Origin: Sphingopyxis sp. BSN-002
GTDB lineage: Bacteria; Pseudomonadota; Alphaproteobacteria; Sphingomonadales; Sphingomonadaceae
Direction: 5' to 3'
DNA length: 64,000 bases
Assembly: GCF_022024275.1 (NCBI RefSeq)
Contig: NZ_CP091804.1
Coordinates: 3,180,501 to 3,244,500 of the forward strand
Position 1 is the first letter of the stretch. The number at the start of each line of letters is the position of its first letter. A program made the position numbers and the translations under genes. The notes under the pieces were generated by a model, which saw only the letters and a program-made list of their open reading frames with translations, did not search any database and had not been told where the DNA came from. This document shows, piece by piece, positions 1-64,000 of this stretch.

Positions 1-2451
1 GACCAGCTCGTCGGCGGAGATCGGCCGGCTCCACTGGCTGACGTCCCACTGGCATCCGCCGTCGATGCCGCCTGCGACAGCGCCGCGTGTTCCCGTCGAC
101 GGCAGGATACCCCCGCGCACAGGCAGATTCTCGCCCAGCCCGAAATATTCGCGCGTCCCGTTCGACGGCGGCGTCTGCCGCGCGTTGCGGAACGAGAGCG
201 CCGACACGGCCGTGCTCGGGCGCGTCGAGCGGCCCAGCCACGCGATCTGGCGCATGTCGAACGCGTCGGCATTCGGATCGCCCACCCGCTGCTCATAGGC
301 CGCGAGCCCCTGATCCGAGGTGATCAGCAGGTTGATCGGCAACCGCAGCATCGCGCCGTCGGGCTCGAAGATCAGATGCGGTACGCCCGGCAACCGGTCG
401 GCGACCGGCGCAAAGAGCTGCGTGTAGAGCTTGCGTGCGGTCAGCGCGTCGAAGGGATAGGTGACGCGCTTGCCATTCTCGACGATCGAGATCGTCGACC
501 GGATGCTGTCGACCGCATTCTCGAGGCCCTGCGTGCTGATATCGGCCTTCCACAGCTGCGCGCTGCCGTTGCCGATCAGCATGGAATATACCGAATCGCC
601 GACGACCAGCATCTTGAGATAGGCCTCGTCGGGCTTCAGCACCTGCTGCAGTTCGGCAAGGTCGAGCTTGCCCGGCGCAACGACGCGATATTGCGGGTAG
701 GCGGATAGTTTCGCGACCGTTTCGGCCTGCTGGAACGACAGGTTGTCGAGCTGGGTCTTGAGGTCGGCGCGCAAGGCATTGACCTCGGGCGAGGTCGGCA
801 GCTGGGCGAGGCGGGCATCCTCGATCCGCGCGCGTTCGATGTCGCGGTTGAGCGTCGTCGCCTGGCGGAACAGACGCGAGCCGTCGTCGCTGCCCGCCGA
901 CAGTTCGCGTGCGAGCATCGCCTGTGTGTCGGCGACGCCGGGGCGCACCTGCAGCTGGCTTGCGACGAAAAAGTCCTGCACCGCCGCCGGATCGGTCGCG
1001 GCGCGGTCGGCGAGCAGCTTGTAATAGGGCGCCATCATGTTCGCCATGCCCGTCGTCGAGCGCTGCGAGCCGGCGAGCGCCGTCACCACGTCGCGATAGA
1101 TGCCGAGCGCCTTGTCGTTCTGATCATGGCGCGTGAGGAAAGCCGCATAACGCGCGCGCGCCGAGGCGAGTGCATTGGTCTCGGGATATTCGACCGCGAG
1201 CGCCGCAATCGATTCCTGGAAGCGCGCGTCTGCCGCGCCATTATCTCCGAGCGCCTCCTCGGCCAGCGCGAGTTCGCCGAGCATCTGCGAACGCAGCCGG
1301 ACGATCGAGGTCACACGGCCTTCGCGGACTGCAAGCGCGTCGCTGAGCCCCTTGAGCTGAGCCGTCTTTGCCGCCTGCGCATTGCCGCGCAGCCGCTCGA
1401 CCGTGCCGAGCAGATGCGTCGCCTGCGCATCGATGATCTGTGCGCGTTCGAGCGGGGTCAGCCGTTCGCGGTCGCCGGTCTGGCGTACCGCGCGGGCGTT
1501 GTTGCCGCTGTTGACGCCGGCGACGATCTCGGGCGTCAGCGTCACCGCGCCGCCCTCGACCGTCACCGCGTTGGTCAGCGGCGGGATCGGTGTCTGGAGC
1601 AGGGCCGCGGCGCCATCGTAGTCGCGCTGGTTCAGCGCATGGATCGCACGGAAATTGCGGCGGAGGCGGAGTTGCACCGGGTCACTCGTCGGGATCGCCT
1701 CGACTTCGCTGAACAGCCGCTCGGCTTCGGCGAACTCGCCGAGGTTCGAGCGCTGGAGCGCGCGATTGAGCGTGAATTCGGTGGGGTCGAGATCGCCCGC
1801 GGCCTGATCCTCGAGCGCGCGGCGCGACAGCGCCTCGAAGAATTCGGCGGCCTCGGCATAATCGCCGCTGTGGTTGCGCCGGTATCCCTCGGCAAGCGCC
1901 TTGTCGACGTCGATCGTCCCCGCGAGCGTGCGGGCGAAGCCGTCGCTGCCGCCGACCGATGTCGTCGCGACGTTGATCTTGCCGGGAACGACCTTGCGTT
2001 GCCGGATCGATTCGAGCGCGAGGTTCAGCGCATCATTATACGCCGTGAAACCCTCGACGGTGTAGGTCGTCTCGCCGCCGGCCTCGACGCGCGTCGTCCA
2101 GCCGACATTGCTGTCCTTGACGGTGCAGGTGTTGCCGTCGACGCAGACGATCGTGCCGCTGCGGCCGCGGTCGATCCGGGCGCGCGCCTGCTCGGGGGTG
2201 TCGCGGAGCATGCGGACATAACCGACCGGCTGGCTCGCATCGCGGCAGACGATCAGCCAGGCACGGTCGAACATGCCTTTGATCACGGAGTCGCGAACGG
2301 TTGCCTGCACTTCGCAGAGCGAGCCACCCTGATCGCCGATCGAAAAGCTGTCGCGGGTCGTCGGATCGCCGACCTGCGCCTGCGCGGCACCGGGCGCGGC
2401 CAATGCCAGCGCCGCCAGAACCGGCAGAAAATACGGACGTCGAGCGGTCAT
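1..2451 (-). CDS. CHAT-domain protein with TPR repeats (3' end beyond window)
   Basis: Continuous minus-strand frame of 817 codons from an ATG at 2451 to the left edge; the C-terminus is missing. The N-terminus is a signal peptide (positive start, Leu/Ala-rich core, GAAQAQ cleavage region), so the protein is probably periplasmic or outer-membrane exposed. The middle consists of helical repeat units rich in Ala, Glu and Leu with tetratricopeptide spacing. From about residue 600 the sequence fits the start of a CHAT domain (caspase-HetF-associated with TPRs): a helix, a YLKMLVV-type strand, a tyrosine-containing VTYPFDALT stretch and an MLRLPINLLI segment matching the family's L-P-x-x-L block. 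The catalytic His and Cys cannot be judged because the domain is truncated. Secreted CHAT-TPR proteins are common in sphingomonads, but their substrates are mostly unknown. The large plus-strand frame opposite is a GC shadow. Confidence 0.82.
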   Translation of the reverse strand, partial: MTARRPYFLPVLAALALAAPGAAQAQVGDPTTRDSFSIGDQGGSLCEVQATVRDSVIKGMFDRAWLIVCRDASQPVGYVRMLRDTPEQARARIDRGRSGTIVCVDGNTCTVKDSNVGWTTRVEAGGETTYTVEGFTAYNDALNLALESIRQRKVVPGKINVATTSVGGSDGFARTLAGTIDVDKALAEGYRRNHSGDYAEAAEFFEALSRRALEDQAAGDLDPTEFTLNRALQRSNLGEFAEAERLFSEVEAIPTSDPVQLRLRRNFRAIHALNQRDYDGAAALLQTPIPPLTNAVTVEGGAVTLTPEIVAGVNSGNNARAVRQTGDRERLTPLERAQIIDAQATHLLGTVERLRGNAQAAKTAQLKGLSDALAVREGRVTSIVRLRSQMLGELALAEEALGDNGAADARFQESIAALAVEYPETNALASARARYAAFLTRHDQNDKALGIYRDVVTALAGSQRSTTGMANMMAPYYKLLADRAATDPAAVQDFFVASQLQVRPGVADTQAMLARELSAGSDDGSRLFRQATTLNRDIERARIEDARLAQLPTSPEVNALRADLKTQLDNLSFQQAETVAKLSAYPQYRVVAPGKLDLAELQQVLKPDEAYLKMLVVGDSVYSMLIGNGSAQLWKADISTQGLENAVDSIRSTISIVENGKRVTYPFDALTARKLYTQLFAPVADRLPGVPHLIFEPDGAMLRLPINLLITSDQGLAAYEQRVGDPNADAFDMRQIAWLGRSTRPSTAVSALSFRNARQTPPSNGTREYFGLGENLPVRGGILPSTGTRGAVAGGIDGGCQWDVSQWSRPISADELV

Positions 2452-2666
2452 TACCAAATCCCCCAAAGCAAGCTTCAAGGCGCCGTGCCCGCGTGTCGTG
2501 GCGGCAAGGCGCAGTCTTCAGTGCTGCGGTACGACCCATTCCCGTCGACGCGGACCCTAAACCCATCATTCGAAAAAGGGAAGTGATCTGCGGCACACTG
2601 CCTTGCGCGCTTTGGCACACCGACCTATCTGGACCGGGAACCCCTATTTTCCGGCGAGGAACAAAG

Positions 2667-2993
2667 ATGAGCGCATTCGACGATCGTGAACGGGCATTCG
2701 AGGCGAAGTTCGCCCGCGACCAGGAAGTGCAGTTCCGCATCACCGCGCGCCGCAACCGTCTCGTCGGCGAATGGGCTGCCGAACGCATGGGCCTGACCCC
2801 CGAGGAAACCGACGCTTATGCGAAGGCGGTCGTCCAGGCCGATTTCGAGGAAGCCGGCGACGAGGATGTGATCCGCAAGCTGGCGGGCGACCTGACGGCT
2901 GCAAGCGTCGAGATCAGCGATGCCGAGATTCGTTCGGTCCTGAACGACAAGACGGCCGAGGCGCGCCGCCAGTTCATGGACAGCCAGAGCTGA
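2667..2993 (+). CDS. DUF1476 protein, ATPase-inhibitor zeta-subunit family
   Basis: 108 residues, strongly charged, starting with the MSAFDDRERAFEAKFA block typical of DUF1476. In Paracoccus this family is the zeta subunit that binds F1-ATPase and blocks ATP hydrolysis through its N-terminal helix; other alphaproteobacterial members inhibit weakly or not at all, so the role here is inferred. The chosen ATG follows a GGCGAGGA ribosome-binding site 5-6 bases upstream; a longer upstream frame has no such support. The bolA-like gene follows after 10 bases and the glutaredoxin gene comes next, an order common in alphaproteobacteria and probably co-transcribed. Confidence 0.88.
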   Translation: MSAFDDRERAFEAKFARDQEVQFRITARRNRLVGEWAAERMGLTPEETDAYAKAVVQADFEEAGDEDVIRKLAGDLTAASVEISDAEIRSVLNDKTAEARRQFMDSQS

Positions 2994-3003
2994 GGCGACG
3001 ATC

Positions 3004-3237
3004 ATGGGCATGCGGCAGGACGATCTGAAGGCGATGATCGAGGCGGCGTTTCCGGACGCCGCGGTTTCGATCACCGACCTTGCGGGCGATAACGACCATT
3101 ATGCGGCGCATGTCGTCAGCGAATCCTTCCGCGGGATGAGCCGCGTTGCGCAGCACAAGGCGGTGTATGCGGCGCTTGGCGGACGCATGGGCGGCGAACT
3201 TCATGCCTTGCAATTGACGACTGCCGTTCCTTCATAA
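3004..3237 (+). CDS. BolA/IbaG family protein
   Basis: 77 residues with the compact BolA fold: an N-terminal helix, a strand region, the conserved D-x-x-H-Y-x-x-x-V-V-S segment ([11 protein letters not shown]) and an R-V-A-Q-H-K helix, ending in L-x-L-T-T. BolA proteins bind a [2Fe-2S] cluster together with monothiol CGFS glutaredoxins, and such a glutaredoxin is encoded 50 bases downstream, so this is very probably the partner pair in iron-sulfur trafficking or iron sensing. The length matches the short IbaG/BolA2 type rather than E. coli BolA. The start ATG lies 10 bases after the DUF1476 stop. Confidence 0.92.
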
Positions 3238-3287
3238 GGGGCATATCCCTTTCAAGCGGCGCAACGGCGCCCGACCGGAGACTGTAC

Positions 3288-3620
3288 ATGAGCGATCCCG
3301 CCACCCACGACCGCATTGCCAAGCTGGTCGCCGATCACCCCGTTCTGCTGTTCATGAAGGGCACGCCGCTCTTTCCGCAGTGCGGCTTTTCCTCGCGCGC
3401 GATCGCGATGCTCGACCGCCTCGGTATCGAATATGACACCGTCGACGTGCTGCAGGACATGGAAGTCCGTCAGGGCATCAAGGAATTTTCGGACTGGCCG
3501 ACGATCCCCCAGCTCTATGTGAAGGGCGAATTCGTCGGCGGCAGCGACATCATGATGGAAATGTGGGAAGCCGGCGAGCTGCACCAGCTGATGGACGGCG
3601 TCCCGACCCGCGCTGCCTGA
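3288..3620 (+). CDS. grxD: Monothiol glutaredoxin, Grx4 family
   Basis: 110 residues with the signature C-G-F-S active site (Cys32), the KGTP motif just before it, and the W-P-T-I-P-Q-L-Y and G-G-S-D glutathione-binding segments. CGFS glutaredoxins do not act mainly as thiol reductants; they bind a glutathione-ligated [2Fe-2S] cluster as dimers or with BolA proteins and pass clusters to acceptors. The gene directly follows the BolA-family gene, supporting a joint function. ATG at 3288 is preceded by a GGAG ribosome-binding site and gives the family's usual length. Confidence 0.95.
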
Positions 3621-3716
3621 GCGAATGCGCCGCGCCCGGCGCCTGTCTGTAACGTCTCGACGATTGCCATCGTATCTGGGACATAGGACCGGTAACCATC
3701 AAGGGCGCAGCGCTTC

Positions 3717-5444
3717 GTGATCCTCTTTCTTCTTGCCTATCTCGGCGGCGCGCTGACGATCGTCAGCCCGTGCATTCTGCCGGTGCTTCCGTTCGTTTTC
3801 GCCCGGGCGGACCAGCCTTTCGTCAAGAGCGGGCTTCCGATGCTCCTCGGCATGGCGGTCACCTTCGCCGCCGTGGCGACGCTGGCGGTGGTCGGCGGAA
3901 GCTGGGTCGTCGAGGCGAACAATTACGGGCGCATCGCCGCGCTCGTCATCCTCGGCCTGTTCGGGCTGCTGCTTCTCTTTCCTTCACTTGCCGACCGCGC
4001 GACGCGGCCGCTCGTCGCGCTCGGCGCTCGGCTGTCGCGAAATGCGGGGCAGGACGGCGGCGGTTCGTCTTTCCTCTCTTCGCTGCTGCTTGGCGTCGCT
4101 ACCGGCTTGCTCTGGGCGCCGTGCGCCGGGCCGGTGCTCGGCCTCCTGCTCACCGGCGCGGCGCTGAACGGCGCGAGCGCGCAGACCTCGCTGCTACTGC
4201 TCGCTTATGCGCTCGGCGCGGCGACGTCGCTCGCGCTGGCGCTGCTGGTTGGCGGTCGCGTCTTCGCGGCGATGAAGCGCTCGATCCGCGCGGGAGAATG
4301 GGTACGCAAGGCGCTCGGCGTCGCGGTACTCGCGGGCGTCGTCGCGATCGGCCTCGGTCTCGATACCGGACTGCTCACCCGCCTGTCGCTCGCCAGCACC
4401 GCGCGCTTCGAGCAGGGATTGCTAGACCGCCTGCACCCCGAGGGCGCGATGCCCAAGGATATGCCGGGCGCCGACGCCCTCGCCGACAAGGGGCCGTTTC
4501 CTTCGCTTGCCGGCGCAACCGGCTGGATGAATTCGCCGCCGCTCACGACCGAAAGCCTGCGCGGCAAGGTCGTGCTGATCGATTTCTGGACCTATTCGTG
4601 CATCAACTGCCTGCGCACCATTCCCTATGTGAAGGCGTGGCAGGAGAAATATCGCGACAAAGGGTTTGTGGTGATCGGCGTTCATACCCCCGAATTCGCG
4701 TTCGAGCGCGATCCGGACAATGTCGCGAAGGCGATCAGGGATCTCGGCATCACCTATCCGGTCGCGCTCGACAATCGCTATGCGATCTGGCGCGGCTTCG
4801 ACAATAAATATTGGCCGGCGCATTATTTCATCGACGCGAAAGGCCGCATCCGCGCCGCGCGCTTCGGCGAAGGGCATCATGAGGAATCGGAAAAGATCAT
4901 CCAGCGGCTGATTGCCGAAAACGGCGGCGCACTCGGCGCGATGGACACCGCTCTGGTCGATGCGAAAGGTGTCGGCGAGGGCGAGAGCACGCGCAAGGAC
5001 CGCTCGCCTGAAACCTATGTCGGTTACGACCGTGCCGCGAATTTCGTCTCGCCCGGCGGCTTCGTCCGTGATGCGGTGCATGATTATGCGGTGCCCACGC
5101 TCGCCAGCCGCAACGACTGGGCGCTGGGCGGCCAGTGGACCATCGGCGGCGAACATGGCGTGTCGGCCGCTCCCGGCGCGCGCATCGCCTTCCGCTTCCG
5201 CGGCCGCGACCTGCACCTCGTCCTCGGCGCAGCGGATGCCAAAAGGCCGGTGCGCTTTCGCGTGACGCTCGACGGCAAGGCGCCGGGCGCCGACCACGGG
5301 CTCGATATCGACGCAAAGGGCAACGGCACGGTGACCGGCCAGCGGCTCTATCAGCTCGTGCGGCAGCAGGGGCCGCAGGACAGGACGTTCCAGATCGAGT
5401 TTCTCGATCCCGGCGTCCAGGCTTTCGCCTTCACCTTCGGCTGA
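3717..5444 (+). CDS. DipZ-like CcdA/DsbD membrane domain fused to a periplasmic thioredoxin-like domain
   Basis: 575 residues starting at a GTG. Residues 1-225 form a CcdA-type membrane domain with the two redox cysteines in SPC (Cys19) and APC (Cys136). A thioredoxin-like domain follows from about residue 260 with the active site C-I-N-C (295-298), in the TlpA/DipZ style W-T-Y-S-C-I-N-C. The last 150 or so residues resemble the beta-sandwich C-terminal domain of mycobacterial DipZ (SPGGFVRD, GGQWTIGGEH). The protein should carry electrons from cytoplasmic thioredoxin across the membrane to periplasmic disulfides; the substrate is unknown. It is followed by a strong GC hairpin and appears monocistronic. 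Confidence 0.9.
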   Translation: MILFLLAYLGGALTIVSPCILPVLPFVFARADQPFVKSGLPMLLGMAVTFAAVATLAVVGGSWVVEANNYGRIAALVILGLFGLLLLFPSLADRATRPLVALGARLSRNAGQDGGGSSFLSSLLLGVATGLLWAPCAGPVLGLLLTGAALNGASAQTSLLLLAYALGAATSLALALLVGGRVFAAMKRSIRAGEWVRKALGVAVLAGVVAIGLGLDTGLLTRLSLASTARFEQGLLDRLHPEGAMPKDMPGADALADKGPFPSLAGATGWMNSPPLTTESLRGKVVLIDFWTYSCINCLRTIPYVKAWQEKYRDKGFVVIGVHTPEFAFERDPDNVAKAIRDLGITYPVALDNRYAIWRGFDNKYWPAHYFIDAKGRIRAARFGEGHHEESEKIIQRLIAENGGALGAMDTALVDAKGVGEGESTRKDRSPETYVGYDRAANFVSPGGFVRDAVHDYAVPTLASRNDWALGGQWTIGGEHGVSAAPGARIAFRFRGRDLHLVLGAADAKRPVRFRVTLDGKAPGADHGLDIDAKGNGTVTGQRLYQLVRQQGPQDRTFQIEFLDPGVQAFAFTFG

Positions 5445-5465
5445 TTTTTTCCGGACAAAAGCATC

Positions 5466-5500
5466 CGGGGGGCGGGGCCTTTCGGCCGCTCCGCCCCCCG
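5466..5500 (+). terminator. GC-rich stem-loop after the dipZ-like gene
   Basis: A perfect 10-bp inverted repeat, CGGGGGGCGG (5466-5475) with CCGCCCCCCG (5491-5500), begins 21 bases after the stop codon at 5444; inner GGCC bases can extend the stem. Only three T follow, so it may work as a weak intrinsic terminator or as a 3' stabiliser. Confidence 0.55.
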
Positions 5501-5728
5501 TTTGCGTCGGGGGCAAGTGGGGAATTTCCGGAGTGGGGGCAGGGGACATCAGGGACCAGACCGATGCCCCCCACCGCTCCATTGAGCGGAACACTCGGGA
5601 ACGTCTTATACCATACAAACCGCGTGCCAATTTGCCGCCTTCGCGGATTTCGGCGGGACACGCTGGTTAGCGATTCCTTACCGGCTCCCGCGGCTGTCAA
5701 AATTCCCGACACATCGCCCGCACCGCCA

Positions 5729-5756
5729 CGTTCAGGCTCGTTCAGGAAGCGTTCAG
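5729..5756 (+). repeat. Three phased CGTTCAG direct repeats
   Basis: CGTTCAG begins at 5729, 5739 and 5750, so the copies are 10 and 11 bases apart, about one helical turn. Such phasing is typical of tandem binding by an activator such as an OmpR/PhoB-type response regulator. The repeats end 7 bases before the BlaI-type palindrome, where an activator next to a promoter would sit. The binding protein is unknown. Confidence 0.5.
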
Positions 5757-5762
5757 CCGAAT

Positions 5763-5778
5763 GACTACATTTGTAGTC
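5763..5778 (+). promoter_or_regulatory. BlaI/MecI-type operator
   Basis: GACTACATTTGTAGTC is two perfect 7-base arms around a 2-base centre and contains the TACA-NN-TGTA core recognised by BlaI/MecI repressors. It lies 37 bases before the start of the BlaI-family gene, so autoregulation of the repressor/M56 operon is the natural reading. Confidence 0.85.
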
Positions 5779-5815
5779 GTATTGCAGGTCAACGCCGAAG
5801 GGAGGGGTTTCCGAT

Positions 5816-6184
5816 ATGGCGGAAAGAGCAAGCGATTCCGAAATGCAGGTCCTGTCGGCGCTGTGGGAAGAGGCGCCGCAAACGGCGGCCGATCTGACCC
5901 GGCGCATCGGCAAGATCAACGGCTGGACGCAGGCGACGGTGAAAACCCTGCTTGCGCGGCTGGTTCAGAAGGGCGCGGTCACGGCCGAAGCCGACGGCCG
6001 CCGCTATCTCTATAGTCCCGCCGTCGAACGCGCCGCCGCCGTTGGCGAGGAATCGCAGCGCTTCGTCGATCGCCTCTTCGGTGGCCGGGTCAGCCCGATG
6101 ATCGCGCATCTCGCCGAACGCGAGGCGCTGTCGGATGCCGACATTGCCGAGATCGAGGCGCTGCTCCGGAAACTCAAGTCGTGA
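5816..6184 (+). CDS. BlaI/MecI/CopY family transcriptional repressor
   Basis: 122 residues, the family's usual size. The N-terminal winged helix has the typical opening (SDSEMQVLSALWE), an A-A-D-L turn, a recognition helix T-Q-A-T-V-K-T-L-L-A-R-L and a wing G-R-R-Y-L-Y; the C-terminus is a dimerisation helix. Family members repress until cleaved after a signal from an M56 membrane peptidase, which is encoded next with a 4-base GTGA overlap. A matching palindromic operator lies just upstream. No beta-lactamase gene is adjacent, so the controlled process is not evident. The ATG follows a GGGAGG ribosome-binding site. Confidence 0.93.
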   Translation: MAERASDSEMQVLSALWEEAPQTAADLTRRIGKINGWTQATVKTLLARLVQKGAVTAEADGRRYLYSPAVERAAAVGEESQRFVDRLFGGRVSPMIAHLAEREALSDADIAEIEALLRKLKS

Positions 6185-7872
6185 GCGGCGACATGATCCT
6201 GCAGGTCTGGGGTGACACGATGGTCACCACTGCTGCCCTCGTCCTTGCGGTGCTGCTGATCCGCAAGCCCTTCGCCCGCCATTTCGGCCCTCAGCTTACC
6301 TATATGCTCTGGCTCGTGCCCGCGCTGCGGCTGCTGCTGCCGCCGCTGCCGTTTGCCGACCCGGTCCAGCCAGCCGCGGCGCTTCCCGCGAGCGAAATCG
6401 TCTATCTGGTTCCCGCCGATGCGATGGCCGAAGCATCTGTTGCCTCGGCGCCCGCATGGTCGTTCGCCGACGCGCTTCCCTATATTTTCGGGCTGTGGGT
6501 CGCGGGCGTCCTGTTCGTGCTTGCCTCGGCATGGCTCGCGCATCGCCGTTTCCTTCGCGAAACGCTGGGAGAAGCGGTCGAACTCGAACCGATCGGTACG
6601 ATCCGGCTGGTGATGACCGGCGCGGTTGACGGGCCGGTCGCCTTCGGCCTTTGGCGCCGCTTCGTCGCGGTTCCGCAGGATTTCTTCGGCCGCTACGCCG
6701 CCGAAGAGCGCGCGCTCGCGATCGACCACGAACTGGCGCACCACCGCCATGGCGACCTCTGGGCGAATGCCGCGGCGCTGCTGTTGCTCGCGTCGCAATG
6801 GTTCAACCCCTTCGCCTGGCGCGCAATCCGCGCCTTCCGTTTCGATCAGGAGGCGGCATGCGATGCGCGCGTCCTGACGATGACCGACGAGGCACCCCGT
6901 GACCTGCGTACGGCCCGTTATGCCACCGCGATTGCGAAGGCGGCGGTCGGGTCGCGGCTGTCGCTTGCGGCGCCGATGGCGGTTCACGACAATCTGCAGG
7001 AGAGACTGACGATGCTTATGAGGGAGGATATTTCGAGGAAGCGCGGCCTGATCGGCAAGCTGCTGGTGGGCGGTGCGACGCTTGCCGTGCTTGCGACGAC
7101 CGCGACGCTGGTGCCTGCGGCGACGGCCAAGGCGCAGGCCGACATTGCCGAGCCGCCGGCGCCTCCCGCGCCGCCGTCCGCACCCGACGCGCCGCTGCCG
7201 CCCGAACCTCCTGCGGCGGGTGACATGTCGAACGTCATGATCTTCACCGACGTGCAGGACGGCGATGCGGCGAAGGACAAGGACGGCAAGAAGCGCGAAG
7301 TCCATCGTATCGTCATCCGCCGCGACGGCGATGGCGAGGGCGACGGGCATCCCGCGATGATGCTCGCTCCCGCCGATGGCAAGTTCAAGCGCGTCGAAAT
7401 CCGCACGCCGGGCAGCCTGTCGCGCGACGATGTGCTCGCGACGCTGAAGGAACAGGGCGTGACCGGCGCGCAGGCCGAGGCGATCGCCGACAAGCTCGAG
7501 GCCAAGCGCCGTGAGCGTATCCGCACCGTCATGGCGCCGATGCCGCCGATGCCGCCCATGCCGGCAATGCCGCACGCTGCATGGGGCACGTTCGACGGCA
7601 AGGCGATGGTGATCGGCAAGTGCGGCGACGGGTCGAAGGCTGCGCCGCTGGTCAACCGCGAGGAAGCGAGCGGGGACAAGCGCCAGCGCGTCTATATGAT
7701 CCGCTGCGGCGACACGGCCGAGAACAAGGCCGCGCGCCTCTCGGCGCTCAAGAAGGCGCGCGAGGGCTTCAGCAAGGGCGAAGCCGCCCGTGGCCTGTCC
7801 GAGGACATGCGCGCCAAGGTGGCCGCCGACCTCGACAAGGCGATCGCCGAGCTCGAAAAATCAGGCGGCTAG
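6181..7872 (+). CDS. M56 family (BlaR1-like) membrane metallopeptidase
   Basis: 563 residues, GTG start overlapping the repressor stop. Hydrophobic segments lie near residues 15-27, 39-55, 97-118 and 195-208, and the zinc-binding H-E-L-A-H motif is at 183-187 in a cytoplasmic loop, as in BlaR1/MecR1. Another hydrophobic segment near 290-310 leads to an external part with Pro-rich linkers (about 318-345 and a P-M-P-P-M-P run near 453-464) and a Lys/Glu-rich C-terminus. No penicillin-binding sensor domain with S-x-x-K and K-T-G motifs is seen, so the signal is probably not a beta-lactam bound in BlaR1 fashion. The neighbouring repressor is the expected cleavage target. Confidence 0.88.
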   Translation: MSGDMILQVWGDTMVTTAALVLAVLLIRKPFARHFGPQLTYMLWLVPALRLLLPPLPFADPVQPAAALPASEIVYLVPADAMAEASVASAPAWSFADALPYIFGLWVAGVLFVLASAWLAHRRFLRETLGEAVELEPIGTIRLVMTGAVDGPVAFGLWRRFVAVPQDFFGRYAAEERALAIDHELAHHRHGDLWANAAALLLLASQWFNPFAWRAIRAFRFDQEAACDARVLTMTDEAPRDLRTARYATAIAKAAVGSRLSLAAPMAVHDNLQERLTMLMREDISRKRGLIGKLLVGGATLAVLATTATLVPAATAKAQADIAEPPAPPAPPSAPDAPLPPEPPAAGDMSNVMIFTDVQDGDAAKDKDGKKREVHRIVIRRDGDGEGDGHPAMMLAPADGKFKRVEIRTPGSLSRDDVLATLKEQGVTGAQAEAIADKLEAKRRERIRTVMAPMPPMPPMPAMPHAAWGTFDGKAMVIGKCGDGSKAAPLVNREEASGDKRQRVYMIRCGDTAENKAARLSALKKAREGFSKGEAARGLSEDMRAKVAADLDKAIAELEKSGG

Positions 7873-7932
7873 GGGCCTGACGGCTTTGGTGTCGGCCCCC
7901 ATTCCCCGGTGGGGCCGATGGCAGGGGCGGGG

Positions 7933-7964
7933 AAAGGGAGCGGCGTCATGACCGCTCCCTTTTT
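7933..7964 (+). terminator. Intrinsic terminator of the BlaI/M56 operon
   Basis: Stem AAAGGGAGCGG with CCGCTCCCTTT around an 8-base loop, running into five T at 7960-7964, about 60 bases after the M56 stop codon. The A and T tracts make it nearly symmetric. Confidence 0.85.
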
Positions 7965-8002
7965 CGCGTCTCGCCCTTTTCCTTTGCGGGCGGCAATGCC
8001 AC

Positions 8003-8929
8003 ATGCCCTTCATGAGCGAAGAAAAGCCCTGGCCCGACACGATCCGCGCCGGCGACTGCGAACGGCATGAGCCGCTCGTACGCCGCGTCCTCGCGCCGAA
8101 CCCGTCGCCCTATACCTTCACCGGCACCCAGACCTGGATCGTCGGCGCGGGCAGCGACGTCGCGGTGATCGACCCCGGCCCGACGGGCAGCGGGATGAGC
8201 ATCGGCGATCCCCCCGACGCGAACGGGCAGGGGCATGTCGACGCGATCCTGCGCGCCGTCGAGGGGCAGCGCGTCGCCGCAATCCTCTGCACGCACACCC
8301 ACCGCGATCACTCGCCCGCCGCCGCGCCGCTCAAGGAAGCGACCGGCGCGCCGATCATCGGCTGCGCCCCGCTCGCGCTTCGCGACGACGGCCCGCGCGC
8401 CGACTCGGCCTTCGACCCCGACTATGCGCCCGATCGCGTCCTTGCCGACGGCGAACGCATCGCGGGCGACGGCTGGACTCTCGAGGCCGTTGCGACGCCC
8501 GGCCACACGTCGAACCACCTGTGCTTCGGGCTCGTCGAAAGCGGCGCCCTGTTTACCGGCGACCATGTGATGGCCTGGTCGACCAGCGTGGTCAGCCCGC
8601 CCGACGGCGACATGGCGGCGTATATGGCAAGCTTGTCAAAGCTCTACGACCGCGACGATCGCGTCTATTATCCCGCCCACGGCCCGGCGGTGACCAAGCC
8701 TCGCCAGCTCGTCCGCGGGATGCTTGGCCACCGCAAGCAGCGCGAACGGCAGATTTTGCGGGAACTCGAAAAGGGCACGCGCGTGATCCCCGAGATGGTG
8801 ACGCATATGTACAAGGGGCTCGATCCCCGGCTGACCGGCGCCGCCGGCCGTTCGGTGCTCGCGCATCTCATCGACTTGCAGACGCGCGGAGCGGTGCGCA
8901 ACGACAACGACGAATGGATTCTTGCCTGA
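8003..8929 (+). CDS. Metallo-beta-lactamase-fold hydrolase
   Basis: 308 residues. The zinc-binding motif T-H-T-H-R-D-H-S is present, with later ligands in the A-T-P-G-H-T-S-N-H, F-T-G-D-H and Y-P-A-H-G-P segments, all in the order of the MBL superfamily. The C-terminal 75 or so residues form a winged-helix-like domain (R-x-x-Q-I-L-R-E-L, V-T-x-M-Y-K-G), as in the LACTB2/RNase-Z-like hydrolase group. Substrate unknown; LACTB2-type members act on RNA, others on thioesters. Start could be ATG 8003 or 8012; neither has a strong ribosome-binding site. The stop overlaps the next start by one base, so three genes to 10307 are coupled. Confidence 0.85.
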   Translation: MPFMSEEKPWPDTIRAGDCERHEPLVRRVLAPNPSPYTFTGTQTWIVGAGSDVAVIDPGPTGSGMSIGDPPDANGQGHVDAILRAVEGQRVAAILCTHTHRDHSPAAAPLKEATGAPIIGCAPLALRDDGPRADSAFDPDYAPDRVLADGERIAGDGWTLEAVATPGHTSNHLCFGLVESGALFTGDHVMAWSTSVVSPPDGDMAAYMASLSKLYDRDDRVYYPAHGPAVTKPRQLVRGMLGHRKQRERQILRELEKGTRVIPEMVTHMYKGLDPRLTGAAGRSVLAHLIDLQTRGAVRNDNDEWILA

Positions 8930-9684
8930 TGCTGCTGCCCCTGCTTCTGGCCGCCGCCGCGCCCGTCGACGCCGGTCCGGTGATCGCGCTCGTCAAGGGT
9001 GAGGGTGACCGGCAATGCCTTCCCGACAAGAGCCTGTGCCTCGAAATCCCCGTGGTTGCCGAAGACGGCGGTGGCGATACGGCGCTGATCGTGACGCCCG
9101 CCGACGGCGAGCCGACGACGGTACCGCTCCCCGAATATGATGACGCCGGGCAGCGCGAACTCTGGCCGAACCTGATCGCGTTCAAGAGCGACGATGGCGC
9201 CCAGCACTATCTGGTCGGCATATTGGGGCGCCAGAATGCCATGTATTCGGGCGGCGGCGGTTCGGCCTCGCGGCTTCATCTCTACGAGTTCGGCCTTGAG
9301 TCGGGCGCAACAGGGCTCGGCGAGGAGGTGCTGAATGTCGTCTGGGGCGGCTCGCTGATGATCCGCGCCTGTTTTTCGGAGCAGGACATGAAAGACCGGC
9401 TCGAAGCCTGTCACGACGAATATGATTTCAGCGCGACGCTGACCGCAGCGCCGGATGATGGCGGAATGTTTCCGGCACTGACCTATCGGGCCGTCGCGAC
9501 GACCTTCCCGCGCACCTCGCGCCGGTCGGAGGACAATAGCGCTGGCAAGCTCAAACGCGCCGACCTTGTTCGCGCCGAAGACCCCGCTTGCACCTATGAC
9601 CGCGTGCTGCGCTACAACCCCGCGACGTCGCGCTACGAAATGGACCGGCCGGCGCCCGAATGCTCGGATTATACAACACCATGA
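8929..9684 (+). CDS. Secreted protein of unknown function
   Basis: 251 residues. ATG at 8929 overlaps the preceding stop by one base and starts with a short signal-peptide-like stretch (MLLPLLLAAAAPVDAG). An upstream in-frame ATG at 8914 and a much longer frame inside the hydrolase gene are less likely. The mature part is acidic, has Cys pairs (CLPDKSLC, ACF, ACH, ACTYD, ECSD) suggesting disulfides in the periplasm, and no motif I recognise. It overlaps the DUF4230 gene by 4 bases (ATGA). Confidence 0.75.
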   Translation: MLLPLLLAAAAPVDAGPVIALVKGEGDRQCLPDKSLCLEIPVVAEDGGGDTALIVTPADGEPTTVPLPEYDDAGQRELWPNLIAFKSDDGAQHYLVGILGRQNAMYSGGGGSASRLHLYEFGLESGATGLGEEVLNVVWGGSLMIRACFSEQDMKDRLEACHDEYDFSATLTAAPDDGGMFPALTYRAVATTFPRTSRRSEDNSAGKLKRADLVRAEDPACTYDRVLRYNPATSRYEMDRPAPECSDYTTP

Positions 9685-10307
9685 CCGACCGTCCGTCGCG
9701 CCTCCTTCCGCGCCTTATCCTCCTCGCCGCCGCCGCTCTGCTGGCGCTCGCCGCCTGGTGGGCCTTCTCCGCATGGCGCGACTGGCAGCGCGGCTATGAT
9801 CCCGAGACCGTCGTCGCGGCGAGCCTGCAGGGCTTGCAGGAGCAGAATGTTCTCGTGCCCTTCACCGCGCGCTATGTCGCGGTCGTGACCTCGACGCAGT
9901 CGCGGCTGGGGCTTGAGGCAAAGAAGACGCTGATCATGCCCGGCACGGTCCGCTATGAACTCGACCTCGGAAAGCTGAAGCAGTCCGACCTCGCCTGGGA
10001 TGCTGCGAACAATTCGCTTGGCGTGACCTTGCCCCCGCTCCGCCTTGCGGGGCCGGAGATCGACCTCGATTCGATCAGCGAATATCGCGACGGCGTCATC
10101 CTGCTGACGCTTACCGACGCCGAAAAGACGCTCGACGCTGCAAACCGCAAGGCGGCGCAGGAGGAACTGATAAAGCAGGCGAAGGGCACGACGCCGATGC
10201 GCCTCGCCCGCAACGCCGCGCGGACCGCGGTCGAACAGAGCTTTGCCATGCCGTTGAAGGCGGCGGGGATCGACGCTAAGGTGACGGCGCGCTTCGCGGG
10301 CGAATAG
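9681..10307 (+). CDS. DUF4230 family membrane-anchored protein
   Basis: 208 residues from the ATG that overlaps the previous stop. One hydrophobic anchor (residues 7-26, Leu/Ala-rich, ending W-W-A-F) is followed by an exported domain with the DUF4230 pattern: L-Q-E-Q-N-V-L-V-P-F, V-T-S-T-Q-S, a G-x-V-R-Y-x-L-D-L segment, L-P-P-L-R-L, and a helical tail with N-A-A-R-T-A-V-E. Members are usually encoded with envelope genes but have no established activity. Last gene of a three-gene overlapping unit. Confidence 0.82.
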   Translation: MTDRPSRLLPRLILLAAAALLALAAWWAFSAWRDWQRGYDPETVVAASLQGLQEQNVLVPFTARYVAVVTSTQSRLGLEAKKTLIMPGTVRYELDLGKLKQSDLAWDAANNSLGVTLPPLRLAGPEIDLDSISEYRDGVILLTLTDAEKTLDAANRKAAQEELIKQAKGTTPMRLARNAARTAVEQSFAMPLKAAGIDAKVTARFAGE

Positions 10308-10369
10308 GCTTTCCCCACAGGGGACGCTGCGCTACCCTCGCTCCGTTCAGGCCAATCGGGGGGTGCGGC

Positions 10370-11080
10370 ATGGCAACGACGGCAGAGGGCGCGGTACGCG
10401 CCGGGCGTTTCTGGCAGCGGATGGCGATCGGCCTCGCTGTCTTCATCATCTTCGGTTTTCTGCAGTTCGCGCTGCGCGGCTTCGTCGATCCGGTAGCCGC
10501 GCCGTGGTGGGTGCATCTGCATGGCGTCGCGATGCTCGCGTGGCTTGCTCTGCTCGTCGTGCAGCCGACGCTGGAGACGCGCGGCAATCTCGACCTGCAT
10601 CGGCGGCTCGGATGGGCCGGGGCAGCACTCGCGACACTGATTGCAATCCTCGGTGTTTATACGGGGCTTGCCTCGCTCGTGCTGAACCGCTTTCCGCCCT
10701 TCTTCACGCCGCCCTATTTCCTTGCGCTGACCTTCGTCGAGGCGGTCACTTTCGGGCTCGTTGTGATGGCGGCCATCCGCAAGCGCCGCGATACCGAATG
10801 GCACCGGCGGTTGATGATCGGCGCGACGATCGTCATTCTCGAACCCGCGCTCGGCCGCTTGCTCCCGATGCCGCTGATGATCGGCTGGTCGGACATTCCG
10901 GTCGGGCTGATCCAGCTTTCGGTCGTCGGGATCATCGCACTGCACGACCGGCGTACGCTCGGCCTCATCCATCCGGCAACGAAGGCCGTTGCACTCCTTG
11001 TCATCGCAGTGCGCGTGGCCATCTATCTGCTGTCGCTCGCGCCGCCGGTGGCTGCACTGGCGGCAAAGCTGACCGGCTGA
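10370..11080 (+). CDS. Polytopic inner-membrane protein of unknown function
   Basis: 236 residues with about seven hydrophobic segments (near 18-36, 46-64, 84-103, 115-136, 150-163, 172-190 and 204-228). Conserved-looking histidines occur in W-V-H-L-H-G, D-L-H-R-R-L-G-W and E-W-H-R-R-L-M, an arrangement reminiscent of heme-binding or DUF2306-like membrane proteins, but I cannot assign a family with confidence. ATG at 10370 follows a GGGGGG-rich stretch that could bind the ribosome. It lies 62 bases before nadA and may be co-transcribed with it. Confidence 0.7.
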   Translation: MATTAEGAVRAGRFWQRMAIGLAVFIIFGFLQFALRGFVDPVAAPWWVHLHGVAMLAWLALLVVQPTLETRGNLDLHRRLGWAGAALATLIAILGVYTGLASLVLNRFPPFFTPPYFLALTFVEAVTFGLVVMAAIRKRRDTEWHRRLMIGATIVILEPALGRLLPMPLMIGWSDIPVGLIQLSVVGIIALHDRRTLGLIHPATKAVALLVIAVRVAIYLLSLAPPVAALAAKLTG

Positions 11081-11142
11081 TTGCCCTGCCCGACGAGGGC
11101 GTGTAGAGGGCGCGCAAGGCAAAGCCATATAAGGATAAAGCC

Positions 11143-12132
11143 ATGACTGCTCCCGTCCGCGAGAATCTCTCGGGTCTCGACCTGCGCGCCGAAATCGAGC
11201 GCCTCCGCAAGGAACGCAACGCCGTCATCCTCGCGCATTATTACCAGAAGCCGGAGATTCAGGATCTCGCCGATTTCGTCGGCGACAGCCTTGAACTGTC
11301 GCGCAAGGCGGCTGACACCGACGCCGACGTCATCGCTTTCTGCGGCGTCAAGTTCATGGCCGAAACCGCGAAGATCCTGTCGCCGCAAAAGACGGTGATC
11401 CTGCCCGATATGGATGCGGGCTGCAGCCTCGAGGACAGCTGCCCGCCCGAACAGTTCAAGCGCTTCCGCGAAGCGCATCCGGACCATATTGCGCTGACCT
11501 ACATCAACTGCTCGGCGGCGGTGAAAGCGCTCAGCGACATCATCGTCACCTCGTCGAGCGCCGAGACGATCATCAGCCAGATTCCGGAGAGCCAGAAGAT
11601 CATCTTCGGCCCCGACCGGCATCTCGGTGGCTATCTCAACCGCAAATTTGACCGCGACATGCTGCTGTGGCCGGGCGTCTGCATCGTCCACGAGGCGTTC
11701 AGCGAGACCGAACTGCTGAAGCTGAAGGCGCAGCATCCCGGCGCGCCGGTCGCGGCGCACCCCGAATGCCCGCCGCACATCGTCGACCATGCCGACTATG
11801 TCGGATCGACCAGCGGCATCCTGCAATTCGCGAAGAGCTTCCCCGGCGACACGCTGATCGTTGCGACCGAGCCGCACATCATCCATCAGATGGAGCTCGC
11901 GCTTCCGGAAAAGACCTTCATTGGGGCGCCGGGCGCGGATGGAAACTGCAACTGCAATATCTGTCCGTACATGGCGCTCAACACGATGGAGAAGCTCTAC
12001 CTCGCGCTCCGCGACCTCAAGCCGCAGATCGAGATGGAGGAGGGGCTTCGTCTCGCCGCGCGCAAGAGCCTCGACCGGATGCTCGACATGGCGTCGGGCA
12101 CCGTCGGCAAGGGCGATCTGGGCCGCGCCTGA
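11143..12132 (+). CDS. nadA: Quinolinate synthase A
   Basis: 329 residues, usual length. NadA condenses iminoaspartate with dihydroxyacetone phosphate to quinolinate, the precursor of NAD, using a [4Fe-4S] cluster. Expected cluster ligands are Cys94 (DAGCSL), Cys180 (GVCIVH) and Cys274 (NICPYM). Other family blocks are present: A-H-Y-Y-Q-K-P-E-I-Q, F-C-G-V-K-F-M-A-E-T-A-K-I-L, N-C-S-A-A-V-K-A and V-G-S-T-S-G-I. nadB and nadC are not in the window. The ATG follows an AAGGA ribosome-binding site. Confidence 0.97.
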   Translation: MTAPVRENLSGLDLRAEIERLRKERNAVILAHYYQKPEIQDLADFVGDSLELSRKAADTDADVIAFCGVKFMAETAKILSPQKTVILPDMDAGCSLEDSCPPEQFKRFREAHPDHIALTYINCSAAVKALSDIIVTSSSAETIISQIPESQKIIFGPDRHLGGYLNRKFDRDMLLWPGVCIVHEAFSETELLKLKAQHPGAPVAAHPECPPHIVDHADYVGSTSGILQFAKSFPGDTLIVATEPHIIHQMELALPEKTFIGAPGADGNCNCNICPYMALNTMEKLYLALRDLKPQIEMEEGLRLAARKSLDRMLDMASGTVGKGDLGRA

Positions 12133-12150
12133 GTCGCGACTCTGCGACTC
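12131..12150 (+). repeat. Inverted repeat at the nadA stop
   Basis: GAGTCGC (12131-12137) and GCGACTC (12144-12150) form a 7-bp stem with a 6-base loop overlapping the nadA stop codon. No T tract follows, so terminator activity is doubtful. Confidence 0.4.
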
Positions 12151-12276
12151 GACCGGCGAAAATTCCAGGCGAGTCGCGCCCGTCGTCCGATGCTGCACTG
12201 CGGCAATGGAATCCGAAAATGCTGCAGCCTTGTTACAAAAATGCTGCAGTGAATCCGCATGTTGCTAATACCGGAC

Positions 12277-12285
12277 TTATCCACA
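12277..12285 (+). promoter_or_regulatory. Single consensus DnaA box
   Basis: TTATCCACA matches the strict DnaA box. It stands alone: no cluster of boxes, no adjacent dnaA, hemE or parAB. It is therefore more likely chance or a regulatory box than an origin. Confidence 0.3.
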
Positions 12286-12591
12286 AGCGCGGGGCCCTGA
12301 AGCGGCTTTCCCGCGCATTTTTTGTTGGCGAGGAAATCGGTTCGTGACAGCTTCAAATCATCGGAAGACGGAGACGAAAAGCCGCCGGGACATGAAGGGT
12401 AGTTGCAAGACTAGCCAGAAGGAAACGGGCCGGATTTGCGAGGAAATCTACTGATAGTCTGATCACGGAACGCAGCGATTCCCACGAGTTGAGGCGAACC
12501 AGATCGGGCATATGAAAGACAGTCCATCGCTCTGGAAGCGCAGCTGTTTCGGCAGAGGCACGGACAAGATGATGAAGGGTCTTTCAGGTGA

Positions 12592-12617
12592 GGCCGGCCC
12601 CCGAAAGGGGGCCGACC
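12592..12617 (+). ncRNA. Strong hairpin, possible structured RNA element
   Basis: GGCCGGCCCCC (12592-12602) and GGGGGCCGACC (12607-12617) pair over 11 positions with one mismatch around a GAAA tetraloop, a classic stable RNA loop. No T tract follows. It lies in gene-free DNA. Confidence 0.35.
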
Positions 12618-12737
12618 AAACCATCGCCGGACTGACCCGGCGCGCGCCGCAGCGCAACGTTTTGCGGGCTGCAGGTCTTCGGGCCGGTAGACCGGGATGG
12701 GGCGGAGCGGAGGCGCGAAGGAGCAACAACCGGATAG

Positions 12738-12765
12738 TGGGGGTTGGCAGCGATGCCGGCCCCCA
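12738..12765 (+). ncRNA. Second hairpin with G-U pairs, possible structured RNA element
   Basis: TGGGGGTTGGC (12738-12748) and GCCGGCCCCCA (12755-12765) form an 11-bp stem around a 6-base loop. Two positions pair only as G-U, and only in the rightward transcript, which hints at selection on an RNA read from the plus strand. Confidence 0.35.
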
Positions 12766-13051
12766 TTTCGTTCGGGCCGATATCGAAGTGTCGCCCGCTA
12801 CAAGGCTCCGCCCTGTCGTCCGAGCCAGATTTCTCCTCTGCGGGCCAGACGCCCGGAAAATTCCCCTTGCTGTGACGCGAGTCACATCGCGGTCAAACTT
12901 GCCTGCTTATCGAGGCTTTGCGACCCGGACCAGTTCCCCGACCGGAGCTGATCCCCCTTTTCCCGGCTGCGCCTCCGGTGCGGCCGGGAACCTTTTCCGG
13001 ATTTCCCGATTATCCTTTCATTGCAGCGTGGTGCGCGCGGGAGAGGAAGCC

Positions 13052-13311
13052 ATGGGGCTGATCATCACCCTGGTTGCCGGCGGGATTCTCGGTTGGCTCG
13101 CCAGCACTGCCACGCGTACCGACACATGGAAGGGAATGTTTCTCGACATCGGAGCCGGCGTCGCCGGTGCTTTTCTGGGCAGTTTTCTTGCCAAAATGTC
13201 GGGGATGAGTGCCGATCTTTCCAGTTTCCGATCGGCCTCGCATGGGCCGTCATGGGCGCGCTGGCGCTGCTCGGCCTGCTCAGCCTCTTCCGTCGCGGAG
13301 GTGCCCGGTGA
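13052..13311 (+). pseudogene. GlsB/YeaQ/YmgE-family stress membrane protein, frameshifted
   Basis: The ATG at 13052, after a GAGAGGAAG ribosome-binding site, opens a typical transglycosylase-associated (GlsB/YeaQ) protein: M-G-L-I-I-T-L-V-A-G-G-I-L-G-W-L-A-S and a glycine-rich second membrane segment. Near 13217-13228 the family sequence continues in the -1 frame (F-Q-F-P-I-G-L-A-W-A-V-M-G-A, then a third membrane segment and F-R-R-G-G-A-R), ending with TGA at 13309-13311. In frame 0 translation runs on as Arg/Ser-rich nonsense. One base therefore seems lost relative to an intact gene. No slippery heptamer is in register. Either a recent pseudogene or a sequencing error; the intact paralogue lies 128 bases downstream. 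Confidence 0.75.
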
Positions 13312-13439
13312 CGGGCGGGATGGGCGCCGCCCGGGGGCCGCCTTCGGGGTTGCCATTTCGCTATGCGATTGAAAATATTTAAGGTACCAATGTCTTGCCT
13401 GCAGCGTCAGGCACATAATGATCGTAGGGGGTCAAATAG

Positions 13440-13712
13440 ATGATTGATTTCATTATCGCACTCGTCATGGGCGGCGTCATCGGCTGGCTGGCCAGCATCG
13501 TGATGCGCACCGATGCCCAGCAGGGCATTTTCCTGAACATCATTGTCGGTTGCGTCGGCTCGATCCTGGGTCGCCTGCTTTTCGGCGGCCTCCTCGGCGG
13601 AGGCCATCTGCGCGGCGACGCGTTCGACTGGCGGACGCTGGTAACGGCGTTCATCGGTGCCATTCTCCTGCTCGCCATCGTCAACCTGATCCGGCGCGGC
13701 AGGGTTCGCTGA
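13440..13712 (+). CDS. GlsB/YeaQ/YmgE family stress-response membrane protein
   Basis: 90 residues, about three hydrophobic glycine-rich segments, with the family pattern G-G-V-I-G-W-L-A-S-I-V-M-R-T-D-A-Q-Q-G and a G-C-V-G-S-I-L-G segment, ending L-I-R-R-G-R. The annotation transglycosylase-associated protein is historical; these small inner-membrane proteins are usually induced by general or envelope stress and their mechanism is unclear. It is the intact neighbour of a frameshifted copy and is followed by a strong intrinsic terminator. A GGGGGTC stretch 8 bases before the ATG serves as the ribosome-binding site. Confidence 0.88.
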   Translation: MIDFIIALVMGGVIGWLASIVMRTDAQQGIFLNIIVGCVGSILGRLLFGGLLGGGHLRGDAFDWRTLVTAFIGAILLLAIVNLIRRGRVR

Positions 13713-13758
13713 CCGGACCACCATCCGGTCCGTTACGGATCGGATGCCATGAGACAAG

Positions 13759-13790
13759 GAGCGGCCGGAGCGATCCGGCCGCTCTTTTTT
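13759..13790 (+). terminator. Intrinsic terminator after the GlsB/YeaQ gene
   Basis: Perfect 10-bp stem GAGCGGCCGG (13759-13768) with CCGGCCGCTC (13775-13784), 6-base loop, then six T (13785-13790). One of the clearest terminators in the window. Confidence 0.93.
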
Positions 13791-14008
13791 CGTCCTCAAC
13801 TATCCGAACTATTGCTGGAAATCGGGCAAAGACCCCTCTAGGGAGGCGCGAACCGAGGGCAAGGCGGCCGGGGGGCTTTCACCTCTTGCATGCGGTGATT
13901 TAATAAGGTAACACACCTTCAAAGGGATTATCCTGCGCTTGCGGGTCGGGGCGGGTCGCTGTCGGGCGATCATTGTCCGGACTTTCGCGGCGTCAGAGGG
14001 GATATGGC

Positions 14009-15211
14009 GTGAACTACGAACGGAAAGTGGATTCGATGGACAGCCTCGCGGGGACGCAAAGCTTTTACGAAGATCAGGACAACCGCCGCAAGCGGATGCT
14101 GACGATCGCCGCCGTGGCGCTGATCGCAGTCGTGCTGCTCGGCGTCTGGTACGCGTTCGCCCACAGCAAGGGCGACGACGCGGCGGCCGGTGGCGCCGGC
14201 GGTGCGGGCGCCCAGAACGTCCCGAACGTTACCGTGATGATCCCGGGCCGTGTTTCGGTTCAGGCGGCGATTGCCGCCAACGGCACGATTGCGGCGCGTC
14301 GCGAAATGCCCGTTGGCGTTGCCGGCGAAGGCGGTCAGGTCGTTCGTGTGCTCGTCGAGCCCGGCCAGTGGGTCGGCGCCGGCCAGACGCTCGCGATTAT
14401 CGACCGTTCGGTCCAGTCGCAGCAGGCCGCGAGCCTTGCCGCCTCGATCAAGGTGTCACAGGCCGACGCCGACCTTGCGCAGGCCGAACTTGAGCGCGCA
14501 CAGGCGCTGGTCGGGCGCGGCTTCATTTCCAAGGCCGACATGGACCGGAAGCGCGCGACCCGCGATGCTGCCAATGCGCGCGTTCGTGTCGCGCAGGCGC
14601 AGTATCAGGAAGCGGTCGCACGCAACGGACGCCTCAACATCGTCGCTCCGGAAGCCGGTCTGGTCCTGACGCGGCAGGTCGAGCCGGGTCAGGTCGTGGG
14701 TGCAGGAAGCGGCGTGCTGTTCCGCATGGCGAAGGGCGGCGAGATGGAAATGCTCGCGCAGCTCGCCGAGGCCGATCTCCAGCGCGTCCGGGTCGGCACG
14801 ACTGCAACGGTAACGCCGGTCGGCACCAGCCTGCAGATCGCGGGTCAGGTGTGGCAGGTCGCGCCGATCGTCAACATGGATACGCGCCAGGGTACGGTGC
14901 GGATCGCCATCCCGTACAGCGCAGCGCTGCGTCCCGGCGGCTTCGCCGACGCACGGCTCGTCTCGGGCACCGAACAGGCGCCGCTGCTTCCCGAAAGCGC
15001 GGTGCAGAGCGGGCCCGAAGGCAATTTCGTCCTGATTGTGGGTGCGGACAACAAGATCGCACGCAAGCCGGTGAAGGTCGGAACGGTGACCGACGGGGGC
15101 GTGTCGATCGCGTCGGGCCTGACCGGCAACGAAAAGGTCGTCGTGCTCGCCGGTGCGTTCCTCAACCCCGGCGACAAGGTGAAGCCGGTGTTGCAGAAAT
15201 CGTCGCAGTAA
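14009..15211 (+). CDS. RND efflux periplasmic adaptor (HlyD/MFP family)
   Basis: From the GTG at 14009 the protein has about 400 residues; AGAGGGG lies 7 bases upstream. An ATG at 14036 is the alternative. One N-terminal membrane anchor (L-T-I-A-A-V-A-L-I-A-V-V-L-L-G-V-W-Y) is followed by the membrane-fusion-protein order: lipoyl-like half (V-R-V-L-V-E-P-G-Q-W-V-G-A-G-Q-T-L-A), a coiled-coil hairpin of Ala/Gln/Glu-rich heptads, second lipoyl half (A-P-E-A-G-L-V-L-T-R-Q-V-E-P-G-Q-V-V), beta-barrel and membrane-proximal domains. It should link the pump encoded next to an outer-membrane channel, which is not encoded here. Confidence 0.93.
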   Translation: MNYERKVDSMDSLAGTQSFYEDQDNRRKRMLTIAAVALIAVVLLGVWYAFAHSKGDDAAAGGAGGAGAQNVPNVTVMIPGRVSVQAAIAANGTIAARREMPVGVAGEGGQVVRVLVEPGQWVGAGQTLAIIDRSVQSQQAASLAASIKVSQADADLAQAELERAQALVGRGFISKADMDRKRATRDAANARVRVAQAQYQEAVARNGRLNIVAPEAGLVLTRQVEPGQVVGAGSGVLFRMAKGGEMEMLAQLAEADLQRVRVGTTATVTPVGTSLQIAGQVWQVAPIVNMDTRQGTVRIAIPYSAALRPGGFADARLVSGTEQAPLLPESAVQSGPEGNFVLIVGADNKIARKPVKVGTVTDGGVSIASGLTGNEKVVVLAGAFLNPGDKVKPVLQKSSQ

Positions 15212-15254
15212 CGAACCGCATACGGACAGCACGCGCACAAAAGGCGTTTGAATC

Positions 15255-18200
15255 ATGAGCTTTCGCAACATCTCCGCCTGGTGCATCCGCAATCCGGTGC
15301 CGCCGATCGTCCTGTTCGTGCTGCTGTTGCTGGCGGGCGTCGTCAGCTTCAACCGGATGGACGTCAACGACAACCCCGACGTCGAATTCCCGGCGGTGCA
15401 GGTCATCGTCTCGCAGCCGGGCGCCGCGCCGACCGAGCTCGAGACGCAGGTGACGCAGCGCATCGAGGCCGCGGTGCGCGGTGTCAGCGGCGTCGATGAA
15501 ATGTCCTCCTATGTCGGCGAGGGCAACAGCCGCACGATGGTGCAGTTCGCGATCGGGACCCCGATCGACCGCGCCTATAATGACGTCAACCAGGCGGTGC
15601 AGCAGATCCGCAGCGACCTGCCCGACGGCATTCTGGAGCCGCAGGTCGTGCGCGTCGACATCGCGGGCGGTCCGATCACCTATTTCGCCGTCGAAACGAG
15701 CGACATGACGCTCGAGCAATTGTCGTGGTTCGTCGACAATACGGTCGCGAAGGACCTGCTTTCTATCCCCGGCATGAGCCAGGTGCGCCGCTCGGGCGGC
15801 GTCGATCGCGAAATCCGCGTGATCCTCGATCCCGCGCGCATGCAAAGCTACGGCCTGACCGCAAGCCAGGTGAACCAGCAGCTCCGCCAGACGAACGTCA
15901 ACGCTGCGGGCGGCCGCACCGAAATCGCGGGTTCCGAACAGGCGGTGCGCGTTCTCGGCAACGCCGCCAATGCGTTCGCGCTCGGGGACTCGCGCATCTC
16001 GATCGGCAATGGCCGCACGATCCGCCTGTCGGACATCGCAAAGGTGACCGACGGCTACGCCGAGCAGCGTAACCTTGCGAAGATCCGCGGCCGTCAGGTG
16101 CTCAGCTTCTCGATCGAGAAGGCGAAGGGCGCCTCCGACGTCACGATCCATGACGAGACGATGAAGAAGCTCGCGGAGATCAAGAAGAACAACCCCAAGG
16201 TCGACTTCAAGATCCTCTTCACGCGCACCGAATATACCAAGGAGCAATATCGCAGCTCGATGGCCGCGATGATCGAGGGCGCGGTGCTCGCGGTCGTCGT
16301 CGTCTTCCTGTTCCTGCGCGACTGGCGCGCGACGCTGATCAGCGCGCTCGCGATCCCGCTGTCGGCGATCCCGACCTTCTGGTTCATGGAACTGATGGGT
16401 TTCTCGCTCAACGGCCTGTCGCTGCTCGCGCTCAGCCTTGTGGCCGGGGTGCTCGTCGACGATGCGATCGTGGAGATCGAGAATATCGTCAGACATATGC
16501 GTATGGGCAAGACCGCCTATCAGGCGTCAATCGACGCCGCCGACGAGATCGGGCTCGCAGTCGTCGCGACGACGATGTCGATCGTCGCGGTGTTCCTGCC
16601 GGTCGCGCTGATGCCGGGCGTATCGGGGCAGTTCTTCATCCAGTTCGGGATGACCGTCGTGTTCGCGGTGCTCGTCAGCCTGGCCGTCGCGCGTATGATT
16701 ACACCGATGATCGCGGCCTATTTCCTGTCGGCGCAGGGCGAGCAGGAGCATGCCGCCGGGCCATGGGTCGACCGCTATGAGCGCATTCTCGCTTGGTCGC
16801 TGGACAATAGCAAACATCATGCGAAGCGTGCGGGCTATGACTTGACCGCCACGCGGTTGATCTTCCTCATTGTACCGCTGATCGTCGCCGCGATCGTCGC
16901 CGCGGTCGTGGCAGCGATGTACTTCCGGCCTGTGCCCGTCGGTCAGGACGCGCCTAATGCCGCGCTGCATTTCCTGCTGCTGACCCCACTCGTGGCTGTC
17001 GTGACCTTCTTGCTGGTCGCGCTTCTCCAGATCGTCCTGGGGGCGATGGTAGTCTGGACAGAGCGTGAGCCGATGTCGAAGATCGCCTCTGCTTATGCGC
17101 GGCTTGCAGCTGTTGCTGCCGTGTTGGTCGCGCTGCTGTGGCTTGTTGGCATGTTGTCCCCGATCACCAAGGCGCTGATGGCGTGGGCCGGCATTATGGG
17201 TTTCGCGGTCGCGCTCGGATTTGTGTCGTGGGTGTTTGCAAAACTCGGCATGGCGAAATGGACCTTTTCCCATTGGGCGATGTCGATGTCGCAGCGCGCG
17301 CGAGCGCGCCTGTTCGACCACCGCGTGTGGATCGTCGGGATCGGCGTTGTCGCCTTCCTGAGCAGCATCGGGATATTCATTATCTCGCCTAAGCAGTTTC
17401 AGCCCACGACCAACAGCGACTATAGCCAGGTCCAGTATGAGCTGCCGCCGGGTTCGACGCTTGCGCAGAGCGAGCATATCTCGAACCAGATCAACGATAT
17501 TCTTGAGGCGAACCCGACGGTCGAAAATGCTTTCTACGACGTCAATGTGGGCGGTGGCAGCGTGTACATCACGCTGAAAAAGAAGCGCGAGATGTCGAGC
17601 GTCGAATGGGAACGCAACCTGCAACCCAAAATGTCGGCGATCCCCGATGCGCGCGTCCATTTCCAGAGCCAGTCGGGCGGTTTTTCGGGCCGTGATATCA
17701 CGATGGTGGTCGGCGGTGACGATCCCGTGGCGCTCGAAAAGCACGCGCGCCTGATCGTTGCGCAGATGGGCAAGCTCAAGGAACTGCGTTCGCCGCGGAT
17801 CGAGGGCGACATTCCGCGGCCCGAGATCATCGTCAATCCGCGTATGGATCTGGCGGCCGAACTCGGCGTCACGACGGCCGCGCTCAGCCAGACGATCCGC
17901 ATCGCGACGATCGGCGACATCGATCAGAACGCGGCGAAATTCTCGCTGTCCGATCGTCAGATCCCCATCCGGGTACTGCTGTCCGAAGACTCGCGCCGGG
18001 CGCTCGCGACGATCGAGAATCTGCCGGTGCCGACCTCGCGCGGTACGACGGTGCCGCTGAAGTCGGTGGCCGAGATCGGCTTCGGCGCGGGGCCGACCGA
18101 GCTGCGTCGTTACAACCAGACGCGACGTATCGTGATCGGCGCCGACCTTGCCCCGGGCCTCGTCACGGGGGATGCCCAGACCAAGATCGATGCGCTGCCG

Positions 18201-18857
18201 GCGGTGAAGAACATGCCGCAGGGTATCCGCAAGGTCATCCAGGGCGATGCCAAATGGCAGGCCGAGATGATGAACAATTTCTTCATCGCGCTCATTGCCG
18301 GGCTGATGCTCGTCTTCTCGACGCTGGTCCTGCTCTATCGCCGTTTCCTCTCGCCACTCGTCAATATGTCGTCGCTGCTGCTTGCGCCGCTTGGCGGCCT
18401 GCTGGCGCTCCGGATCGCGGGGATGGAAATCTCGATGCCGGTGTTCATCGGCCTGTTGATGCTGCTTGGTATCGTGGCGAAGAACTCGATTCTGCTCGTC
18501 GATTTCGCCATCGAGGAAATGGATCACGGGATCGGCAAGTCGGAGGCGCTGCTCGATGCCGGACGCAAGCGTGCCCAGCCGATCGTGATGACCACGGTCG
18601 CGATGGTCGCCGGCATGGTGCCCACCGCGCTCTCGCTGTCGGGTGACGGGGCATGGCGTGCGCCGATGGGCGTGGTCGTGATCGGCGGCCTGATCCTGTC
18701 GACGATGCTGACGTTGCTGATCGTTCCCGCGGGCTTCAGCCTTGCCGACAGCATCGAAAAACGCCTTGGCCGCTTCTTCTCGACCTATCTTCTGACCTAC
18801 CGGAAGGGCGACGATACCAAGCCGCACACGGCGCCAGCACCCGAGCCGGCCGAGTAA
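15255..18857 (+). CDS. RND multidrug efflux pump, HAE1 family, with large central insertion
   Basis: 1200 residues, about 150 more than AcrB-type pumps. The expected parts are present: first membrane helix and porter loop (P-P-I-V-L-F-V-L-L, F-N-R-M-D-V-N-D-N-P-D-V), helices 2-6 with the proton-relay Asp pair in V-L-V-D-D-A-I-V-E (about 401-402), the second porter loop (F-Q-P-T-T-N-S-D), and A-K-N-S-I-L-L-V-D with the relay Lys near 1075. Between helix 6 and the start of helix 7 (residues about 520-682) there is an extra segment with about four hydrophobic helices (near 534-556, 570-598, 615-636, 640-663). Frame and codon use are continuous through it, so it is not an obvious artefact. Drug or solvent export is expected; the substrate is unknown. 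Confidence 0.93.
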   Translation: MSFRNISAWCIRNPVPPIVLFVLLLLAGVVSFNRMDVNDNPDVEFPAVQVIVSQPGAAPTELETQVTQRIEAAVRGVSGVDEMSSYVGEGNSRTMVQFAIGTPIDRAYNDVNQAVQQIRSDLPDGILEPQVVRVDIAGGPITYFAVETSDMTLEQLSWFVDNTVAKDLLSIPGMSQVRRSGGVDREIRVILDPARMQSYGLTASQVNQQLRQTNVNAAGGRTEIAGSEQAVRVLGNAANAFALGDSRISIGNGRTIRLSDIAKVTDGYAEQRNLAKIRGRQVLSFSIEKAKGASDVTIHDETMKKLAEIKKNNPKVDFKILFTRTEYTKEQYRSSMAAMIEGAVLAVVVVFLFLRDWRATLISALAIPLSAIPTFWFMELMGFSLNGLSLLALSLVAGVLVDDAIVEIENIVRHMRMGKTAYQASIDAADEIGLAVVATTMSIVAVFLPVALMPGVSGQFFIQFGMTVVFAVLVSLAVARMITPMIAAYFLSAQGEQEHAAGPWVDRYERILAWSLDNSKHHAKRAGYDLTATRLIFLIVPLIVAAIVAAVVAAMYFRPVPVGQDAPNAALHFLLLTPLVAVVTFLLVALLQIVLGAMVVWTEREPMSKIASAYARLAAVAAVLVALLWLVGMLSPITKALMAWAGIMGFAVALGFVSWVFAKLGMAKWTFSHWAMSMSQRARARLFDHRVWIVGIGVVAFLSSIGIFIISPKQFQPTTNSDYSQVQYELPPGSTLAQSEHISNQINDILEANPTVENAFYDVNVGGGSVYITLKKKREMSSVEWERNLQPKMSAIPDARVHFQSQSGGFSGRDITMVVGGDDPVALEKHARLIVAQMGKLKELRSPRIEGDIPRPEIIVNPRMDLAAELGVTTAALSQTIRIATIGDIDQNAAKFSLSDRQIPIRVLLSEDSRRALATIENLPVPTSRGTTVPLKSVAEIGFGAGPTELRRYNQTRRIVIGADLAPGLVTGDAQTKIDALPAVKNMPQGIRKVIQGDAKWQAEMMNNFFIALIAGLMLVFSTLVLLYRRFLSPLVNMSSLLLAPLGGLLALRIAGMEISMPVFIGLLMLLGIVAKNSILLVDFAIEEMDHGIGKSEALLDAGRKRAQPIVMTTVAMVAGMVPTALSLSGDGAWRAPMGVVVIGGLILSTMLTLLIVPAGFSLADSIEKRLGRFFSTYLLTYRKGDDTKPHTAPAPEPAE

Positions 18858-18868
18858 ATGACGGCAAG

Positions 18869-18893
18869 CCGGCGCGGTAAGTCACTGCGCCGG
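18869..18893 (+). terminator. Stem-loop after the RND operon
   Basis: CCGGCGC (18869-18875) pairs with GCGCCGG (18887-18893) around an 11-base loop, 11 bases after the pump stop codon. No T tract follows, so this may be a weak or factor-assisted terminator. Confidence 0.4.
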
Positions 18894-18928
18894 TTGCAAC
18901 CTTTGCGGCATTTCGCCATTTGGTTCGC

Positions 18929-20194
18929 ATGACCGACCACGCGCTCTCCCGGCCGATGGGCGTCGCCATCCCGGCGAAAGGCTCGAACATTCGCGTCGTC
19001 GCGACCGGATTGCTCGTCGTCATGGCGGCGGTTTTCGTTACCGCCAAATATTTCCAGGACGTCCATCCCGCCGTTGGCTTCGTCCGCGCGTTTGCCGAGG
19101 CGGCGATGGTCGGCGGGCTTGCCGACTGGTTCGCGGTGACGGCCTTGTTCCGCCATCCGATGGGGCTGCCGATCCCGCATACCGCGATCGTCCCGCGCAA
19201 CAAGAACCGCATCGGCGACACGCTCGCGCGCTTCCTGCTGACCAATTTCCTGTTGCCGCGGCTGATTGCGCGCAAGATGCAGACGGTTGATGTCGCGGGC
19301 GCGGTCGGCAAATTCCTGTCGCAGCCGGCCGAGGGCGGCGGGCGCCTGAAGCTCGGCGCGTCGCGGATCATCGCCGACGGGCTCGGCGCGCTTGACCAGC
19401 AGCGGCTGGGTGGCATGGTCAAATCGGCGATCGCCGACCGGCTGCGCGAACTCGATGTCGCCCCCTTGCTGGGGCAAGCGCTGCAGGCGGCGCTCTCGGA
19501 AGGGCGGCACCAGCCGCTGCTCGACGCGATGGTCAAATGGGGATCAAAGACGCTCGAACTCAACGAGCATCTGATTCACCAGATGGTCCACGACAATTCG
19601 AACGCGATCGTCCGCTTCACGGGACTCGACGAGAGCATCTCGAACCGCATCGTCGCCGGTTTGTCGAAGCTGCTCAGCGAGATGGCGGTCGACGAAACGC
19701 ACCCGTTGCGTATCCGCGTCGAGGAAGGCCTCGCCAAGATGGCGCTCGACCTGCAGCACGATCCCGAAGTGAAAGCGAAGGTCGCCAAGGTTCGCGACGA
19801 GTTGCTCGAGAACAGGGCGGTCAAGCGCTGGCTCGACGGCCTGTGGGAACAGGGACGCAGCGCCTTGCTCAAAGCTGCGCGCGACCCCGATACGATGCTC
19901 GCGGGACAGCTAGGCGAACTGATCACGCAATTCGGGACGATGCTGGGCGAGGACGAAGGCATCAAGCGCACGCTCAACCGTTATGCGCGCCGCGCGGTCG
20001 TCGGCATGGTCGACAGTTATGGCGAGACCGCGCTGCAGCTCGTCTCGGACACGATCCGCGGCTGGGACGCCAAGACGATCACCGACCGGCTGGAAAATGC
20101 CGTCGGCGACGACCTGCAATATATCCGCATCAACGGAACGCTGGTCGGGGGGCTCGTCGGCGTACTGATCCATACCGTCGACATCTGGATCTAA
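18929..20194 (+). CDS. DUF445 family membrane protein (YjiN-like)
   Basis: 421 residues from the ATG at 18929 (a TTG three codons upstream is less likely). The N-terminal part has one or two hydrophobic segments and the DUF445 hallmark G-G-L-A-D-W-F-A-V-T-A-L-F-R-H-P-M-G-L-P-I-P-H-T-A-I-V-P containing the conserved Asp, Trp and His. The rest is long amphipathic helices, ending in the family's G-T-L-V-G-G-L-V-G motif and a C-terminal hydrophobic stretch (V-L-I-H-T-V-D-I-W-I). Function unestablished. The 3' end overlaps the convergent epimerase gene by 4 bases. Confidence 0.9.
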   Translation: MTDHALSRPMGVAIPAKGSNIRVVATGLLVVMAAVFVTAKYFQDVHPAVGFVRAFAEAAMVGGLADWFAVTALFRHPMGLPIPHTAIVPRNKNRIGDTLARFLLTNFLLPRLIARKMQTVDVAGAVGKFLSQPAEGGGRLKLGASRIIADGLGALDQQRLGGMVKSAIADRLRELDVAPLLGQALQAALSEGRHQPLLDAMVKWGSKTLELNEHLIHQMVHDNSNAIVRFTGLDESISNRIVAGLSKLLSEMAVDETHPLRIRVEEGLAKMALDLQHDPEVKAKVAKVRDELLENRAVKRWLDGLWEQGRSALLKAARDPDTMLAGQLGELITQFGTMLGEDEGIKRTLNRYARRAVVGMVDSYGETALQLVSDTIRGWDAKTITDRLENAVGDDLQYIRINGTLVGGLVGVLIHTVDIWI

Positions 20195-20982
20195 CTGACC
20201 GCCGCCAGTCCCTCGCGAAATGTCGGGTAGCGCGGTGTCCACCCCAGCAGCCGCTTCGCCTTGCCGTTCGCGACGCGGCGGTTCTCGGCATAGAAGGCGC
20301 GTGCGGCAGGCGACAAGCCCGCTTCGTCGAGCGTCTGTAACGGCGGCAGGGGGGCGCCCAGCATCGCGCAGCCCCATTCGACGAGTCGGTTCTGGTGACA
20401 GGGTTCGTCGTCGGCGAGGTTATAGACACCTGCCGCTCCCCTGAACGAGGCGATCACACCGCCGACAATGTCGTCGACATGGATGCGGCTGAAGACCTGA
20501 TCGGGCAGGTCGATCCGGTGTGCTCGTCCTTCGCCGATGCGGTCGAGGATCGAGCGGCCGGGTCCGTAGATGCCGGGCAGGCGAAATATGCGGACGTCGC
20601 CACGCAGTGTCTGCCACGCCCGGTCGGCGGCGTTGCGATCGGCGCGGCGGCCCTTGACCGGTGCGCTCTCGTCGACCCACGCGCCGCCTGCGTCGCCATA
20701 GACGCCGGTCGAGGACAGATAGCCCACCCATGTCGCGGGCGCGACCGCCAGCGCCTGTCCGTATCGCTCGAGCACCGGATCGATACCTTCACCGGGTGGT
20801 ACCGACGACAGGATATGCGTCGCCGAGCGCAACGCGCCGATCACCGCCGCCTCGTCGCCGAACGCGATGCTGCCACCGCGCCCGTCCTGCGTCGTTCCCA
20901 TGACCTCCCAGCCGCGTGCGTCCAGCCGTGCGGCGAGATGCCCTGCCGCATAGCCCATTCCGAAAATCAGCATCCTTGCCAT
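20191..20982 (-). CDS. NAD(P)-dependent epimerase/dehydratase family protein (YeeZ-like)
   Basis: 263 residues with an N-terminal nucleotide-binding motif (F-G-M-G-Y-A-A-G-H-L-A), a truncated-looking extended-SDR body, the S-S-T-G-V-Y-G-D block that normally holds the catalytic Thr/Tyr, R-L-P-G-I-Y-G-P-G-R-S, and R-I-H-V-D-D-I-V. This set matches the YeeZ-type group of extended SDRs; substrate unknown. ATG at 20982; a second ATG at 20973 is possible. The gene is divergent from pepN with only 47 bases between starts, so the promoters overlap. Confidence 0.85.
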   Translation of the reverse strand: MARMLIFGMGYAAGHLAARLDARGWEVMGTTQDGRGGSIAFGDEAAVIGALRSATHILSSVPPGEGIDPVLERYGQALAVAPATWVGYLSSTGVYGDAGGAWVDESAPVKGRRADRNAADRAWQTLRGDVRIFRLPGIYGPGRSILDRIGEGRAHRIDLPDQVFSRIHVDDIVGGVIASFRGAAGVYNLADDEPCHQNRLVEWGCAMLGAPLPPLQTLDEAGLSPAARAFYAENRRVANGKAKRLLGWTPRYPTFREGLAAVS

Positions 20983-21029
20983 CGCGCGCCTTATTGCGCG
21001 CCTGTCGCCCCGCGCCTAGACCCTCGTGC

Positions 21030-23621
21030 ATGACCGACGCCTCTTCCACCCCCGCCGTTCCCGTCACGATCCACCGCGGCGACTATCGCCCGCCCGAGTG
21101 GCAGGTGCCCGATATCGCACTCGATTTCGCGCTCGGGATTGACGAGACACGCGTCACGGCCGCGCTTTCGGTTGTGCGCCACGCCGATGCGCCAACGCCG
21201 ATGACCCTGCGCGGAGACGGGCTGACCCCGCTTGCGGTTCGGGTTGACGGTGAGGGCTGGAACGACTGGCGTATGGACGGCCCCGACCTGATCGTCGACC
21301 TCGGCGACCGGGCCGAGGCGGTGGTCGAGGTCGATACCGCGATCAACCCGGCTGCGAACACCCAGCTCATGGGCCTCTATGCCTCGAACTCGATGCTCTG
21401 CACCCAGTGCGAGGCCGAAGGCTTCCGCCGCATCATCTTCCACCCCGACCGGCCCGACGTGCTCAGCCGTTACAAGGTCCGCATGGCGGGCGACAAGGCG
21501 CTGTTCCCGATCCTGCTGTCGAACGGCAATTGCATCGCGTCGGGTGAAGAGGGGAGCGATCACTGGGCGCTGTGGGAAGATCCCTGGCCGAAGCCGTCCT
21601 ATCTCTTCGCGCTCGTCGCGGGCGACCTCGTCGTCAACCGCGACGAATTCGTCACCATGTCGGGGCGCAAGGTCGAACTGGGCATCTGGGTGCGCGACGG
21701 CGACGTCGACCGCACCGGCCATGCGATGAAGGCGCTCAAGGACAGCATGGCGTGGGACGAGCGCGTCTATGGCCGCGAATATGACCTCGACCTGTTCAAC
21801 ATCGTCGCGGTCAGCGACTTCAACATGGGGGCGATGGAGAACAAGGGCCTCAATATCTTCAACACCCGCTACATCCTTGCCGATCCCGACACCGCGACCG
21901 ACCTCGATTATGACGGGGTCGAGGGCGTCGTTGCGCACGAATATTTCCACAACTGGTCGGGCAACCGCGTCACCTGCCGCGACTGGTTCCAGCTCAGCCT
22001 GAAGGAAGGCTTCACCGTCTTTCGCGACCAGAGCTTTTCGGCCGACATGGGCTCGCCGCCGGTCAAGCGGATCGAGGATGTCCGCCTGCTGCGCGCCGCG
22101 CAGTTCCCCGAGGATGCGGGGCCGCTCGCGCATCCGATCCGGCCCGATTCCTATCAGGAAATATCGAACTTCTACACCGCGACGGTCTATAACAAGGGCG
22201 CCGAGATCATCCGGATGATGGCGACGCTGCTCGGCCCCGAGCGTTTCCGCAAGGGCACCGACCTCTATTTCGACCGCCACGACGGCGAAGCCGCGACGTG
22301 CGAGGATTTCGTCCGCGCGATGGAGGAGGGAGGCGGGATCGACCTGACCCTGTTCCGCCGCTGGTACGAACAGGCCGGGACGCCGCGCCTCAGGCTCGCG
22401 CTCGGAGAAGAGGGCGGTGAATGGTATCTCGACGTTGCGCAAATCGTGCCGCCGACGCCCGGTCAGCCCGACAAGCAGCCCGCGATGATGCCGCTGCGCC
22501 TCGCCGCCTTCGCGATGGACGACAGTGGTGCCGCGCTCCCCGACACGCTCGTTACGCTCACCGAAGCAACGCAACGTATCGCGCTCGGCAAATTCGCCGC
22601 GCGCCCGGCACTGTCGGTCAACCGGGGCTTCTCGGCGCCCGTCATCGTCGAGTTCGAACGCGCGCCGGGCGAACTCGCATGGCTCGCCGCGCATGATGAC
22701 GATCCGTTCGCGCGCTACGAGGCGCTCCAGCAGCTGATGCTCGACACGCTCGTCGCGGCCGTGTCGGGCGAGGCTGCCGACCATCAGGCGGTGATCGACG
22801 CGGTCGGATTGACGCTGGCGGGGCGCGCGTCCGACCCGGCTTTCGTCGCCGAAGCCATCCTGCTGCCGAGTGAGGCCTTTATCGGCGACCAGATGGTGAC
22901 TGTCGATCCCGACGCGATCCGCCGCGAACGTCTTGCGCTACAGGCGGCTATCGGCCGCGCGCTCGAAGGCGAGTGGCGGGCGATCCTCGGCGAGGTCGCG
23001 CCGCCCGCCGCGATTCTGTCGCGCAAGGCCAAGGGCGGGCGCCGGCTGCGCGGTGTCGCGCTGGCCTATCTCGCCGCGACCGGAATCGAGGATGTGTCGA
23101 CGCTGGCGTTCGGGATATTCTCGGGCGCCGACGGGATGACCGAGCGGCAGGCGGCGCTCGCGACGCTCGCGCATGGGAACAGCCCCGAACGCATCGCGGC
23201 GCTGGATATTTTCTACCAGCGCTATCGCGACAATCCGCTCGTGCTCGACAAATGGTTTCAGGTGCAGGCGTGGTCGATGCGGCCCGACACGGTCGATGCG
23301 GTCGAGGCTTTGGCGCAGCACCCCGACTTCACACTCGCCAATCCGAATCGCGTACGCTCGCTATACGGTGCGCTCACCGGCAATCAGGCGGCGTTCCATC
23401 AGGCCGATGGCGCGGGCTATCGCCTGATCGCCGACCTGGTGATCGCGCTCGATCCGAAAAACCCGCAGACCGCAGCAAAGATGATCCCGCCGCTCGGCCG
23501 CTGGAAGCGTTTCGACGACGCGCGTCAGGCGATGATGAAAGCGGAGCTGGAACGTATATTGGCGCAGCCCGGCCTCTCGCGCGATGTGACCGAGCAGGCG
23601 TCGAAAAGCCTGCTGGGCTAG
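21030..23621 (+). CDS. pepN: Aminopeptidase N (M1 family)
   Basis: 863 residues, full length for the bacterial PepN type. The exopeptidase motif G-A-M-E-N is at 267-271 and the zinc site H-E-Y-F-H-N-W at 303-309, with the third ligand Glu in L-K-E-G-F-T-V-F-R-D-Q. The A-A-N-T-Q-L-M-G-L-Y and C-T-Q-C-E-A-E-G-F-R-R-I segments are typical of PepN. It removes N-terminal residues from peptides in the cytoplasm. The ATG at 21030 gives the expected N-terminus. Its 3' end overlaps the convergent lipoprotein gene by 4 bases. Confidence 0.96.
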   Translation: MTDASSTPAVPVTIHRGDYRPPEWQVPDIALDFALGIDETRVTAALSVVRHADAPTPMTLRGDGLTPLAVRVDGEGWNDWRMDGPDLIVDLGDRAEAVVEVDTAINPAANTQLMGLYASNSMLCTQCEAEGFRRIIFHPDRPDVLSRYKVRMAGDKALFPILLSNGNCIASGEEGSDHWALWEDPWPKPSYLFALVAGDLVVNRDEFVTMSGRKVELGIWVRDGDVDRTGHAMKALKDSMAWDERVYGREYDLDLFNIVAVSDFNMGAMENKGLNIFNTRYILADPDTATDLDYDGVEGVVAHEYFHNWSGNRVTCRDWFQLSLKEGFTVFRDQSFSADMGSPPVKRIEDVRLLRAAQFPEDAGPLAHPIRPDSYQEISNFYTATVYNKGAEIIRMMATLLGPERFRKGTDLYFDRHDGEAATCEDFVRAMEEGGGIDLTLFRRWYEQAGTPRLRLALGEEGGEWYLDVAQIVPPTPGQPDKQPAMMPLRLAAFAMDDSGAALPDTLVTLTEATQRIALGKFAARPALSVNRGFSAPVIVEFERAPGELAWLAAHDDDPFARYEALQQLMLDTLVAAVSGEAADHQAVIDAVGLTLAGRASDPAFVAEAILLPSEAFIGDQMVTVDPDAIRRERLALQAAIGRALEGEWRAILGEVAPPAAILSRKAKGGRRLRGVALAYLAATGIEDVSTLAFGIFSGADGMTERQAALATLAHGNSPERIAALDIFYQRYRDNPLVLDKWFQVQAWSMRPDTVDAVEALAQHPDFTLANPNRVRSLYGALTGNQAAFHQADGAGYRLIADLVIALDPKNPQTAAKMIPPLGRWKRFDDARQAMMKAELERILAQPGLSRDVTEQASKSLLG

Positions 23622-24229
23622 CCGCCCAGCCAGGTTGCGACGTCGACCGCGACCTTGTTCGCGGCGCGCGTCAGTGCTTCGCCGACCGGCTTGGCCTCGA
23701 CTTTGCCGCCGATGCTCTCGCGCACCTCGAAGCGGCGCTGGGTCACGGTCTTGCCGCCCGCCGAGACGAGCATCGCCTGGAAGACGACGACCGCCTCGTT
23801 CGAGCGCGCGTCGACGCCGAATTCCATGAGTTGCCCGGCAAGCTGCTCGCCGGGTGCGGTCAGATATTGCCCCTCGTCGAGCACGACGCGCGAGGTGCGC
23901 GCGGCAACGGTTTCGGAGACGAGCCGCTGGAAGAGGCGCGAAGGCGCCTCGACCCACTGCGCATCCTTCACATAGGTCACGCTTGAACCGTCCTGCTGCA
24001 CCGGAATCCGCGTCGTGCGCAGCTTCTGGGGGGCGGTCGGGATCAGGATCGTCAGCGTCGCTGCCTCGGCCGCCGTGCGCGCGGTGCCGGCTTGCGGCGC
24101 AGCGTCGGGGTCGAGTGTCAGCAGAAACGGTGGCGTCTTGCCGCCAAGCCCGATGCAGCCCGAGAGCGTTACGGCAAGGGCGACGCTCATCAGCGGGGCG
24201 CGGAGTTTTCGCATATCGAGCATCCTCAT
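23618..24229 (-). CDS. ABC-type transport auxiliary lipoprotein (MCE/Mla system)
   Basis: 203 residues with a lipoprotein signal (hydrophobic core, lipobox L-S-G-C) and the ABC_trans_aux fold segments: P-F-L-L-T-L-D at the start, L-R-T-T-R-I-P-V, Y-V-K-D-A-Q-W-V-E-A-P-S-R-L-F-Q and a Q-L-x-E-F-G-V-D stretch. The family includes PqiC and partner lipoproteins of MCE lipid transporters, which link the inner-membrane machine to the outer membrane. The start overlaps the mlaD-like stop by 4 bases (ATGA), placing it last in a four-gene operon. Confidence 0.88.
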   Translation of the reverse strand: MRMLDMRKLRAPLMSVALAVTLSGCIGLGGKTPPFLLTLDPDAAPQAGTARTAAEAATLTILIPTAPQKLRTTRIPVQQDGSSVTYVKDAQWVEAPSRLFQRLVSETVAARTSRVVLDEGQYLTAPGEQLAGQLMEFGVDARSNEAVVVFQAMLVSAGGKTVTQRRFEVRESIGGKVEAKPVGEALTRAANKVAVDVATWLGG

Positions 24230-25167
24230 TGCTTGTAATCGGGCAGCTTGCTGCCACCCAGAACCGCACCCGCACCTTGCTGGTCGAGCTTGTCGGTCAG
24301 GCTCGACAGCGAGGCGGAGGTCCGGCGCAGGTCGCGGATCAGCGCATTGGCTTCGGGGATCGTCGTCTCGCTGAAGGTCTTGAGCCCCGGACGGGCGTCG
24401 GAGATTGCCGCCTCGAGCGTCTTGATCGAATTGTTCGCGGATTTCAGCGTATCGCGCAGGTTCGCCATCGCGGGATCGACATTGCGGTCGATCGTGCCCT
24501 GCGTCGCTGCCGCAAGATTGCCGACCTGCTCGGCGGCATTCCCCGCTTGCTGGATCGCGATCCGCGTATCGGCGATCGCCTTTTCGAGCGCCGGGCCGTT
24601 ACGCGCGAGCGTCGCGGTCGTCGCCTCGACATTGTCGAGAATGTTCGCGAAGCTCTCCTGATTCTTGTCGTCGGCGAGTTCGGCGAGGCGTTCCGACAGG
24701 GTCGAGAGACGCTGGAGCAGCTGCGGCGCGGTGTTCAAAAGCTCGCCGAGACCACCAACACGTGTCGGGATTACCGGTTTGCCCGCGGGACCCTTGTCGG
24801 CGATTGCCGGGGCACCCTTGACCGCGCCGTCGAGCGAAATCTGCGAGACGCCGGTAAAGCCGACGCCCTCGAGTGCGGCGGTGGTGCCCTGCAGGATCGG
24901 TACGCCTTCGTTGACTTCGATCCGCACGCGGACGAACTGCGGGTCGTCGGGCCACAGCGCGATCTCGCGCACCTGTCCTGCGGGGACGCCCGAGAATTGC
25001 ACCTGTGCGCCCTTGTTCAGCCCGTCCACCGACTGCTTGAAAAAGATGTCATATTCGCGCTTCGTGCCGCCGCTGTCATTGGCGAGCCAGACGACGAAGA
25101 TCGCGAGCGCCGCGACGAAGAAGAGGACGAACGCGCCGACGAGCACATTGTTCGAGCGTGTTTCCAT
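24226..25167 (-). CDS. MlaD/MCE-domain protein of a lipid ABC transporter
   Basis: 313 residues: short N-terminus, one membrane helix (V-L-V-G-A-F-V-L-F-F-V-A-A-L-A-I-F-V-V-W-L), then the MCE domain (Y-D-I-F-F-K-Q-S-V-D-G-L-N-K-G-A-Q-V-Q-F-S-G-V-P-A-G-Q-V) and a long helical tail with Gln/Asn-rich coiled-coil spacing. MCE proteins form hexameric rings that carry phospholipids through the periplasm. Flanked by an ATPase upstream (one-base overlap, TGATG) and the auxiliary lipoprotein downstream. Could be called mlaD, but the longer tail suits the alphaproteobacterial/plant TGD2-like type. Confidence 0.92.
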   Translation of the reverse strand: METRSNNVLVGAFVLFFVAALAIFVVWLANDSGGTKREYDIFFKQSVDGLNKGAQVQFSGVPAGQVREIALWPDDPQFVRVRIEVNEGVPILQGTTAALEGVGFTGVSQISLDGAVKGAPAIADKGPAGKPVIPTRVGGLGELLNTAPQLLQRLSTLSERLAELADDKNQESFANILDNVEATTATLARNGPALEKAIADTRIAIQQAGNAAEQVGNLAAATQGTIDRNVDPAMANLRDTLKSANNSIKTLEAAISDARPGLKTFSETTIPEANALIRDLRRTSASLSSLTDKLDQQGAGAVLGGSKLPDYKQ

Positions 25168-26036
25168 CAGCTTTTCCTATCCTGCCGCTCTGTCGCAATA
25201 TTGCAGCCAGCGGCCGCCCGGCCGCGGGGGCCGTTGAAATAATCCTGTATCCACGGATGCTCGGTGGCAAGCAGTTCCGGGATCGTGCCGACCGCGATCA
25301 CCCGCTTCTCTGCCAATACCGCGACCCGGTCGCAGGTTGCATAAAGCGAGTCGAGATCGTGGGTGATCAGGAAGACGGTCAGCCCCATCGTATCGGCCAG
25401 CTCGCGGATCAGTTCGTCGAACTTGGCGGCGCCGATCGGGTCGAGCCCGGCAGTCGGTTCGTCGAGGAAGAGCAGGGCCGGGTCCAGCGCCAGCGACCGG
25501 GCCAGGCCGGCGCGCTTGACCATGCCGCCCGACAGCTCGGCCGGATATTTCGGCCCGGCATCGGGGGGCAGGCCGACCATCTGCACCTTGTATGCCGCGA
25601 TCTCGTCGAGCAGCCGCTGGTCCAGCCGCGGATAATATTCGCGCAGGGGAACCTGGATATTCTCGGCGACGCTGAGCGTCGAAAACAGCGCGCCGCCCTG
25701 GAACATCACACCCCAGCGGCGACGAAGGTCGCGCGATTCTTCCTGATCGGTGATCGTGTCGAGCGTCTTGCCATAGACCTCGATCTCACCCGCGGTCGGG
25801 GTCTGCAGCCCGACGATCGATCGCATCAGAACCGATTTGCCGGTGCCCGACCCGCCGACCACACCGAGAATTTCGCCCGAGCGCACGTCGAGGTCGAGAT
25901 TTTCATGGATCACCGCGTCGCCGAACTGGTTCTTGAGGCCGCGGATACGGATCGCATATTCGAACTTTTCGGGGCGTACCGCGTCGGCGGCGGCCAGCTC
26001 TTCCTTGATTTCCTGCTGCTGGATGTCGTCGGCCAT
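25167..26036 (-). CDS. ABC transporter ATP-binding protein, MlaF-like
   Basis: 289 residues from the ATG at 26036, which overlaps the permease stop as TGATG; an ATG at 26045 inside the permease gene is the alternative. Walker A (G-G-S-G-T-G-K-S), Q-loop region (M-F-Q-G-G-A-L-F-S), signature (E-L-S-G-G-M-V-K-R), Walker B (L-L-F-L-D-E-P-T-A-G-L-D) and H-loop (L-I-T-H-D-L) are all present. The L-S-G-G-M form instead of LSGGQ is typical of MlaF-type ATPases. It drives lipid transport with the neighbouring MlaE- and MlaD-like proteins. Confidence 0.94.
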   Translation of the reverse strand: MADDIQQQEIKEELAAADAVRPEKFEYAIRIRGLKNQFGDAVIHENLDLDVRSGEILGVVGGSGTGKSVLMRSIVGLQTPTAGEIEVYGKTLDTITDQEESRDLRRRWGVMFQGGALFSTLSVAENIQVPLREYYPRLDQRLLDEIAAYKVQMVGLPPDAGPKYPAELSGGMVKRAGLARSLALDPALLFLDEPTAGLDPIGAAKFDELIRELADTMGLTVFLITHDLDSLYATCDRVAVLAEKRVIAVGTIPELLATEHPWIQDYFNGPRGRAAAGCNIATERQDRKS

Positions 26037-27142
26037 CAATTCCATCCCAGCGAGGAAAAGAAGACCGCAAAAAAGGCGTCGAGCACGATCACGAGGAAGA
26101 TGGCGGCGACCACCGCCGATGTCGTGCGCTTGCCGACTTCCTCCGCATTCTGGCGAACCTGCATGCCTTCGTAGCAGCCAGTCACGCCGATCAGGATGCC
26201 GAACACCGGCGCCTTGATCAGCATGATCCAGAAATCGTGCATCGGTATGATTTCGCGTAGCCGCTGCACATAGGTCAGCGGCGGGATTTCGAGCCCGACC
26301 CAGCAGAAGACGCCGCCGCCGACGATCGCGCAGATGCTGGCATAGAAGCCGAGCAAAGGCATGGTGATCGTCGAGGCTGCGACACGCGGCAACACGATCG
26401 CTTCCATCGGGGATACGCCGATCGTGCGCATCGCGTCGATCTCTTCGGTCAGTTTCATTGTCCCGATCTGCGCCGCAAAGGCCGATCCCGACCGCCCGGC
26501 AACCATGATCGCGGTCATCAGCAGGCCGAGTTCGCGGATCGACGCGCGGCCGACGAGATTGATCGTGAACACCTCCAGCCCGAATTGTTCGAGCTGCACC
26601 GATCCCTGCTGCGCGATCACGATCCCGATCAGAAAGCTCATCAGTCCGATGATCGGAAGGGCGTCGACGCCCACCGTCTGGAAGCGGGTGACGACGGCAT
26701 GCCACCGCAGCCGTCGCCGCGCCCGGATCTGGACGCCGAGCGCGATGATCATTGCGCCGAAGAAATCGACGATGCCGACGAGCTCGCGCCAGATGGCGAC
26801 GCTCGCGGTGCCGACCTGTTCGAGCATGCGCTCGATCGCCGAGCGCCGGTCGCGGTGAACGCGATATTCGCTCTTGTCGTCTTTCAGCGCCTCGAGCAGC
26901 CGTTCCGCTTCGGGGCTCGCGCCGACGACCTTCGCGCCATGTTCGTTGACGGCGCGGGTGACGATCCACGCGCCGACGGTATCGATGCGTTCGATTTCGG
27001 AGAGGTCGAGCGATTCGATCGGACCCAGCTCTTCAAGGCGGGCGGGGACGTCGCCGAGGCGCGCCAGTGTCAGGCGGCCGGTAAAGCGGACCGCGGCGCC
27101 GTTGGCGCCGTCGCTAAAGTCGAAGTCCGCCCGGGCCACCAT
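26036..27142 (-). CDS. MlaE-family permease with N-terminal STAS-like domain
   Basis: 368 residues. Residues 1-90 resemble a STAS domain (L-D-L-S-E-I-E-R-I-D-T-V-G-A-W-I); from about 115 follows the MlaE permease with five or so membrane helices and family motifs G-V-D-A-L-P-I-I-G-L-M-S-F-L-I-G, L-M-T-A-I-M-V-A-G-R-S-G-S-A-F-A-A-Q-I-G-T-M and E-E-I-D-A-M-R-T-I-G-V-S-P. In E. coli the STAS protein MlaB is separate; here it is fused, as is usual in alphaproteobacteria. First gene of the mlaE-F-D-lipoprotein operon that maintains outer-membrane lipid asymmetry. Confidence 0.93.
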   Translation of the reverse strand: MVARADFDFSDGANGAAVRFTGRLTLARLGDVPARLEELGPIESLDLSEIERIDTVGAWIVTRAVNEHGAKVVGASPEAERLLEALKDDKSEYRVHRDRRSAIERMLEQVGTASVAIWRELVGIVDFFGAMIIALGVQIRARRRLRWHAVVTRFQTVGVDALPIIGLMSFLIGIVIAQQGSVQLEQFGLEVFTINLVGRASIRELGLLMTAIMVAGRSGSAFAAQIGTMKLTEEIDAMRTIGVSPMEAIVLPRVAASTITMPLLGFYASICAIVGGGVFCWVGLEIPPLTYVQRLREIIPMHDFWIMLIKAPVFGILIGVTGCYEGMQVRQNAEEVGKRTTSAVVAAIFLVIVLDAFFAVFFSSLGWN

Positions 27143-27219
27143 CTCGCCGGGACCTTGTATTATTTCATTTGTGACAGCAAGCGAATCCCGCCCCCTTGGC
27201 CGCTTCGTTCCGTCGCACT

Positions 27220-27957
27220 ATGACCACGCGCATGGAGACTCCCGCTGTTTCGCCGACGACCGGCTACACGCATCGCGTTGCCATGTACGATATGGATCGA
27301 ACGATAACGCGTTCAGGGACTTACAGTGGATTCCTTATGCATGTTGCAAGGCGGCGCCAGCAATGGCGGCTGCTGTTTCTGCCGCTCGTCGGGCTTGCGG
27401 GCGCAGGCTACGCGCTACGCCTTATCGACCGGTCGCGGCTGAAAGCGATCAACCTGCGCCTGCTTGTGGGCAAGAGTTTCAGCCGAACCGAAATTGCGCC
27501 GCTCGCCGAGAGCTATGCCGACAAGGTGGTTGCACGCGGGCTGCACAGCGCCGCCCTCGACCAGATCGCGGCCGACCGCGAGGCAGGCTACCGGCTCTTG
27601 CTCGCGACCGCGTCCTTCCATCTTTATGTCGACGCGATCGCGCGGCGGCTCGGGATCGACGATGTGCTCGCCACGCAGCTCGACGAGCCCGATGGCGCCG
27701 ACCACATCCACGCGCGGCTGGCGGGCGCCAATTGCTATGGCGAGGCCAAGTTCGCGCGCATCTCGGACTGGCTCGCTGCGAATGAAATCACCCGCGATCA
27801 ATTGCATGTCCGTGCTTATTCGGATCACGTCTCGGATCATCCGATGCTGCACTTCGCCGACGAGGCGGTCGCCACGACGCCGTCGCGCAAGCTGAAACAG
27901 CTTGCGCCCAGAATGGGCTGGCAAGTCGTCGACTGGCGCGCCAAGCGCGGTCGTTAG
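27220..27957 (+). CDS. HAD-IB family hydrolase (phosphatase)
   Basis: About 245 residues. The nucleophile motif D-M-D-R-T-I-T gives the catalytic Asp pair, motif II is L-A-T-A-S-F-H, a Lys follows in N-C-Y-G-E-A-K-F, and motif IV is Y-S-D-H-V-S-D-H-P. This order matches the SerB-like HAD-IB group acting on small phosphorylated molecules or phospholipid head groups. A hydrophobic stretch near residues 55-75 could associate with the membrane. Starts at 27196, 27220 or 27232 are possible; none has a strong ribosome-binding site. Its end overlaps the convergent PLP-enzyme gene by 4 bases. Confidence 0.85.
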   Translation: MTTRMETPAVSPTTGYTHRVAMYDMDRTITRSGTYSGFLMHVARRRQQWRLLFLPLVGLAGAGYALRLIDRSRLKAINLRLLVGKSFSRTEIAPLAESYADKVVARGLHSAALDQIAADREAGYRLLLATASFHLYVDAIARRLGIDDVLATQLDEPDGADHIHARLAGANCYGEAKFARISDWLAANEITRDQLHVRAYSDHVSDHPMLHFADEAVATTPSRKLKQLAPRMGWQVVDWRAKRGR

Positions 27958-29246
27958 ACCGCGTCGAGTGCCTGCGCAAAGTCGGCGATCAGGTCATCCG
28001 GGTCCTCGATGCCGATCGACACGCGGACCAGATTGTCGGTGATGCCAAGCGCCTTCTTGCGCTCGTCAGGGACCGACAGATGCGTCATCGCCGCGGGATG
28101 GCTCGCGAGCGTTTCGGTGCCGCCGAGGCTGACCGCAAGCTTCGCGATCTTCAGCGCATCGAGGAAGCGGAAGCTCTCGGCCTCGCCGCCCTTGATGAAC
28201 AGCGAGAAGGTCGATCCAGCGCCGCTGCAATGGCGGTCGTAGATGTCCTTCTGCCGCGCGTCGCTGATGAAGCCCAGATAGCCGAGTCCCTCGACCTTCG
28301 GATGATCGCGCAGGAAAGTGCAGACCTTCAGCGCATTCTCGCCCGCGCGGCTCATCCGCAGTTCCAGCGTTTCGAGGCTGCGGAGCAGCATCCACGCGGT
28401 GTTGGGATCGCAGATCGTACCGATCGTGTTGCGCATCGGCCGGATCGCGTTGATCAGGTGCTGGTCGCCCGACACCCCGCCCGCGACGAGGTCCGAATGA
28501 CCGCCGGCATATTTGGTGAGGCTGTAGACGACAAGCTCGGCGCCCTGCTTCAGCGGCTGCTGCCACAGCGGGCCGAGGAAGGTGTTGTCGATCGCGATCG
28601 CGGGCTTGTGCTCGCCGGGGAACGCCGCATCGCGTGCGTTGCGGACGGCCTCGACGTCGACCAGCGCGTTGGTCGGATTCGCCGGGCTTTCGAGATAGAC
28701 GAGCGCGACCTTGCCGCCCTTTTCGGCCGCCAGCGCCTTGGCGCGATCGAGAATGGCGTCGATCTCCTCGCGCGTCGCGCCGGCGGGGAAATCGAGGAAG
28801 CTGACGCCGAAGCGCGACAGGATGCGCGCGATCAGCGTTTCGGTCGCGGCATAGAGCGGGCCCGAATGGACGATCACGTCATTCTGGTTCACCAGTGCGA
28901 GGAGCAGCGTCGCGATTGCCGACATGCCGCTCGAAAAGACGAGGCTGTCGTCGGCGCCGTCCCAGACCGCAAGGCGATCCTCAAGGATCTCCTGGTTCGG
29001 CCCGTTGAAGCGCGAATAGACGAGGCCGTCGGCGGGGCCTTCGCGCTTGCCGGTGATATGCTCGAAGAAGCGTTTGCCCGCCGCGGCGTTTTCGAACGCG
29101 AAGGTCGAGGTCAGGAAGATCGGCGGCTTCAGCGAGCCTTCCGACAGCATCGGATCATAGCCGAGGCCCATCATCAGCGTTGCGGGGCTCAGCTCCTTGT
29201 CACCGATCTTCTTGCTGTTCGTCTTGGGTTTGCCGCGCATGGCCAT
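27954..29246 (-). CDS. Cystathionine gamma-synthase/lyase family PLP enzyme
   Basis: 430 residues from an ATG 8 bases after AAGGAG; an upstream start adding 14 residues lacks such a site. The PLP-binding lysine is in S-L-T-K-Y-A-G-G-H-S-D, with Y-S-R-F-N-G-P-N near the N-terminus, F-S-S-G-M-S-A-I for phosphate binding and L-G-G-T-E-T-L-A-S-H-P at the C-terminal part. The family makes or cleaves cystathionine, homocysteine or methionine; a precise activity (gamma-synthase, gamma-lyase or methionine gamma-lyase) cannot be read from this. It sits downstream of an MFS permease on the same strand, 69 bases apart, with a palindrome between. Confidence 0.88.
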   Translation of the reverse strand: MAMRGKPKTNSKKIGDKELSPATLMMGLGYDPMLSEGSLKPPIFLTSTFAFENAAAGKRFFEHITGKREGPADGLVYSRFNGPNQEILEDRLAVWDGADDSLVFSSGMSAIATLLLALVNQNDVIVHSGPLYAATETLIARILSRFGVSFLDFPAGATREEIDAILDRAKALAAEKGGKVALVYLESPANPTNALVDVEAVRNARDAAFPGEHKPAIAIDNTFLGPLWQQPLKQGAELVVYSLTKYAGGHSDLVAGGVSGDQHLINAIRPMRNTIGTICDPNTAWMLLRSLETLELRMSRAGENALKVCTFLRDHPKVEGLGYLGFISDARQKDIYDRHCSGAGSTFSLFIKGGEAESFRFLDALKIAKLAVSLGGTETLASHPAAMTHLSVPDERKKALGITDNLVRVSIGIEDPDDLIADFAQALDAV

Positions 29247-29288
29247 GGGGGAAGCTCCTTGAGATATGGCGGCCCTTATAGCGCTCAA

Positions 29289-29304
29289 AGTTTCGTTTGA
29301 AACT
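29289..29304. promoter_or_regulatory. AGTTTC-N4-GAAACT palindrome upstream of the PLP enzyme gene
   Basis: AGTTTC and GAAACT around a 4-base centre, 43 bases upstream of the start at 29246 and just downstream of the MFS gene. On the minus strand a TATAGT hexamer overlaps it, so it may be an operator on a promoter for the PLP gene. The regulator is unknown. Confidence 0.4.
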
Positions 29305-29315
29305 ATATTGCGCGG

Positions 29316-30599
29316 TCAGTCCTCGATGATCAGACTGCGCTCTTTCGTTTCGGGCAGCATCATCGTGGCGACGCCGGCCATGCTGATCACCGCGGCGACA
29401 TAGAAATAGAAGAGCCATTCGACGCCTGCGCCCTTTAGCGCGAGCGCGACCATTTCGACGGTGCCGCCAAAGATCGCATTGCCGATCGCATAGGGCAGGG
29501 CGACGCCGAGACCGCGAATATGCGCCGGAAACAGCTCGGCCTTCACCAGCGCGTTGTTCGCCGTGTAGCCAGCCTGGAAGGTCAGCGGGATCAGGATCAG
29601 CAGGGTCGCGACGATGGGCGAGGTGACGGTTTCGAGCGTCAGGAAGGTCGGCGCCGCGACGATCGCGCCGCCGATCCCGAAGAGCAGCAGCATCGGCTTG
29701 CGCCCGAAGCGGTCGGCGAGCGCGCCGAACACCGGCTGCATCAGCGTGAACCAGATCAGCGCGGCGGCGATGATATAGGTCGCGGTCGCCTTGTCGAAGC
29801 CGACGGTGTTGAACAGATATTTCTGCATGTAGCTGGTGTAGGTATAGGCCGCGAGCCCGCCGCCTGCCGACAGCATGCCGACGAGGATGCTCTCGCGGCG
29901 ATGCTCCTTCCACAGCAGCCTTGCGGTCGAAACGGGCCGGTCGACGGCCTGGTTTTCGAACGACGGCGTTTCGGCGAGATTGCGGCGGAGCATGTAAACA
30001 ACGAGCGCGAGGATCGCGCCGATGACGAACGGGATGCGCCATCCCCACGCGGTCAGTTCGGCCTCGGTCAGAAAGGCCTGCAGGATGACGGCGACGAAGA
30101 TCGCGCAGAGCTGGCCGCCGATCAGCGTCATATACTGGAAGCTCGCCCAGAAACCGCGATGCTCCTTGGGTGCCATTTCGGACAGATAGGTCGCGCTGGC
30201 GCCATACTCGCCGCCGAGCGACAGGCCCTGCAGCATCCGTGCGACCAGCAGCGTCGCCGGACCGAACAGGCCCGCGGTCGCATAGGTCGGAGCGATCGCG
30301 ATCAGCATCGACCCGCTGAACATCAGCGCGACCGACAACGACAGCCCGGCCTTGCGCCCGCGCGTGTCGGCGAAGCGCCCCATCACCCACGCGCCGATCG
30401 GCCGCATGATGAAGCCGACGGCGAAGATCGCCGCGGTGCTCAGAAGCTGCGCGGTCGGGTCGGCCTTGGGAAAGAAGACGGGGGCAAAATAGATGGCGAA
30501 GGCGGCATAGGCGAACCAGTCATACCATTCGACGAGATTGCCCGCCGAACCGCCGACGATCGAGACGAGGCGTTTGCGCGGTATGGCGAAGGCCTTCAT
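29316..30599 (-). CDS. MFS transporter, metabolite:H+ symporter (ProP/KgtP-like)
   Basis: 427 residues, 12 predicted membrane segments. The N-terminus G-S-A-G-N-L-V-E-W-Y-D-W-F-A-Y and the loop G-R-F-A-D-T-R-G-R-K, repeated as G-A-L-A-D-R-F-G-R-K in the second half, are hallmarks of the metabolite:H+ symporter branch of the major facilitator family, which takes up dicarboxylates, shikimate, proline or betaine. Substrate not determinable. Possibly co-transcribed with the PLP enzyme gene downstream and lies 9 bases after the pgeF stop. Confidence 0.92.
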   Translation of the reverse strand: MKAFAIPRKRLVSIVGGSAGNLVEWYDWFAYAAFAIYFAPVFFPKADPTAQLLSTAAIFAVGFIMRPIGAWVMGRFADTRGRKAGLSLSVALMFSGSMLIAIAPTYATAGLFGPATLLVARMLQGLSLGGEYGASATYLSEMAPKEHRGFWASFQYMTLIGGQLCAIFVAVILQAFLTEAELTAWGWRIPFVIGAILALVVYMLRRNLAETPSFENQAVDRPVSTARLLWKEHRRESILVGMLSAGGGLAAYTYTSYMQKYLFNTVGFDKATATYIIAAALIWFTLMQPVFGALADRFGRKPMLLLFGIGGAIVAAPTFLTLETVTSPIVATLLILIPLTFQAGYTANNALVKAELFPAHIRGLGVALPYAIGNAIFGGTVEMVALALKGAGVEWLFYFYVAAVISMAGVATMMLPETKERSLIIED

Positions 30600-30608
30600 C
30601 GATCCCCC

Positions 30609-31367
30609 TCAGCTCAGTCCGATCAGCGATATCTGTCGGCCGTAGCGGTTTTCGTTTCTGTGGCACGCGCGGCGGTAGCTGAAATAGTCCGCCTCCTCCG
30701 CATAAGTATCCTGTCCGCCGATGGCAATTCGGGTGACGCCCGCGGCGGCGAGACGCGCCGCGACATAGGCCGCAATGTCGAACATCGCATGACCCGGCTT
30801 GCCCGCCGCGAAGAAGCGTTCGTTGACGGGAGCGTCGGCGAGGAAGCGGTCGACGAAGCCGTCGTCGACTTCATAGGAGCCGCGGCCGATGCAGGGGCCG
30901 ATCGCGACCGCAATGTCGCTGCGGCGGGCGCCGAGACTTTCCATTGCGTCGAGCGTCGCATCGGTGACCCCGGCGAGCGCGCCTTTCCATCCTGCATGTG
31001 CTGCGCCGACAACGCCGGTCTGCGCATCGGCAAAGAGGACCGGAACGCAGTCGGCAGTCAGGATGCCGAGCAACAGTCCGGTCGTGCGTGTCGCAAGCGC
31101 ATCGGCCTCGGGGCGGGCAGCGAGATCGCTGGTCTCGTCGACGATCACGCAGCGATTGCCGTGAACCTGATAGAGCCCGGTCAGCTTCGCGCCGGGCAAC
31201 ACGGCGTTGGCGGCGCGGCGGCGGTTCTCGGCGATCAGGTCGGGATCGTCGCCCGACCCGAACCCGCAGTTCAGCGAGGCAAGGTCGCCGGTCGACACGC
31301 CGCCCTGCCGTCCGAAGAAGCCGTGCGGAACGCCGAGCGTCGCAGCGCCGATGAAGCTCGCGGTCAC
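30609..31367 (-). CDS. pgeF: Peptidoglycan editing factor PgeF (polyphenol oxidase/YfiH family)
   Basis: 252 residues from a GTG at 31367 that overlaps the GNAT stop (GTGA); longer upstream starts lie in Arg-rich shadow sequence. The metal-site pattern of the family is present: H-G-F-F-G-R-Q-G-G-V-S at the start, Y-Q-V-H-G, L-T-A-D-C-V-P-V-L, A-A-H-A-G-W-K-G and the G-P-C-I-G signature. YfiH/PgeF removes wrongly inserted amino acids from peptidoglycan precursors; some members are described as laccases or purine nucleosidases. It follows a lgt-methyltransferase-GNAT run on the same strand, all coupled by overlap. Confidence 0.93.
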   Translation of the reverse strand: MTASFIGAATLGVPHGFFGRQGGVSTGDLASLNCGFGSGDDPDLIAENRRRAANAVLPGAKLTGLYQVHGNRCVIVDETSDLAARPEADALATRTTGLLLGILTADCVPVLFADAQTGVVGAAHAGWKGALAGVTDATLDAMESLGARRSDIAVAIGPCIGRGSYEVDDGFVDRFLADAPVNERFFAAGKPGHAMFDIAAYVAARLAAAGVTRIAIGGQDTYAEEADYFSYRRACHRNENRYGRQISLIGLS

Positions 31368-31882
31368 AGGTCGAGCCTGAAGAAACGGTCCTCGTCGACA
31401 TGGTTGCCGACCCGGAAGGCGTTGCGCCCGACGTCGTAGAAGCCATAGCGGCGATAGAAGGCCTGCGCGCGGTCGTTCTCGGTGAACACGGTGAGATACA
31501 GGATCGACGCGCGCTCGCGCGCCCACGCGATTCCCCATTCCATCAGCGCGACCGCGACACCGGTGCCCTTGGCGGCTTCGGCGACATAGATCTGGTGCAG
31601 TTCGACCGCATCGTCGGTCGGCTGTTCGGGGGGCAGGTCGAATTCGACCGGCCCCATCTTGATATAGCCGAGGATCGCGCCCGCTTCGCTTCGCACGAGC
31701 GCGATGTCATGCCCCGCATCCTCGATCTGCGCGCGCACGCGTTCGGGCGGGTTCCAGTCGGCGAGGAAGGCCGACAGGTCGGCGGGGTCATAGATATGCC
31801 CGAAGGTATGCGTGAACGATCCGTTTGCGAACGTCGCGATCGCTTCGGCATCCTCGGGCCTGGCGAGCTGGATGGCGGTCAT
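31364..31882 (-). CDS. GNAT family N-acetyltransferase
   Basis: 172 residues from an ATG overlapping the methyltransferase stop (ATGA). The acetyl-CoA motif A region reads L-H-Q-I-Y-V-A-E-A-A-K-G-T-G-V-A-V-A-L-M, followed by the motif B pattern A-Q-A-F-Y-R-R-Y-G-F, as in RimI-like and small-molecule acetyltransferases. Substrate unknown. It overlaps pgeF downstream by 4 bases, so translation is coupled. Confidence 0.88.
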   Translation of the reverse strand: MTAIQLARPEDAEAIATFANGSFTHTFGHIYDPADLSAFLADWNPPERVRAQIEDAGHDIALVRSEAGAILGYIKMGPVEFDLPPEQPTDDAVELHQIYVAEAAKGTGVAVALMEWGIAWARERASILYLTVFTENDRAQAFYRRYGFYDVGRNAFRVGNHVDEDRFFRLDL

Positions 31883-32943
31883 GCGGCTTCTCCTGAAAAT
31901 CCAGCGGGTGCGGGCCATCCCGGTGCGGTGACTGCGATCAGCTTGAACAATTCGCCCATCGCGTCGGTTTCGACCAGCCGGTCGCGCTGGCCCCGCAACT
32001 CTTCGGCGCGATCGGGCGCGGCGGTCGAAAGTGACTTCAGCCGCGCGTCGATGCCGAGGCGTTTCAGCCAGTTGCCCTGCGGCGTCGGGCCGTCGATCGT
32101 CACACCCGCGGCGCGTGCCGCATCGGCGAGCGCGGCAAAGTCGACATGCGCGGTCAGATCGACCTCGCCCGGGTCGACGAAGGGATTGGCGAATCGATGG
32201 GCTTTCACCGCCTGCAAGGTATCGCCCGCGGCGGGGCCGCTATAGCCGTAATCGATCACCAGCATCGCACCGCCCTGGTGGACAAGGCGGAAGGCGCAGC
32301 GCTGCATGATTGCGGCCGACACGGGTGCGGTTTCGACGATCGTATCCTGGGGCCGGTCGCGGAGCGCGGGGGGCACGGCATCGTCTGCCCGAATGCTCCC
32401 GGCGACCGGCGCCAGCCCCGCTTTGCGACGTTCGACCATCCGCTCGCGCCAGCCATCGGCCGTCTTCACATATTGATGAACGGGCAGCGCATCGAAAAAC
32501 TCGTTGGCGATGATGATCAGCGGCGCATCGTCGGGCAAGGCATCGACCTCGTCGTGATGCTCCGCTTGCGGGATGCGCGCCGCCTGGGCGGTTCGCAAGG
32601 TGGGGCTGGTTTCGACAAGGTGCACGCCGGCCGGCACGCAGCCGAAGCGCGCGGCGGCGCGAAGAGCGTCTGCGGCAAGCGTCCCGCGGCCGGGGCCGAG
32701 CTCGACATAATGGAAGGCTGGACTGCCCGCGCGGCTCCACAGATCGGCGACCCAGATGCCGATCAGTTCGCCGAACATCTGGCTGATTTCGGGCGCGGTG
32801 GTGAAGTCGCCCGCGGCGCCGAGTGGATCGCGCGTCGCGTAATAGTGCGCGTTGGCGGCCGCCATATAGTCGGCGACGGTCATCGGCCTGGCGGCGGCGA
32901 TATCCTTGATCAGTTGCTCGGGCGTCGGTGGGCCCTCACGCAA
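31879..32943 (-). CDS. SAM-dependent methyltransferase, MidA/NDUFAF7 family (COG1565)
   Basis: 354 residues starting at a TTG 8 bases inside the 3' end of lgt; the next in-frame ATG is 20 codons later. Family motifs: [36 protein letters not shown] near the N-terminus, the SAM-binding [10 protein letters not shown], and [12 protein letters not shown]. Mitochondrial NDUFAF7 methylates an arginine of a complex I subunit, so a role in respiratory complex assembly is possible. Lies directly downstream of lgt, as in many alphaproteobacteria. Confidence 0.9.
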
Positions 32944-33814
32944 CGGCGTCGGGTCCCGCGATCGGCTCGACCCGTTGGCGACGCCTCTTCGCTGTCGCGA
33001 CGAGCCAGATTCCGATCAGGATCATCGGCACCGTGAGCCACTGGCCCATCGAAAGACCGGTCGCTTCGACGACATTCATCCGTTGCGCGTCGGGCTCGCG
33101 GAAAAATTCCACGGCAAAGCGGCTGAGCCCATAGATGATCGAGGCCATGCCCACGAGAAAGCCGGGCTTGTATCGCGCATCGGTGCGCCAGAACAGGAAG
33201 GCAAGAATGGCCATCATCACGATACCCTCCAGCCCGGCTTCGTAGAGCTGGCTGGGGTGGCGCGGTTCGGGGCCGCCGTGCGGAAAGATGATCGCCCACG
33301 GCACGTGGGCAACCCGGCCCCACAGCTCGCCGTTCACGAAATTGGCGAGGCGTCCGAGGAACAGCCCGAAAGGGATGGTGCAGGCGATGTAGTCGCAGAA
33401 GCGCAGGAAGCTGAGCTTTTCCTTGCGCGTCACATACCAGATCGCGATCAGCACGCCGAGCACACCGCCGTGCAGCGACATCCCTCCGTCCCATAGTTTG
33501 AAGATCTCGACCGGCTTCTTCAGATAGGATTCGAGATTGTAGAACAGGACATAACCCAGCCGGCCGCCCAGGATGATACCGAGCATGGCATAGAAGATCA
33601 TGTCGTCGGCGTGGCGTCGCGCCATCGGGGCACCGGGCTGCGCGATCAGCTTCAGCAGGTACCAGTAGCCGAGAAAAACGCCCGCAAGATAGGCGAGCGC
33701 GTACCAGCGGATCGGCCAGCCGAAGACGCTGAACGCGATCTCGCTATGCTCGCCCATCAGATCTTGAAAGTTAAGATGTTGCGTCGCTTCGGCTAAGGTT
33801 GCAAAAAGAAACAT
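32936..33814 (-). CDS. lgt: Prolipoprotein diacylglyceryl transferase
   Basis: 292 residues with about seven membrane segments. The Lgt signature [14 protein letters not shown] is present, as are H-G-G-V-L-G and the C-terminal [11 protein letters not shown] segment. Lgt adds diacylglycerol from phosphatidylglycerol to the lipobox cysteine of lipoproteins, the first step in their maturation. The ATG at 33814 gives a normal N-terminus; the upstream extension crosses the opposite gene. It heads an operon with the MidA-type methyltransferase, GNAT and pgeF. Confidence 0.96.
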
Positions 33815-33892
33815 ATAGTCGCGCTGTCCTTCCCCAGGAGAGGCCTTCCCCATAGGGGGTAAGGCGAGCGAGACCAAGAGGAGAGATGCCCA

Positions 33893-35602
33893 ATGCCTTC
33901 CGCGCTCGATCTGCGCCTGGAATCCGCCTATAATCTGATCACGGGCCCGGGCGGTCCGATCCAGGTGGGGTCCGTCGAACGCTTTGGCCGCGAGCTGCCG
34001 TTCATCACCAATGCGCCCACGAACCTGGCCGATTATGTCGCCTATTTCAGCGCGATGCACGGCGACGCGACCTTTCTGGTCGAAGGCGACGAACGGCTGA
34101 GCTTCAAACAGGTCTATGCCGCCGCCCGCCAGGTAGCCGCGGGCCTGATCGAAGGCCATGGCGTCCAGCGCGGCGACCGCATCGCGATCGCGATGCGCAA
34201 CGCCAACGCGTGGTGCGTGACCTATGTCGGCATCCTGCTCGCGGGTGGCTGCGCCACGCTGCTAAACGGCTGGTGGCAGGGCGCCGAACTGGCCGCGGGT
34301 ATCGACGATGCCGAAGCGAAGCTTGTCATCGCCGACGTCCAGCGCGCGGCGCGGCTCGCCGAGCCCGGCGTCAGCCACGGCGCGAAGGTGGTCACGCTCG
34401 ACATCACGAAACCGATAGACGAGGCGATCGCGCCGATCGCTGCGGGTGGTAGCGCCGAAACCGTGTTGCCGACGCTGACGGGACAGGATCTGGCAACGAT
34501 CCTGTTCACTTCGGGATCGACCGGCCAGTCAAAGGGCGCCTACTCGCGCCACGAGGCGGTGGTGCAGGCGATCTTCAACTATGTGACGCAGACCGCGAGC
34601 ATCGTCCATCTGCTGACCGAGGACGGTCAGATGTCGGAAATCCAGCCCGCGACCTTGATCTGTACGCCGCTGTTTCACGTCACCGCAGAAATCCCCGTGT
34701 TCCTTCAGAGCTTCGCGCTCGGGCGCAAACTGGTGCTGATGCCCAAGTGGAACGCCGACGAGGCGATGCGACTGATTCAGGACGAGAAGTGCAATTATTT
34801 CGTCGGCGTCCCGTTGATGAGCTACGAGATTCTCGTCAGTCCGAACCGCAAGAATTATGATCTCTCGACCTGCCGGAGCTACGCCGGCGGCGGCGCGCCG
34901 CGTCCGCCCGAGCATGTCCGCCGTCTCGCGAGCGAGATGGGCGATGCCAAGCCGCTGCTCGGCTATGGCCTGACCGAGACCAATGCCGTCGGCTGCGGCA
35001 TCATCAACGAAAATTACGTCGAAAAGCCTTTGTCGACGGGGCCGGCGTCGAAGCCGCTCGTCGACCTCGCGATCCTCGACGACAATGGCAATGAACTGCC
35101 GCAGGGCAGCGTCGGCGAAGTCTGCATGCGCTCGGTCTGCAATTTCGAGGGCTATTGGAACCGCCCCGACGCGACGAAGGCGGCCTTCTTCGACAATGGC
35201 TATTTCCGCTCGGGCGATCTCGGCTATCTCGATGCCGACGGCTATCTCTTCATCGTCGACCGCAAGAAGGACATCATCATCCGGGGCGGCGAGAACATCA
35301 GCTGTCAGGAAGTCGAGGCCGCGATCTACGAGCACGCCGAGGTGAACGAATGCGCCGTATTCGGCCTGCCCGACGAGCGGCTCGGCGAATGCGTCGGTGC
35401 CGTCGTCTGGATGAAGCCCGGGAGCAGCGTGACTGCCGACGAACTGACATCGTTCCTGAGCACGCGGCTCGCGCCCTACAAGGTGCCGTGCCGGATCTGG
35501 ATGTCGAACGACGCGCTGCCGAAGCTGGGCAGCGAAAAGATCGACAAGGTCAGTCTGCGTAACCTCTATCGCGAGCAATATGCAGCCGAGGCGGTCGCCT
35601 AG
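33893..35602 (+). CDS. Class I adenylate-forming enzyme (fatty-acyl/aryl-CoA ligase)
   Basis: 569 residues. The AMP-binding P-loop is [14 protein letters not shown], followed by G-Y-G-L-T-E-T-N, the Y-x-x-G-D-L hinge region ([10 protein letters not shown]) and the C-terminal lysine region ([10 protein letters not shown]). It activates a carboxylic acid as the acyl-AMP and transfers it to CoA; chain length or aromatic preference cannot be told. Start at the ATG at 33893; GAGAGA lies about 15 bases upstream. Opposite strand to lgt, with 78 bases between starts. Confidence 0.92.
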
Positions 35603-35611
35603 TTCGCTAGC

Positions 35612-35649
35612 GGCCCGGCAGGGGAAATCGCAATCGGTCCGGCCGGGCC
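35612..35649 (+). terminator. Stem-loop after the acyl-CoA ligase gene
   Basis: GGCCCGGC (35612-35619) and GCCGGGCC (35642-35649) form an 8-bp stem with a 22-base loop, 10 bases after the stop codon. There is no T tract; terminator function is uncertain. Confidence 0.35.
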
Positions 35650-35729
35650 ATGGAAGTTCGCGTTGATTATGAACGGGATGGGGGTATCAGGGGTTCGCAG
35701 GGGCAGATAAAGATAATGAGGCCGCGTCC

Positions 35730-36968
35730 ATGTCCATCCTGCATCCGTTTCTCTCTCGCGTCATTCGCAAGGGCCGGCTGACCGTCATCGATCCCGACGG
35801 CACCGCCGAGCATTTCGGCGAGCCTGCGGCGGGTTTTCCGGAAGTAAGCGTTCGCTTTGTCACCCGCACGGCAATGCGCCGTGTGATCCTCGATCCGCGG
35901 CTCGGCGCGGGCGAGAGCTATATCGACGGCGATATGGAAGTCGTCGAAGGCGACATCATGGCACTCATCGGTCTGCTGCGCATGAATACGCCGTGGGATC
36001 GCGGCGCGAAGCTCAAGGACAAGACGCGGGTCGGCCGCTGGATCGAAGGGCTGAAAACGCGGCTCGGCTCGATCAACCGGCGGCGCCAGTCGCGTGCCAA
36101 TGTCGCGCACCATTACGACATCGGCAACGACCTCTATCGCCTCTTTCTCGACCGCGACATGCAGTACAGCTGCGCCTACTGGCCGCGGCCCGACATGTCG
36201 CTCGACGAAGCGCAGGAGGCGAAGAAGGCGCATATTGCGGCAAAGCTCGCGCTCGCGCCGGGGCAACGCATTCTCGACATCGGCTGTGGCTGGGGCGGGA
36301 TGGCAATCACGCTCGCGCAGCTTGAGGCGGTCGAGGTGCTTGGTATCACGCTATCGGTCGAGCAGCTCGAACTCGCGCAGCAGCGCGCCGAGCAGGCGGG
36401 CGTCGCGGGGCGCGTGCGCTTCGAGCTGATCGACTATCGCGACCTTGCCGAGCGCAACGCCGGGGGCTTTGACCGCATCGTCTCGGTCGGCATGTTCGAA
36501 CATGTCGGCGCCCGCAATTTCGAAACCTTCTTCCGCGCCTGCGCGAACATGCTGACCGCCGACGGGGTGATGCTGCTCCACACGATCGGGCGTTTCGGCA
36601 AGCCGGGCGCGACCGACGCCTTCACGCGCAAATATATCTTTCCCGGCGGCTATATTCCGGCGCTTAGCGAGACGCTCGCGGCGAGCGAGAAGAGCCGGCT
36701 GATCGCGACCGATATCGAGACGCTGCGCCTCCACTATGCCGCGACCCTGCGTCACTGGTATGCGAACACGCTCTCGCACGAGACCCAAATCGTGAAGATG
36801 ATGGGCGCACGCTTTTTCCGCATGTGGTGCTTCTATCTCGCCGGAGCGACCGCTGCATTCGAAAGCGGAGGGATGGGGAATTATCAGATCCAGTTCGCGC
36901 GCAGCCGTCATGCGCTTCCGCTGACGCGGGATTACATGGCCGAAGCCGAGGGTCGCTATACCGGATAA
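35730..36968 (+). CDS. cfa: Cyclopropane-fatty-acyl-phospholipid synthase
   Basis: 412 residues. The SAM-binding motif I is D-I-G-C-G-W-G-G-M-A, preceded by N-V-A-H-H-Y-D-I-G-N-D-L-Y and Q-Y-S-C-A-Y-W, which are diagnostic for CFA synthases; M-F-E-H-V-G and G-G-Y-I-P follow. The enzyme adds a methylene bridge to unsaturated phospholipid acyl chains in the membrane, usually in stationary phase or acid stress. Some family members instead act on mycolic or tuberculostearic precursors, unlikely here. Its 3' end overlaps the convergent DUF1801 gene by 13 bases. Confidence 0.95.
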   Translation: MSILHPFLSRVIRKGRLTVIDPDGTAEHFGEPAAGFPEVSVRFVTRTAMRRVILDPRLGAGESYIDGDMEVVEGDIMALIGLLRMNTPWDRGAKLKDKTRVGRWIEGLKTRLGSINRRRQSRANVAHHYDIGNDLYRLFLDRDMQYSCAYWPRPDMSLDEAQEAKKAHIAAKLALAPGQRILDIGCGWGGMAITLAQLEAVEVLGITLSVEQLELAQQRAEQAGVAGRVRFELIDYRDLAERNAGGFDRIVSVGMFEHVGARNFETFFRACANMLTADGVMLLHTIGRFGKPGATDAFTRKYIFPGGYIPALSETLAASEKSRLIATDIETLRLHYAATLRHWYANTLSHETQIVKMMGARFFRMWCFYLAGATAAFESGGMGNYQIQFARSRHALPLTRDYMAEAEGRYTG

Positions 36969-37393
36969 CGCTCGTTCATGACCTCCCAGCTCAGCGCGAC
37001 GAGCTGTTCGAGCACCTCCAGATCCACGTCCGCGAGCTTGTTGACGTAGAGGCACGACTTGCCGGTCTTGTGCTTGCCGAGCTTTGCCAGAAGCGCGTCC
37101 GCCTCGGGCTGGCGGTCGAGATAATGGCCCATGAGATACAGGGTCATCGCGGCTTTGCGCGGCGAGAAGCCCGCGCGGCACATTGTCCCCGAATGGCCGC
37201 TGTCATAGACATAGTCATAGCTGCCATAGCCGATGATCGACGGCCCCCACATCCTGGCCTTTTGTCCCGTTACCCGCTCGTGCATGGCATCGATGACAGT
37301 GGCCTCGTCGCGGCGACGCGCGTCGGGAAGTGCGAGGATGAAATCGGCGACGCCGGCTTCGGTCGCTTTGGTTTTGATTTCCGCCTTGCCCAT
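36956..37393 (-). CDS. DUF1801 domain protein (YdhG-like)
   Basis: 145 residues from the ATG at 37393, which follows CGGAGGGAG at a good distance; the longer upstream frame is less likely. The domain pattern is R-R-D-E-A, then M-W-G-P-S-I-I-G-Y-G-S-Y, a beta region and L-Y-L-M-G-H-Y, ending with K-S-C-L-Y-V-N-K-L-A-D-V-D. DUF1801 proteins share the YjbR/YdhG fold; a molecular function is not established. Confidence 0.87.
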   Translation of the reverse strand: MGKAEIKTKATEAGVADFILALPDARRRDEATVIDAMHERVTGQKARMWGPSIIGYGSYDYVYDSGHSGTMCRAGFSPRKAAMTLYLMGHYLDRQPEADALLAKLGKHKTGKSCLYVNKLADVDLEVLEQLVALSWEVMNERYPV

Positions 37394-37508
37394 CACGATC
37401 TCCCTCCGCGCAAGCATATCGCGTCCCTTCGTGCGGTCCAAGCCGGTTGCGCCTTGGGCGACGGCCTGCTAGCCGCGCCCGCGTCTTTCCCTCGCCAAAG
37501 GTGCCATC

Positions 37509-38726
37509 ATGTCCGAGTCCTTCAAGCGCGTCGTCCTCGCCTATTCGGGCGGTCTCGATACCAGCGTGATCCTGAAGTGGCTGCAGGTGACCTATGGCTG
37601 CGAGGTCGTGACCTTCACCGCCGATCTGGGGCAGGGCGAGGAGCTTGAGCCCGCGCGCGCCAAGGCCGAGCTGATGGGGATCAAGCCCGAGCATATCTAT
37701 ATCGATGACCTGCGCGAAGAATTCGTCCGCGATTTCGTCTTCCCGATGATGCGCGCGAACGCCCGCTACGAGGGCGACTATCTGCTCGGCACCTCGATCG
37801 CGCGTCCGCTGATCTCGAAGCGGCTCGTCGAGATCGCCAAGGAAGTCGGTGCCGACGCCGTGGCACATGGCGCGACGGGCAAGGGCAACGATCAGGTGCG
37901 TTTCGAGCTGTCGGCCTACGCGCTGAACCCCGACATCAAGGTCATCGCGCCGTGGCGCGAATGGGACCTGACCAGCCGCACCGCGCTGATCGATTTCGCA
38001 GAGAAGAACCAGATCCCCGTGCCCAAGGACAAGCGCGGGGAGAGTCCGTTCTCGACCGATGCGAACCTGCTGCACACCTCGTCGGAGGGCAAGGTGCTCG
38101 AAAACCCGTGGGATGAAACCCCGGACTATGTCTATTCGCGCACCGTCAATCCTGAGGACGCGCCCGACGCGCCCGAATATATCGAGATCGATTTCGAGCG
38201 CGGCGACGGTATCGCGCTCAACGGTCAGGCGATGTCGCCTGCGACCCTGCTTGCGGCGCTCAACGACCTTGGCCGCAAGCACGGCATCGGCCGCCTCGAT
38301 CTCGTCGAGAACCGTTTCGTCGGCATGAAGTCGCGCGGCATGTATGAGACGCCGGGCGGCGAAATCTATGCCCGCGCGCATCGCGGCATCGAGAGCATCA
38401 CGCTCGACCGCGGCGCGGCGCACCTCAAGGACGAGCTGATGCCGAAATATGCCGAGCTCATCTATAACGGCTTCTGGTTCGCGCCCGAGCGCGAGATGCT
38501 GCAGGCCGCGATCGATCTCAGCCAGGAAAAGGTCAGCGGCACGGTCCGCCTGAAGCTCTATAAGGGCAACGCGAGCGTCGTCGGCCGCAAGTCGCCGAAC
38601 AGCCTCTACAGCGAACGCCATGTGACGTTCGAAGACGATGCCGGCGCTTACGACCAGAAGGATGCGGCCGGCTTCATCAAGCTGAACGCGCTGCGGCTGA
38701 AGCTGCTCGCGAAGCGCGACCGCTAG
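37509..38726 (+). CDS. argG: Argininosuccinate synthase
   Basis: 405 residues. The N-type ATP pyrophosphatase motif A-Y-S-G-G-L-D-T-S is at the N-terminus, with [18 protein letters not shown], and the [11 protein letters not shown]-x-Y-E-T-P-G-G segment. It condenses citrulline and aspartate with ATP to argininosuccinate, the penultimate step of arginine synthesis. Length and motifs are standard. Monocistronic by spacing; the ATG lies 9 bases after AAAGGTG. Confidence 0.97.
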
Positions 38727-38807
38727 GTTCGACTCGCTGGTTGCAGGTGCGGGACCGGCGGCGCTAGCTTTCGGTTCGGCGCTATATTGCCGTTTTGGCA
38801 AGGCAGG

Positions 38808-38838
38808 TTGATGGTAAATTCCCACAAATATCTATAAT
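38808..38838 (+). promoter_or_regulatory. Possible sigma-70-type promoter upstream of a small ORF
   Basis: A perfect TATAAT at 38833-38838 follows a TTGATG at 38808-38813 with a long 19-base spacer, in an AT-rich patch that stands out from the GC-rich surroundings. It would read toward the 64-residue ORF at 38935. Spacing is not ideal. Confidence 0.4.
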
Positions 38839-38934
38839 TTCGTGATTTTATGTAAGCGCTGACCGGCGCGCATTCGCTACCAGTCTGGCAATAGGGCAGT
38901 GGGGGCTGCCTTGGACCAAAGTGGGTAGGTAGCA

Positions 38935-39129
38935 ATGTCGAACGTCTCCGAAATCGATCCCTCCGTCTATGAATGGCAGGCCTGCTCGCTGGTCCTGCCC
39001 CGCTTCGGAAAGCTGCTCGATCGCACCGGCGTGCACACCAGGTGGCTTTCGCCCGGCAAATATTATGTTCGCAGGTCACGCTCGCTCGGCCAGCCTATCT
39101 ACCGGCGTATTCACAGCTCGGCCGCCTAA
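38935..39129 (+). CDS. Small basic protein, hypothetical
   Basis: 64 codons, ATG after a GGTAGGTAG stretch that could bind ribosomes, behind an AT-rich region with a TATAAT box. The product is basic in its second half (R-R-S-R-S, Y-R-R-I-H), with a W-Q-A-C-S-L-V-L-P-R-F core and no membrane segment. No known family recognised. Lack of any other gene in 38727-39209 and the promoter-like upstream favour a real gene, but the short length leaves doubt. Confidence 0.45.
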   Translation: MSNVSEIDPSVYEWQACSLVLPRFGKLLDRTGVHTRWLSPGKYYVRRSRSLGQPIYRRIHSSAA

Positions 39130-39209
39130 ACGTCTTCAGGGGTAGCGCGCGACGCCGACACGCGTCAGGATCGGCCTGAAGCATTCAGGGCCGAAGGGAT
39201 TGCCGATCC

Positions 39210-39956
39210 GTGCGCGTCTTCGATTTCTCTTCGTGGCAGAGCATCGCCACCACGTTGTTCGGGCTCGCGCTGGTCACGCTGATCGGCGTCGGCATCCGGC
39301 TGATGGTCATGATGACGATCCAGCAACGCCGCGAACGGCTAAACCGCCAGATCAATGAACGGCTCCGCACGCTGATCGCGGCATACAAGACGCTGGGCGG
39401 ATCCTTCACCGGTAACCTGATGGTCGATCCGCGGCATTTGCGGGACATCCGCCGCGATGGCGCGAATCAGGGCGCTGCGACTGAGCCGTTGACCGATGAC
39501 GAAGGCGAACGGCAGGGCGGCGAGTCGGATCGGCCGCGGCGCATTCGCGATGCGGTCGAGGCGGCACTTTCCGATATCATTCTGCTCGGTACGGCCGATC
39601 AGGTGCGGCTTGCGGCGACGGCGGCGCGGGAGCTTTCGGATGGGCGCCCGGTCCATGTCCATGATCTGGTCGTGGCGCTGCGCGACTATATCCGCGATGC
39701 GCTCGATCTGGACGCGGTGCCGGCCGACGTCGCAATCCCGCTGCAAGGCCCGACGCGCCCGTCGGGCAGCGGGAGCAAGGGCAGTGGAGCCGGACGCAGC
39801 GGCGGGGATGGCAGCGGTGGCGGTCGCGGCGGCGGTGCGGGTGGCGGAGGTGGTATGGGCATGGCCGGCGGTCTCGGCCTTGCCGGCGGCATGGGCCTCG
39901 CGCGCAGCGCTCCCGACGAAGACGACGATCCCGCTGCCGGACAGCCCAAATCTTAA
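39210..39956 (+). CDS. Membrane-anchored protein with glycine-rich tail, hypothetical
   Basis: 248 residues from a GTG. One membrane segment (residues 11-34) is followed by a basic stretch (Q-Q-R-R-E-R-L-N-R-Q-I-N-E-R-L-R) and a conserved-looking cytoplasmic domain to about 175 (D-A-V-E-A-A-L-S-D-I-I-L-L-G-T-A-D-Q-V, L-V-V-A-L-R-D-Y-I-R-D-A-L). The last 70 or so residues are a low-complexity Gly/Ser then Gly/Met/Leu tail ending in an acidic patch. I do not recognise a characterised family. Codon use matches the neighbours. Confidence 0.72.
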   Translation: MRVFDFSSWQSIATTLFGLALVTLIGVGIRLMVMMTIQQRRERLNRQINERLRTLIAAYKTLGGSFTGNLMVDPRHLRDIRRDGANQGAATEPLTDDEGERQGGESDRPRRIRDAVEAALSDIILLGTADQVRLAATAARELSDGRPVHVHDLVVALRDYIRDALDLDAVPADVAIPLQGPTRPSGSGSKGSGAGRSGGDGSGGGRGGGAGGGGGMGMAGGLGLAGGMGLARSAPDEDDDPAAGQPKS

Positions 39957-39998
39957 CGCGTTAGCCTGATCGCGAATCCTGCGCTAAGGGGCCCGTCC

Positions 39999-41009
39999 AT
40001 GACCGCCATGCGCTTCTTCTCGGACAACGCCGCAACAGTCCATCCCGCCGTGATGGAGGCGCTTGCCGCCGCCAACCATGTCGACACTGCCTATGACGGC
40101 GATGCGCTCAGCCAGTCGCTCGACGCGGCCTTTTCGGACCTGTTCGAAACCGACTGCGAAGTCGTGTGGATTTCGACCGGGACTGCGGCCAACAGCATCA
40201 TCCTCGCGCATTTTGTTCGCCCTTGGCAGGGTATCCTCTGCTATGAGGAAGCGCATATCGAGGTCGACGAGTGCGGTGCCCCGACCTTCTACTCGGGCGG
40301 CGCGCAGCTGATGACGCTGCCCGGGCCGGGCGCGAAGATCGACACCGACGCACTGAAGGCGCGGATCGCAGGCATCCGCAAGGACGTCCACCAGATCCAG
40401 CCGGCGGCGATCAGCATCACCAACGCGACCGAATATGGCCTCGCCTGGCGTCCCGACGAAGTGCGCGAGATCAGCGCGATCGCCAGGGCGAGCGGACTGA
40501 AACTGCATATGGACGGTGCGCGCTTCGCCAATGCCGTCGCCTTCCTCGGCTGTTCGCCCGCCGATGTGACATGGCGCGCCGGCGTTGATGCGCTGTCGTT
40601 CGGTTTCACCAAAAATGGTGCGATGATGGCCGAGGCGCTCGTCTTCTTTGGCGGCAGCGGCGGCGCCGGTGTGCGCGAACTCAAGAAGCGCGGCGGCCAC
40701 CTGCTCAGCAAGGGGCGCTTCGTCGCGGCGCAAATCCGCGCGATGCTGAAGGACGACCTCTGGCTCGCGAATGCGCGTGCGGCCAATGCGGGTGCGGCCG
40801 CGCTGGCTGCGGCGTGCGGTGACCGCCTGATGCATCCCGTCGAGGCGAACGAGCTGTTCGTCCGGATCAGCGCCGAGGAAGCGGCTGACCTCCGCGCCAA
40901 GGGTTTCGACTTCTACGACTGGGGCAGCGGCGCCGCGCGCCTCGTCGTCAGCTGGGATCAGGACGCGACCGCCGTGGCGCCGCTCGCGGCCGCCATCGCG
41001 GCGCTATGA
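39999..41009 (+). CDS. Low-specificity threonine aldolase (beta-eliminating lyase family)
   Basis: 336 residues. The PLP lysine lies in S-F-G-F-T-K-N-G-A, preceded by L-H-M-D-G-A-R-F-A-N-A (PLP-ring Asp) and, near the N-terminus, S-D-N-A-A-T-V-H-P. The family cleaves L-threonine or allo-threonine to glycine and acetaldehyde. An internal start nine bases later is possible. It overlaps the DMT exporter gene by 4 bases (ATGA); exporters of this type often move amino acids, so the pair may handle threonine or a related compound. Confidence 0.88.
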   Translation: MTAMRFFSDNAATVHPAVMEALAAANHVDTAYDGDALSQSLDAAFSDLFETDCEVVWISTGTAANSIILAHFVRPWQGILCYEEAHIEVDECGAPTFYSGGAQLMTLPGPGAKIDTDALKARIAGIRKDVHQIQPAAISITNATEYGLAWRPDEVREISAIARASGLKLHMDGARFANAVAFLGCSPADVTWRAGVDALSFGFTKNGAMMAEALVFFGGSGGAGVRELKKRGGHLLSKGRFVAAQIRAMLKDDLWLANARAANAGAAALAAACGDRLMHPVEANELFVRISAEEAADLRAKGFDFYDWGSGAARLVVSWDQDATAVAPLAAAIAAL

Positions 41010-41965
41010 GCGAGACGCAGCCGGGGCTGCTCAGTCCGCGCGTCCTTCTTCCTTTCGCGCTTGTGACGCTGATCTGGGGATCGACCTGGATCGTCATCAA
41101 GGGGCAGCTCGGCATCGTCCCGCCAAGCTGGTCGGTGACCTACCGCTTCGGCGTCGCGGCGATCGCCATGTTCGCGTTCGCCGCCGTCAGGCGCGAGAAG
41201 ATCTGGCTCGAACCGCGCGCGATGGCCTTTGCGGTGTTGCTCGGCGTCGCGCAATTCACCTTCAACTTCAACTTCGTCTATCGCGCCGAGCAGCATATCA
41301 CGTCGGGGCTGGTGGCGGTGCTGTTCGCACTGCTGATCGTGCCGAACACGCTCCTCGGGCGGCTGTTCCTCAAGACGCCGCTGGAAAAGCGTTTTCTTGC
41401 CGGCGCGGGAATCGCAATTATCGGGGTCGGGCTGATGATCCTGCACGAATATCGCGCCGCGGCGCTGGGCGCGGACGAGGTGATCCTCGGCACCGTGCTG
41501 ACGCTGTCGGGCGTCTTCAGCGCCTCGACCGCCAATGTCATGCAGGGCACGCGGATCGCGCGCGCGCAGTCGATGGTGGTGATGATCGCCTGGGCGATGC
41601 TGTTCGGTGCGCTCGCCGATGGCAGCTATGCGTGGATTACTACGGGGCCGCCGGTGGTCGAGGCAACGCCCGCCTATCTCGGCGGCGTCCTCTATCTCGG
41701 CATCATCGCAAGCGCGGTGACCTTTCCGCTCTACTTCAACGTCATCCGCGCGGTGGGGCCGGGGCAGGCGGCGTGGTCGAGTGTGCTGATCCCGATCATC
41801 GCGATGGGCTTTTCGACGGTGTTCGAGGGTTACCACTGGGCGACGCTGTCGATCGCGGGCGGCATCGTGGCGCTGGTCGGACTGGTGATCGCGGTCGCCA
41901 AGCGGCCCGAGCGGCCTTCGGTCAGCGGCAATATGGTTTCGGTGCCGGTCGAACGCGAAAGCTAG
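41006..41965 (+). CDS. EamA-family DMT transporter
   Basis: 319 residues with about ten hydrophobic segments in two EamA repeats. The first repeat opens with L-I-W-G-S-T-W-I-V-I-K and the second contains A-S-T-A-N-V-M and P-I-I-A-M-G-F-S-T-V-F-E-G, typical of drug/metabolite exporters of the RhaT/YdcZ-like branch. Substrate unknown. Start overlaps the aldolase stop by 4 bases, so the two are co-translated. Confidence 0.88.
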   Translation: MSETQPGLLSPRVLLPFALVTLIWGSTWIVIKGQLGIVPPSWSVTYRFGVAAIAMFAFAAVRREKIWLEPRAMAFAVLLGVAQFTFNFNFVYRAEQHITSGLVAVLFALLIVPNTLLGRLFLKTPLEKRFLAGAGIAIIGVGLMILHEYRAAALGADEVILGTVLTLSGVFSASTANVMQGTRIARAQSMVVMIAWAMLFGALADGSYAWITTGPPVVEATPAYLGGVLYLGIIASAVTFPLYFNVIRAVGPGQAAWSSVLIPIIAMGFSTVFEGYHWATLSIAGGIVALVGLVIAVAKRPERPSVSGNMVSVPVERES

Positions 41966-42000
41966 TTGCCAAAGCTGTATTGTACTAATAATACAGCTTC
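41966..42000 (+). promoter_or_regulatory. Leaderless promoter within a palindromic operator
   Basis: TTGCCA (41966-41971), a 17-base spacer and TAATAC (41989-41994) make a good sigma-70-type promoter whose start point would fall at or next to the ATG at 42001, so the mRNA would be leaderless. No ribosome-binding site precedes that ATG. The arms AAGCTGTATT (41972-41981) and AATACAGCTT (41990-41999) are a perfect 10-bp inverted repeat covering the spacer and the -10 box, an ideal place for a repressor. It could also act as a terminator hairpin of the upstream exporter gene. Confidence 0.6.
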
Positions 42001-43263
42001 ATGAAAAAGCTCCTCGGTGCCCTCCTGCTCGCTGCCCTGCCGGCGACTCCGGCTTTCGCACAGGCGTGTACGCCCGGCACTTATGCCGCCGCTGACGGTG
42101 ATTTCGTCGTGCTCGTGAAGAGCCCGGCGGTACCGGCTCCGGGACTGCGCTATCTGTTCCGCGATGGCCGGCGCGGCGCGTCGTCCGATACGACGGCACC
42201 GTTCTCGTGCGGCTCCGACAGCGTGACGGTGAACGGCAAGGCGTGGAAGCCGGTCGCCTTTCGCGAGACGCCCGCGACGTTCGACAGCGTTGCGACGAAG
42301 ATGAATGGCATGCTGATCGAGCCGCCGGGCGCCCCCGACGCCAAGCGGCCGCTCGTCGTGATGGTGCATGGATCCGAGCGCACCTCGCCGATCGGCGGCG
42401 TCTATGGCTATGCGATGGCTGCTCAGGGAATTTCGGTCTTCGTCTATGACAAGCGCGGGACGGGTGGCTCCGAAGGCGAATATACCCAGAACTTCGAACT
42501 GCTCGCCGAGGATGCAGGGCACGCGCTCGATCAGGCGCGCAGCATGGCGAAGGGGCGTTTCGGCCGCGCGGGCTTCTTCGGCGGCAGCCAGGGCGGCTGG
42601 GTCGCGCCGCTCGCCGCGACGCGGACGAAGGCCGATTTCGTCGCGATCGGTTTCGGCCTCGTCGCCTCACCGATCGAGGAGGACCGCGAACAGATGGTGT
42701 CGGAAGTCCGCGCAGCCGGATTGGGTGACGACGCGGTTGCGCTGGTCAACCGGCTGTCGGCGGCGACGTCGCAGCTGCTGCTCTCCGAATTCCACACCGG
42801 TTACGACGCGCTCGACGCGGTCCGGCGCGACATGGCGGACAAGCCGTGGGCGGCGAAGATCGAGGGCGAATATAGCGGCGCGATTGCGCGGACGCCGAAC
42901 GATGAGCTCAAGCGGATCGGGCGCGCGCGCGTCGACAATCTCGAGCTGATCTGGGACTATGACGCGGTCGCGGCGCTGAAGAAGCTCGATGCGCCGCTGC
43001 TCTGGGTTCTAGCCGGCGAGGATCGCGAAGCACCGATCGAAACGACGCGCGGCGCGCTGACGGGGCTTGCGAAAGCCGGCAAGCCGGTCGACGTCTATCT
43101 GTTCCCCGACACCGATCACGGCATGTTCGAGTTCACGACGAATGCGGACGGCTCGCGCAGCGTCACGCGCATCACCGACGGCTATCTGAAATTGCTCGGC
43201 GACTGGATCAAGGGCGATGTGCGCGGCTCCTATGGCCGCGCCGAGCATCTTACCCCGCGCTGA
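42001..43263 (+). CDS. Secreted alpha/beta hydrolase
   Basis: 420 residues starting with a clear signal peptide ([20 protein letters not shown] then Q-A). The nucleophile elbow is G-G-S-Q-G-G-W, with an oxyanion-type V-H-G-S segment upstream and a Y-D-K-R-G-T-G-G-S strand, as in prolyl-oligopeptidase/acyl-peptidase-like serine hydrolases; the acid and base are expected in L-A-G-E-D-R-E and D-T-D-H-G-M-F. Periplasmic or secreted; substrate unknown. It begins one base after a long palindrome and seems leaderless. Its 3' end overlaps murA by 14 bases. Confidence 0.88.
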
Positions 43264-44533
43264 TCCGTTCGATATCGGCGCCGACCGCCTGCAGCTTCTC
43301 CTCGAGCCGCTCATAGCCGCGGTCGAGGTGATAGACGCGGTTGACCTCGGTCTGACCTTGCGCCGCCAACCCTGCGATGATCAGGCTCATCGAGGCGCGA
43401 AGGTCGGTCGCCATCACCGGCGCGCCGACCAGATGGTCGACGCCGCGGACGATCGCGGTGCGACCCTTGACCTGGATATCGCAGCCCATGCGCGCAAGCT
43501 CGGGAACGTGCATGTAGCGGTTCTCGAAGATCGTCTCGGTGAACAGCGAGGCGCCGGTGCCGAGTGTCGCCATCGCCATGAACTGTGCCTGCATGTCGGT
43601 CGCGAAGCCCGGATAGGGGGCGGTCGACAGGGTGACGGGTTCTGCGCGACCCGACATGGCAACGCGGATGCCCGACTTGGTTTCCTCGACCGTCGCGCCG
43701 GCTTCGCGCAGTGCGGCGAGCGTCGCGTCCATCTCGTCGGCTTTCGCGCCCACAAGTTCGACATCACCCTCGGTGATCACTGCGGCGCAGGCATAGCTGC
43801 CCGCCTCGATGCGGTCGGCCATCACGCGATAGGTCGCGCCATGCAGGCGGTCGACGCCTTCGATGGTCAGCGTCTCGGTACCGATGCCGTCGATATGCGC
43901 GCCCATCGCGACCAGGCAGTTGCAGAGGTCGACGATCTCGGGCTCGCGCGCCGCATTTTCGAGGACGCAGGTGCCCTTGGCGAGGACTGCCGCCATGACG
44001 GCATTTTCGGTCGCGCCGACCGAGACGACGGGGAAGGTGAATTTGCCGCCGGCGAGGCGACCGCCGGGGGCGACCGCCTTCACATAGCCCGAGGCGAGCT
44101 CGATCTCGGCGCCGAAGGCTTCGAGGGCTTTGAGGTGCAGGTCGATCGGGCGGTTGCCGATCGCGCAGCCGCCGGGCAGCGACACCGTCGCTTCGCCCGC
44201 GCGCGCGAGCAGCGGTCCGAGCACGAGGATCGACGCGCGCATCTTGCGGACGATGTCATAGGGCGCGACGGTCGAGGTCAGCGTCGTCGCGCGCGCGGTC
44301 ATCACGCGGCCGAAATCTTCGGGGCGCGAGCCTTCGATCGTCGTCGAGCAACCGAGCTGGTTGAGCAGATGGCCGAAGCCGTCGACGTCGGCGAGGCGCG
44401 GCAGGTTGCGAAGCGTCAGCGGCTCGTCGGTGAGCAGCGCGCACGGCAGCAAGGTCAGCGCCGCATTCTTCGCGCCGGAGATGGGAATACGGCCCTTGAG
44501 TCGCTGGCCGCCGCGAATGACGATTTGATCCAT
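43250..44533 (-). CDS. murA: UDP-N-acetylglucosamine 1-carboxyvinyltransferase
   Basis: 427 residues. Lys22 and Asn23 (S-G-A-K-N-A-A-L) and catalytic Cys123 ([15 protein letters not shown]) are in place, with the C-terminal [17 protein letters not shown] block. MurA transfers enolpyruvate from PEP to UDP-GlcNAc, the first committed step of peptidoglycan synthesis. Cys at the active site predicts ordinary fosfomycin sensitivity. Length is standard. Divergent from the DUF3011 gene. Confidence 0.97.
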
Positions 44534-44683
44534 CGCGTTGCTTTAGCGCATGCGTGAAAGCGCGCAAGCGGGCGCGCTCGGCTTTCGCGGTGGCGCACCT
44601 CGTGAAAATGTGAAACACTTCGCGTCGATAGTCGAAGGAAATGAGGAACGTAGGGCACAGAGTTCAACAGGGGAGAAATAGCT

Positions 44684-45646
44684 ATGCGAAATCCTGTCGT
44701 AACGGCGATTACCGCCGCATCGTTCGTCGCCAGCCAGCTTGCCGTCCCGGCCTTTGCCCAGACCACCTATCCCTATCCGCCGCCGACCGGTTCGACAGGC
44801 TATAATCAGGGCTGGGCTGGCACGATCCGTTGCGAATCCTACGGCAATCGCCAGCAACGCTGCAACGTCCGCACCGATAATCGCGTCGAACTTGTCCGCG
44901 TGATCGGCGGGCGCTGCTCGAAGGGACGCGACTGGGGCTTCGATGCCGACGGCATCTGGGTGTCGGGCGGCTGCCGCGCCGAGTTCCGTTATGGCTATGC
45001 CGGCGGCACCTATCCCGGCAATGATTTCGCCGGCACGCTGCGCTGCGAGTCGCGCAGCAACCGTTACGAGCAATGCGCGGTGCAGACGAATGGCCGCGTC
45101 GAACTCGTCCGCAAGATTGGCGGCAAATGCAATGCCGGACGGCAATGGGGCTATGGCGCCGACTATATCTGGGTCACGAACGGCTGCCGTGCCGAGTTCG
45201 GCTATGGCTATGCCAATCTGACTCCGCTGCCCGGACCCGAGCCCGAAAAGAAGAAAGGCCCGAGTACCGGGCTGATCATTGGCGGCATCGTCGTCGCGGG
45301 CGGGTTGCTTGCCTTGCTCGCCAGCAAGAAGAAAAAGTCCGACGGCACCGCTGACGAAACCCCGCCGCCAGCGTCGACGGGACCCGCCACGCTGAGCGCG
45401 AACCTCAGCGGTTTGCCGGGCGCGGCGCGGCCGTCGGTGCAGAATTGCATGAACGATGCGGCGCGGCAGATCGGCGCGACCGGGGGTACGAAGCTGTCGT
45501 ACGACAAGCTCGTCTCGCTCGAGCAGGGCAATGGCGGATGGCGTATCCGCGCCGCGATGACCGCGACCTATCCGACCGGCGCGCAATCCATCGAAATGTA
45601 TTGTCGCGCGACGCCGAGCGAGATCATCCAGCTCGATTTCAACTAG
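44684..45646 (+). CDS. Exported DUF3011-repeat protein with membrane anchor
   Basis: 320 residues; ATG follows AGGGGAGAAA. A signal peptide (to about residue 26, A-F-A-Q) precedes two DUF3011 repeats (about 46-100 and 115-172), each with the pattern I/L-R-C-E-S ... C ... N-x-R-V-E-L-V-R ... G-G-x-C ... W-G ... I-W-V-x-x-G-C-R-A-E-F, so eight conserved Cys likely form disulfides. A Pro/Lys-rich linker, one membrane helix (about 206-222) followed by K-K-K-K, and a C-terminal domain with two Cys follow. Function of DUF3011 is unknown. Confidence 0.87.
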   Translation: MRNPVVTAITAASFVASQLAVPAFAQTTYPYPPPTGSTGYNQGWAGTIRCESYGNRQQRCNVRTDNRVELVRVIGGRCSKGRDWGFDADGIWVSGGCRAEFRYGYAGGTYPGNDFAGTLRCESRSNRYEQCAVQTNGRVELVRKIGGKCNAGRQWGYGADYIWVTNGCRAEFGYGYANLTPLPGPEPEKKKGPSTGLIIGGIVVAGGLLALLASKKKKSDGTADETPPPASTGPATLSANLSGLPGAARPSVQNCMNDAARQIGATGGTKLSYDKLVSLEQGNGGWRIRAAMTATYPTGAQSIEMYCRATPSEIIQLDFN

Positions 45647-45655
45647 GGACCAGAA

Positions 45656-45686
45656 AACCGCCGCCCCCGCGCGAAGCAGGGGCGGC
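45656..45686 (-). terminator. Hairpin between convergent genes
   Basis: GCCGCCCC (45660-45667) and GGGGCGGC (45679-45686) form an 8-bp stem. On the minus strand the stem runs into a TTTT tract (45657-45654), suiting termination of the SDR/isomerase operon; it may also stop transcription from the DUF3011 gene. Confidence 0.6.
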
Positions 45687-45696
45687 GAGTTAAGGG

Positions 45697-46299
45697 TCAG
45701 GCGAGTGCCTCTTCAACCTGACCGAGCCTGTCCTTTCCGAAGAATATCTCGTTGCCGACGAAGAAGGTCGGAATGCCGAACACCCCGCGCGCGACGGCGG
45801 CTTCGGTGTTGGCGACGAGCTTCGCCTTGATCTCGGGCTCCTGCGTGCGGGTGAGCAGCGCGGGGCCGTCGAAGCCGTTGGCCGACAGGAAGGTCGCGAT
45901 CACCTCCGGGTCGTCCATCTTCAGGCCCTCTTCCCACATCGCGCGGTTCACCGCGTCGGCATAATCGTCGAGAATGCCCTCGTCGTTGGCGACGATCGCG
46001 CCGCGCATGATGGTGAGCGTGTTGACGGGGAAGTGCGGATTGAGACGGAACTTCGAGAGGCCGTGCTTTGCGATAAAGCGCCGCATCTCCAGATTTTCAT
46101 AGGCGAGCTTCGCGGGCGCTTCGGCATATTGGACCATCGGCGCCTTGTTGCCCGTCGCCTTGAAGATGCCGCCGAGCAGGCAGGGTGTGATGACCAGATC
46201 GGCGCCGGTGCGGTCGAGCAATTCGGGTAGCACCTTCAGCGTCAGATAGGCGTTGGGGCTGCCGAAATCGAAAATGAGTTCGAGGGTTTTGCTCACCAT
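45697..46299 (-). CDS. 2-hydroxychromene-2-carboxylate isomerase family protein (DsbA-like fold)
   Basis: 200 residues. The family start L-E-L-I-F-D-F-G-S-P-N-A-Y-L holds the Ser that replaces the thioredoxin Cys; G-x-x-N-K-A-P near 50-56 and G-V-F-G-I-P-T-F-F-V-G close to the C-terminus are also typical. HCCA isomerases are glutathione-dependent and act in naphthalene catabolism, but many homologues serve other, unknown glutathione reactions, and no other aromatic-degradation genes are here. Start overlaps the SDR 3' end by 7 bases. Confidence 0.88.
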   Translation of the reverse strand: MVSKTLELIFDFGSPNAYLTLKVLPELLDRTGADLVITPCLLGGIFKATGNKAPMVQYAEAPAKLAYENLEMRRFIAKHGLSKFRLNPHFPVNTLTIMRGAIVANDEGILDDYADAVNRAMWEEGLKMDDPEVIATFLSANGFDGPALLTRTQEPEIKAKLVANTEAAVARGVFGIPTFFVGNEIFFGKDRLGQVEEALA

Positions 46300-47024
46300 T
46301 TCTCTCCCCAGGGACGAAGGTCGAGTTCGTGCGTCCACGCGCTTCTCGGCTGCTTGTAGAGCATCACATAATTGGCCGCGATGGCATCCGGATTGAGGAT
46401 CAGGTCCTGCGCTTTCGCATTGTCGAAATCGGGGTGGCGGCCCTTGATGAATTCGGTGTCGATCGCGCCGTCGATGATCGTGTGCGCAACATGGATGCCC
46501 TTGGGCCCGAGCTCGCGCGCCATCGATTGCGCGAGCATGCGGAGGGCGCCCTTGGCACCCGAAAAGGCAGAGAAGCCGGATCCTCCACGCAAGGATGCGG
46601 TTGCGCCAGTGAAGAGGATCGTGCCCCGGCCGCGCGGGGCCATGCGCTTTGCCGCTTCGCGGCCCATCAGGAAGCCGCCGAGGCACGCCATTTCCCAGAC
46701 CTTGGTGTAAACGCGCACCGTCGTCTCGGCGATCGGGAAGTTCACATTGGCGCCGATGTTGAACACCGCGACCTCGACCGGACCGACCTCAGCCTCGACC
46801 TGGTCGAAGAGCGCAATCATCGCCTCTTCGTCGCGCGCGTCGGCGGGGAAGGCACGCGCCTGATGGCCGTCGTCGCGGATCGACCGGGCGAGCGCTTCCA
46901 GTGCGTCGGCATTGCGTTCGCGGCGGTTGACGCAGGCGGTGAGGCCCTCGGCGGCAAAGGCGCGCGCAATCGCGCCGCCCGTGGCGTCGCCGGCTCCGAT
47001 GATGACGGCTGCGGGACTGGGCAT
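46293..47024 (-). CDS. SDR-family protein lacking the canonical catalytic Ser and Tyr
   Basis: 243 residues with a Rossmann N-terminus (V-I-I-G-A-G-D-A-T-G-G-A-I-A). Where classical SDRs have Y-x-x-x-K, this protein has F-S-G-A-K (Phe154, Lys158), and the usual Ser position aligns with Ala141 in T-G-A-T-A-S-L-R-G. The remaining sequence is well conserved in style (A-Q-S-M-A-R-E-L-G-P-K-G-I-H-V-A), so it looks maintained rather than decayed; a related SDR subgroup with Phe at this place exists to my knowledge. It may bind NAD(P) without ordinary chemistry. It forms an operon with the isomerase, opposite the HxlR regulator. Confidence 0.85.
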   Translation of the reverse strand: MPSPAAVIIGAGDATGGAIARAFAAEGLTACVNRRERNADALEALARSIRDDGHQARAFPADARDEEAMIALFDQVEAEVGPVEVAVFNIGANVNFPIAETTVRVYTKVWEMACLGGFLMGREAAKRMAPRGRGTILFTGATASLRGGSGFSAFSGAKGALRMLAQSMARELGPKGIHVAHTIIDGAIDTEFIKGRHPDFDNAKAQDLILNPDAIAANYVMLYKQPRSAWTHELDLRPWGEKW

Positions 47025-47050
47025 CGGCGACTCTCCTCTTGCACCGGATA

Positions 47051-47073
47051 GTAACTATGATAATCATAGTGAC
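47051..47073. promoter_or_regulatory. Palindromic operator between the SDR operon and the HxlR gene
   Basis: ACTATGAT-A-ATCATAGT (47054-47070) is a perfect inverted repeat; with flanking GTA and GAC it extends to 23 bases with one mismatch per arm. It lies 27 bases from the SDR start and 29 from the regulator start, in a short divergent region, as expected for an HxlR operator controlling both directions. Confidence 0.82.
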
Positions 47074-47101
47074 AAGGATTTTCTTCGGGAAGGTTTGAGC
47101 A

Positions 47102-47593
47102 GTGCCCAGACGCACGGATCTGTCGGACACCTTCTGCCCCGTCGGACGGTCGGCCGAACTGCTCGGCGACCGCGCGGTGCTGCTCATCCTGCGCGACCTG
47201 TTTTTCGGCCGACGCCGGTTCGAGGCGATCGCAGCGAACACCGGCCTTGGCCCCCAACTCGTGTCGGCTCGGCTGAAGCTTATGGAAAAGCAGGGGGTGG
47301 TCGAGCGCCATGCCTATCAGCCGCGGCCGCCGCGGTACGAATACAGGCTGACCGACAAGGGCAAGGATCTGTTCGGCGTGCTCTATGCGATGCGCGGTTG
47401 GGCCGAGCGCTGGGCCTATACCGACGGCGAAACCGGAGGCGGGCCCGCGATGCGCTATATCCACCGGGCATGCGGCACCGATGTCGGAACGGCGCTGGTC
47501 TGTCCGGGGTGCGGGGCGCCGCTGGGCTATGGCGACCTGAAGGGCGAGCCGTCGCCGGCGCTGAGGGCCGAGCAGGCGGCGCGGACGGGATAG
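47102..47593 (+). CDS. HxlR-family winged-helix regulator with C-terminal Cys-rich tail
   Basis: 163 residues from a GTG. The HxlR domain shows the N-terminal Cys (F-C-P-V-G-R-S-A-E-L-L-G-D-R, Cys12), W/L-I-L-R-D-L-F-F-G-x-x-R-F, a recognition helix region (L-V-S-A-R-L-K-L-M-E) and wing Y-E-Y-R-L-T-D-K-G. Cys12-type residues in relatives sense oxidants or electrophiles. Beyond about 115 a tail holds His121, Cys124, Cys134 and Cys137 (C-P-G-C), resembling a zinc ribbon. It faces the SDR/isomerase operon across a strong palindrome, its probable operator. Confidence 0.9.
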   Translation: MPRRTDLSDTFCPVGRSAELLGDRAVLLILRDLFFGRRRFEAIAANTGLGPQLVSARLKLMEKQGVVERHAYQPRPPRYEYRLTDKGKDLFGVLYAMRGWAERWAYTDGETGGGPAMRYIHRACGTDVGTALVCPGCGAPLGYGDLKGEPSPALRAEQAARTG

Positions 47594-47644
47594 ACTGCAA
47601 GCCGTATTCTGATACGCTGTCGTCTCGATGCCGGGGAGGCGAGG

Positions 47645-48175
47645 TTGCGCGGTCGGTCATTTTTCAGCGTTGTCGCTTGCCTGGCCGTTGCGGTCCCGGT
47701 TCACGCCATCCCGCCGCCACAGCCGCCGCCCGATCCGGTGGCGGTGATCGAAGCCGATGCACTGGCCGATGAACTGATCGCCCTGAACGAAAGCGAATTG
47801 CGGCATCGGACGGGTTTCGCTGTTTCCCGGGAGGCGACGGGCTGGTTGCGGACGGCGCATCCCGAGATCAGTGACCCGACGGTTCTCCGCCAGTTCCATC
47901 TCGCCATTCTGGCGAGAGTGGACGCTGTTTGGCCGGAGGAGCGGTCAAATGTCAGGGTGACGCTGGCCAATCTGTATCGTCAGCTGATGTTGGCGACCGA
48001 CCTTGCCGCCACGCGCGCCTTCATCGCCAGTCCGGCGGGGCAGAGTTTCGGACGGATGCTTGTGGGTGCCGACATTCACCTTCTCGACGATGCGGCGAGC
48101 GGCGTCCTGTACCGCCGGTTGTTTCCCGAATTGCCCGAGCTGCTTGCCGCGGCACAAAAGCCCGCGGCCGAATAG
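47645..48175 (+). CDS. Exported DUF2059-like protein
   Basis: 176 residues from a TTG preceded by GGGGAGGCGAGG. Signal peptide (V-V-A-C-L-A-V-A-V-P-V-H-A), a Pro-rich linker, then a helical domain. The final helix pair (D-L-A-A-T-R-A-F-I-A-S-P-A-G-Q-S-F) resembles the DUF2059 pattern in which a short helix is followed by F-x-S-P-x-G. Function unknown, periplasmic. Ends three bases before the convergent clpS stop. Confidence 0.72.
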   Translation: MRGRSFFSVVACLAVAVPVHAIPPPQPPPDPVAVIEADALADELIALNESELRHRTGFAVSREATGWLRTAHPEISDPTVLRQFHLAILARVDAVWPEERSNVRVTLANLYRQLMLATDLAATRAFIASPAGQSFGRMLVGADIHLLDDAASGVLYRRLFPELPELLAAAQKPAAE

Positions 48176-48178
48176 GGA

Positions 48179-48505
48179 CTACGCCTTTTCGAGCGTGCAT
48201 TGCAGCGGGTGCTGGTTCTGCCGCGCGGCGTCCATGACCTGGTTGACCTTGGTCTCGGCGACTTCGTAGCTGAACACGCCGCACACACCGACGCCCTGCT
48301 GGTGAACATGCAGCATCACCTGCGTCGCCTGTTCGATATCCATGTTGAAAAAGCGCTGGAGCACCATCACGACGAATTCCATCGGCGTATAGTCGTCGTT
48401 GAGCAGCAGCACCTTGTACATCGAGGGCTTTTTGGGCTTCGCGCGCGTGCGCGTCGCGATGCCGACGCCGGGCGTACCGGAAGCGTCTTCATCCTTGCCC
48501 GCCAT
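48179..48505 (-). CDS. clpS: ATP-dependent Clp protease adaptor ClpS
   Basis: About 108 residues from the ATG at 48505; ATGs at 48541 and 48544 are alternatives and none has a clear ribosome-binding site. The core is [20 protein letters not shown], holding the Asn-Asp pair and Met that bind N-degron residues, then V-M-L-H-V-H-Q-Q-G and [11 protein letters not shown]. ClpS hands N-end-rule substrates to ClpA for ClpAP degradation. clpA is not adjacent here. Confidence 0.95.
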
Positions 48506-48611
48506 GGCGCGGACGACGTGAGGGATCGAAGCGGGAAGCATCATTATCGGGAATATCGCAAGCCGGGGCGGAATCGCAAGAGGGCGGGGAGGTATTAACC
48601 CCCTTTTCGTT

Positions 48612-48655
48612 GGGGCAGAAAGCAAGAACCGCCCGCTTCCGGTGGAAGCGAGCGG
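48612..48655 (-). terminator. Intrinsic terminator of the phasin gene
   Basis: On the minus strand CCGCTCGCTTCC (48655-48644) and GGAAGCGGGCGG (48640-48629) form a 12-bp stem with one U-G pair and a 3-base loop, followed by a T-rich tract. It lies about 65 bases after the phasin stop. Confidence 0.8.
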
Positions 48656-48720
48656 TCTTGGATGTCGGCGCGGACGGGGAGAGGAGGGGGAAGCCCGCGC
48701 CAACGGGAAGATGGAAAGCC

Positions 48721-49449
48721 TTAGGCTGCCTTCATCTTCGAGGTGATGACCGAAACGCGGTTCGAGATCGGCGCGAAGCTGTCGTTCGTCAGCTTGACGA
48801 CGAGTTCGCTGGTCTTCGAGGTCTGCGCAACAGCGGCGTCGAACGCCTTCTTGCTGTTTTCGGCATAGAGCTTCAGGAATTCGGCCGGCGACTTGACGGC
48901 GGTGTAGCCCTTCAGCGCGGCCGAGGTGTCTTCGAAGCTCTTCCGAGCGTAGGCGACCCCTTCTTGGCCGAGGGTTTCGATGCCCTTGGCAGCGATCTTG
49001 CCGGCTTCGACGAGCGCTTCGACGTTCGCCTTGTTGAATTCGACGGCTTCTTCAGCGAGCTTGCTCGACTTCGCGAGAGCTTCCTTCGAACGCGCCTGGA
49101 AATCGGCGGTCAGGGTTTCGGCGCGGGTCTTGGCTTCGTCGGCGAACTTCTTGACGGTGTCGTTCATGGTCTTGAATCCTTTGGTGACGACGGCGGCCGG
49201 CTTCGGCGCGACCTTCGTGGGCTTGGGGGCAATGGTCTTTGCAGCCGCCTTCTTGGGGGCGGCCTTTTTCGCTGCCGGCTTTGCGGCTTTCTTTTGGACC
49301 GGCTTGGCTTTCGCCGCGACAGTCTTGGTCTTCACGGGTGCTGCCGGAGCAGCAACCACCGGAGCGGCAGGAGCGGCCACCGGCTTGGCGGCGGTTTCCA
49401 GCGTCGCGGCTTCGAAAGCCTTTTCGGCACTATCCATCTTGGTAGCCAT
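48721..49449 (-). CDS. Phasin with Lys/Ala/Pro-rich N-terminal domain
   Basis: 242 residues, ATG after AAAGGAG. Residues 1-88 are a low-complexity Ala/Pro/Lys segment with [11 protein letters not shown] repeats like PhaF or histone H1, able to bind DNA. From about 89 follows a phasin helix domain ([21 protein letters not shown] ... [10 protein letters not shown]). Phasins coat PHA granules, and a basic domain may tether granules to the nucleoid. PHA synthase lies just upstream on the same strand, and probable PhaR boxes lie in the promoter. Confidence 0.93.
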
Positions 49450-49467
49450 CGGGACAACTCCTTTATG

Positions 49468-49480
49468 TTGCAGTGCACAA
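49468..49480 (-). promoter_or_regulatory. Downstream PhaR-like box of the phasin gene
   Basis: On the minus strand TTGTGCACTGCAA, a partial inverted repeat sharing TTGTGC with the upstream box. It begins at or just after the -10 hexamer, so a bound repressor would block initiation. PhaR proteins recognise TGC/GCA-rich palindromes, so assignment rests on gene context. Confidence 0.6.
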
Positions 49481-49481
49481 T

Positions 49482-49507
49482 ATAGGAGTGGATCGGCGAT
49501 TTCAAGG
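49482..49507 (-). promoter_or_regulatory. Promoter of the phasin gene
   Basis: Reading the minus strand, TTGAAA is followed after 15 bases by TATATT, or after 17 bases by TATTGT. The promoter is flanked by the two TTGTGC boxes and lies about 30 bases before the AAGGAG ribosome-binding site. Confidence 0.6.
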
Positions 49508-49513
49508 AAAAAA

Positions 49514-49528
49514 TTGTGCAGCGCACAA
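49514..49528. promoter_or_regulatory. Upstream PhaR-like palindrome
   Basis: TTGTGC-AGC-GCACAA is a perfect 6-base inverted repeat with a 3-base centre, between the end of phaC and the phasin promoter, upstream of -35. With the second box at 49468-49480 it brackets the promoter. The PhaR gene itself is not in the window. Confidence 0.65.
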
Positions 49529-49572
49529 AAATTGTCGGAACGTCGTCCCCGAAGCGGTATATTCGCTAGATA

Positions 49573-51345
49573 TTACCGCTGTTTGACATAGCGGCCGGGC
49601 GCGTCCTCGATCGCCTTTTTAGCGCCCTTTCCGGGGATTCGCGAGCCCTTGGCGGGCGTCCTTGCGCCATCCTGTGCCGAAATCCAGCCGATCCAGTGCG
49701 GCCACCAGCTGCCCTTGGTCTCGCTTGCGCCCGCAACAAAATCGTCGAGCGTCGCGGCATCATTGTCGCCGGTCCAATATTGATATTTGCCCGCAGCAGG
49801 AGGATTGACCACGCCCGCGATATGACCGGATCCCGCAAGCAGGAAGGTCTTCGGCCCCGCCAGATGGTCCATCAGGCGCCATACGCTGGCGAGCGGCGCG
49901 ATATGGTCCTCGCGGCCGGCCTGGATGTAGGCGGGCGTCCTGATCTTCTTCAGGTCGATCGGGGTGCCCATCACCGACAGGCTGTTCGGGATCACCATGC
50001 GGTTGTCGCGATAGAGGTCGATCAGATATTGCCGGTGCCACTTGGCGGGCAGGTTGGTGGTGTCGCCGTTCCAATAGAGGAGGTCGAACGGCGGATAGTC
50101 GTTGCCGAGCAGATAATTGCCGACGACATAATTCCAGATGAGGTCGCGGCCGCGCAGGCTGTTGAAGGTCGCGGCCATATAGCGTCCGTCTAGGAATCCG
50201 CCCGCCGACAATTGCTGCAGCAGGGTGAGGTAGCTGTCGTCGACGAACATCTTGAGGTCGCCGGCCAGCTCGAAATCGACCTGTGCGGTGAAGAAGGTCA
50301 CCGACTTGACCTTGTCGGCCTCGCCCTGCGCGGCGAGCATCGCGAGCGTCGCGGCGAGGGTGGTGCCGGCGACGCAATAGCCGATCGTGTGAACCGAAGG
50401 GACGTCGAGCAGTTCGCGCACCGTGTCGATCGCATCGACCTGCGCCGCGATATAATCGTCCCAGATGATCTCGCTCATAGAGGCGTCGGCCGACTTCCAT
50501 GACACCATGAAGACGGTAAGGCCCTGCTCGACCGCCCATTTGACGAAGCTTTTCGCCGGGTTGAGATCGAGGATATAGAAACGGTTGATCCACGGCGGGA
50601 AGATGACGAGCGGGACCTTGAAGACGTCCTTCGTCGCCGGCTCATACTGGATGAGCTGGTAAAGGTCGGTTTCGTGGACCACCTTGCCCGGGGTGGTGGC
50701 GATGTTCACGCCGACCTCGAATGCGTCGGGATCGACGTGGCTGAGCTGCCCGCGCGACAGGTCGGTCAACATATGCTTCAAACCTTTGAGCAGGCTTTCG
50801 CCGCGCGTCTCGACCGCGCGTTTGATCACTTGCGGATTGGTGATCGCGAGGTTCGAGGGCGACAGCGCCTCGGCCATATTCTTCGCGGCGAACTCCATTT
50901 TCGCACGCGCATGCTCGTCGAGCCCCTGCATCGTCCGCGTCGTCGTCAGCAATTGCTCGGTGAGCAGGCCATAGGTCTGGCGGATCAGCGCGAAGACGGG
51001 GTTTGCGGTCCAGTCAGGATCGGCGAAGCGCTTGTCCTGCGGCGCGTCGGCGGCCGGAGCGAAGGGCGGCTGCAGCGTCGCCATCGACGTCCAGAAGGCG
51101 ACGCCTTGCTCCCACATTTTTGCCGATTGTTCGGTCCAGGCCTGCGTCGTCGGATTCTGTAACCAGCTTGCAGGGTCGAACAGGCCCGCGGCGGCGCTGT
51201 TCCCCTGGTTCGCCTGACCCAGCGCATAGTCGAGCATCATCTGCTGCGCGCGGCCCATGACGCTGGCCCAATGCTGCAGATCGTCGGGTGACGGCATGAA
51301 GGGGTTCGGCGCTTCGGTCGTGTCGTTTTTGCCCGTATCGCTCAT
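49573..51345 (-). CDS. phaC: Class I polyhydroxyalkanoate synthase
   Basis: 590 residues, usual for class I. Catalytic Cys324 sits in the lipase-like box G-Y-C-V-A-G; the Asp is in A-G-R-E-D-H-I-A-P and the His in A-G-S-G-H-I-A-G-V-V-N-P-P. The W-I-N-R-F-Y-I-L-D-L segment is also diagnostic. It polymerises (R)-3-hydroxyacyl-CoA to PHA on granule surfaces. Without phaE or phaR subunit genes it is class I rather than III/IV. The phasin gene is downstream on the same strand with its own promoter. phaA and phaB are not in the window. Confidence 0.96.
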   Translation of the reverse strand: MSDTGKNDTTEAPNPFMPSPDDLQHWASVMGRAQQMMLDYALGQANQGNSAAAGLFDPASWLQNPTTQAWTEQSAKMWEQGVAFWTSMATLQPPFAPAADAPQDKRFADPDWTANPVFALIRQTYGLLTEQLLTTTRTMQGLDEHARAKMEFAAKNMAEALSPSNLAITNPQVIKRAVETRGESLLKGLKHMLTDLSRGQLSHVDPDAFEVGVNIATTPGKVVHETDLYQLIQYEPATKDVFKVPLVIFPPWINRFYILDLNPAKSFVKWAVEQGLTVFMVSWKSADASMSEIIWDDYIAAQVDAIDTVRELLDVPSVHTIGYCVAGTTLAATLAMLAAQGEADKVKSVTFFTAQVDFELAGDLKMFVDDSYLTLLQQLSAGGFLDGRYMAATFNSLRGRDLIWNYVVGNYLLGNDYPPFDLLYWNGDTTNLPAKWHRQYLIDLYRDNRMVIPNSLSVMGTPIDLKKIRTPAYIQAGREDHIAPLASVWRLMDHLAGPKTFLLAGSGHIAGVVNPPAAGKYQYWTGDNDAATLDDFVAGASETKGSWWPHWIGWISAQDGARTPAKGSRIPGKGAKKAIEDAPGRYVKQR

Positions 51346-51460
51346 GCTCGTTCCTGCTGGTCAGTGCGGATATTATGCCTATAACGAGCCGCGAAGCGGC
51401 TGGCGAGGCTGCCGCTCGCGTCAACCTGTCCACAACGAAAAGGAGTTGTTCTAGTTTCCC

Positions 51461-52675
51461 ATGTCCGAAGATGAATTCTATCGCATCAAGCGCCTGCCGC
51501 CCTATGTCATCGCTGAAGTCAATGCGATGCGTGCGGCCGCCCGCGCCGCGGGAGAGGACATCATCGACCTGGGGATGGGCAACCCAGACCTGCCGCCGCC
51601 GCAGCATGTGATCGACAAATTGTGCGAGGTTGCGGCGAAGCCCGACGCGCACGGCTATTCGCAATCGAAGGGCATCCCGGGGCTTCGCCGCGCGCAAGCG
51701 AATTATTACGCGCGCCGCTTCAACGTCGAACTCGATCCCGAGAGCGAGGTCGTGGTGACGATGGGGTCGAAGGAGGGGCTCGCGAGCCTCGCGACCGCGA
51801 TCACCGGCCCCGGCGACGTCGTGCTGGCGCCGAACCCCAGCTATCCGATCCACACCTTCGGCTTCATCATCGCCGGCGCGACGATCCGCAGCGTGCCGAC
51901 GACGCCCGACGAGAATTACTGGCGCGCGCTCGACCGCGCGATGGCCTTCACCGTCCCGCGTCCGTCGATCCTTGTCGTCAATTACCCGTCTAACCCGACC
52001 GCCGAAGCCGTCGACCTGGCTTTCTACGAACGCCTCGTCGCCTGGGCGAAGGAGAACAAGGTCTGGGTGCTGAGCGACCTTGCCTATTCGGAGCTCTATT
52101 ACGACGGCAACCCCACCCCCTCGATCCTGCAGGTGCCGGGCGCGAAGGATGTCGCGATCGAATTCACCTCGATGTCGAAGACCTATTCGATGGCGGGCTG
52201 GCGCATGGGCTTTGCGGTCGGCAACAAGCGGCTGATCGCGGCGATGACGCGCGTGAAATCCTACCTCGACTATGGCGCCTTCACCCCCATTCAGGCCGCC
52301 GCCTGCGCGGCGCTCAACGGGCCGCAGGACATCGTCCAGAAAAACCGCGAACTCTATCAGAAACGCCGCGACGTCATGGTCGAAAGCTTCGCCCGCGCCG
52401 GCTGGGATATCCCGAGCCCGCCCGCGTCGATGTTCGCCTGGGCACCGCTACCGCCCGCGCTCAAGGAAATGGGCAGCCTCGAATTTTCGAAGCAGCTCCT
52501 GACCCACGCCAAGGTCGCGGTCGCACCCGGCGTCGGCTATGGCGAGGACGGCGAAGGCTATGTCCGCATCGCGATGGTCGAGAATGAGCAGCGCATCCGT
52601 CAGGCCGCGCGCAACGTCCGCAAGTTCCTGCAGATGCACGGCGTGAACACGCCGTCGGTCGCGGCGGGCGGCTAA
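51461..52675 (+). CDS. Class I/II aminotransferase (AlaC-like)
   Basis: 404 residues. PLP lysine in T-S-M-S-K-T-Y-S-M-A-G-W-R-M-G-F, with the N-terminal L-P-P-Y, the substrate loop I-D-L-G-M-G-N-P-D-L-P-P-P, and N-Y-P-S-N-P-T-A as phosphate-ring motif. It closely fits the AlaC/YfdZ group, which makes alanine from pyruvate and glutamate, and less well LL-diaminopimelate aminotransferases. ATG at 51461; AAGGAG lies about 20 bases upstream. The next gene starts inside its stop codon. Confidence 0.92.
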   Translation: MSEDEFYRIKRLPPYVIAEVNAMRAAARAAGEDIIDLGMGNPDLPPPQHVIDKLCEVAAKPDAHGYSQSKGIPGLRRAQANYYARRFNVELDPESEVVVTMGSKEGLASLATAITGPGDVVLAPNPSYPIHTFGFIIAGATIRSVPTTPDENYWRALDRAMAFTVPRPSILVVNYPSNPTAEAVDLAFYERLVAWAKENKVWVLSDLAYSELYYDGNPTPSILQVPGAKDVAIEFTSMSKTYSMAGWRMGFAVGNKRLIAAMTRVKSYLDYGAFTPIQAAACAALNGPQDIVQKNRELYQKRRDVMVESFARAGWDIPSPPASMFAWAPLPPALKEMGSLEFSKQLLTHAKVAVAPGVGYGEDGEGYVRIAMVENEQRIRQAARNVRKFLQMHGVNTPSVAAGG

Positions 52676-53157
52676 TGGCCTCCGGCCTCGGCGCCATTGC
52701 CGAGACGATCCAGCTGTCGGTCACGCCGGTATTCCTGCTGGTGGCTACCGGCAGCCTGCTCAACGTCTTTACCGGCCGGCTTGCGCGGGTGGTCGACCGC
52801 TCGCGCCGGCTGATGGAGCTCTGGGCCGAGACCGAGGGAGCGGAGCATGAGCGCGTCGTTGCCGAACTGCGCGTCGTCGACCGTCGCATCGATGTGATCA
52901 ACAATTCGATCGCCGCGGCGGTCGCGTGCGGCATCGTCGTTTGCCTGCTCGTCGCGCTGCTGTTCACCCAAGCGGTAGCGGGCTTTGACCTCGGGCTCGC
53001 CGCGGCTTGGGTTTTTGCGGTCGCGATGCTGCTGCTGCTGGTGTCGCTGGTCCTGTTCCTGATCGAGGTCAGACTGGCGATCCGCACGATTCACGTGCCG
53101 ATGGAATTGCTCGAACTCGAGGAAATGGGCTGGAAGAAGCGGCAGAGCCGCCGCTGA
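52675..53157 (+). CDS. DUF2721 membrane protein
   Basis: 160 residues, start overlapping the aminotransferase stop (TAATG). Three hydrophobic segments (about 14-30, 77-100, 106-130) with the DUF2721 pattern: N-terminal I-Q-L-S-V-T-P-V-F-L-L, then N-V-F-T-G-R-L-A-R-V-V-D-R-S-R, and an N-N-S-I segment before the second helix. Function unknown. Directly abuts the convergent amidase gene with no spacer. Confidence 0.88.
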   Translation: MASGLGAIAETIQLSVTPVFLLVATGSLLNVFTGRLARVVDRSRRLMELWAETEGAEHERVVAELRVVDRRIDVINNSIAAAVACGIVVCLLVALLFTQAVAGFDLGLAAAWVFAVAMLLLLVSLVLFLIEVRLAIRTIHVPMELLELEEMGWKKRQSRR

Positions 53158-54723
53158 TCATTGCGGCCTGTACGTCGGCGCGACCCGTTTCCTGCTGGCC
53201 TGCTCATAGGCATATCCCGCCGCCAGCACGTCGGCGTCGCTCCATTTCGGTCCGATGATCGACAGGCCGATCGGCAGGCCTTCGACCGCGCCCATCGGCA
53301 CCGTGAGGTGCGGATAGCCCGCGACCGCGGGCATCTGGCTGACGCTGGGGCCCGTATAATGGTCGCCGTTGACGAGGTCGGTTGTCCACGCCGGGCCGTT
53401 GGTGACGCCGACGAGGAAATCGGCCTTATTCTCCGCGAGTAGCCGGTCGATGCCTTCGGGTCCGGCGAGCCGCGCCGCCTTGGCTTTCGCTTCGCGATAG
53501 GCAGGGCTGTCGAGGCCGCCCTTCGTCTCGGCCAGTTCGAACAGTGACTGGTCGAACCAGCGCAGCTCCTCGGGATGCGCCTTGTTGAACGCGATCAGGT
53601 CGCCAAGCGTCTTGGGGCCATCCTTGGCGGGGCGCGAAGCGAGATAGGTCGCCATGTCCGCCTTCAACTCGGTCATCAGGACTTCGAGCTCGGCGGCGCC
53701 GAGTTCGTCCTGGCCCGATTTGCTATCCTTGATCTCGACGATCGTCGCGCCCGCGCCCTCCATCGCCTTCAGCGCCGCATCGAACAGCGCCGCGATGTCC
53801 GCGCGGCCGCCGATGCGGTCGCGCAGCACGCCGATCTTCTTGCCCTTCAGCGCGTCGGGCGAGAGTTTCGCCGCATAGTCGGTCTTTCGCGCATCGGCTT
53901 CGGCGGTCGCCGGATCGGCGGGATCGCTGCCCGCGATAACGCCGAGCAGCGCCGCCGCGTCGCGCACGGTCAGCGCCATCGGCCCGGCGGTGTCCTGACT
54001 GTGGCTGATCGGCACGATGAAGGTGCGGCTGACGAGGCCCACCGTCGGCTTGAACCCGACGATGCCGTTGATCGCGGCGGGGCAGGTGATCGACCCGTCG
54101 GTCTCGGTCCCGATCGCCAGCGGAGCAAGGCTCGCCGCGACCGCGGCGCCGCTGCCCGACGACGAGCCGCAGGCGTTGCGGTTCAGCGCGTGCGGATTCT
54201 TCGTCAGCCCTCCGACCGCGCTCCAGCCGCTCGTTGAATCGCCCGAACGGATATTCGCCCATTCGCTGAGGTTCGTCTTGCCGAGGATCACCGCGCCCGC
54301 CTCGCGCAGACGCGCGACGATCGGCGCATCGCGGCCGGTGACATTGTCCTTGAGCGCGAGGCTCCCCGCCGTTGTCGGCAGCGGACCCTTCGCCTCGATA
54401 TTGTCCTTGATCAGCACCGGGATGCCGTGGAGCGGACCGCGGACCTTGCCGGCCTGACGTTCCTGCCACAGGCGCTTCGCCTCGCTCTCCGCGTCGGGGA
54501 AGGTGGCGATGACGGCATCGAGCTTGGGCCCGTAATCGTCGATCTTCAGGATGCGGTCGAGATAGAGGGTCGTGAGCAGTTCGTCGTACATCGACCCCTG
54601 CGTCATCTCGGCCTGCAGTGTTGCGGCGTCCTTGTCCTCGACCGGCGGCAGCGGCGGCGGCATCGCCGCGGCGGGGGCCAGCGCGAGGAGCGACACGGCG
54701 GCGGCGAGGAAAATTTTCTGCAT
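53158..54723 (-). CDS. Exported amidase (amidase-signature family)
   Basis: 521 residues from the ATG at 54723; the frame continues upstream into the MFS gene, which is a shadow. Signal peptide (to about residue 20), Pro-rich junction, then the amidase signature with the Ser-cisSer-Lys triad: Lys106 (L-I-K-D-N), Ser187 in C-G-S-S-S-G-S-G and Ser211 in T-E-T-D-G-S-I-T-C-P. It hydrolyses amides in the periplasm; substrate unknown, and similar exported amidases are widespread in sphingomonads. It is not GatA, which is cytoplasmic and has gatB/gatC neighbours. Confidence 0.92.
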   Translation of the reverse strand: MQKIFLAAAVSLLALAPAAAMPPPLPPVEDKDAATLQAEMTQGSMYDELLTTLYLDRILKIDDYGPKLDAVIATFPDAESEAKRLWQERQAGKVRGPLHGIPVLIKDNIEAKGPLPTTAGSLALKDNVTGRDAPIVARLREAGAVILGKTNLSEWANIRSGDSTSGWSAVGGLTKNPHALNRNACGSSSGSGAAVAASLAPLAIGTETDGSITCPAAINGIVGFKPTVGLVSRTFIVPISHSQDTAGPMALTVRDAAALLGVIAGSDPADPATAEADARKTDYAAKLSPDALKGKKIGVLRDRIGGRADIAALFDAALKAMEGAGATIVEIKDSKSGQDELGAAELEVLMTELKADMATYLASRPAKDGPKTLGDLIAFNKAHPEELRWFDQSLFELAETKGGLDSPAYREAKAKAARLAGPEGIDRLLAENKADFLVGVTNGPAWTTDLVNGDHYTGPSVSQMPAVAGYPHLTVPMGAVEGLPIGLSIIGPKWSDADVLAAGYAYEQASRKRVAPTYRPQ

Positions 54724-54834
54724 GGTCGCAGGCTGGCAGCCGTAGCGGCAATTGCAAGCGCCTTGTTCCGGCTCGCCGCGGCGGCGTTGACAGGCTGCGC
54801 CGCGGTCTGCACCTTGCCCGTTCGGGAGAGAAAA

Positions 54835-56148
54835 ATGACGGATAAACCTGCCCTTGCCGCCGGCATCGGCTCGCCGCCCTCCGACAGCGTTGCCGCGCAC
54901 ACGCGGACGATGCTGTGGATCCTGCTCGTCGTCTATATCTTCAACTTTCTCGACCGGCAGATCGTCAACATCCTCGCCGAGCCGATCAAACGCGATCTGC
55001 ATTTGACCGATACCGAACTCGGCCTGCTTGCCGGACCCGCCTTCGCGGTCTTTTACGCGCTGCTCGGCATTCCGATCGCGCGCTATGCCGACAAGGCGGG
55101 ATCGAACCGCGTCCGGCTGATCTCGCTGTCGCTCGCGATCTGGTCCGCGATGACTGCGATGTGCGGGCTTGCGCAGAATTTCGTGCAGCTGCTGTTCGCG
55201 CGCATCGGCGTCGGGATCGGCGAGGCCGGCTGCACGCCCGCCGCGCATTCGCTCATTGCGGACAGCGTCGCGCCCGAAAAGCGCTCGTCGGCGATCGCCT
55301 TCTACGGGCTTGGCGTGCCGATCGGGTCGCTGCTCGGGCTGATCATCGGCGGGGTCGTCAACGATCTCTATGGCTGGCGCGTTGCACTGATGCTCGTCGG
55401 CGCGCCGGGATTGCTGCTCGCACTCGTCGTCCTCTTTTTCATGCGCGAACCGCGCCATCTGCGATCCGTCGAGGTCACCACTGCAGAGGCTCCCGCTCGG
55501 CTGTCGACCGGCGAAGCGATGCGCGAAATCTTCGCCTCGCGCGCTTTCGTCTATATCCTGATCGCGTCGTCGGTCGTTGCTTTCCTCGGCTATGGCAAGG
55601 CGCTGTGGACGATCAGCTTCTTCATTCGGAGCCACGGGCTTTCGACGACCGAGGCGGGGCTGTCGATGGCGGTCGTGCTGGGCCTCGCTGGCGTGTTCGG
55701 CACGTGGCTCGGCGGCAAGATGGCCGACAAGTTCGGGCCGCGCGACAAGCGCCACATCCTGACCTTCCCCGCCTATGGCATGGCGGTCGCGGCGCCGATC
55801 CTGTTCCTCGGCTATTATATGGAGGACTGGCGCGTCGCGGTCGCGCTGCTGATCATTCCCACGATCCTCAACTCCGCCTATTACGGTCCAGCTTATGCTT
55901 GTGTTCAGGGGCTGGTCCGCCCGCAAGCGCGCGCGGTCGCGGCGTCGATCATGCTGTTCGGGCAGAATCTGATCGGGCTGGGGTTCGGGCCATTCCTGTT
56001 CGGCGTGCTGTCGGACCAGCTCGCGCCGACCTATGGGCAGGAGAGCGTGCGCTACGTCCTCTATGGCGCGGCATGGCTCGGGTTGATCCCCGCTTTCTTC
56101 TTCTGGCGCGCGAGCCTGCGTCTCGGCCGCGAACTCAAATCGGGTTAA
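54835..56148 (+). CDS. MFS transporter (Spinster-like)
   Basis: 437 residues from an ATG after CGGGAGAG. Twelve hydrophobic segments; F-N-F-L-D-R-Q-I-V-N-I-L-A-E-P-I-K-R-D-L at helix 1 and G-x-x-A-R-Y-A-D-K after helix 2 are typical of the Spns/PurC-like MFS branch common in sphingomonads. R-I-G-V-G-I-G-E-A-G-C-T-P-A is the family's helix-4/5 motif. Substrate unknown. Divergent from the exported amidase with 111 bases between starts, so a joint role in uptake and hydrolysis of an amide is conceivable but unproven. Confidence 0.92.
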   Translation: MTDKPALAAGIGSPPSDSVAAHTRTMLWILLVVYIFNFLDRQIVNILAEPIKRDLHLTDTELGLLAGPAFAVFYALLGIPIARYADKAGSNRVRLISLSLAIWSAMTAMCGLAQNFVQLLFARIGVGIGEAGCTPAAHSLIADSVAPEKRSSAIAFYGLGVPIGSLLGLIIGGVVNDLYGWRVALMLVGAPGLLLALVVLFFMREPRHLRSVEVTTAEAPARLSTGEAMREIFASRAFVYILIASSVVAFLGYGKALWTISFFIRSHGLSTTEAGLSMAVVLGLAGVFGTWLGGKMADKFGPRDKRHILTFPAYGMAVAAPILFLGYYMEDWRVAVALLIIPTILNSAYYGPAYACVQGLVRPQARAVAASIMLFGQNLIGLGFGPFLFGVLSDQLAPTYGQESVRYVLYGAAWLGLIPAFFFWRASLRLGRELKSG

Positions 56149-56735
56149 TAGGGCGGGGCCTGTTTTTCGCGCTGCGCCTGCGCGGCGTCGATCCACCAGC
56201 CAAGATCGTCGGCGAAGCGCGGGAACGCCTTTTCAAGCCGCCCGCCGTCGTCTCCCGTCAGCTTGCCGTCGGCGTCGAACGCGCCGCCGATCCGTGCAAG
56301 CGACAACGGCGTCGAGGTGACCACCATTCCCAGCACCGCGAGCGTGCTGCGCCACGCCGTCGCGGATTTGATCCCCGCAAAGGGACCGGCCGAGTAGGAC
56401 GCGATCGCCGCCGGTCGCCAGTAATATTGTTCGAGGAAATGGTCGGTCAGATTCTTGAGTCCCGGCTGCAGCCCGCCGTTATATTCGCCCGCGACAAAGA
56501 CGAAGCCGTCGGCGGCCGCGATCCGCGCGGCAAGCTCGGCCATCGCGGCCGGCGCTTCGCCGTCCCTGTAATCGCTGAACCGGCGATCGAGGATCGGCAG
56601 GTCGACGACTTTGGCATCGATCAGTTCGGCATTGTCGCCGCGCGCCTGTAGCGCTTCGACGATCCAGCGTGCGAGTTTGATGCCCTGACGGTCGCGGCGA
56701 TAGCTGCCGTAAAAGACCAGGATATCGCGGGCCAT
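56145..56735 (-). CDS. NADPH-dependent FMN reductase
   Basis: 196 residues from the ATG at 56735, after AAGGAG. Flavodoxin-like fold: F-Y-G-S-Y-R-R-D-R-Q-G FMN phosphate loop, A-G-E-Y-N-G-G-L-Q-P-G-L-K-N isoalloxazine loop, L-x-D-R-R-F-S-D-Y. These fit the NADPH-dependent FMN reductase family (ChrR/AzoR relatives, quinone or chromate reduction). 3' end overlaps the MFS gene by 4 bases; co-directional with the L,D-transpeptidase gene 10 bases upstream. Confidence 0.9.
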   Translation of the reverse strand: MARDILVFYGSYRRDRQGIKLARWIVEALQARGDNAELIDAKVVDLPILDRRFSDYRDGEAPAAMAELAARIAAADGFVFVAGEYNGGLQPGLKNLTDHFLEQYYWRPAAIASYSAGPFAGIKSATAWRSTLAVLGMVVTSTPLSLARIGGAFDADGKLTGDDGGRLEKAFPRFADDLGWWIDAAQAQREKQAPPY

Positions 56736-56745
56736 ATTTGCTCCT

Positions 56746-57243
56746 TCAGGGACGAATGGTGATGGGGGTGCCGTCGGGAACGGCATCCCACAGTTGTTTG
56801 ATCTCGGTGTTCGACAGCGCGATGCAGCCGTCGGTCCAGTCGCGCGCGATCGTCGGGCCGATCCACGCGTTCGGCTGACCGTGGATGAAGATGTCGCCGC
56901 CGGGCGACCGCCCGCGTGCCTTTGCATAGGCGCGGTCGACCGCGTTGGGATAGGAAATGCGCAGCGACAGGTGATAGGCGCTCTTCGGATTGCGGCCGCT
57001 GATCGTGTAGCTGCCCTCGGGGGTCTTTTCGTCGCCCTCGAAACGCTTGTGCCCGACCGGCGCGTCGCCGAGGCGGATATGGGTATAGCGGAGGACCTCG
57101 CGGCTTCCCGAATAGCCGATGAGGACGCGGTCGCTCTTGTCGACGAGCAGGCGACCGATCTTCGTCCCGGCGGGCAGCGGCTGCGATTGCGCCGACCCGC
57201 AAGCCGACAACAGGAGAAGGAACAGGGTGGGAACGAAGCGCAT
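56746..57243 (-). CDS. L,D-transpeptidase family lipoprotein
   Basis: 165 residues from the ATG at 57243, which gives a proper lipoprotein signal (lipobox L-S-A-C, Cys15). The YkuD domain carries I-H-G-Q-P-N (His121) and W-T-D-G-C-I-A-L-S-N (Cys140), the catalytic pair. L,D-transpeptidases make 3-3 crosslinks or anchor proteins to peptidoglycan; this short form without other domains resembles the YafK/ErfK-type. Ten bases upstream of the FMN reductase gene, likely the same transcript. An ATG at 57261 is less likely. Confidence 0.9.
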   Translation of the reverse strand: MRFVPTLFLLLLSACGSAQSQPLPAGTKIGRLLVDKSDRVLIGYSGSREVLRYTHIRLGDAPVGHKRFEGDEKTPEGSYTISGRNPKSAYHLSLRISYPNAVDRAYAKARGRSPGGDIFIHGQPNAWIGPTIARDWTDGCIALSNTEIKQLWDAVPDGTPITIRP

Positions 57244-57321
57244 CGCGCCACCATAGGGCATCGCCGCGCATGGACAAGGCCGCGGCCTGCGCTAAGCTGA
57301 CCCCGGGAAGAGGGGGACAAT

Positions 57322-58209
57322 ATGCGGATCTATCGCACGCCGGACGCGCGCTTCGAGGGGCTGCCCGACTGGCCGTACAAGCCGAACTATCTGGAGATCG
57401 CGGACGGGCTGCGGGTTCATTATGTCGATGAGGGGCCGGTCGATGCGCAGCCGGTGCTGATGCTGCATGGCGAGCCGACGTGGGCCTATCTCTACCGTCA
57501 CATGATCGGCCCGGCCGTAAGTTCGGGCTTTCGCGTGGTCGCGCCCGACCTGATCGGCTTCGGCCGCTCGGACAAGCCGCTCGATCGCTCCGACTATAGC
57601 TACGCTGCGCAAGTCGCATGGATGCGGCAATGGATCGAAGCGCTCGATCTGAAAAACATGATCCTCGCGTGCCAGGACTGGGGTTCGCTGATCGGCCTAC
57701 GTCTCGTCGCCGAAATGCCCGGGCGCTTCGCGGGCGTAGCGCTGTCGAACGGTGGGCTTCCCGAAGGCCAGGCGGCGCCGCGCGCCTTCGCGATCTGGCG
57801 CGCCTTCTCGCGCTACAGTCCGGTGTTTCCGATCGGCAAGATTGTCAAGGCGGGAGCGAAGCGCGAACTCAGCGCCGAAGAAATCGCGGCCTATGACGCG
57901 CCCTTTCCGACGCGGGCGTCGAAGGTTGCCGCGCGTGTCTATCCGTCGTTCGTGCCGCTCGGCGACAATGTTGCGGTGCCCGACCAGAAGCGCGCGTGGG
58001 CGGCGCTGGAGAAATTCAACGAGCCGTTCCTCTGCTGCTTCTCCGACGGCGATCCGATCACCCGCGGCGGCGATGCGCTGTTTACGGCACGCGTTCCCGG
58101 AGCCTCGCGTGTCGCCCATCGCACACTGAAGGGCGGCCATTTCATCCAGGAGGACGATCCCGAAGGCTTCGTTGCGGCGATCCGCGCGGTCGCAGCCGCA
58201 AGACCCTAG
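57322..58209 (+). CDS. Haloalkane dehalogenase-like alpha/beta hydrolase (HLD-I type)
   Basis: 295 residues. H-G-E-P-T-W-A-Y-L-Y-R, the nucleophile in C-Q-D-W-G-S (Asp119, with Trp120 as one halide-binding Trp), Asp242 or Asp244 and His273 (G-G-H-F-I-Q-E-D) match the DhlA/DhmA subfamily. An Asp rather than Ser nucleophile separates it from esterases. Haloalkane dehalogenases cleave carbon-halogen bonds; many predicted members have weak or untested activity. ATG at 57322 follows GGGAAGAGGGGGA. Its 3' end overlaps the ferric-reductase-like gene by 4 bases. Confidence 0.88.
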   Translation: MRIYRTPDARFEGLPDWPYKPNYLEIADGLRVHYVDEGPVDAQPVLMLHGEPTWAYLYRHMIGPAVSSGFRVVAPDLIGFGRSDKPLDRSDYSYAAQVAWMRQWIEALDLKNMILACQDWGSLIGLRLVAEMPGRFAGVALSNGGLPEGQAAPRAFAIWRAFSRYSPVFPIGKIVKAGAKRELSAEEIAAYDAPFPTRASKVAARVYPSFVPLGDNVAVPDQKRAWAALEKFNEPFLCCFSDGDPITRGGDALFTARVPGASRVAHRTLKGGHFIQEDDPEGFVAAIRAVAAARP

Positions 58210-58808
58210 GCGGCGGCACGGCGGCGCGAGGCGACGAGGCGCAACGCCGCCGCACCGACAAGCAGCATCGCGGGCGGCAGGTAAAGCGGATTTATGGCCG
58301 CGCGGCCGCCATAGCTGACCATGAAGATCAGCCAGATATACCAGACGCCGGCCTTGTGCAGCCGCTGCCAGTTGCGCGCTCCGAGCGCGCGAACCGCGCC
58401 GTTCCACGACGTCGCGGCAAGCAGCGCGATGAAGACATAGGCGATGCCGCCCCCGATGATCGTGCGCATCGGCGGGGGCGGCGTCTCTCCGCCATAAACA
58501 CCAAACAGCCACAGGATCGCGATCAGGTGGACAAGATGCGAGAAGGCAAAGCCCAGCCCCAGCCAGCGGCGGTTGCGGATCATCCATCGCGTCGTCGGGG
58601 CGGGCCACAGGCGCGCCAGCGAACTGGCGGCGAATGCAGCGAGGAAGATCAGGAGCGAACTGCGCGCGGTCGCGCGGATCAGCATTCGCGTGCCGTCGAT
58701 ACCCGTGCCCGCTACAGCGACAATGATTGCGCTCATCGCGAGCAGCGCGGCGATCAGCACGAACAGCAACCGCTCGTCTTCGGCCCAGCCGGTTCTTCTG
58801 GTCGTCAT
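58206..58808 (-). CDS. Ferric-reductase-like transmembrane protein
   Basis: 200 residues with about six hydrophobic segments and two histidine-bearing helices (A-F-S-H-L-V-H-L and Q-R-L-H-K-A-G-V-W-Y) in the arrangement of the ferric reductase/YedZ-like (PF01794) heme-binding family. No cytosolic flavin domain. Possibly a membrane cytochrome b; partner unknown. Convergent with the dehalogenase gene by 4 bases. Confidence 0.8.
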   Translation of the reverse strand: MTTRRTGWAEDERLLFVLIAALLAMSAIIVAVAGTGIDGTRMLIRATARSSLLIFLAAFAASSLARLWPAPTTRWMIRNRRWLGLGFAFSHLVHLIAILWLFGVYGGETPPPPMRTIIGGGIAYVFIALLAATSWNGAVRALGARNWQRLHKAGVWYIWLIFMVSYGGRAAINPLYLPPAMLLVGAAALRLVASRRRAAA

Positions 58809-58855
58809 CGGCCCCCTCCCACAGAGCCGCTATAGCGTGGGGAGGGGCAGGCCGG

Positions 58856-60145
<1,290 letters not shown>

Positions 60146-60292
60146 GATGCTGTCCTGCTGAACCGGGCCAAAAACGACCAGTGCGGGCCCGGCGCGGCCT
60201 TAGCGGATTTGGCCGGAGAGGCAACCCAAAGCGGGATGATTTTGCGACAATTGCGGGCAAGATCGGGTGTGCCGGGACAGCGGAGACGGACG

Positions 60293-61237
60293 ATGATGAA
60301 ACGAGACTGGTTGGGATATGCCGCAGTGGCGGCCTTTGCGGCGGCGAGCGTGACGGTGTCTGCGCCCTTTGCCGACGCGCGCGAGCGGATGCGCGACCGG
60401 TTGCGCGAACGCATGGCCGAACGCATGGGCGCTGACGAGGGGCCGAAGGCGCCCGGCAGCGAGACGATTTCCTATGGCAGCAACCCGCTGCAAACCCTTG
60501 ATGTGTGGCGCGCGAAGGATGCGGAGGGGCCGGCGCCGCTGGTCGTCTTCGTCCACGGAGGCGGCTGGAAGCGCGGCAGCAAGGACAATGCGACCGGCCA
60601 GTTCAAACCCGAGCATTATCCGGGCGAGGGCTATGCCTTCGCATCGATCAACTACCGCCTCGTTCCCGACGCAACGGTCGAGCAGCAGGCGGCCGACGTC
60701 GCGAGCGCGGTCAAGGCGCTGGTCGACCGCGCGGCCGCGCTGGGCATCGACCGGCGGCGGATCGTGCTGATGGGACACAGCGCGGGGGCGCATCTGGTCG
60801 CCGTGGTCGGGGCCGACGAGACATATCTGCGCGCCGCGGGGCTGAGTTTCGCCGATATCGCCGGCGTGATCCCGATCGACGGCGCGGCCTATGACGTGCC
60901 GGCGCAGATGAAGGACGGGCCGCAGATCATGCAGGCGACATACAAGCAGGCATTCGGTACCGATCCGGCGCGCCAGAAGGCGCTGTCGCCGACATTACAG
61001 GCGGGAGCGCCCAATGTGCCGCAATTCCTCCTGCTCCACGTACAGCGCCCCGACGGGGTGCGGCAGGCCGAGGCGCTGGAGAAGGCGCTGGTGGCGGGCG
61101 GGAGCAAGGTCGAACGCGGGAGCTTCCCGGGCGAGGGCTTGCAGGGCCATGCCGAGATCAACCGCCGGTTGGGAGATCCGGCCTATGCGCCCACCGCGAC
61201 GGTCGACGCGTGGTTGAAGCGGGTGTTCGCACGCTGA
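60293..61237 (+). CDS. Secreted alpha/beta hydrolase (esterase, HSL/BD-FAE type)
   Basis: 314 residues from the ATG at 60293 (60296 also possible), with a signal peptide (Y-A-A-V-A-A-F-A-A-A-S-V-T-V-S-A-P-F-A-D-A). An Arg/Glu-rich coiled stretch (R-E-R-M-R-D-R-L-R-E-R-M) precedes the catalytic part: oxyanion H-G-G-G-W, nucleophile G-H-S-A-G-A-H, base His in G-H-A-E-I-N-R-R. The very long upstream frame across purA is not coding. Substrate unknown; related to feruloyl- and kynurenine-formamidase-like esterases. Confidence 0.88.
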   Translation: MMKRDWLGYAAVAAFAAASVTVSAPFADARERMRDRLRERMAERMGADEGPKAPGSETISYGSNPLQTLDVWRAKDAEGPAPLVVFVHGGGWKRGSKDNATGQFKPEHYPGEGYAFASINYRLVPDATVEQQAADVASAVKALVDRAAALGIDRRRIVLMGHSAGAHLVAVVGADETYLRAAGLSFADIAGVIPIDGAAYDVPAQMKDGPQIMQATYKQAFGTDPARQKALSPTLQAGAPNVPQFLLLHVQRPDGVRQAEALEKALVAGGSKVERGSFPGEGLQGHAEINRRLGDPAYAPTATVDAWLKRVFAR

Positions 61238-61259
61238 TCGTTGCGGTAAGCATCGGGGT

Positions 61260-61637
61260 ATGACCAGCCCCGACGCGCCCTATCATGCGCATATCTATTA
61301 TGATCCCGCCGAGCGGCCCGCCGCCGTCGCGCTCCGCGATGCGTTCGGCGCCGATCCCGCGATCCTGTTCGTCGGGGCGTTGACCGACCGCGCGGCGGGG
61401 CCGCATCCGATTGCGCAATATGAGGTGCACTTTCTGGCCGGCCATCGGCCTGCGGTCGTCGCGGCGATCGAGGCAACGGGGCTGCGTGCGCTCGTTCATC
61501 CGCTCACCGACGACGATCTCGCCGATCATACCAGCCTTGCGCACTGGATCGGCGAACCGGTCGAGCTCGACGTGACCGTGCTCGATCCGCCGGGCGTCAA
61601 CCAGGGGATTCCGCGTTTCGGGATTTCGGATTTTTAG
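61260..61637 (+). CDS. DOPA 4,5-dioxygenase family protein
   Basis: 125 residues, the usual short size. The metal-binding histidines appear in Y-H-A-H-I-Y-Y-D, H-P-I-A-Q-Y-E-V-H-F and L-V-H-P-L-T-D-D-D-L-A-D-H-T ... H-W-I-G. The family cleaves catechols such as DOPA by extradiol ring opening, although bacterial members are mostly untested. 22 bases after the esterase stop on the same strand, so probably co-transcribed; overlaps hisZ by 4 bases at the 3' end. Confidence 0.88.
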   Translation: MTSPDAPYHAHIYYDPAERPAAVALRDAFGADPAILFVGALTDRAAGPHPIAQYEVHFLAGHRPAVVAAIEATGLRALVHPLTDDDLADHTSLAHWIGEPVELDVTVLDPPGVNQGIPRFGISDF

Positions 61638-62749
61638 GCTTCGAAGGGTCCGTCGGGGCCGAGGATGAATCCGCAGCCGAGGCGCTTTGCGTCCTCGTCT
61701 TCGGTCAGCGCCGCGACCGTCTGCCATCCGTCGGCGCGCAGGCTCGATGCGAGCGCGGGATCATGGCCGAGCGGCAGGAAGATGCGGCGTTCGGCCTCGT
61801 CCTCGGCGCCGAGGCCATCGTCGATCAGCGGGTCGGGGTAGAGCGAGAAACCGACGGCGGGCTCTTCCTGACTGTCGCCGACCGGGATCGCATAGCCGCC
61901 GCCGCGGCCGATCGCGTCGCCCTGACCGGGGACGAAGATCTGGAAGCCGAACCAGCTCTGGTAGGCGAAGCCGTGGCGCTCGGTGGGATCGAGGGTCAGA
62001 TTGACGCGGCCGCGGATCGGCGCCGCGATTTCTTCCAGTGCGTCGATGCGGCTGGTGAGCACGCCAGCTTTGTCGAAAGCGCGCAGGTCGGCGATGGCGC
62101 GGTCGAACGGGCCGGTCGCGCGGAGCAAGGGCAGATAGGCCCCGGCGCCGATGCGGACGAGTGCGCCGGCGTCCTTCGCATCGAGTTCGTCGCGCAGGCT
62201 TTCAATATCGGCGGCGACCGGCAGCGGTCCGTTTGCAAGCAGACCGACCGCATCGGGCAAGGTGAAATCAATCGTGACGTCGCCGATCCCGGCCGCATCG
62301 AGCGCCTCGATCGCGACGGTGACGATCTCGCGCGCGGCGGCGACGCTGTCGCTGCCGATCAGCTCGGCGCCGACCTGCAGCATTTCGCGCGCGGGGCGAA
62401 GCTGGCTGGCGCGGAGCTTGACGATCTGGCCGGCATAGCAGAGCCGCAGCGGGCGCGGCGCCTTGGCGAGCAGTGAGGTGGCGATGCGGCCAACCTGCCG
62501 CGTGATGTCGGGACGCAGCGCGAGGGTCCGCTGCGACACCGGATCGGTGAAGCGCAAGAGGTCGCGGGCGCTGCGATCGTCATCGGTGCCGAGCGTCTCG
62601 CGAAACTCGGCGAGCGGGGGCGAGACGCGGCCATAGCCGTGCGAGCGCATCGCATCGACGAGCGCGCGGGTGACGCGCGAGGCGGCCTCGGCCTGCGCGG
62701 GCAGGCGGTCGCGGAGGCCTTCGGGCAGCAGGGCAGGGGCCTTGGTCAT
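61634..62749 (-). CDS. hisZ: ATP phosphoribosyltransferase regulatory subunit
   Basis: 371 residues, a histidyl-tRNA synthetase-like catalytic core without the anticodon-binding domain: L-P-E-G-L-R-D-R-L-P at the start, F-R-E-T-L-G, R-D-L-L-R-F-T-D, then R-P-D-I-T-R-Q-V-G-R-I and G-D-A-I-G-R-G-G-G-Y. Such proteins regulate the short form of HisG, which catalyses the first step of histidine synthesis. hisG is not in the window, so the partner is elsewhere. Downstream of serA on the same strand. Confidence 0.93.
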   Translation of the reverse strand: MTKAPALLPEGLRDRLPAQAEAASRVTRALVDAMRSHGYGRVSPPLAEFRETLGTDDDRSARDLLRFTDPVSQRTLALRPDITRQVGRIATSLLAKAPRPLRLCYAGQIVKLRASQLRPAREMLQVGAELIGSDSVAAAREIVTVAIEALDAAGIGDVTIDFTLPDAVGLLANGPLPVAADIESLRDELDAKDAGALVRIGAGAYLPLLRATGPFDRAIADLRAFDKAGVLTSRIDALEEIAAPIRGRVNLTLDPTERHGFAYQSWFGFQIFVPGQGDAIGRGGGYAIPVGDSQEEPAVGFSLYPDPLIDDGLGAEDEAERRIFLPLGHDPALASSLRADGWQTVAALTEDEDAKRLGCGFILGPDGPFEA

Positions 62750-62770
62750 CGATTGCGGCCTTAGAAGGGT

Positions 62771-62797
62771 GGCGGGAGCGTTTCAACCGCTCCCGCC
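62771..62797 (-). terminator. Hairpin between serA and hisZ
   Basis: GGCGGGAGCG (62771-62780) and CGCTCCCGCC (62788-62797) form a perfect 10-bp stem around 7 bases, starting 6 bases after the serA stop and 22 bases before the hisZ start. Only a weak T-rich tail follows, so it may attenuate rather than end transcription into hisZ. Confidence 0.55.
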
Positions 62798-62803
62798 GGA
62801 TGG

Positions 62804-64000
62804 TCAGAACTTCAAACCCTTCACCGTCTTCACGCCCGGAAGCTGGCAAAGTTGCCACAGCAAAGGTTCGGGCATCGGCGAGTCGAGGCTCAAAAGCAGC
62901 ACGGCTTCGCCGCCTGCGGCGCGGCGGCCGAGGTGGAAGGTTCCGATGTTGAGCCCGGCTTCGCCGAGCGCGGTGCCGATGCGGCCGATGAAGCCCGGAG
63001 CATCCTCGTTGACGATATAGAGCATATGGCCGTCGAGATCGGCCTCGACCTTGATGCCGAACATTTCGACGAGGCGCGGGTCGCCGTTGCTGAACAGCGT
63101 GCCCGCGACCGAGCGGTCGCCTGCCTCGGTCGCGACGGTGACGCGGACGAGCGTGTGGTAATCGCCGTCGCGGTCGTGGCGAACTTCGCGGACGTCGAGC
63201 CCGCGTTCGCGCGCGAGGTGCGGGGCGTTGACCATGTTCACGCTGTCCGAGTAGCGGCGCATCAGGCCGGTGAGCACCGCGGCAGTGATCGGCTTGAGGT
63301 TGAGCTCGGCGGCGGCGCCTTCGACCTCGATCGAGATGGTGGTGAGGTTGTCGTGCGCGAGCTGGCCGACGAGGCTGCCGAGCTTTTCTGCGAGGCTCAT
63401 ATAGGGGCGCAGCTTCGGCGCTTCCTCGGCCGACAGGCTCGGCACGTTGAGCGCGTTGGTGATGCCGCCGGTGAGGAGATAATCGCTGATCTGCTCGGCG
63501 ACCTGGATGGCGACATTGACCTGCGCTTCATCGGTCGACGCACCGAGGTGCGGCGTGCAGATGAAGTTCGGGGTGCCGAACAGCGGGTGGTCGGCCGCCG
63601 GCGGTTCGGTCTGGAACACGTCGAGCGCGGCGCCCGCGACGTGGCCGCTGTCGAGCGCGTCCTTGAGCGCCGCTTCGTCGATCAGGCCGCCGCGCGCGCA
63701 GTTGATGATGCGGACGCCCTTCTTCGCCTTGGCGATATTCTCGGCCGACAGGATATTGCGCGTCTGGTCAGTCAGCGGCGTGTGCAGCGTGATGAAATCG
63801 GCCTTGGCGAGCAAAGTGTCGAGATCGGCCTTTTCGACGCCGAGTTCGATCGCGCGCTCGGGGGTCAGGAAGGGGTCGAAGGCAACGACCTTCATCCGCA
63901 GGCCGAGGGCGCGCTCGGCGACGATGCTGCCGATGTTGCCGCAGCCGATCAGGCCGAGCGTCTTCGACGTGAGCTCGACGCCCATGAAGTCATTCTTCGG
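62804..64000 (-). CDS. serA: D-3-phosphoglycerate dehydrogenase (5' end beyond window)
   Basis: The last 399 residues are visible; the frame is open to the right edge, so the methionine at 63985 (F-M-G-V-E-L) is internal. The NAD-binding motif G-L-I-G-C-G-N-I-G is near the start of the visible part; I-N-C-A-R-G-G-L-I-D-E and C-T-P-H-L-G-A-S-T-D-E-A follow. An intervening domain and a C-terminal ACT domain (M-L-Y-I-V-N-E-D-A-P-G-F-I-G-R-I) mark the long, serine-controlled type. It oxidises 3-phosphoglycerate, the first step of serine synthesis. About 130 N-terminal residues should lie outside the window. Confidence 0.96.
   Translation of the reverse strand, partial: PKNDFMGVELTSKTLGLIGCGNIGSIVAERALGLRMKVVAFDPFLTPERAIELGVEKADLDTLLAKADFITLHTPLTDQTRNILSAENIAKAKKGVRIINCARGGLIDEAALKDALDSGHVAGAALDVFQTEPPAADHPLFGTPNFICTPHLGASTDEAQVNVAIQVAEQISDYLLTGGITNALNVPSLSAEEAPKLRPYMSLAEKLGSLVGQLAHDNLTTISIEVEGAAAELNLKPITAAVLTGLMRRYSDSVNMVNAPHLARERGLDVREVRHDRDGDYHTLVRVTVATEAGDRSVAGTLFSNGDPRLVEMFGIKVEADLDGHMLYIVNEDAPGFIGRIGTALGEAGLNIGTFHLGRRAAGGEAVLLLSLDSPMPEPLLWQLCQLPGVKTVKGLKF

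Follow-up and report, generated by a model that had tools for sequence, protein, structure and literature searches.

An inserted, size-variable block of membrane helices between TM6 and TM7 of a Sphingomonadaceae RND efflux pump

We analyzed a 64,000-nucleotide stretch (the window) of the genome of Sphingopyxis sp. BSN-002, a single contig of 3.73 Mb. On its + strand, like all features given below, lies the gene of an RND efflux permease of the HAE-1 type (15255–18857; 1200 aa), in which twelve core transmembrane (TM) helices are accompanied by an inserted block of membrane helices. The block is no one-off: it recurs across the lineage in one orthologous pump of the Sphingomonadaceae, where it varies in size, evolves fast and is exchanged. 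An earlier note on this DNA had proposed an RND pump with an extra block of membrane helices separating TM6 from TM7, where the two halves of the pump meet, and had suggested that it could draw in a partner or alter coupling. Hydropathy and AlphaFold models bear out the block, and its position at the junction was correct. The coordinates in that note were accurate, both 16800–17320, which corresponds to residues 516–689, and 'residues 520–682'.

In fold and catalytic residues, the permease is an ordinary HAE-1 member. It matches PF00873 (ACR_tran) with E = 3e-222 and 740.8 bits (cut-off 28), the alignment falling into two pieces. The best solved relative by sequence, MdtB (9lyq), aligns with query residues 10–496 and 681–1167, and ∼185 residues are left out. 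Scores were below the NCBIfam equivalog cut-offs for MdtC (399.9 versus 1774 bits) and MdtB (397.7 versus 1584 bits), and below that of NF033617 RND_permease_2 (640.4 versus 1250 bits). The AlphaFold model has its best fold match in AdeB (7b8p, Z 52.5). It contains two large periplasmic loops and twelve core helices, namely helices 1–6 at residues 15–34, 325–353, 357–380, 387–416, 421–451 and 455–481, and helices 7–12 at 689–710, 997–1028, 1032–1055, 1061–1090, 1095–1126 and 1136–1178; the four helices of the block are additional to these. Equivalents of the AcrB proton-relay residues were assigned by motif and alignment: D402/D403 (16458–16463) for D407/D408, K1076 (18480–18482) for K940, R1106 (18570–18572) for R971, and T1113/T1114 for T978. 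All are invariant in 89/89 rows, with or without the block, of an alignment of the window's pump (P0001) and 88 relatives, which was sampled for diversity and length and is no census.

Upstream of the permease, separated by 43 bases, is an ORF for the periplasmic adaptor (membrane fusion protein) of an RND system, with a single TM helix at its N terminus (13973–15211; an alternative ATG start is possible at 14036). Its score against TIGR01730 (172.6 bits, cut-off 94.9) shows that the cognate adaptor adjoins the permease. Fold, twelve core helices, proton relay and upstream adaptor gene are all as in known HAE-1 permeases (PF00873; AcrB, AcrD, MdtB/MdtC, AdeB). The solved members listed are about 1010–1070 aa long and have no inserted helices, whereas the window's pump has 1200 aa; the earlier claim of about four hydrophobic helices that AcrB-type pumps lack agrees with these structures. 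Of the ORFs read at 13–21 kb of the window, none stood out as encoding an outer-membrane channel. A gene for a DUF445 protein lies downstream of the pump on the same strand (18920–20194).

The block occupies residues 520–688 (16812–17318). It follows TM6 (residues 455–481, 16617–16697; AlphaFold helix and PF00873 alignment) and the linker helix Ialpha (503–516, 16761–16802), after whose conserved WxLD end it begins. Hydropathy gives four hydrophobic segments, and AlphaFold places extra helices a (535–556, 16857–16922), b (569–604, 16959–17066), c (607–630, 17073–17144) and d (637–663, 17163–17243), then a basic amphipathic helix (670–686, 17262–17312) ahead of TM7 (689–710, 17319–17384). Between a and b is a conserved loop, predicted to be periplasmic, with the motif YFxPVPxGQDxPNxAxHFxLxTP (556–578, 16920–16988). 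Helices c and d form a second hairpin (residues ∼600–664, 17052–17246), which is missing in two-helix relatives such as L009. The full-length model, made with the 89-row alignment as input, has a mean pLDDT of 80.9; the block predicted alone has the same helices (pLDDT 84.8, pTM 0.74). Across all block-bearing rows, loops expected on the cytoplasmic side contain on average 4.47 K+R, versus 0.68 for those on the periplasmic side. This distribution indicates that each hairpin starts and ends in the cytoplasm, so that the orientation of the second pump half is unchanged. Hydropathy, charge and two AlphaFold models thus agree in predicting a block of four added membrane helices followed by an amphipathic one.

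The block has no Pfam match at E ≤ 1 and no PHROGs match, and its profile matches no PDB chain at E ≤ 1. By fold, nothing in the PDB was found at E ≤ 0.001; the best match had a VIA Z of 6.0, in the usual range for helical models without relatives. The idea of a donor protein from another place in the genome or the family was also rejected, since the block as query returned nothing beyond this pump within its own genus.

The pump is present in 285 of 298 Sphingomonadaceae genomes (E ≤ 1e-200). Elsewhere in the order, outside this family, no sampled genome gave a match to it at E ≤ 1e-150. At class level, matches with a complete frame measure 1026–1100 residues from stop to stop, and nine class-level sequences have no inserted membrane helices. 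Among the PF00873 matches listed (∼150, from 40 proteobacterial genomes), spans reach at most ∼3.16 kb, which leaves no room for such a block, and no comparable insertion was seen. The other RND pumps of the window's genome also lack it. At the block site, L160 (a pump of another alphaproteobacterial family) lacks membrane helices and has a basic linker (NDFRGRDGERRPSFGRRVLRRYRDHRIW), resembling the helix-free form of Sphingobium.

Within the 89-row alignment, the number of extra helices is 0, 2, 4 or 6 and never odd, in keeping with the earlier argument that an even number preserves topology. The helix-free state accounts for 20 rows (0–38 residues at the site). Two extra helices are found in 62 rows (block of 93–132 residues), four in 6 rows (168–180 residues) and six in a single row (235 residues). 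The homologue alignment that had been proposed as a check therefore found extra helices in 68 of the 88 aligned relatives, always in even number and at the same site, which argues that the block is not a product of chance. In Sphingopyxis, block length is fixed, at 105–106 residues for two helices or 168–169 for four. Block-free pumps exist even in this genus (L054, L055), so the block is dispensable for the pump. Some helix-free rows have a basic linker of ∼20 residues at the block site, e.g. DERRAIAHRARGGWRRFTSLF, a plausible start or end point of hairpin gain and loss. Adaptor architecture (one N-terminal TM helix) showed no visible covariation with block size, in a set in which a few adaptor ORFs were wrongly picked. 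Some Sphingopyxis genomes encode a second pump paralogue of 1059 aa with no membrane helices in the block (L132, L133, L134); in the window's genome a single pump was seen at that similarity.

In a pump tree built without the block, rows with four extra helices are scattered among rows with two. Grouping the five Sphingopyxis four-helix rows as one clade was rejected (p-AU 1e-37, DNA of residues 1–490). Grouping all block-bearing rows as one clade was rejected as well (p-AU 3e-5), in a weaker test affected by long outgroup branches. The scatter of the four-helix state and the rejection of a single clade indicate that hairpins have been repeatedly gained, lost or swapped. Individual pairs illustrate this. 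The sister of the window's pump, L009, is 98% identical to it over residues 1–515, yet differs in having two extra helices. The second hairpin of the window's pump is closest to that of L039, from another clade (33/65 residues). L039 and L026, with four and two extra helices, have 95–100% protein identity over most of the pump, and identity collapses only in the block.

The second hairpins of P0001, L022, L038 and L039 are mutually homologous, and that of L042 is weakly similar. These data bear on whether the block could be an artefact of mis-assembly, frameshift or gene fusion. No sign in favor of this was found, and no stop codon interrupts the single reading frame of the gene. Three further genomes, each sequenced independently, carry genes of equal length whose second hairpins are homologous (L022, L038, L039; L042 is a weaker case). 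These independent genomes refute the artefact, whose probability we consider negligible.

In one relative, a hairpin has also been added by duplication. A pump of 1267 aa from a Sphingopyxis MAG (L024:6516–7277) has six extra helices, and its third hairpin duplicates the second in tandem (score 89 versus a control maximum of 66 in 231 comparisons). Derivation of hairpin 2 from hairpin 1 was not supported, as the score fell inside the control range and no relation was detectable. Blocks from other genera, among them the four-helix block of L092, mostly have no detectable similarity to those of Sphingopyxis. Given this lack of similarity, the hairpins and blocks may have arisen repeatedly or diverged very fast, two histories that are both compatible with the data.

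The block is the most variable part of an otherwise conserved protein. Mean pairwise identity among Sphingopyxis pumps, per 20 residues, is 31–66% in residues 521–680 and mostly 80–100% elsewhere, with lesser dips near residues 701, 741 and 821. Synonymous differences at codons of unchanged residues were compared between the block and residues 300–490. In four pairs the differences rise in the block: from 0.10 to 0.38 for L020/L056 (p 6.7e-6), 0.06 to 0.36 for L027/L041 (p 2.5e-7), 0.17 to 0.70 for L022/L042 (p 1.6e-11) and 0.21 to 0.55 for P0001/L009 (p 1.8e-4). The pairs L010/L016 and L018/L033 diverge uniformly and show no mosaicism in the block. Since relaxed protein constraint alone is not expected to raise synonymous differences, the simplest reading of this local mosaicism is import by recombination.

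One part of the block is strongly conserved. From the loop to the start of helix b (556–578), many positions are identical in 36–38 of 38 rows, and in the block alignment P567, N568, A570, F573, T577 and P578 are invariant across rows with two, four and six extra helices. Median pN/pS of the block is 0.59, i.e. not above 1. The block might be nearly neutral filler, with the Ialpha/TM7 junction tolerating hairpins that drift under constraint on hydrophobicity and length only. We regard this as rather unlikely, even though a pN/pS of this size is high, presence and absence recur on the tree with close relatives block-free, and blocks of different genera share no detectable similarity. Drift of this kind sits poorly with the constant block length of Sphingopyxis at ∼50% identity, with the strongly conserved loop, and with an excess of synonymous divergence that points to import over drift alone. 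Taken together, the fixed length, the pN/pS value and the conserved loop fit a structured domain with one periplasmic contact better than filler.

The same data bear on selected recombination and hairpin turnover, in which the block would be where the pump meets an antagonist (phage, bacteriocin or inhibitor) or a partner specific to the species. A diversifying surface of this kind would produce what is seen here, a conserved pump with one hypervariable, mosaic region. Yet pN/pS does not exceed 1, the variable part is mostly buried in the membrane, and the sole periplasmic loop predicted to be exposed is the conserved part; we give this explanation only a slim chance.

For this intact proton-driven RND permease, with hairpins inserted at the Ialpha/TM7 junction, we put at roughly an even chance that the insert is a non-catalytic accessory membrane domain on the periphery of the pump. 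On the cytoplasmic side, the two repeats are linked by Ialpha, which moves rigidly relative to repeat 2 (PMC8277102). In E. coli, AcrZ, a separate one-helix protein, binds a hydrophobic groove of the AcrB TM helices and is thought to stabilize them (PMC13095208). By analogy, the most likely role that we infer for the block is that of an AcrZ-like accessory acting in cis on the pump's periphery. The extra helices would lie against the outside of the transmembrane domain, beside its C-terminal half, and the loop YF.PVP.GQD.PN.A.HF.L.TP would point into the periplasm at the membrane surface. As a built-in accessory, the block would stabilize or tune the relative motion of the two repeats; alternatively, it may offer a surface for lipid, substrate or a partner. 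Lineages would swap it because this surface is peripheral and its optimum differs by lineage. The likeness to AcrZ, an accessory hydrophobic helix on the transmembrane domain of a pump, is one of analogy only (PMC13095208), and AcrZ is a separate protein of 49 aa, whereas the Sphingopyxis block comprises four helices within the permease chain.

A more direct role, in which the block enlarges a lateral substrate entrance on the membrane side or alters proton coupling, appears improbable. It would draw on the block's position between two repeats in rocking motion relative to one another (PMC8277102). Proton-relay residues are, however, invariant whatever the block size, and the four added helices contain no invariant charged residue. 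As for the accessory domain, it could tentatively be extended to an exchangeable membrane 'cassette', a possible but doubtful view in which Sphingomonadaceae RND pumps gain, lose and swap TM hairpins at one site, including by tandem duplication, retuning stability, lipid fit or partner binding while the core is untouched.

Mosaic mtrD alleles of Neisseria encode a pump of ordinary length. There, too, RND pump genes are reshaped by recombination between lineages (PMC6083905); the Sphingomonadaceae pump differs in that exchange also alters the number of membrane helices. The earlier note had asked whether the block might be a long-known standard feature. This holds in part, as the two-helix form is common in the Sphingomonadaceae orthologue, but in the open-licence literature we found no description of extra helices between TM6 and TM7 or in sphingomonad RND pumps. 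The main text of a large RND phylogeny (PMC10872679) mentions neither 'Sphingo-', 'transmembrane' nor 'insertion'. An inserted, size-variable, exchanged block is absent from the solved structures and the literature searched. Few membrane transporters have been studied as thoroughly as RND pumps, whose twelve-helix core is usually taken as fixed. The block shows that a membrane domain can grow in hairpin steps. Because orthologues with 0, 2, 4 or 6 extra helices occur naturally, some of them in genes otherwise ∼98% identical in protein, the tolerance of the junction is directly testable, along with the coupling of the repeats and the role of built-in AcrZ-like helices.

Variation in the Sphingopyxis pump is not confined to the block. 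Secondary variable spots lie after TM7 in the periplasmic loop, at residues 741–760 (17475–17534; 57% mean identity) and 821–840 (17715–17774; 71%). Synonymous divergence between P0001 and L009 is ∼0.20 in the N-terminal part versus 0.34–0.42 beyond residue 780, which suggests a further recombination breakpoint in the window's pump gene.
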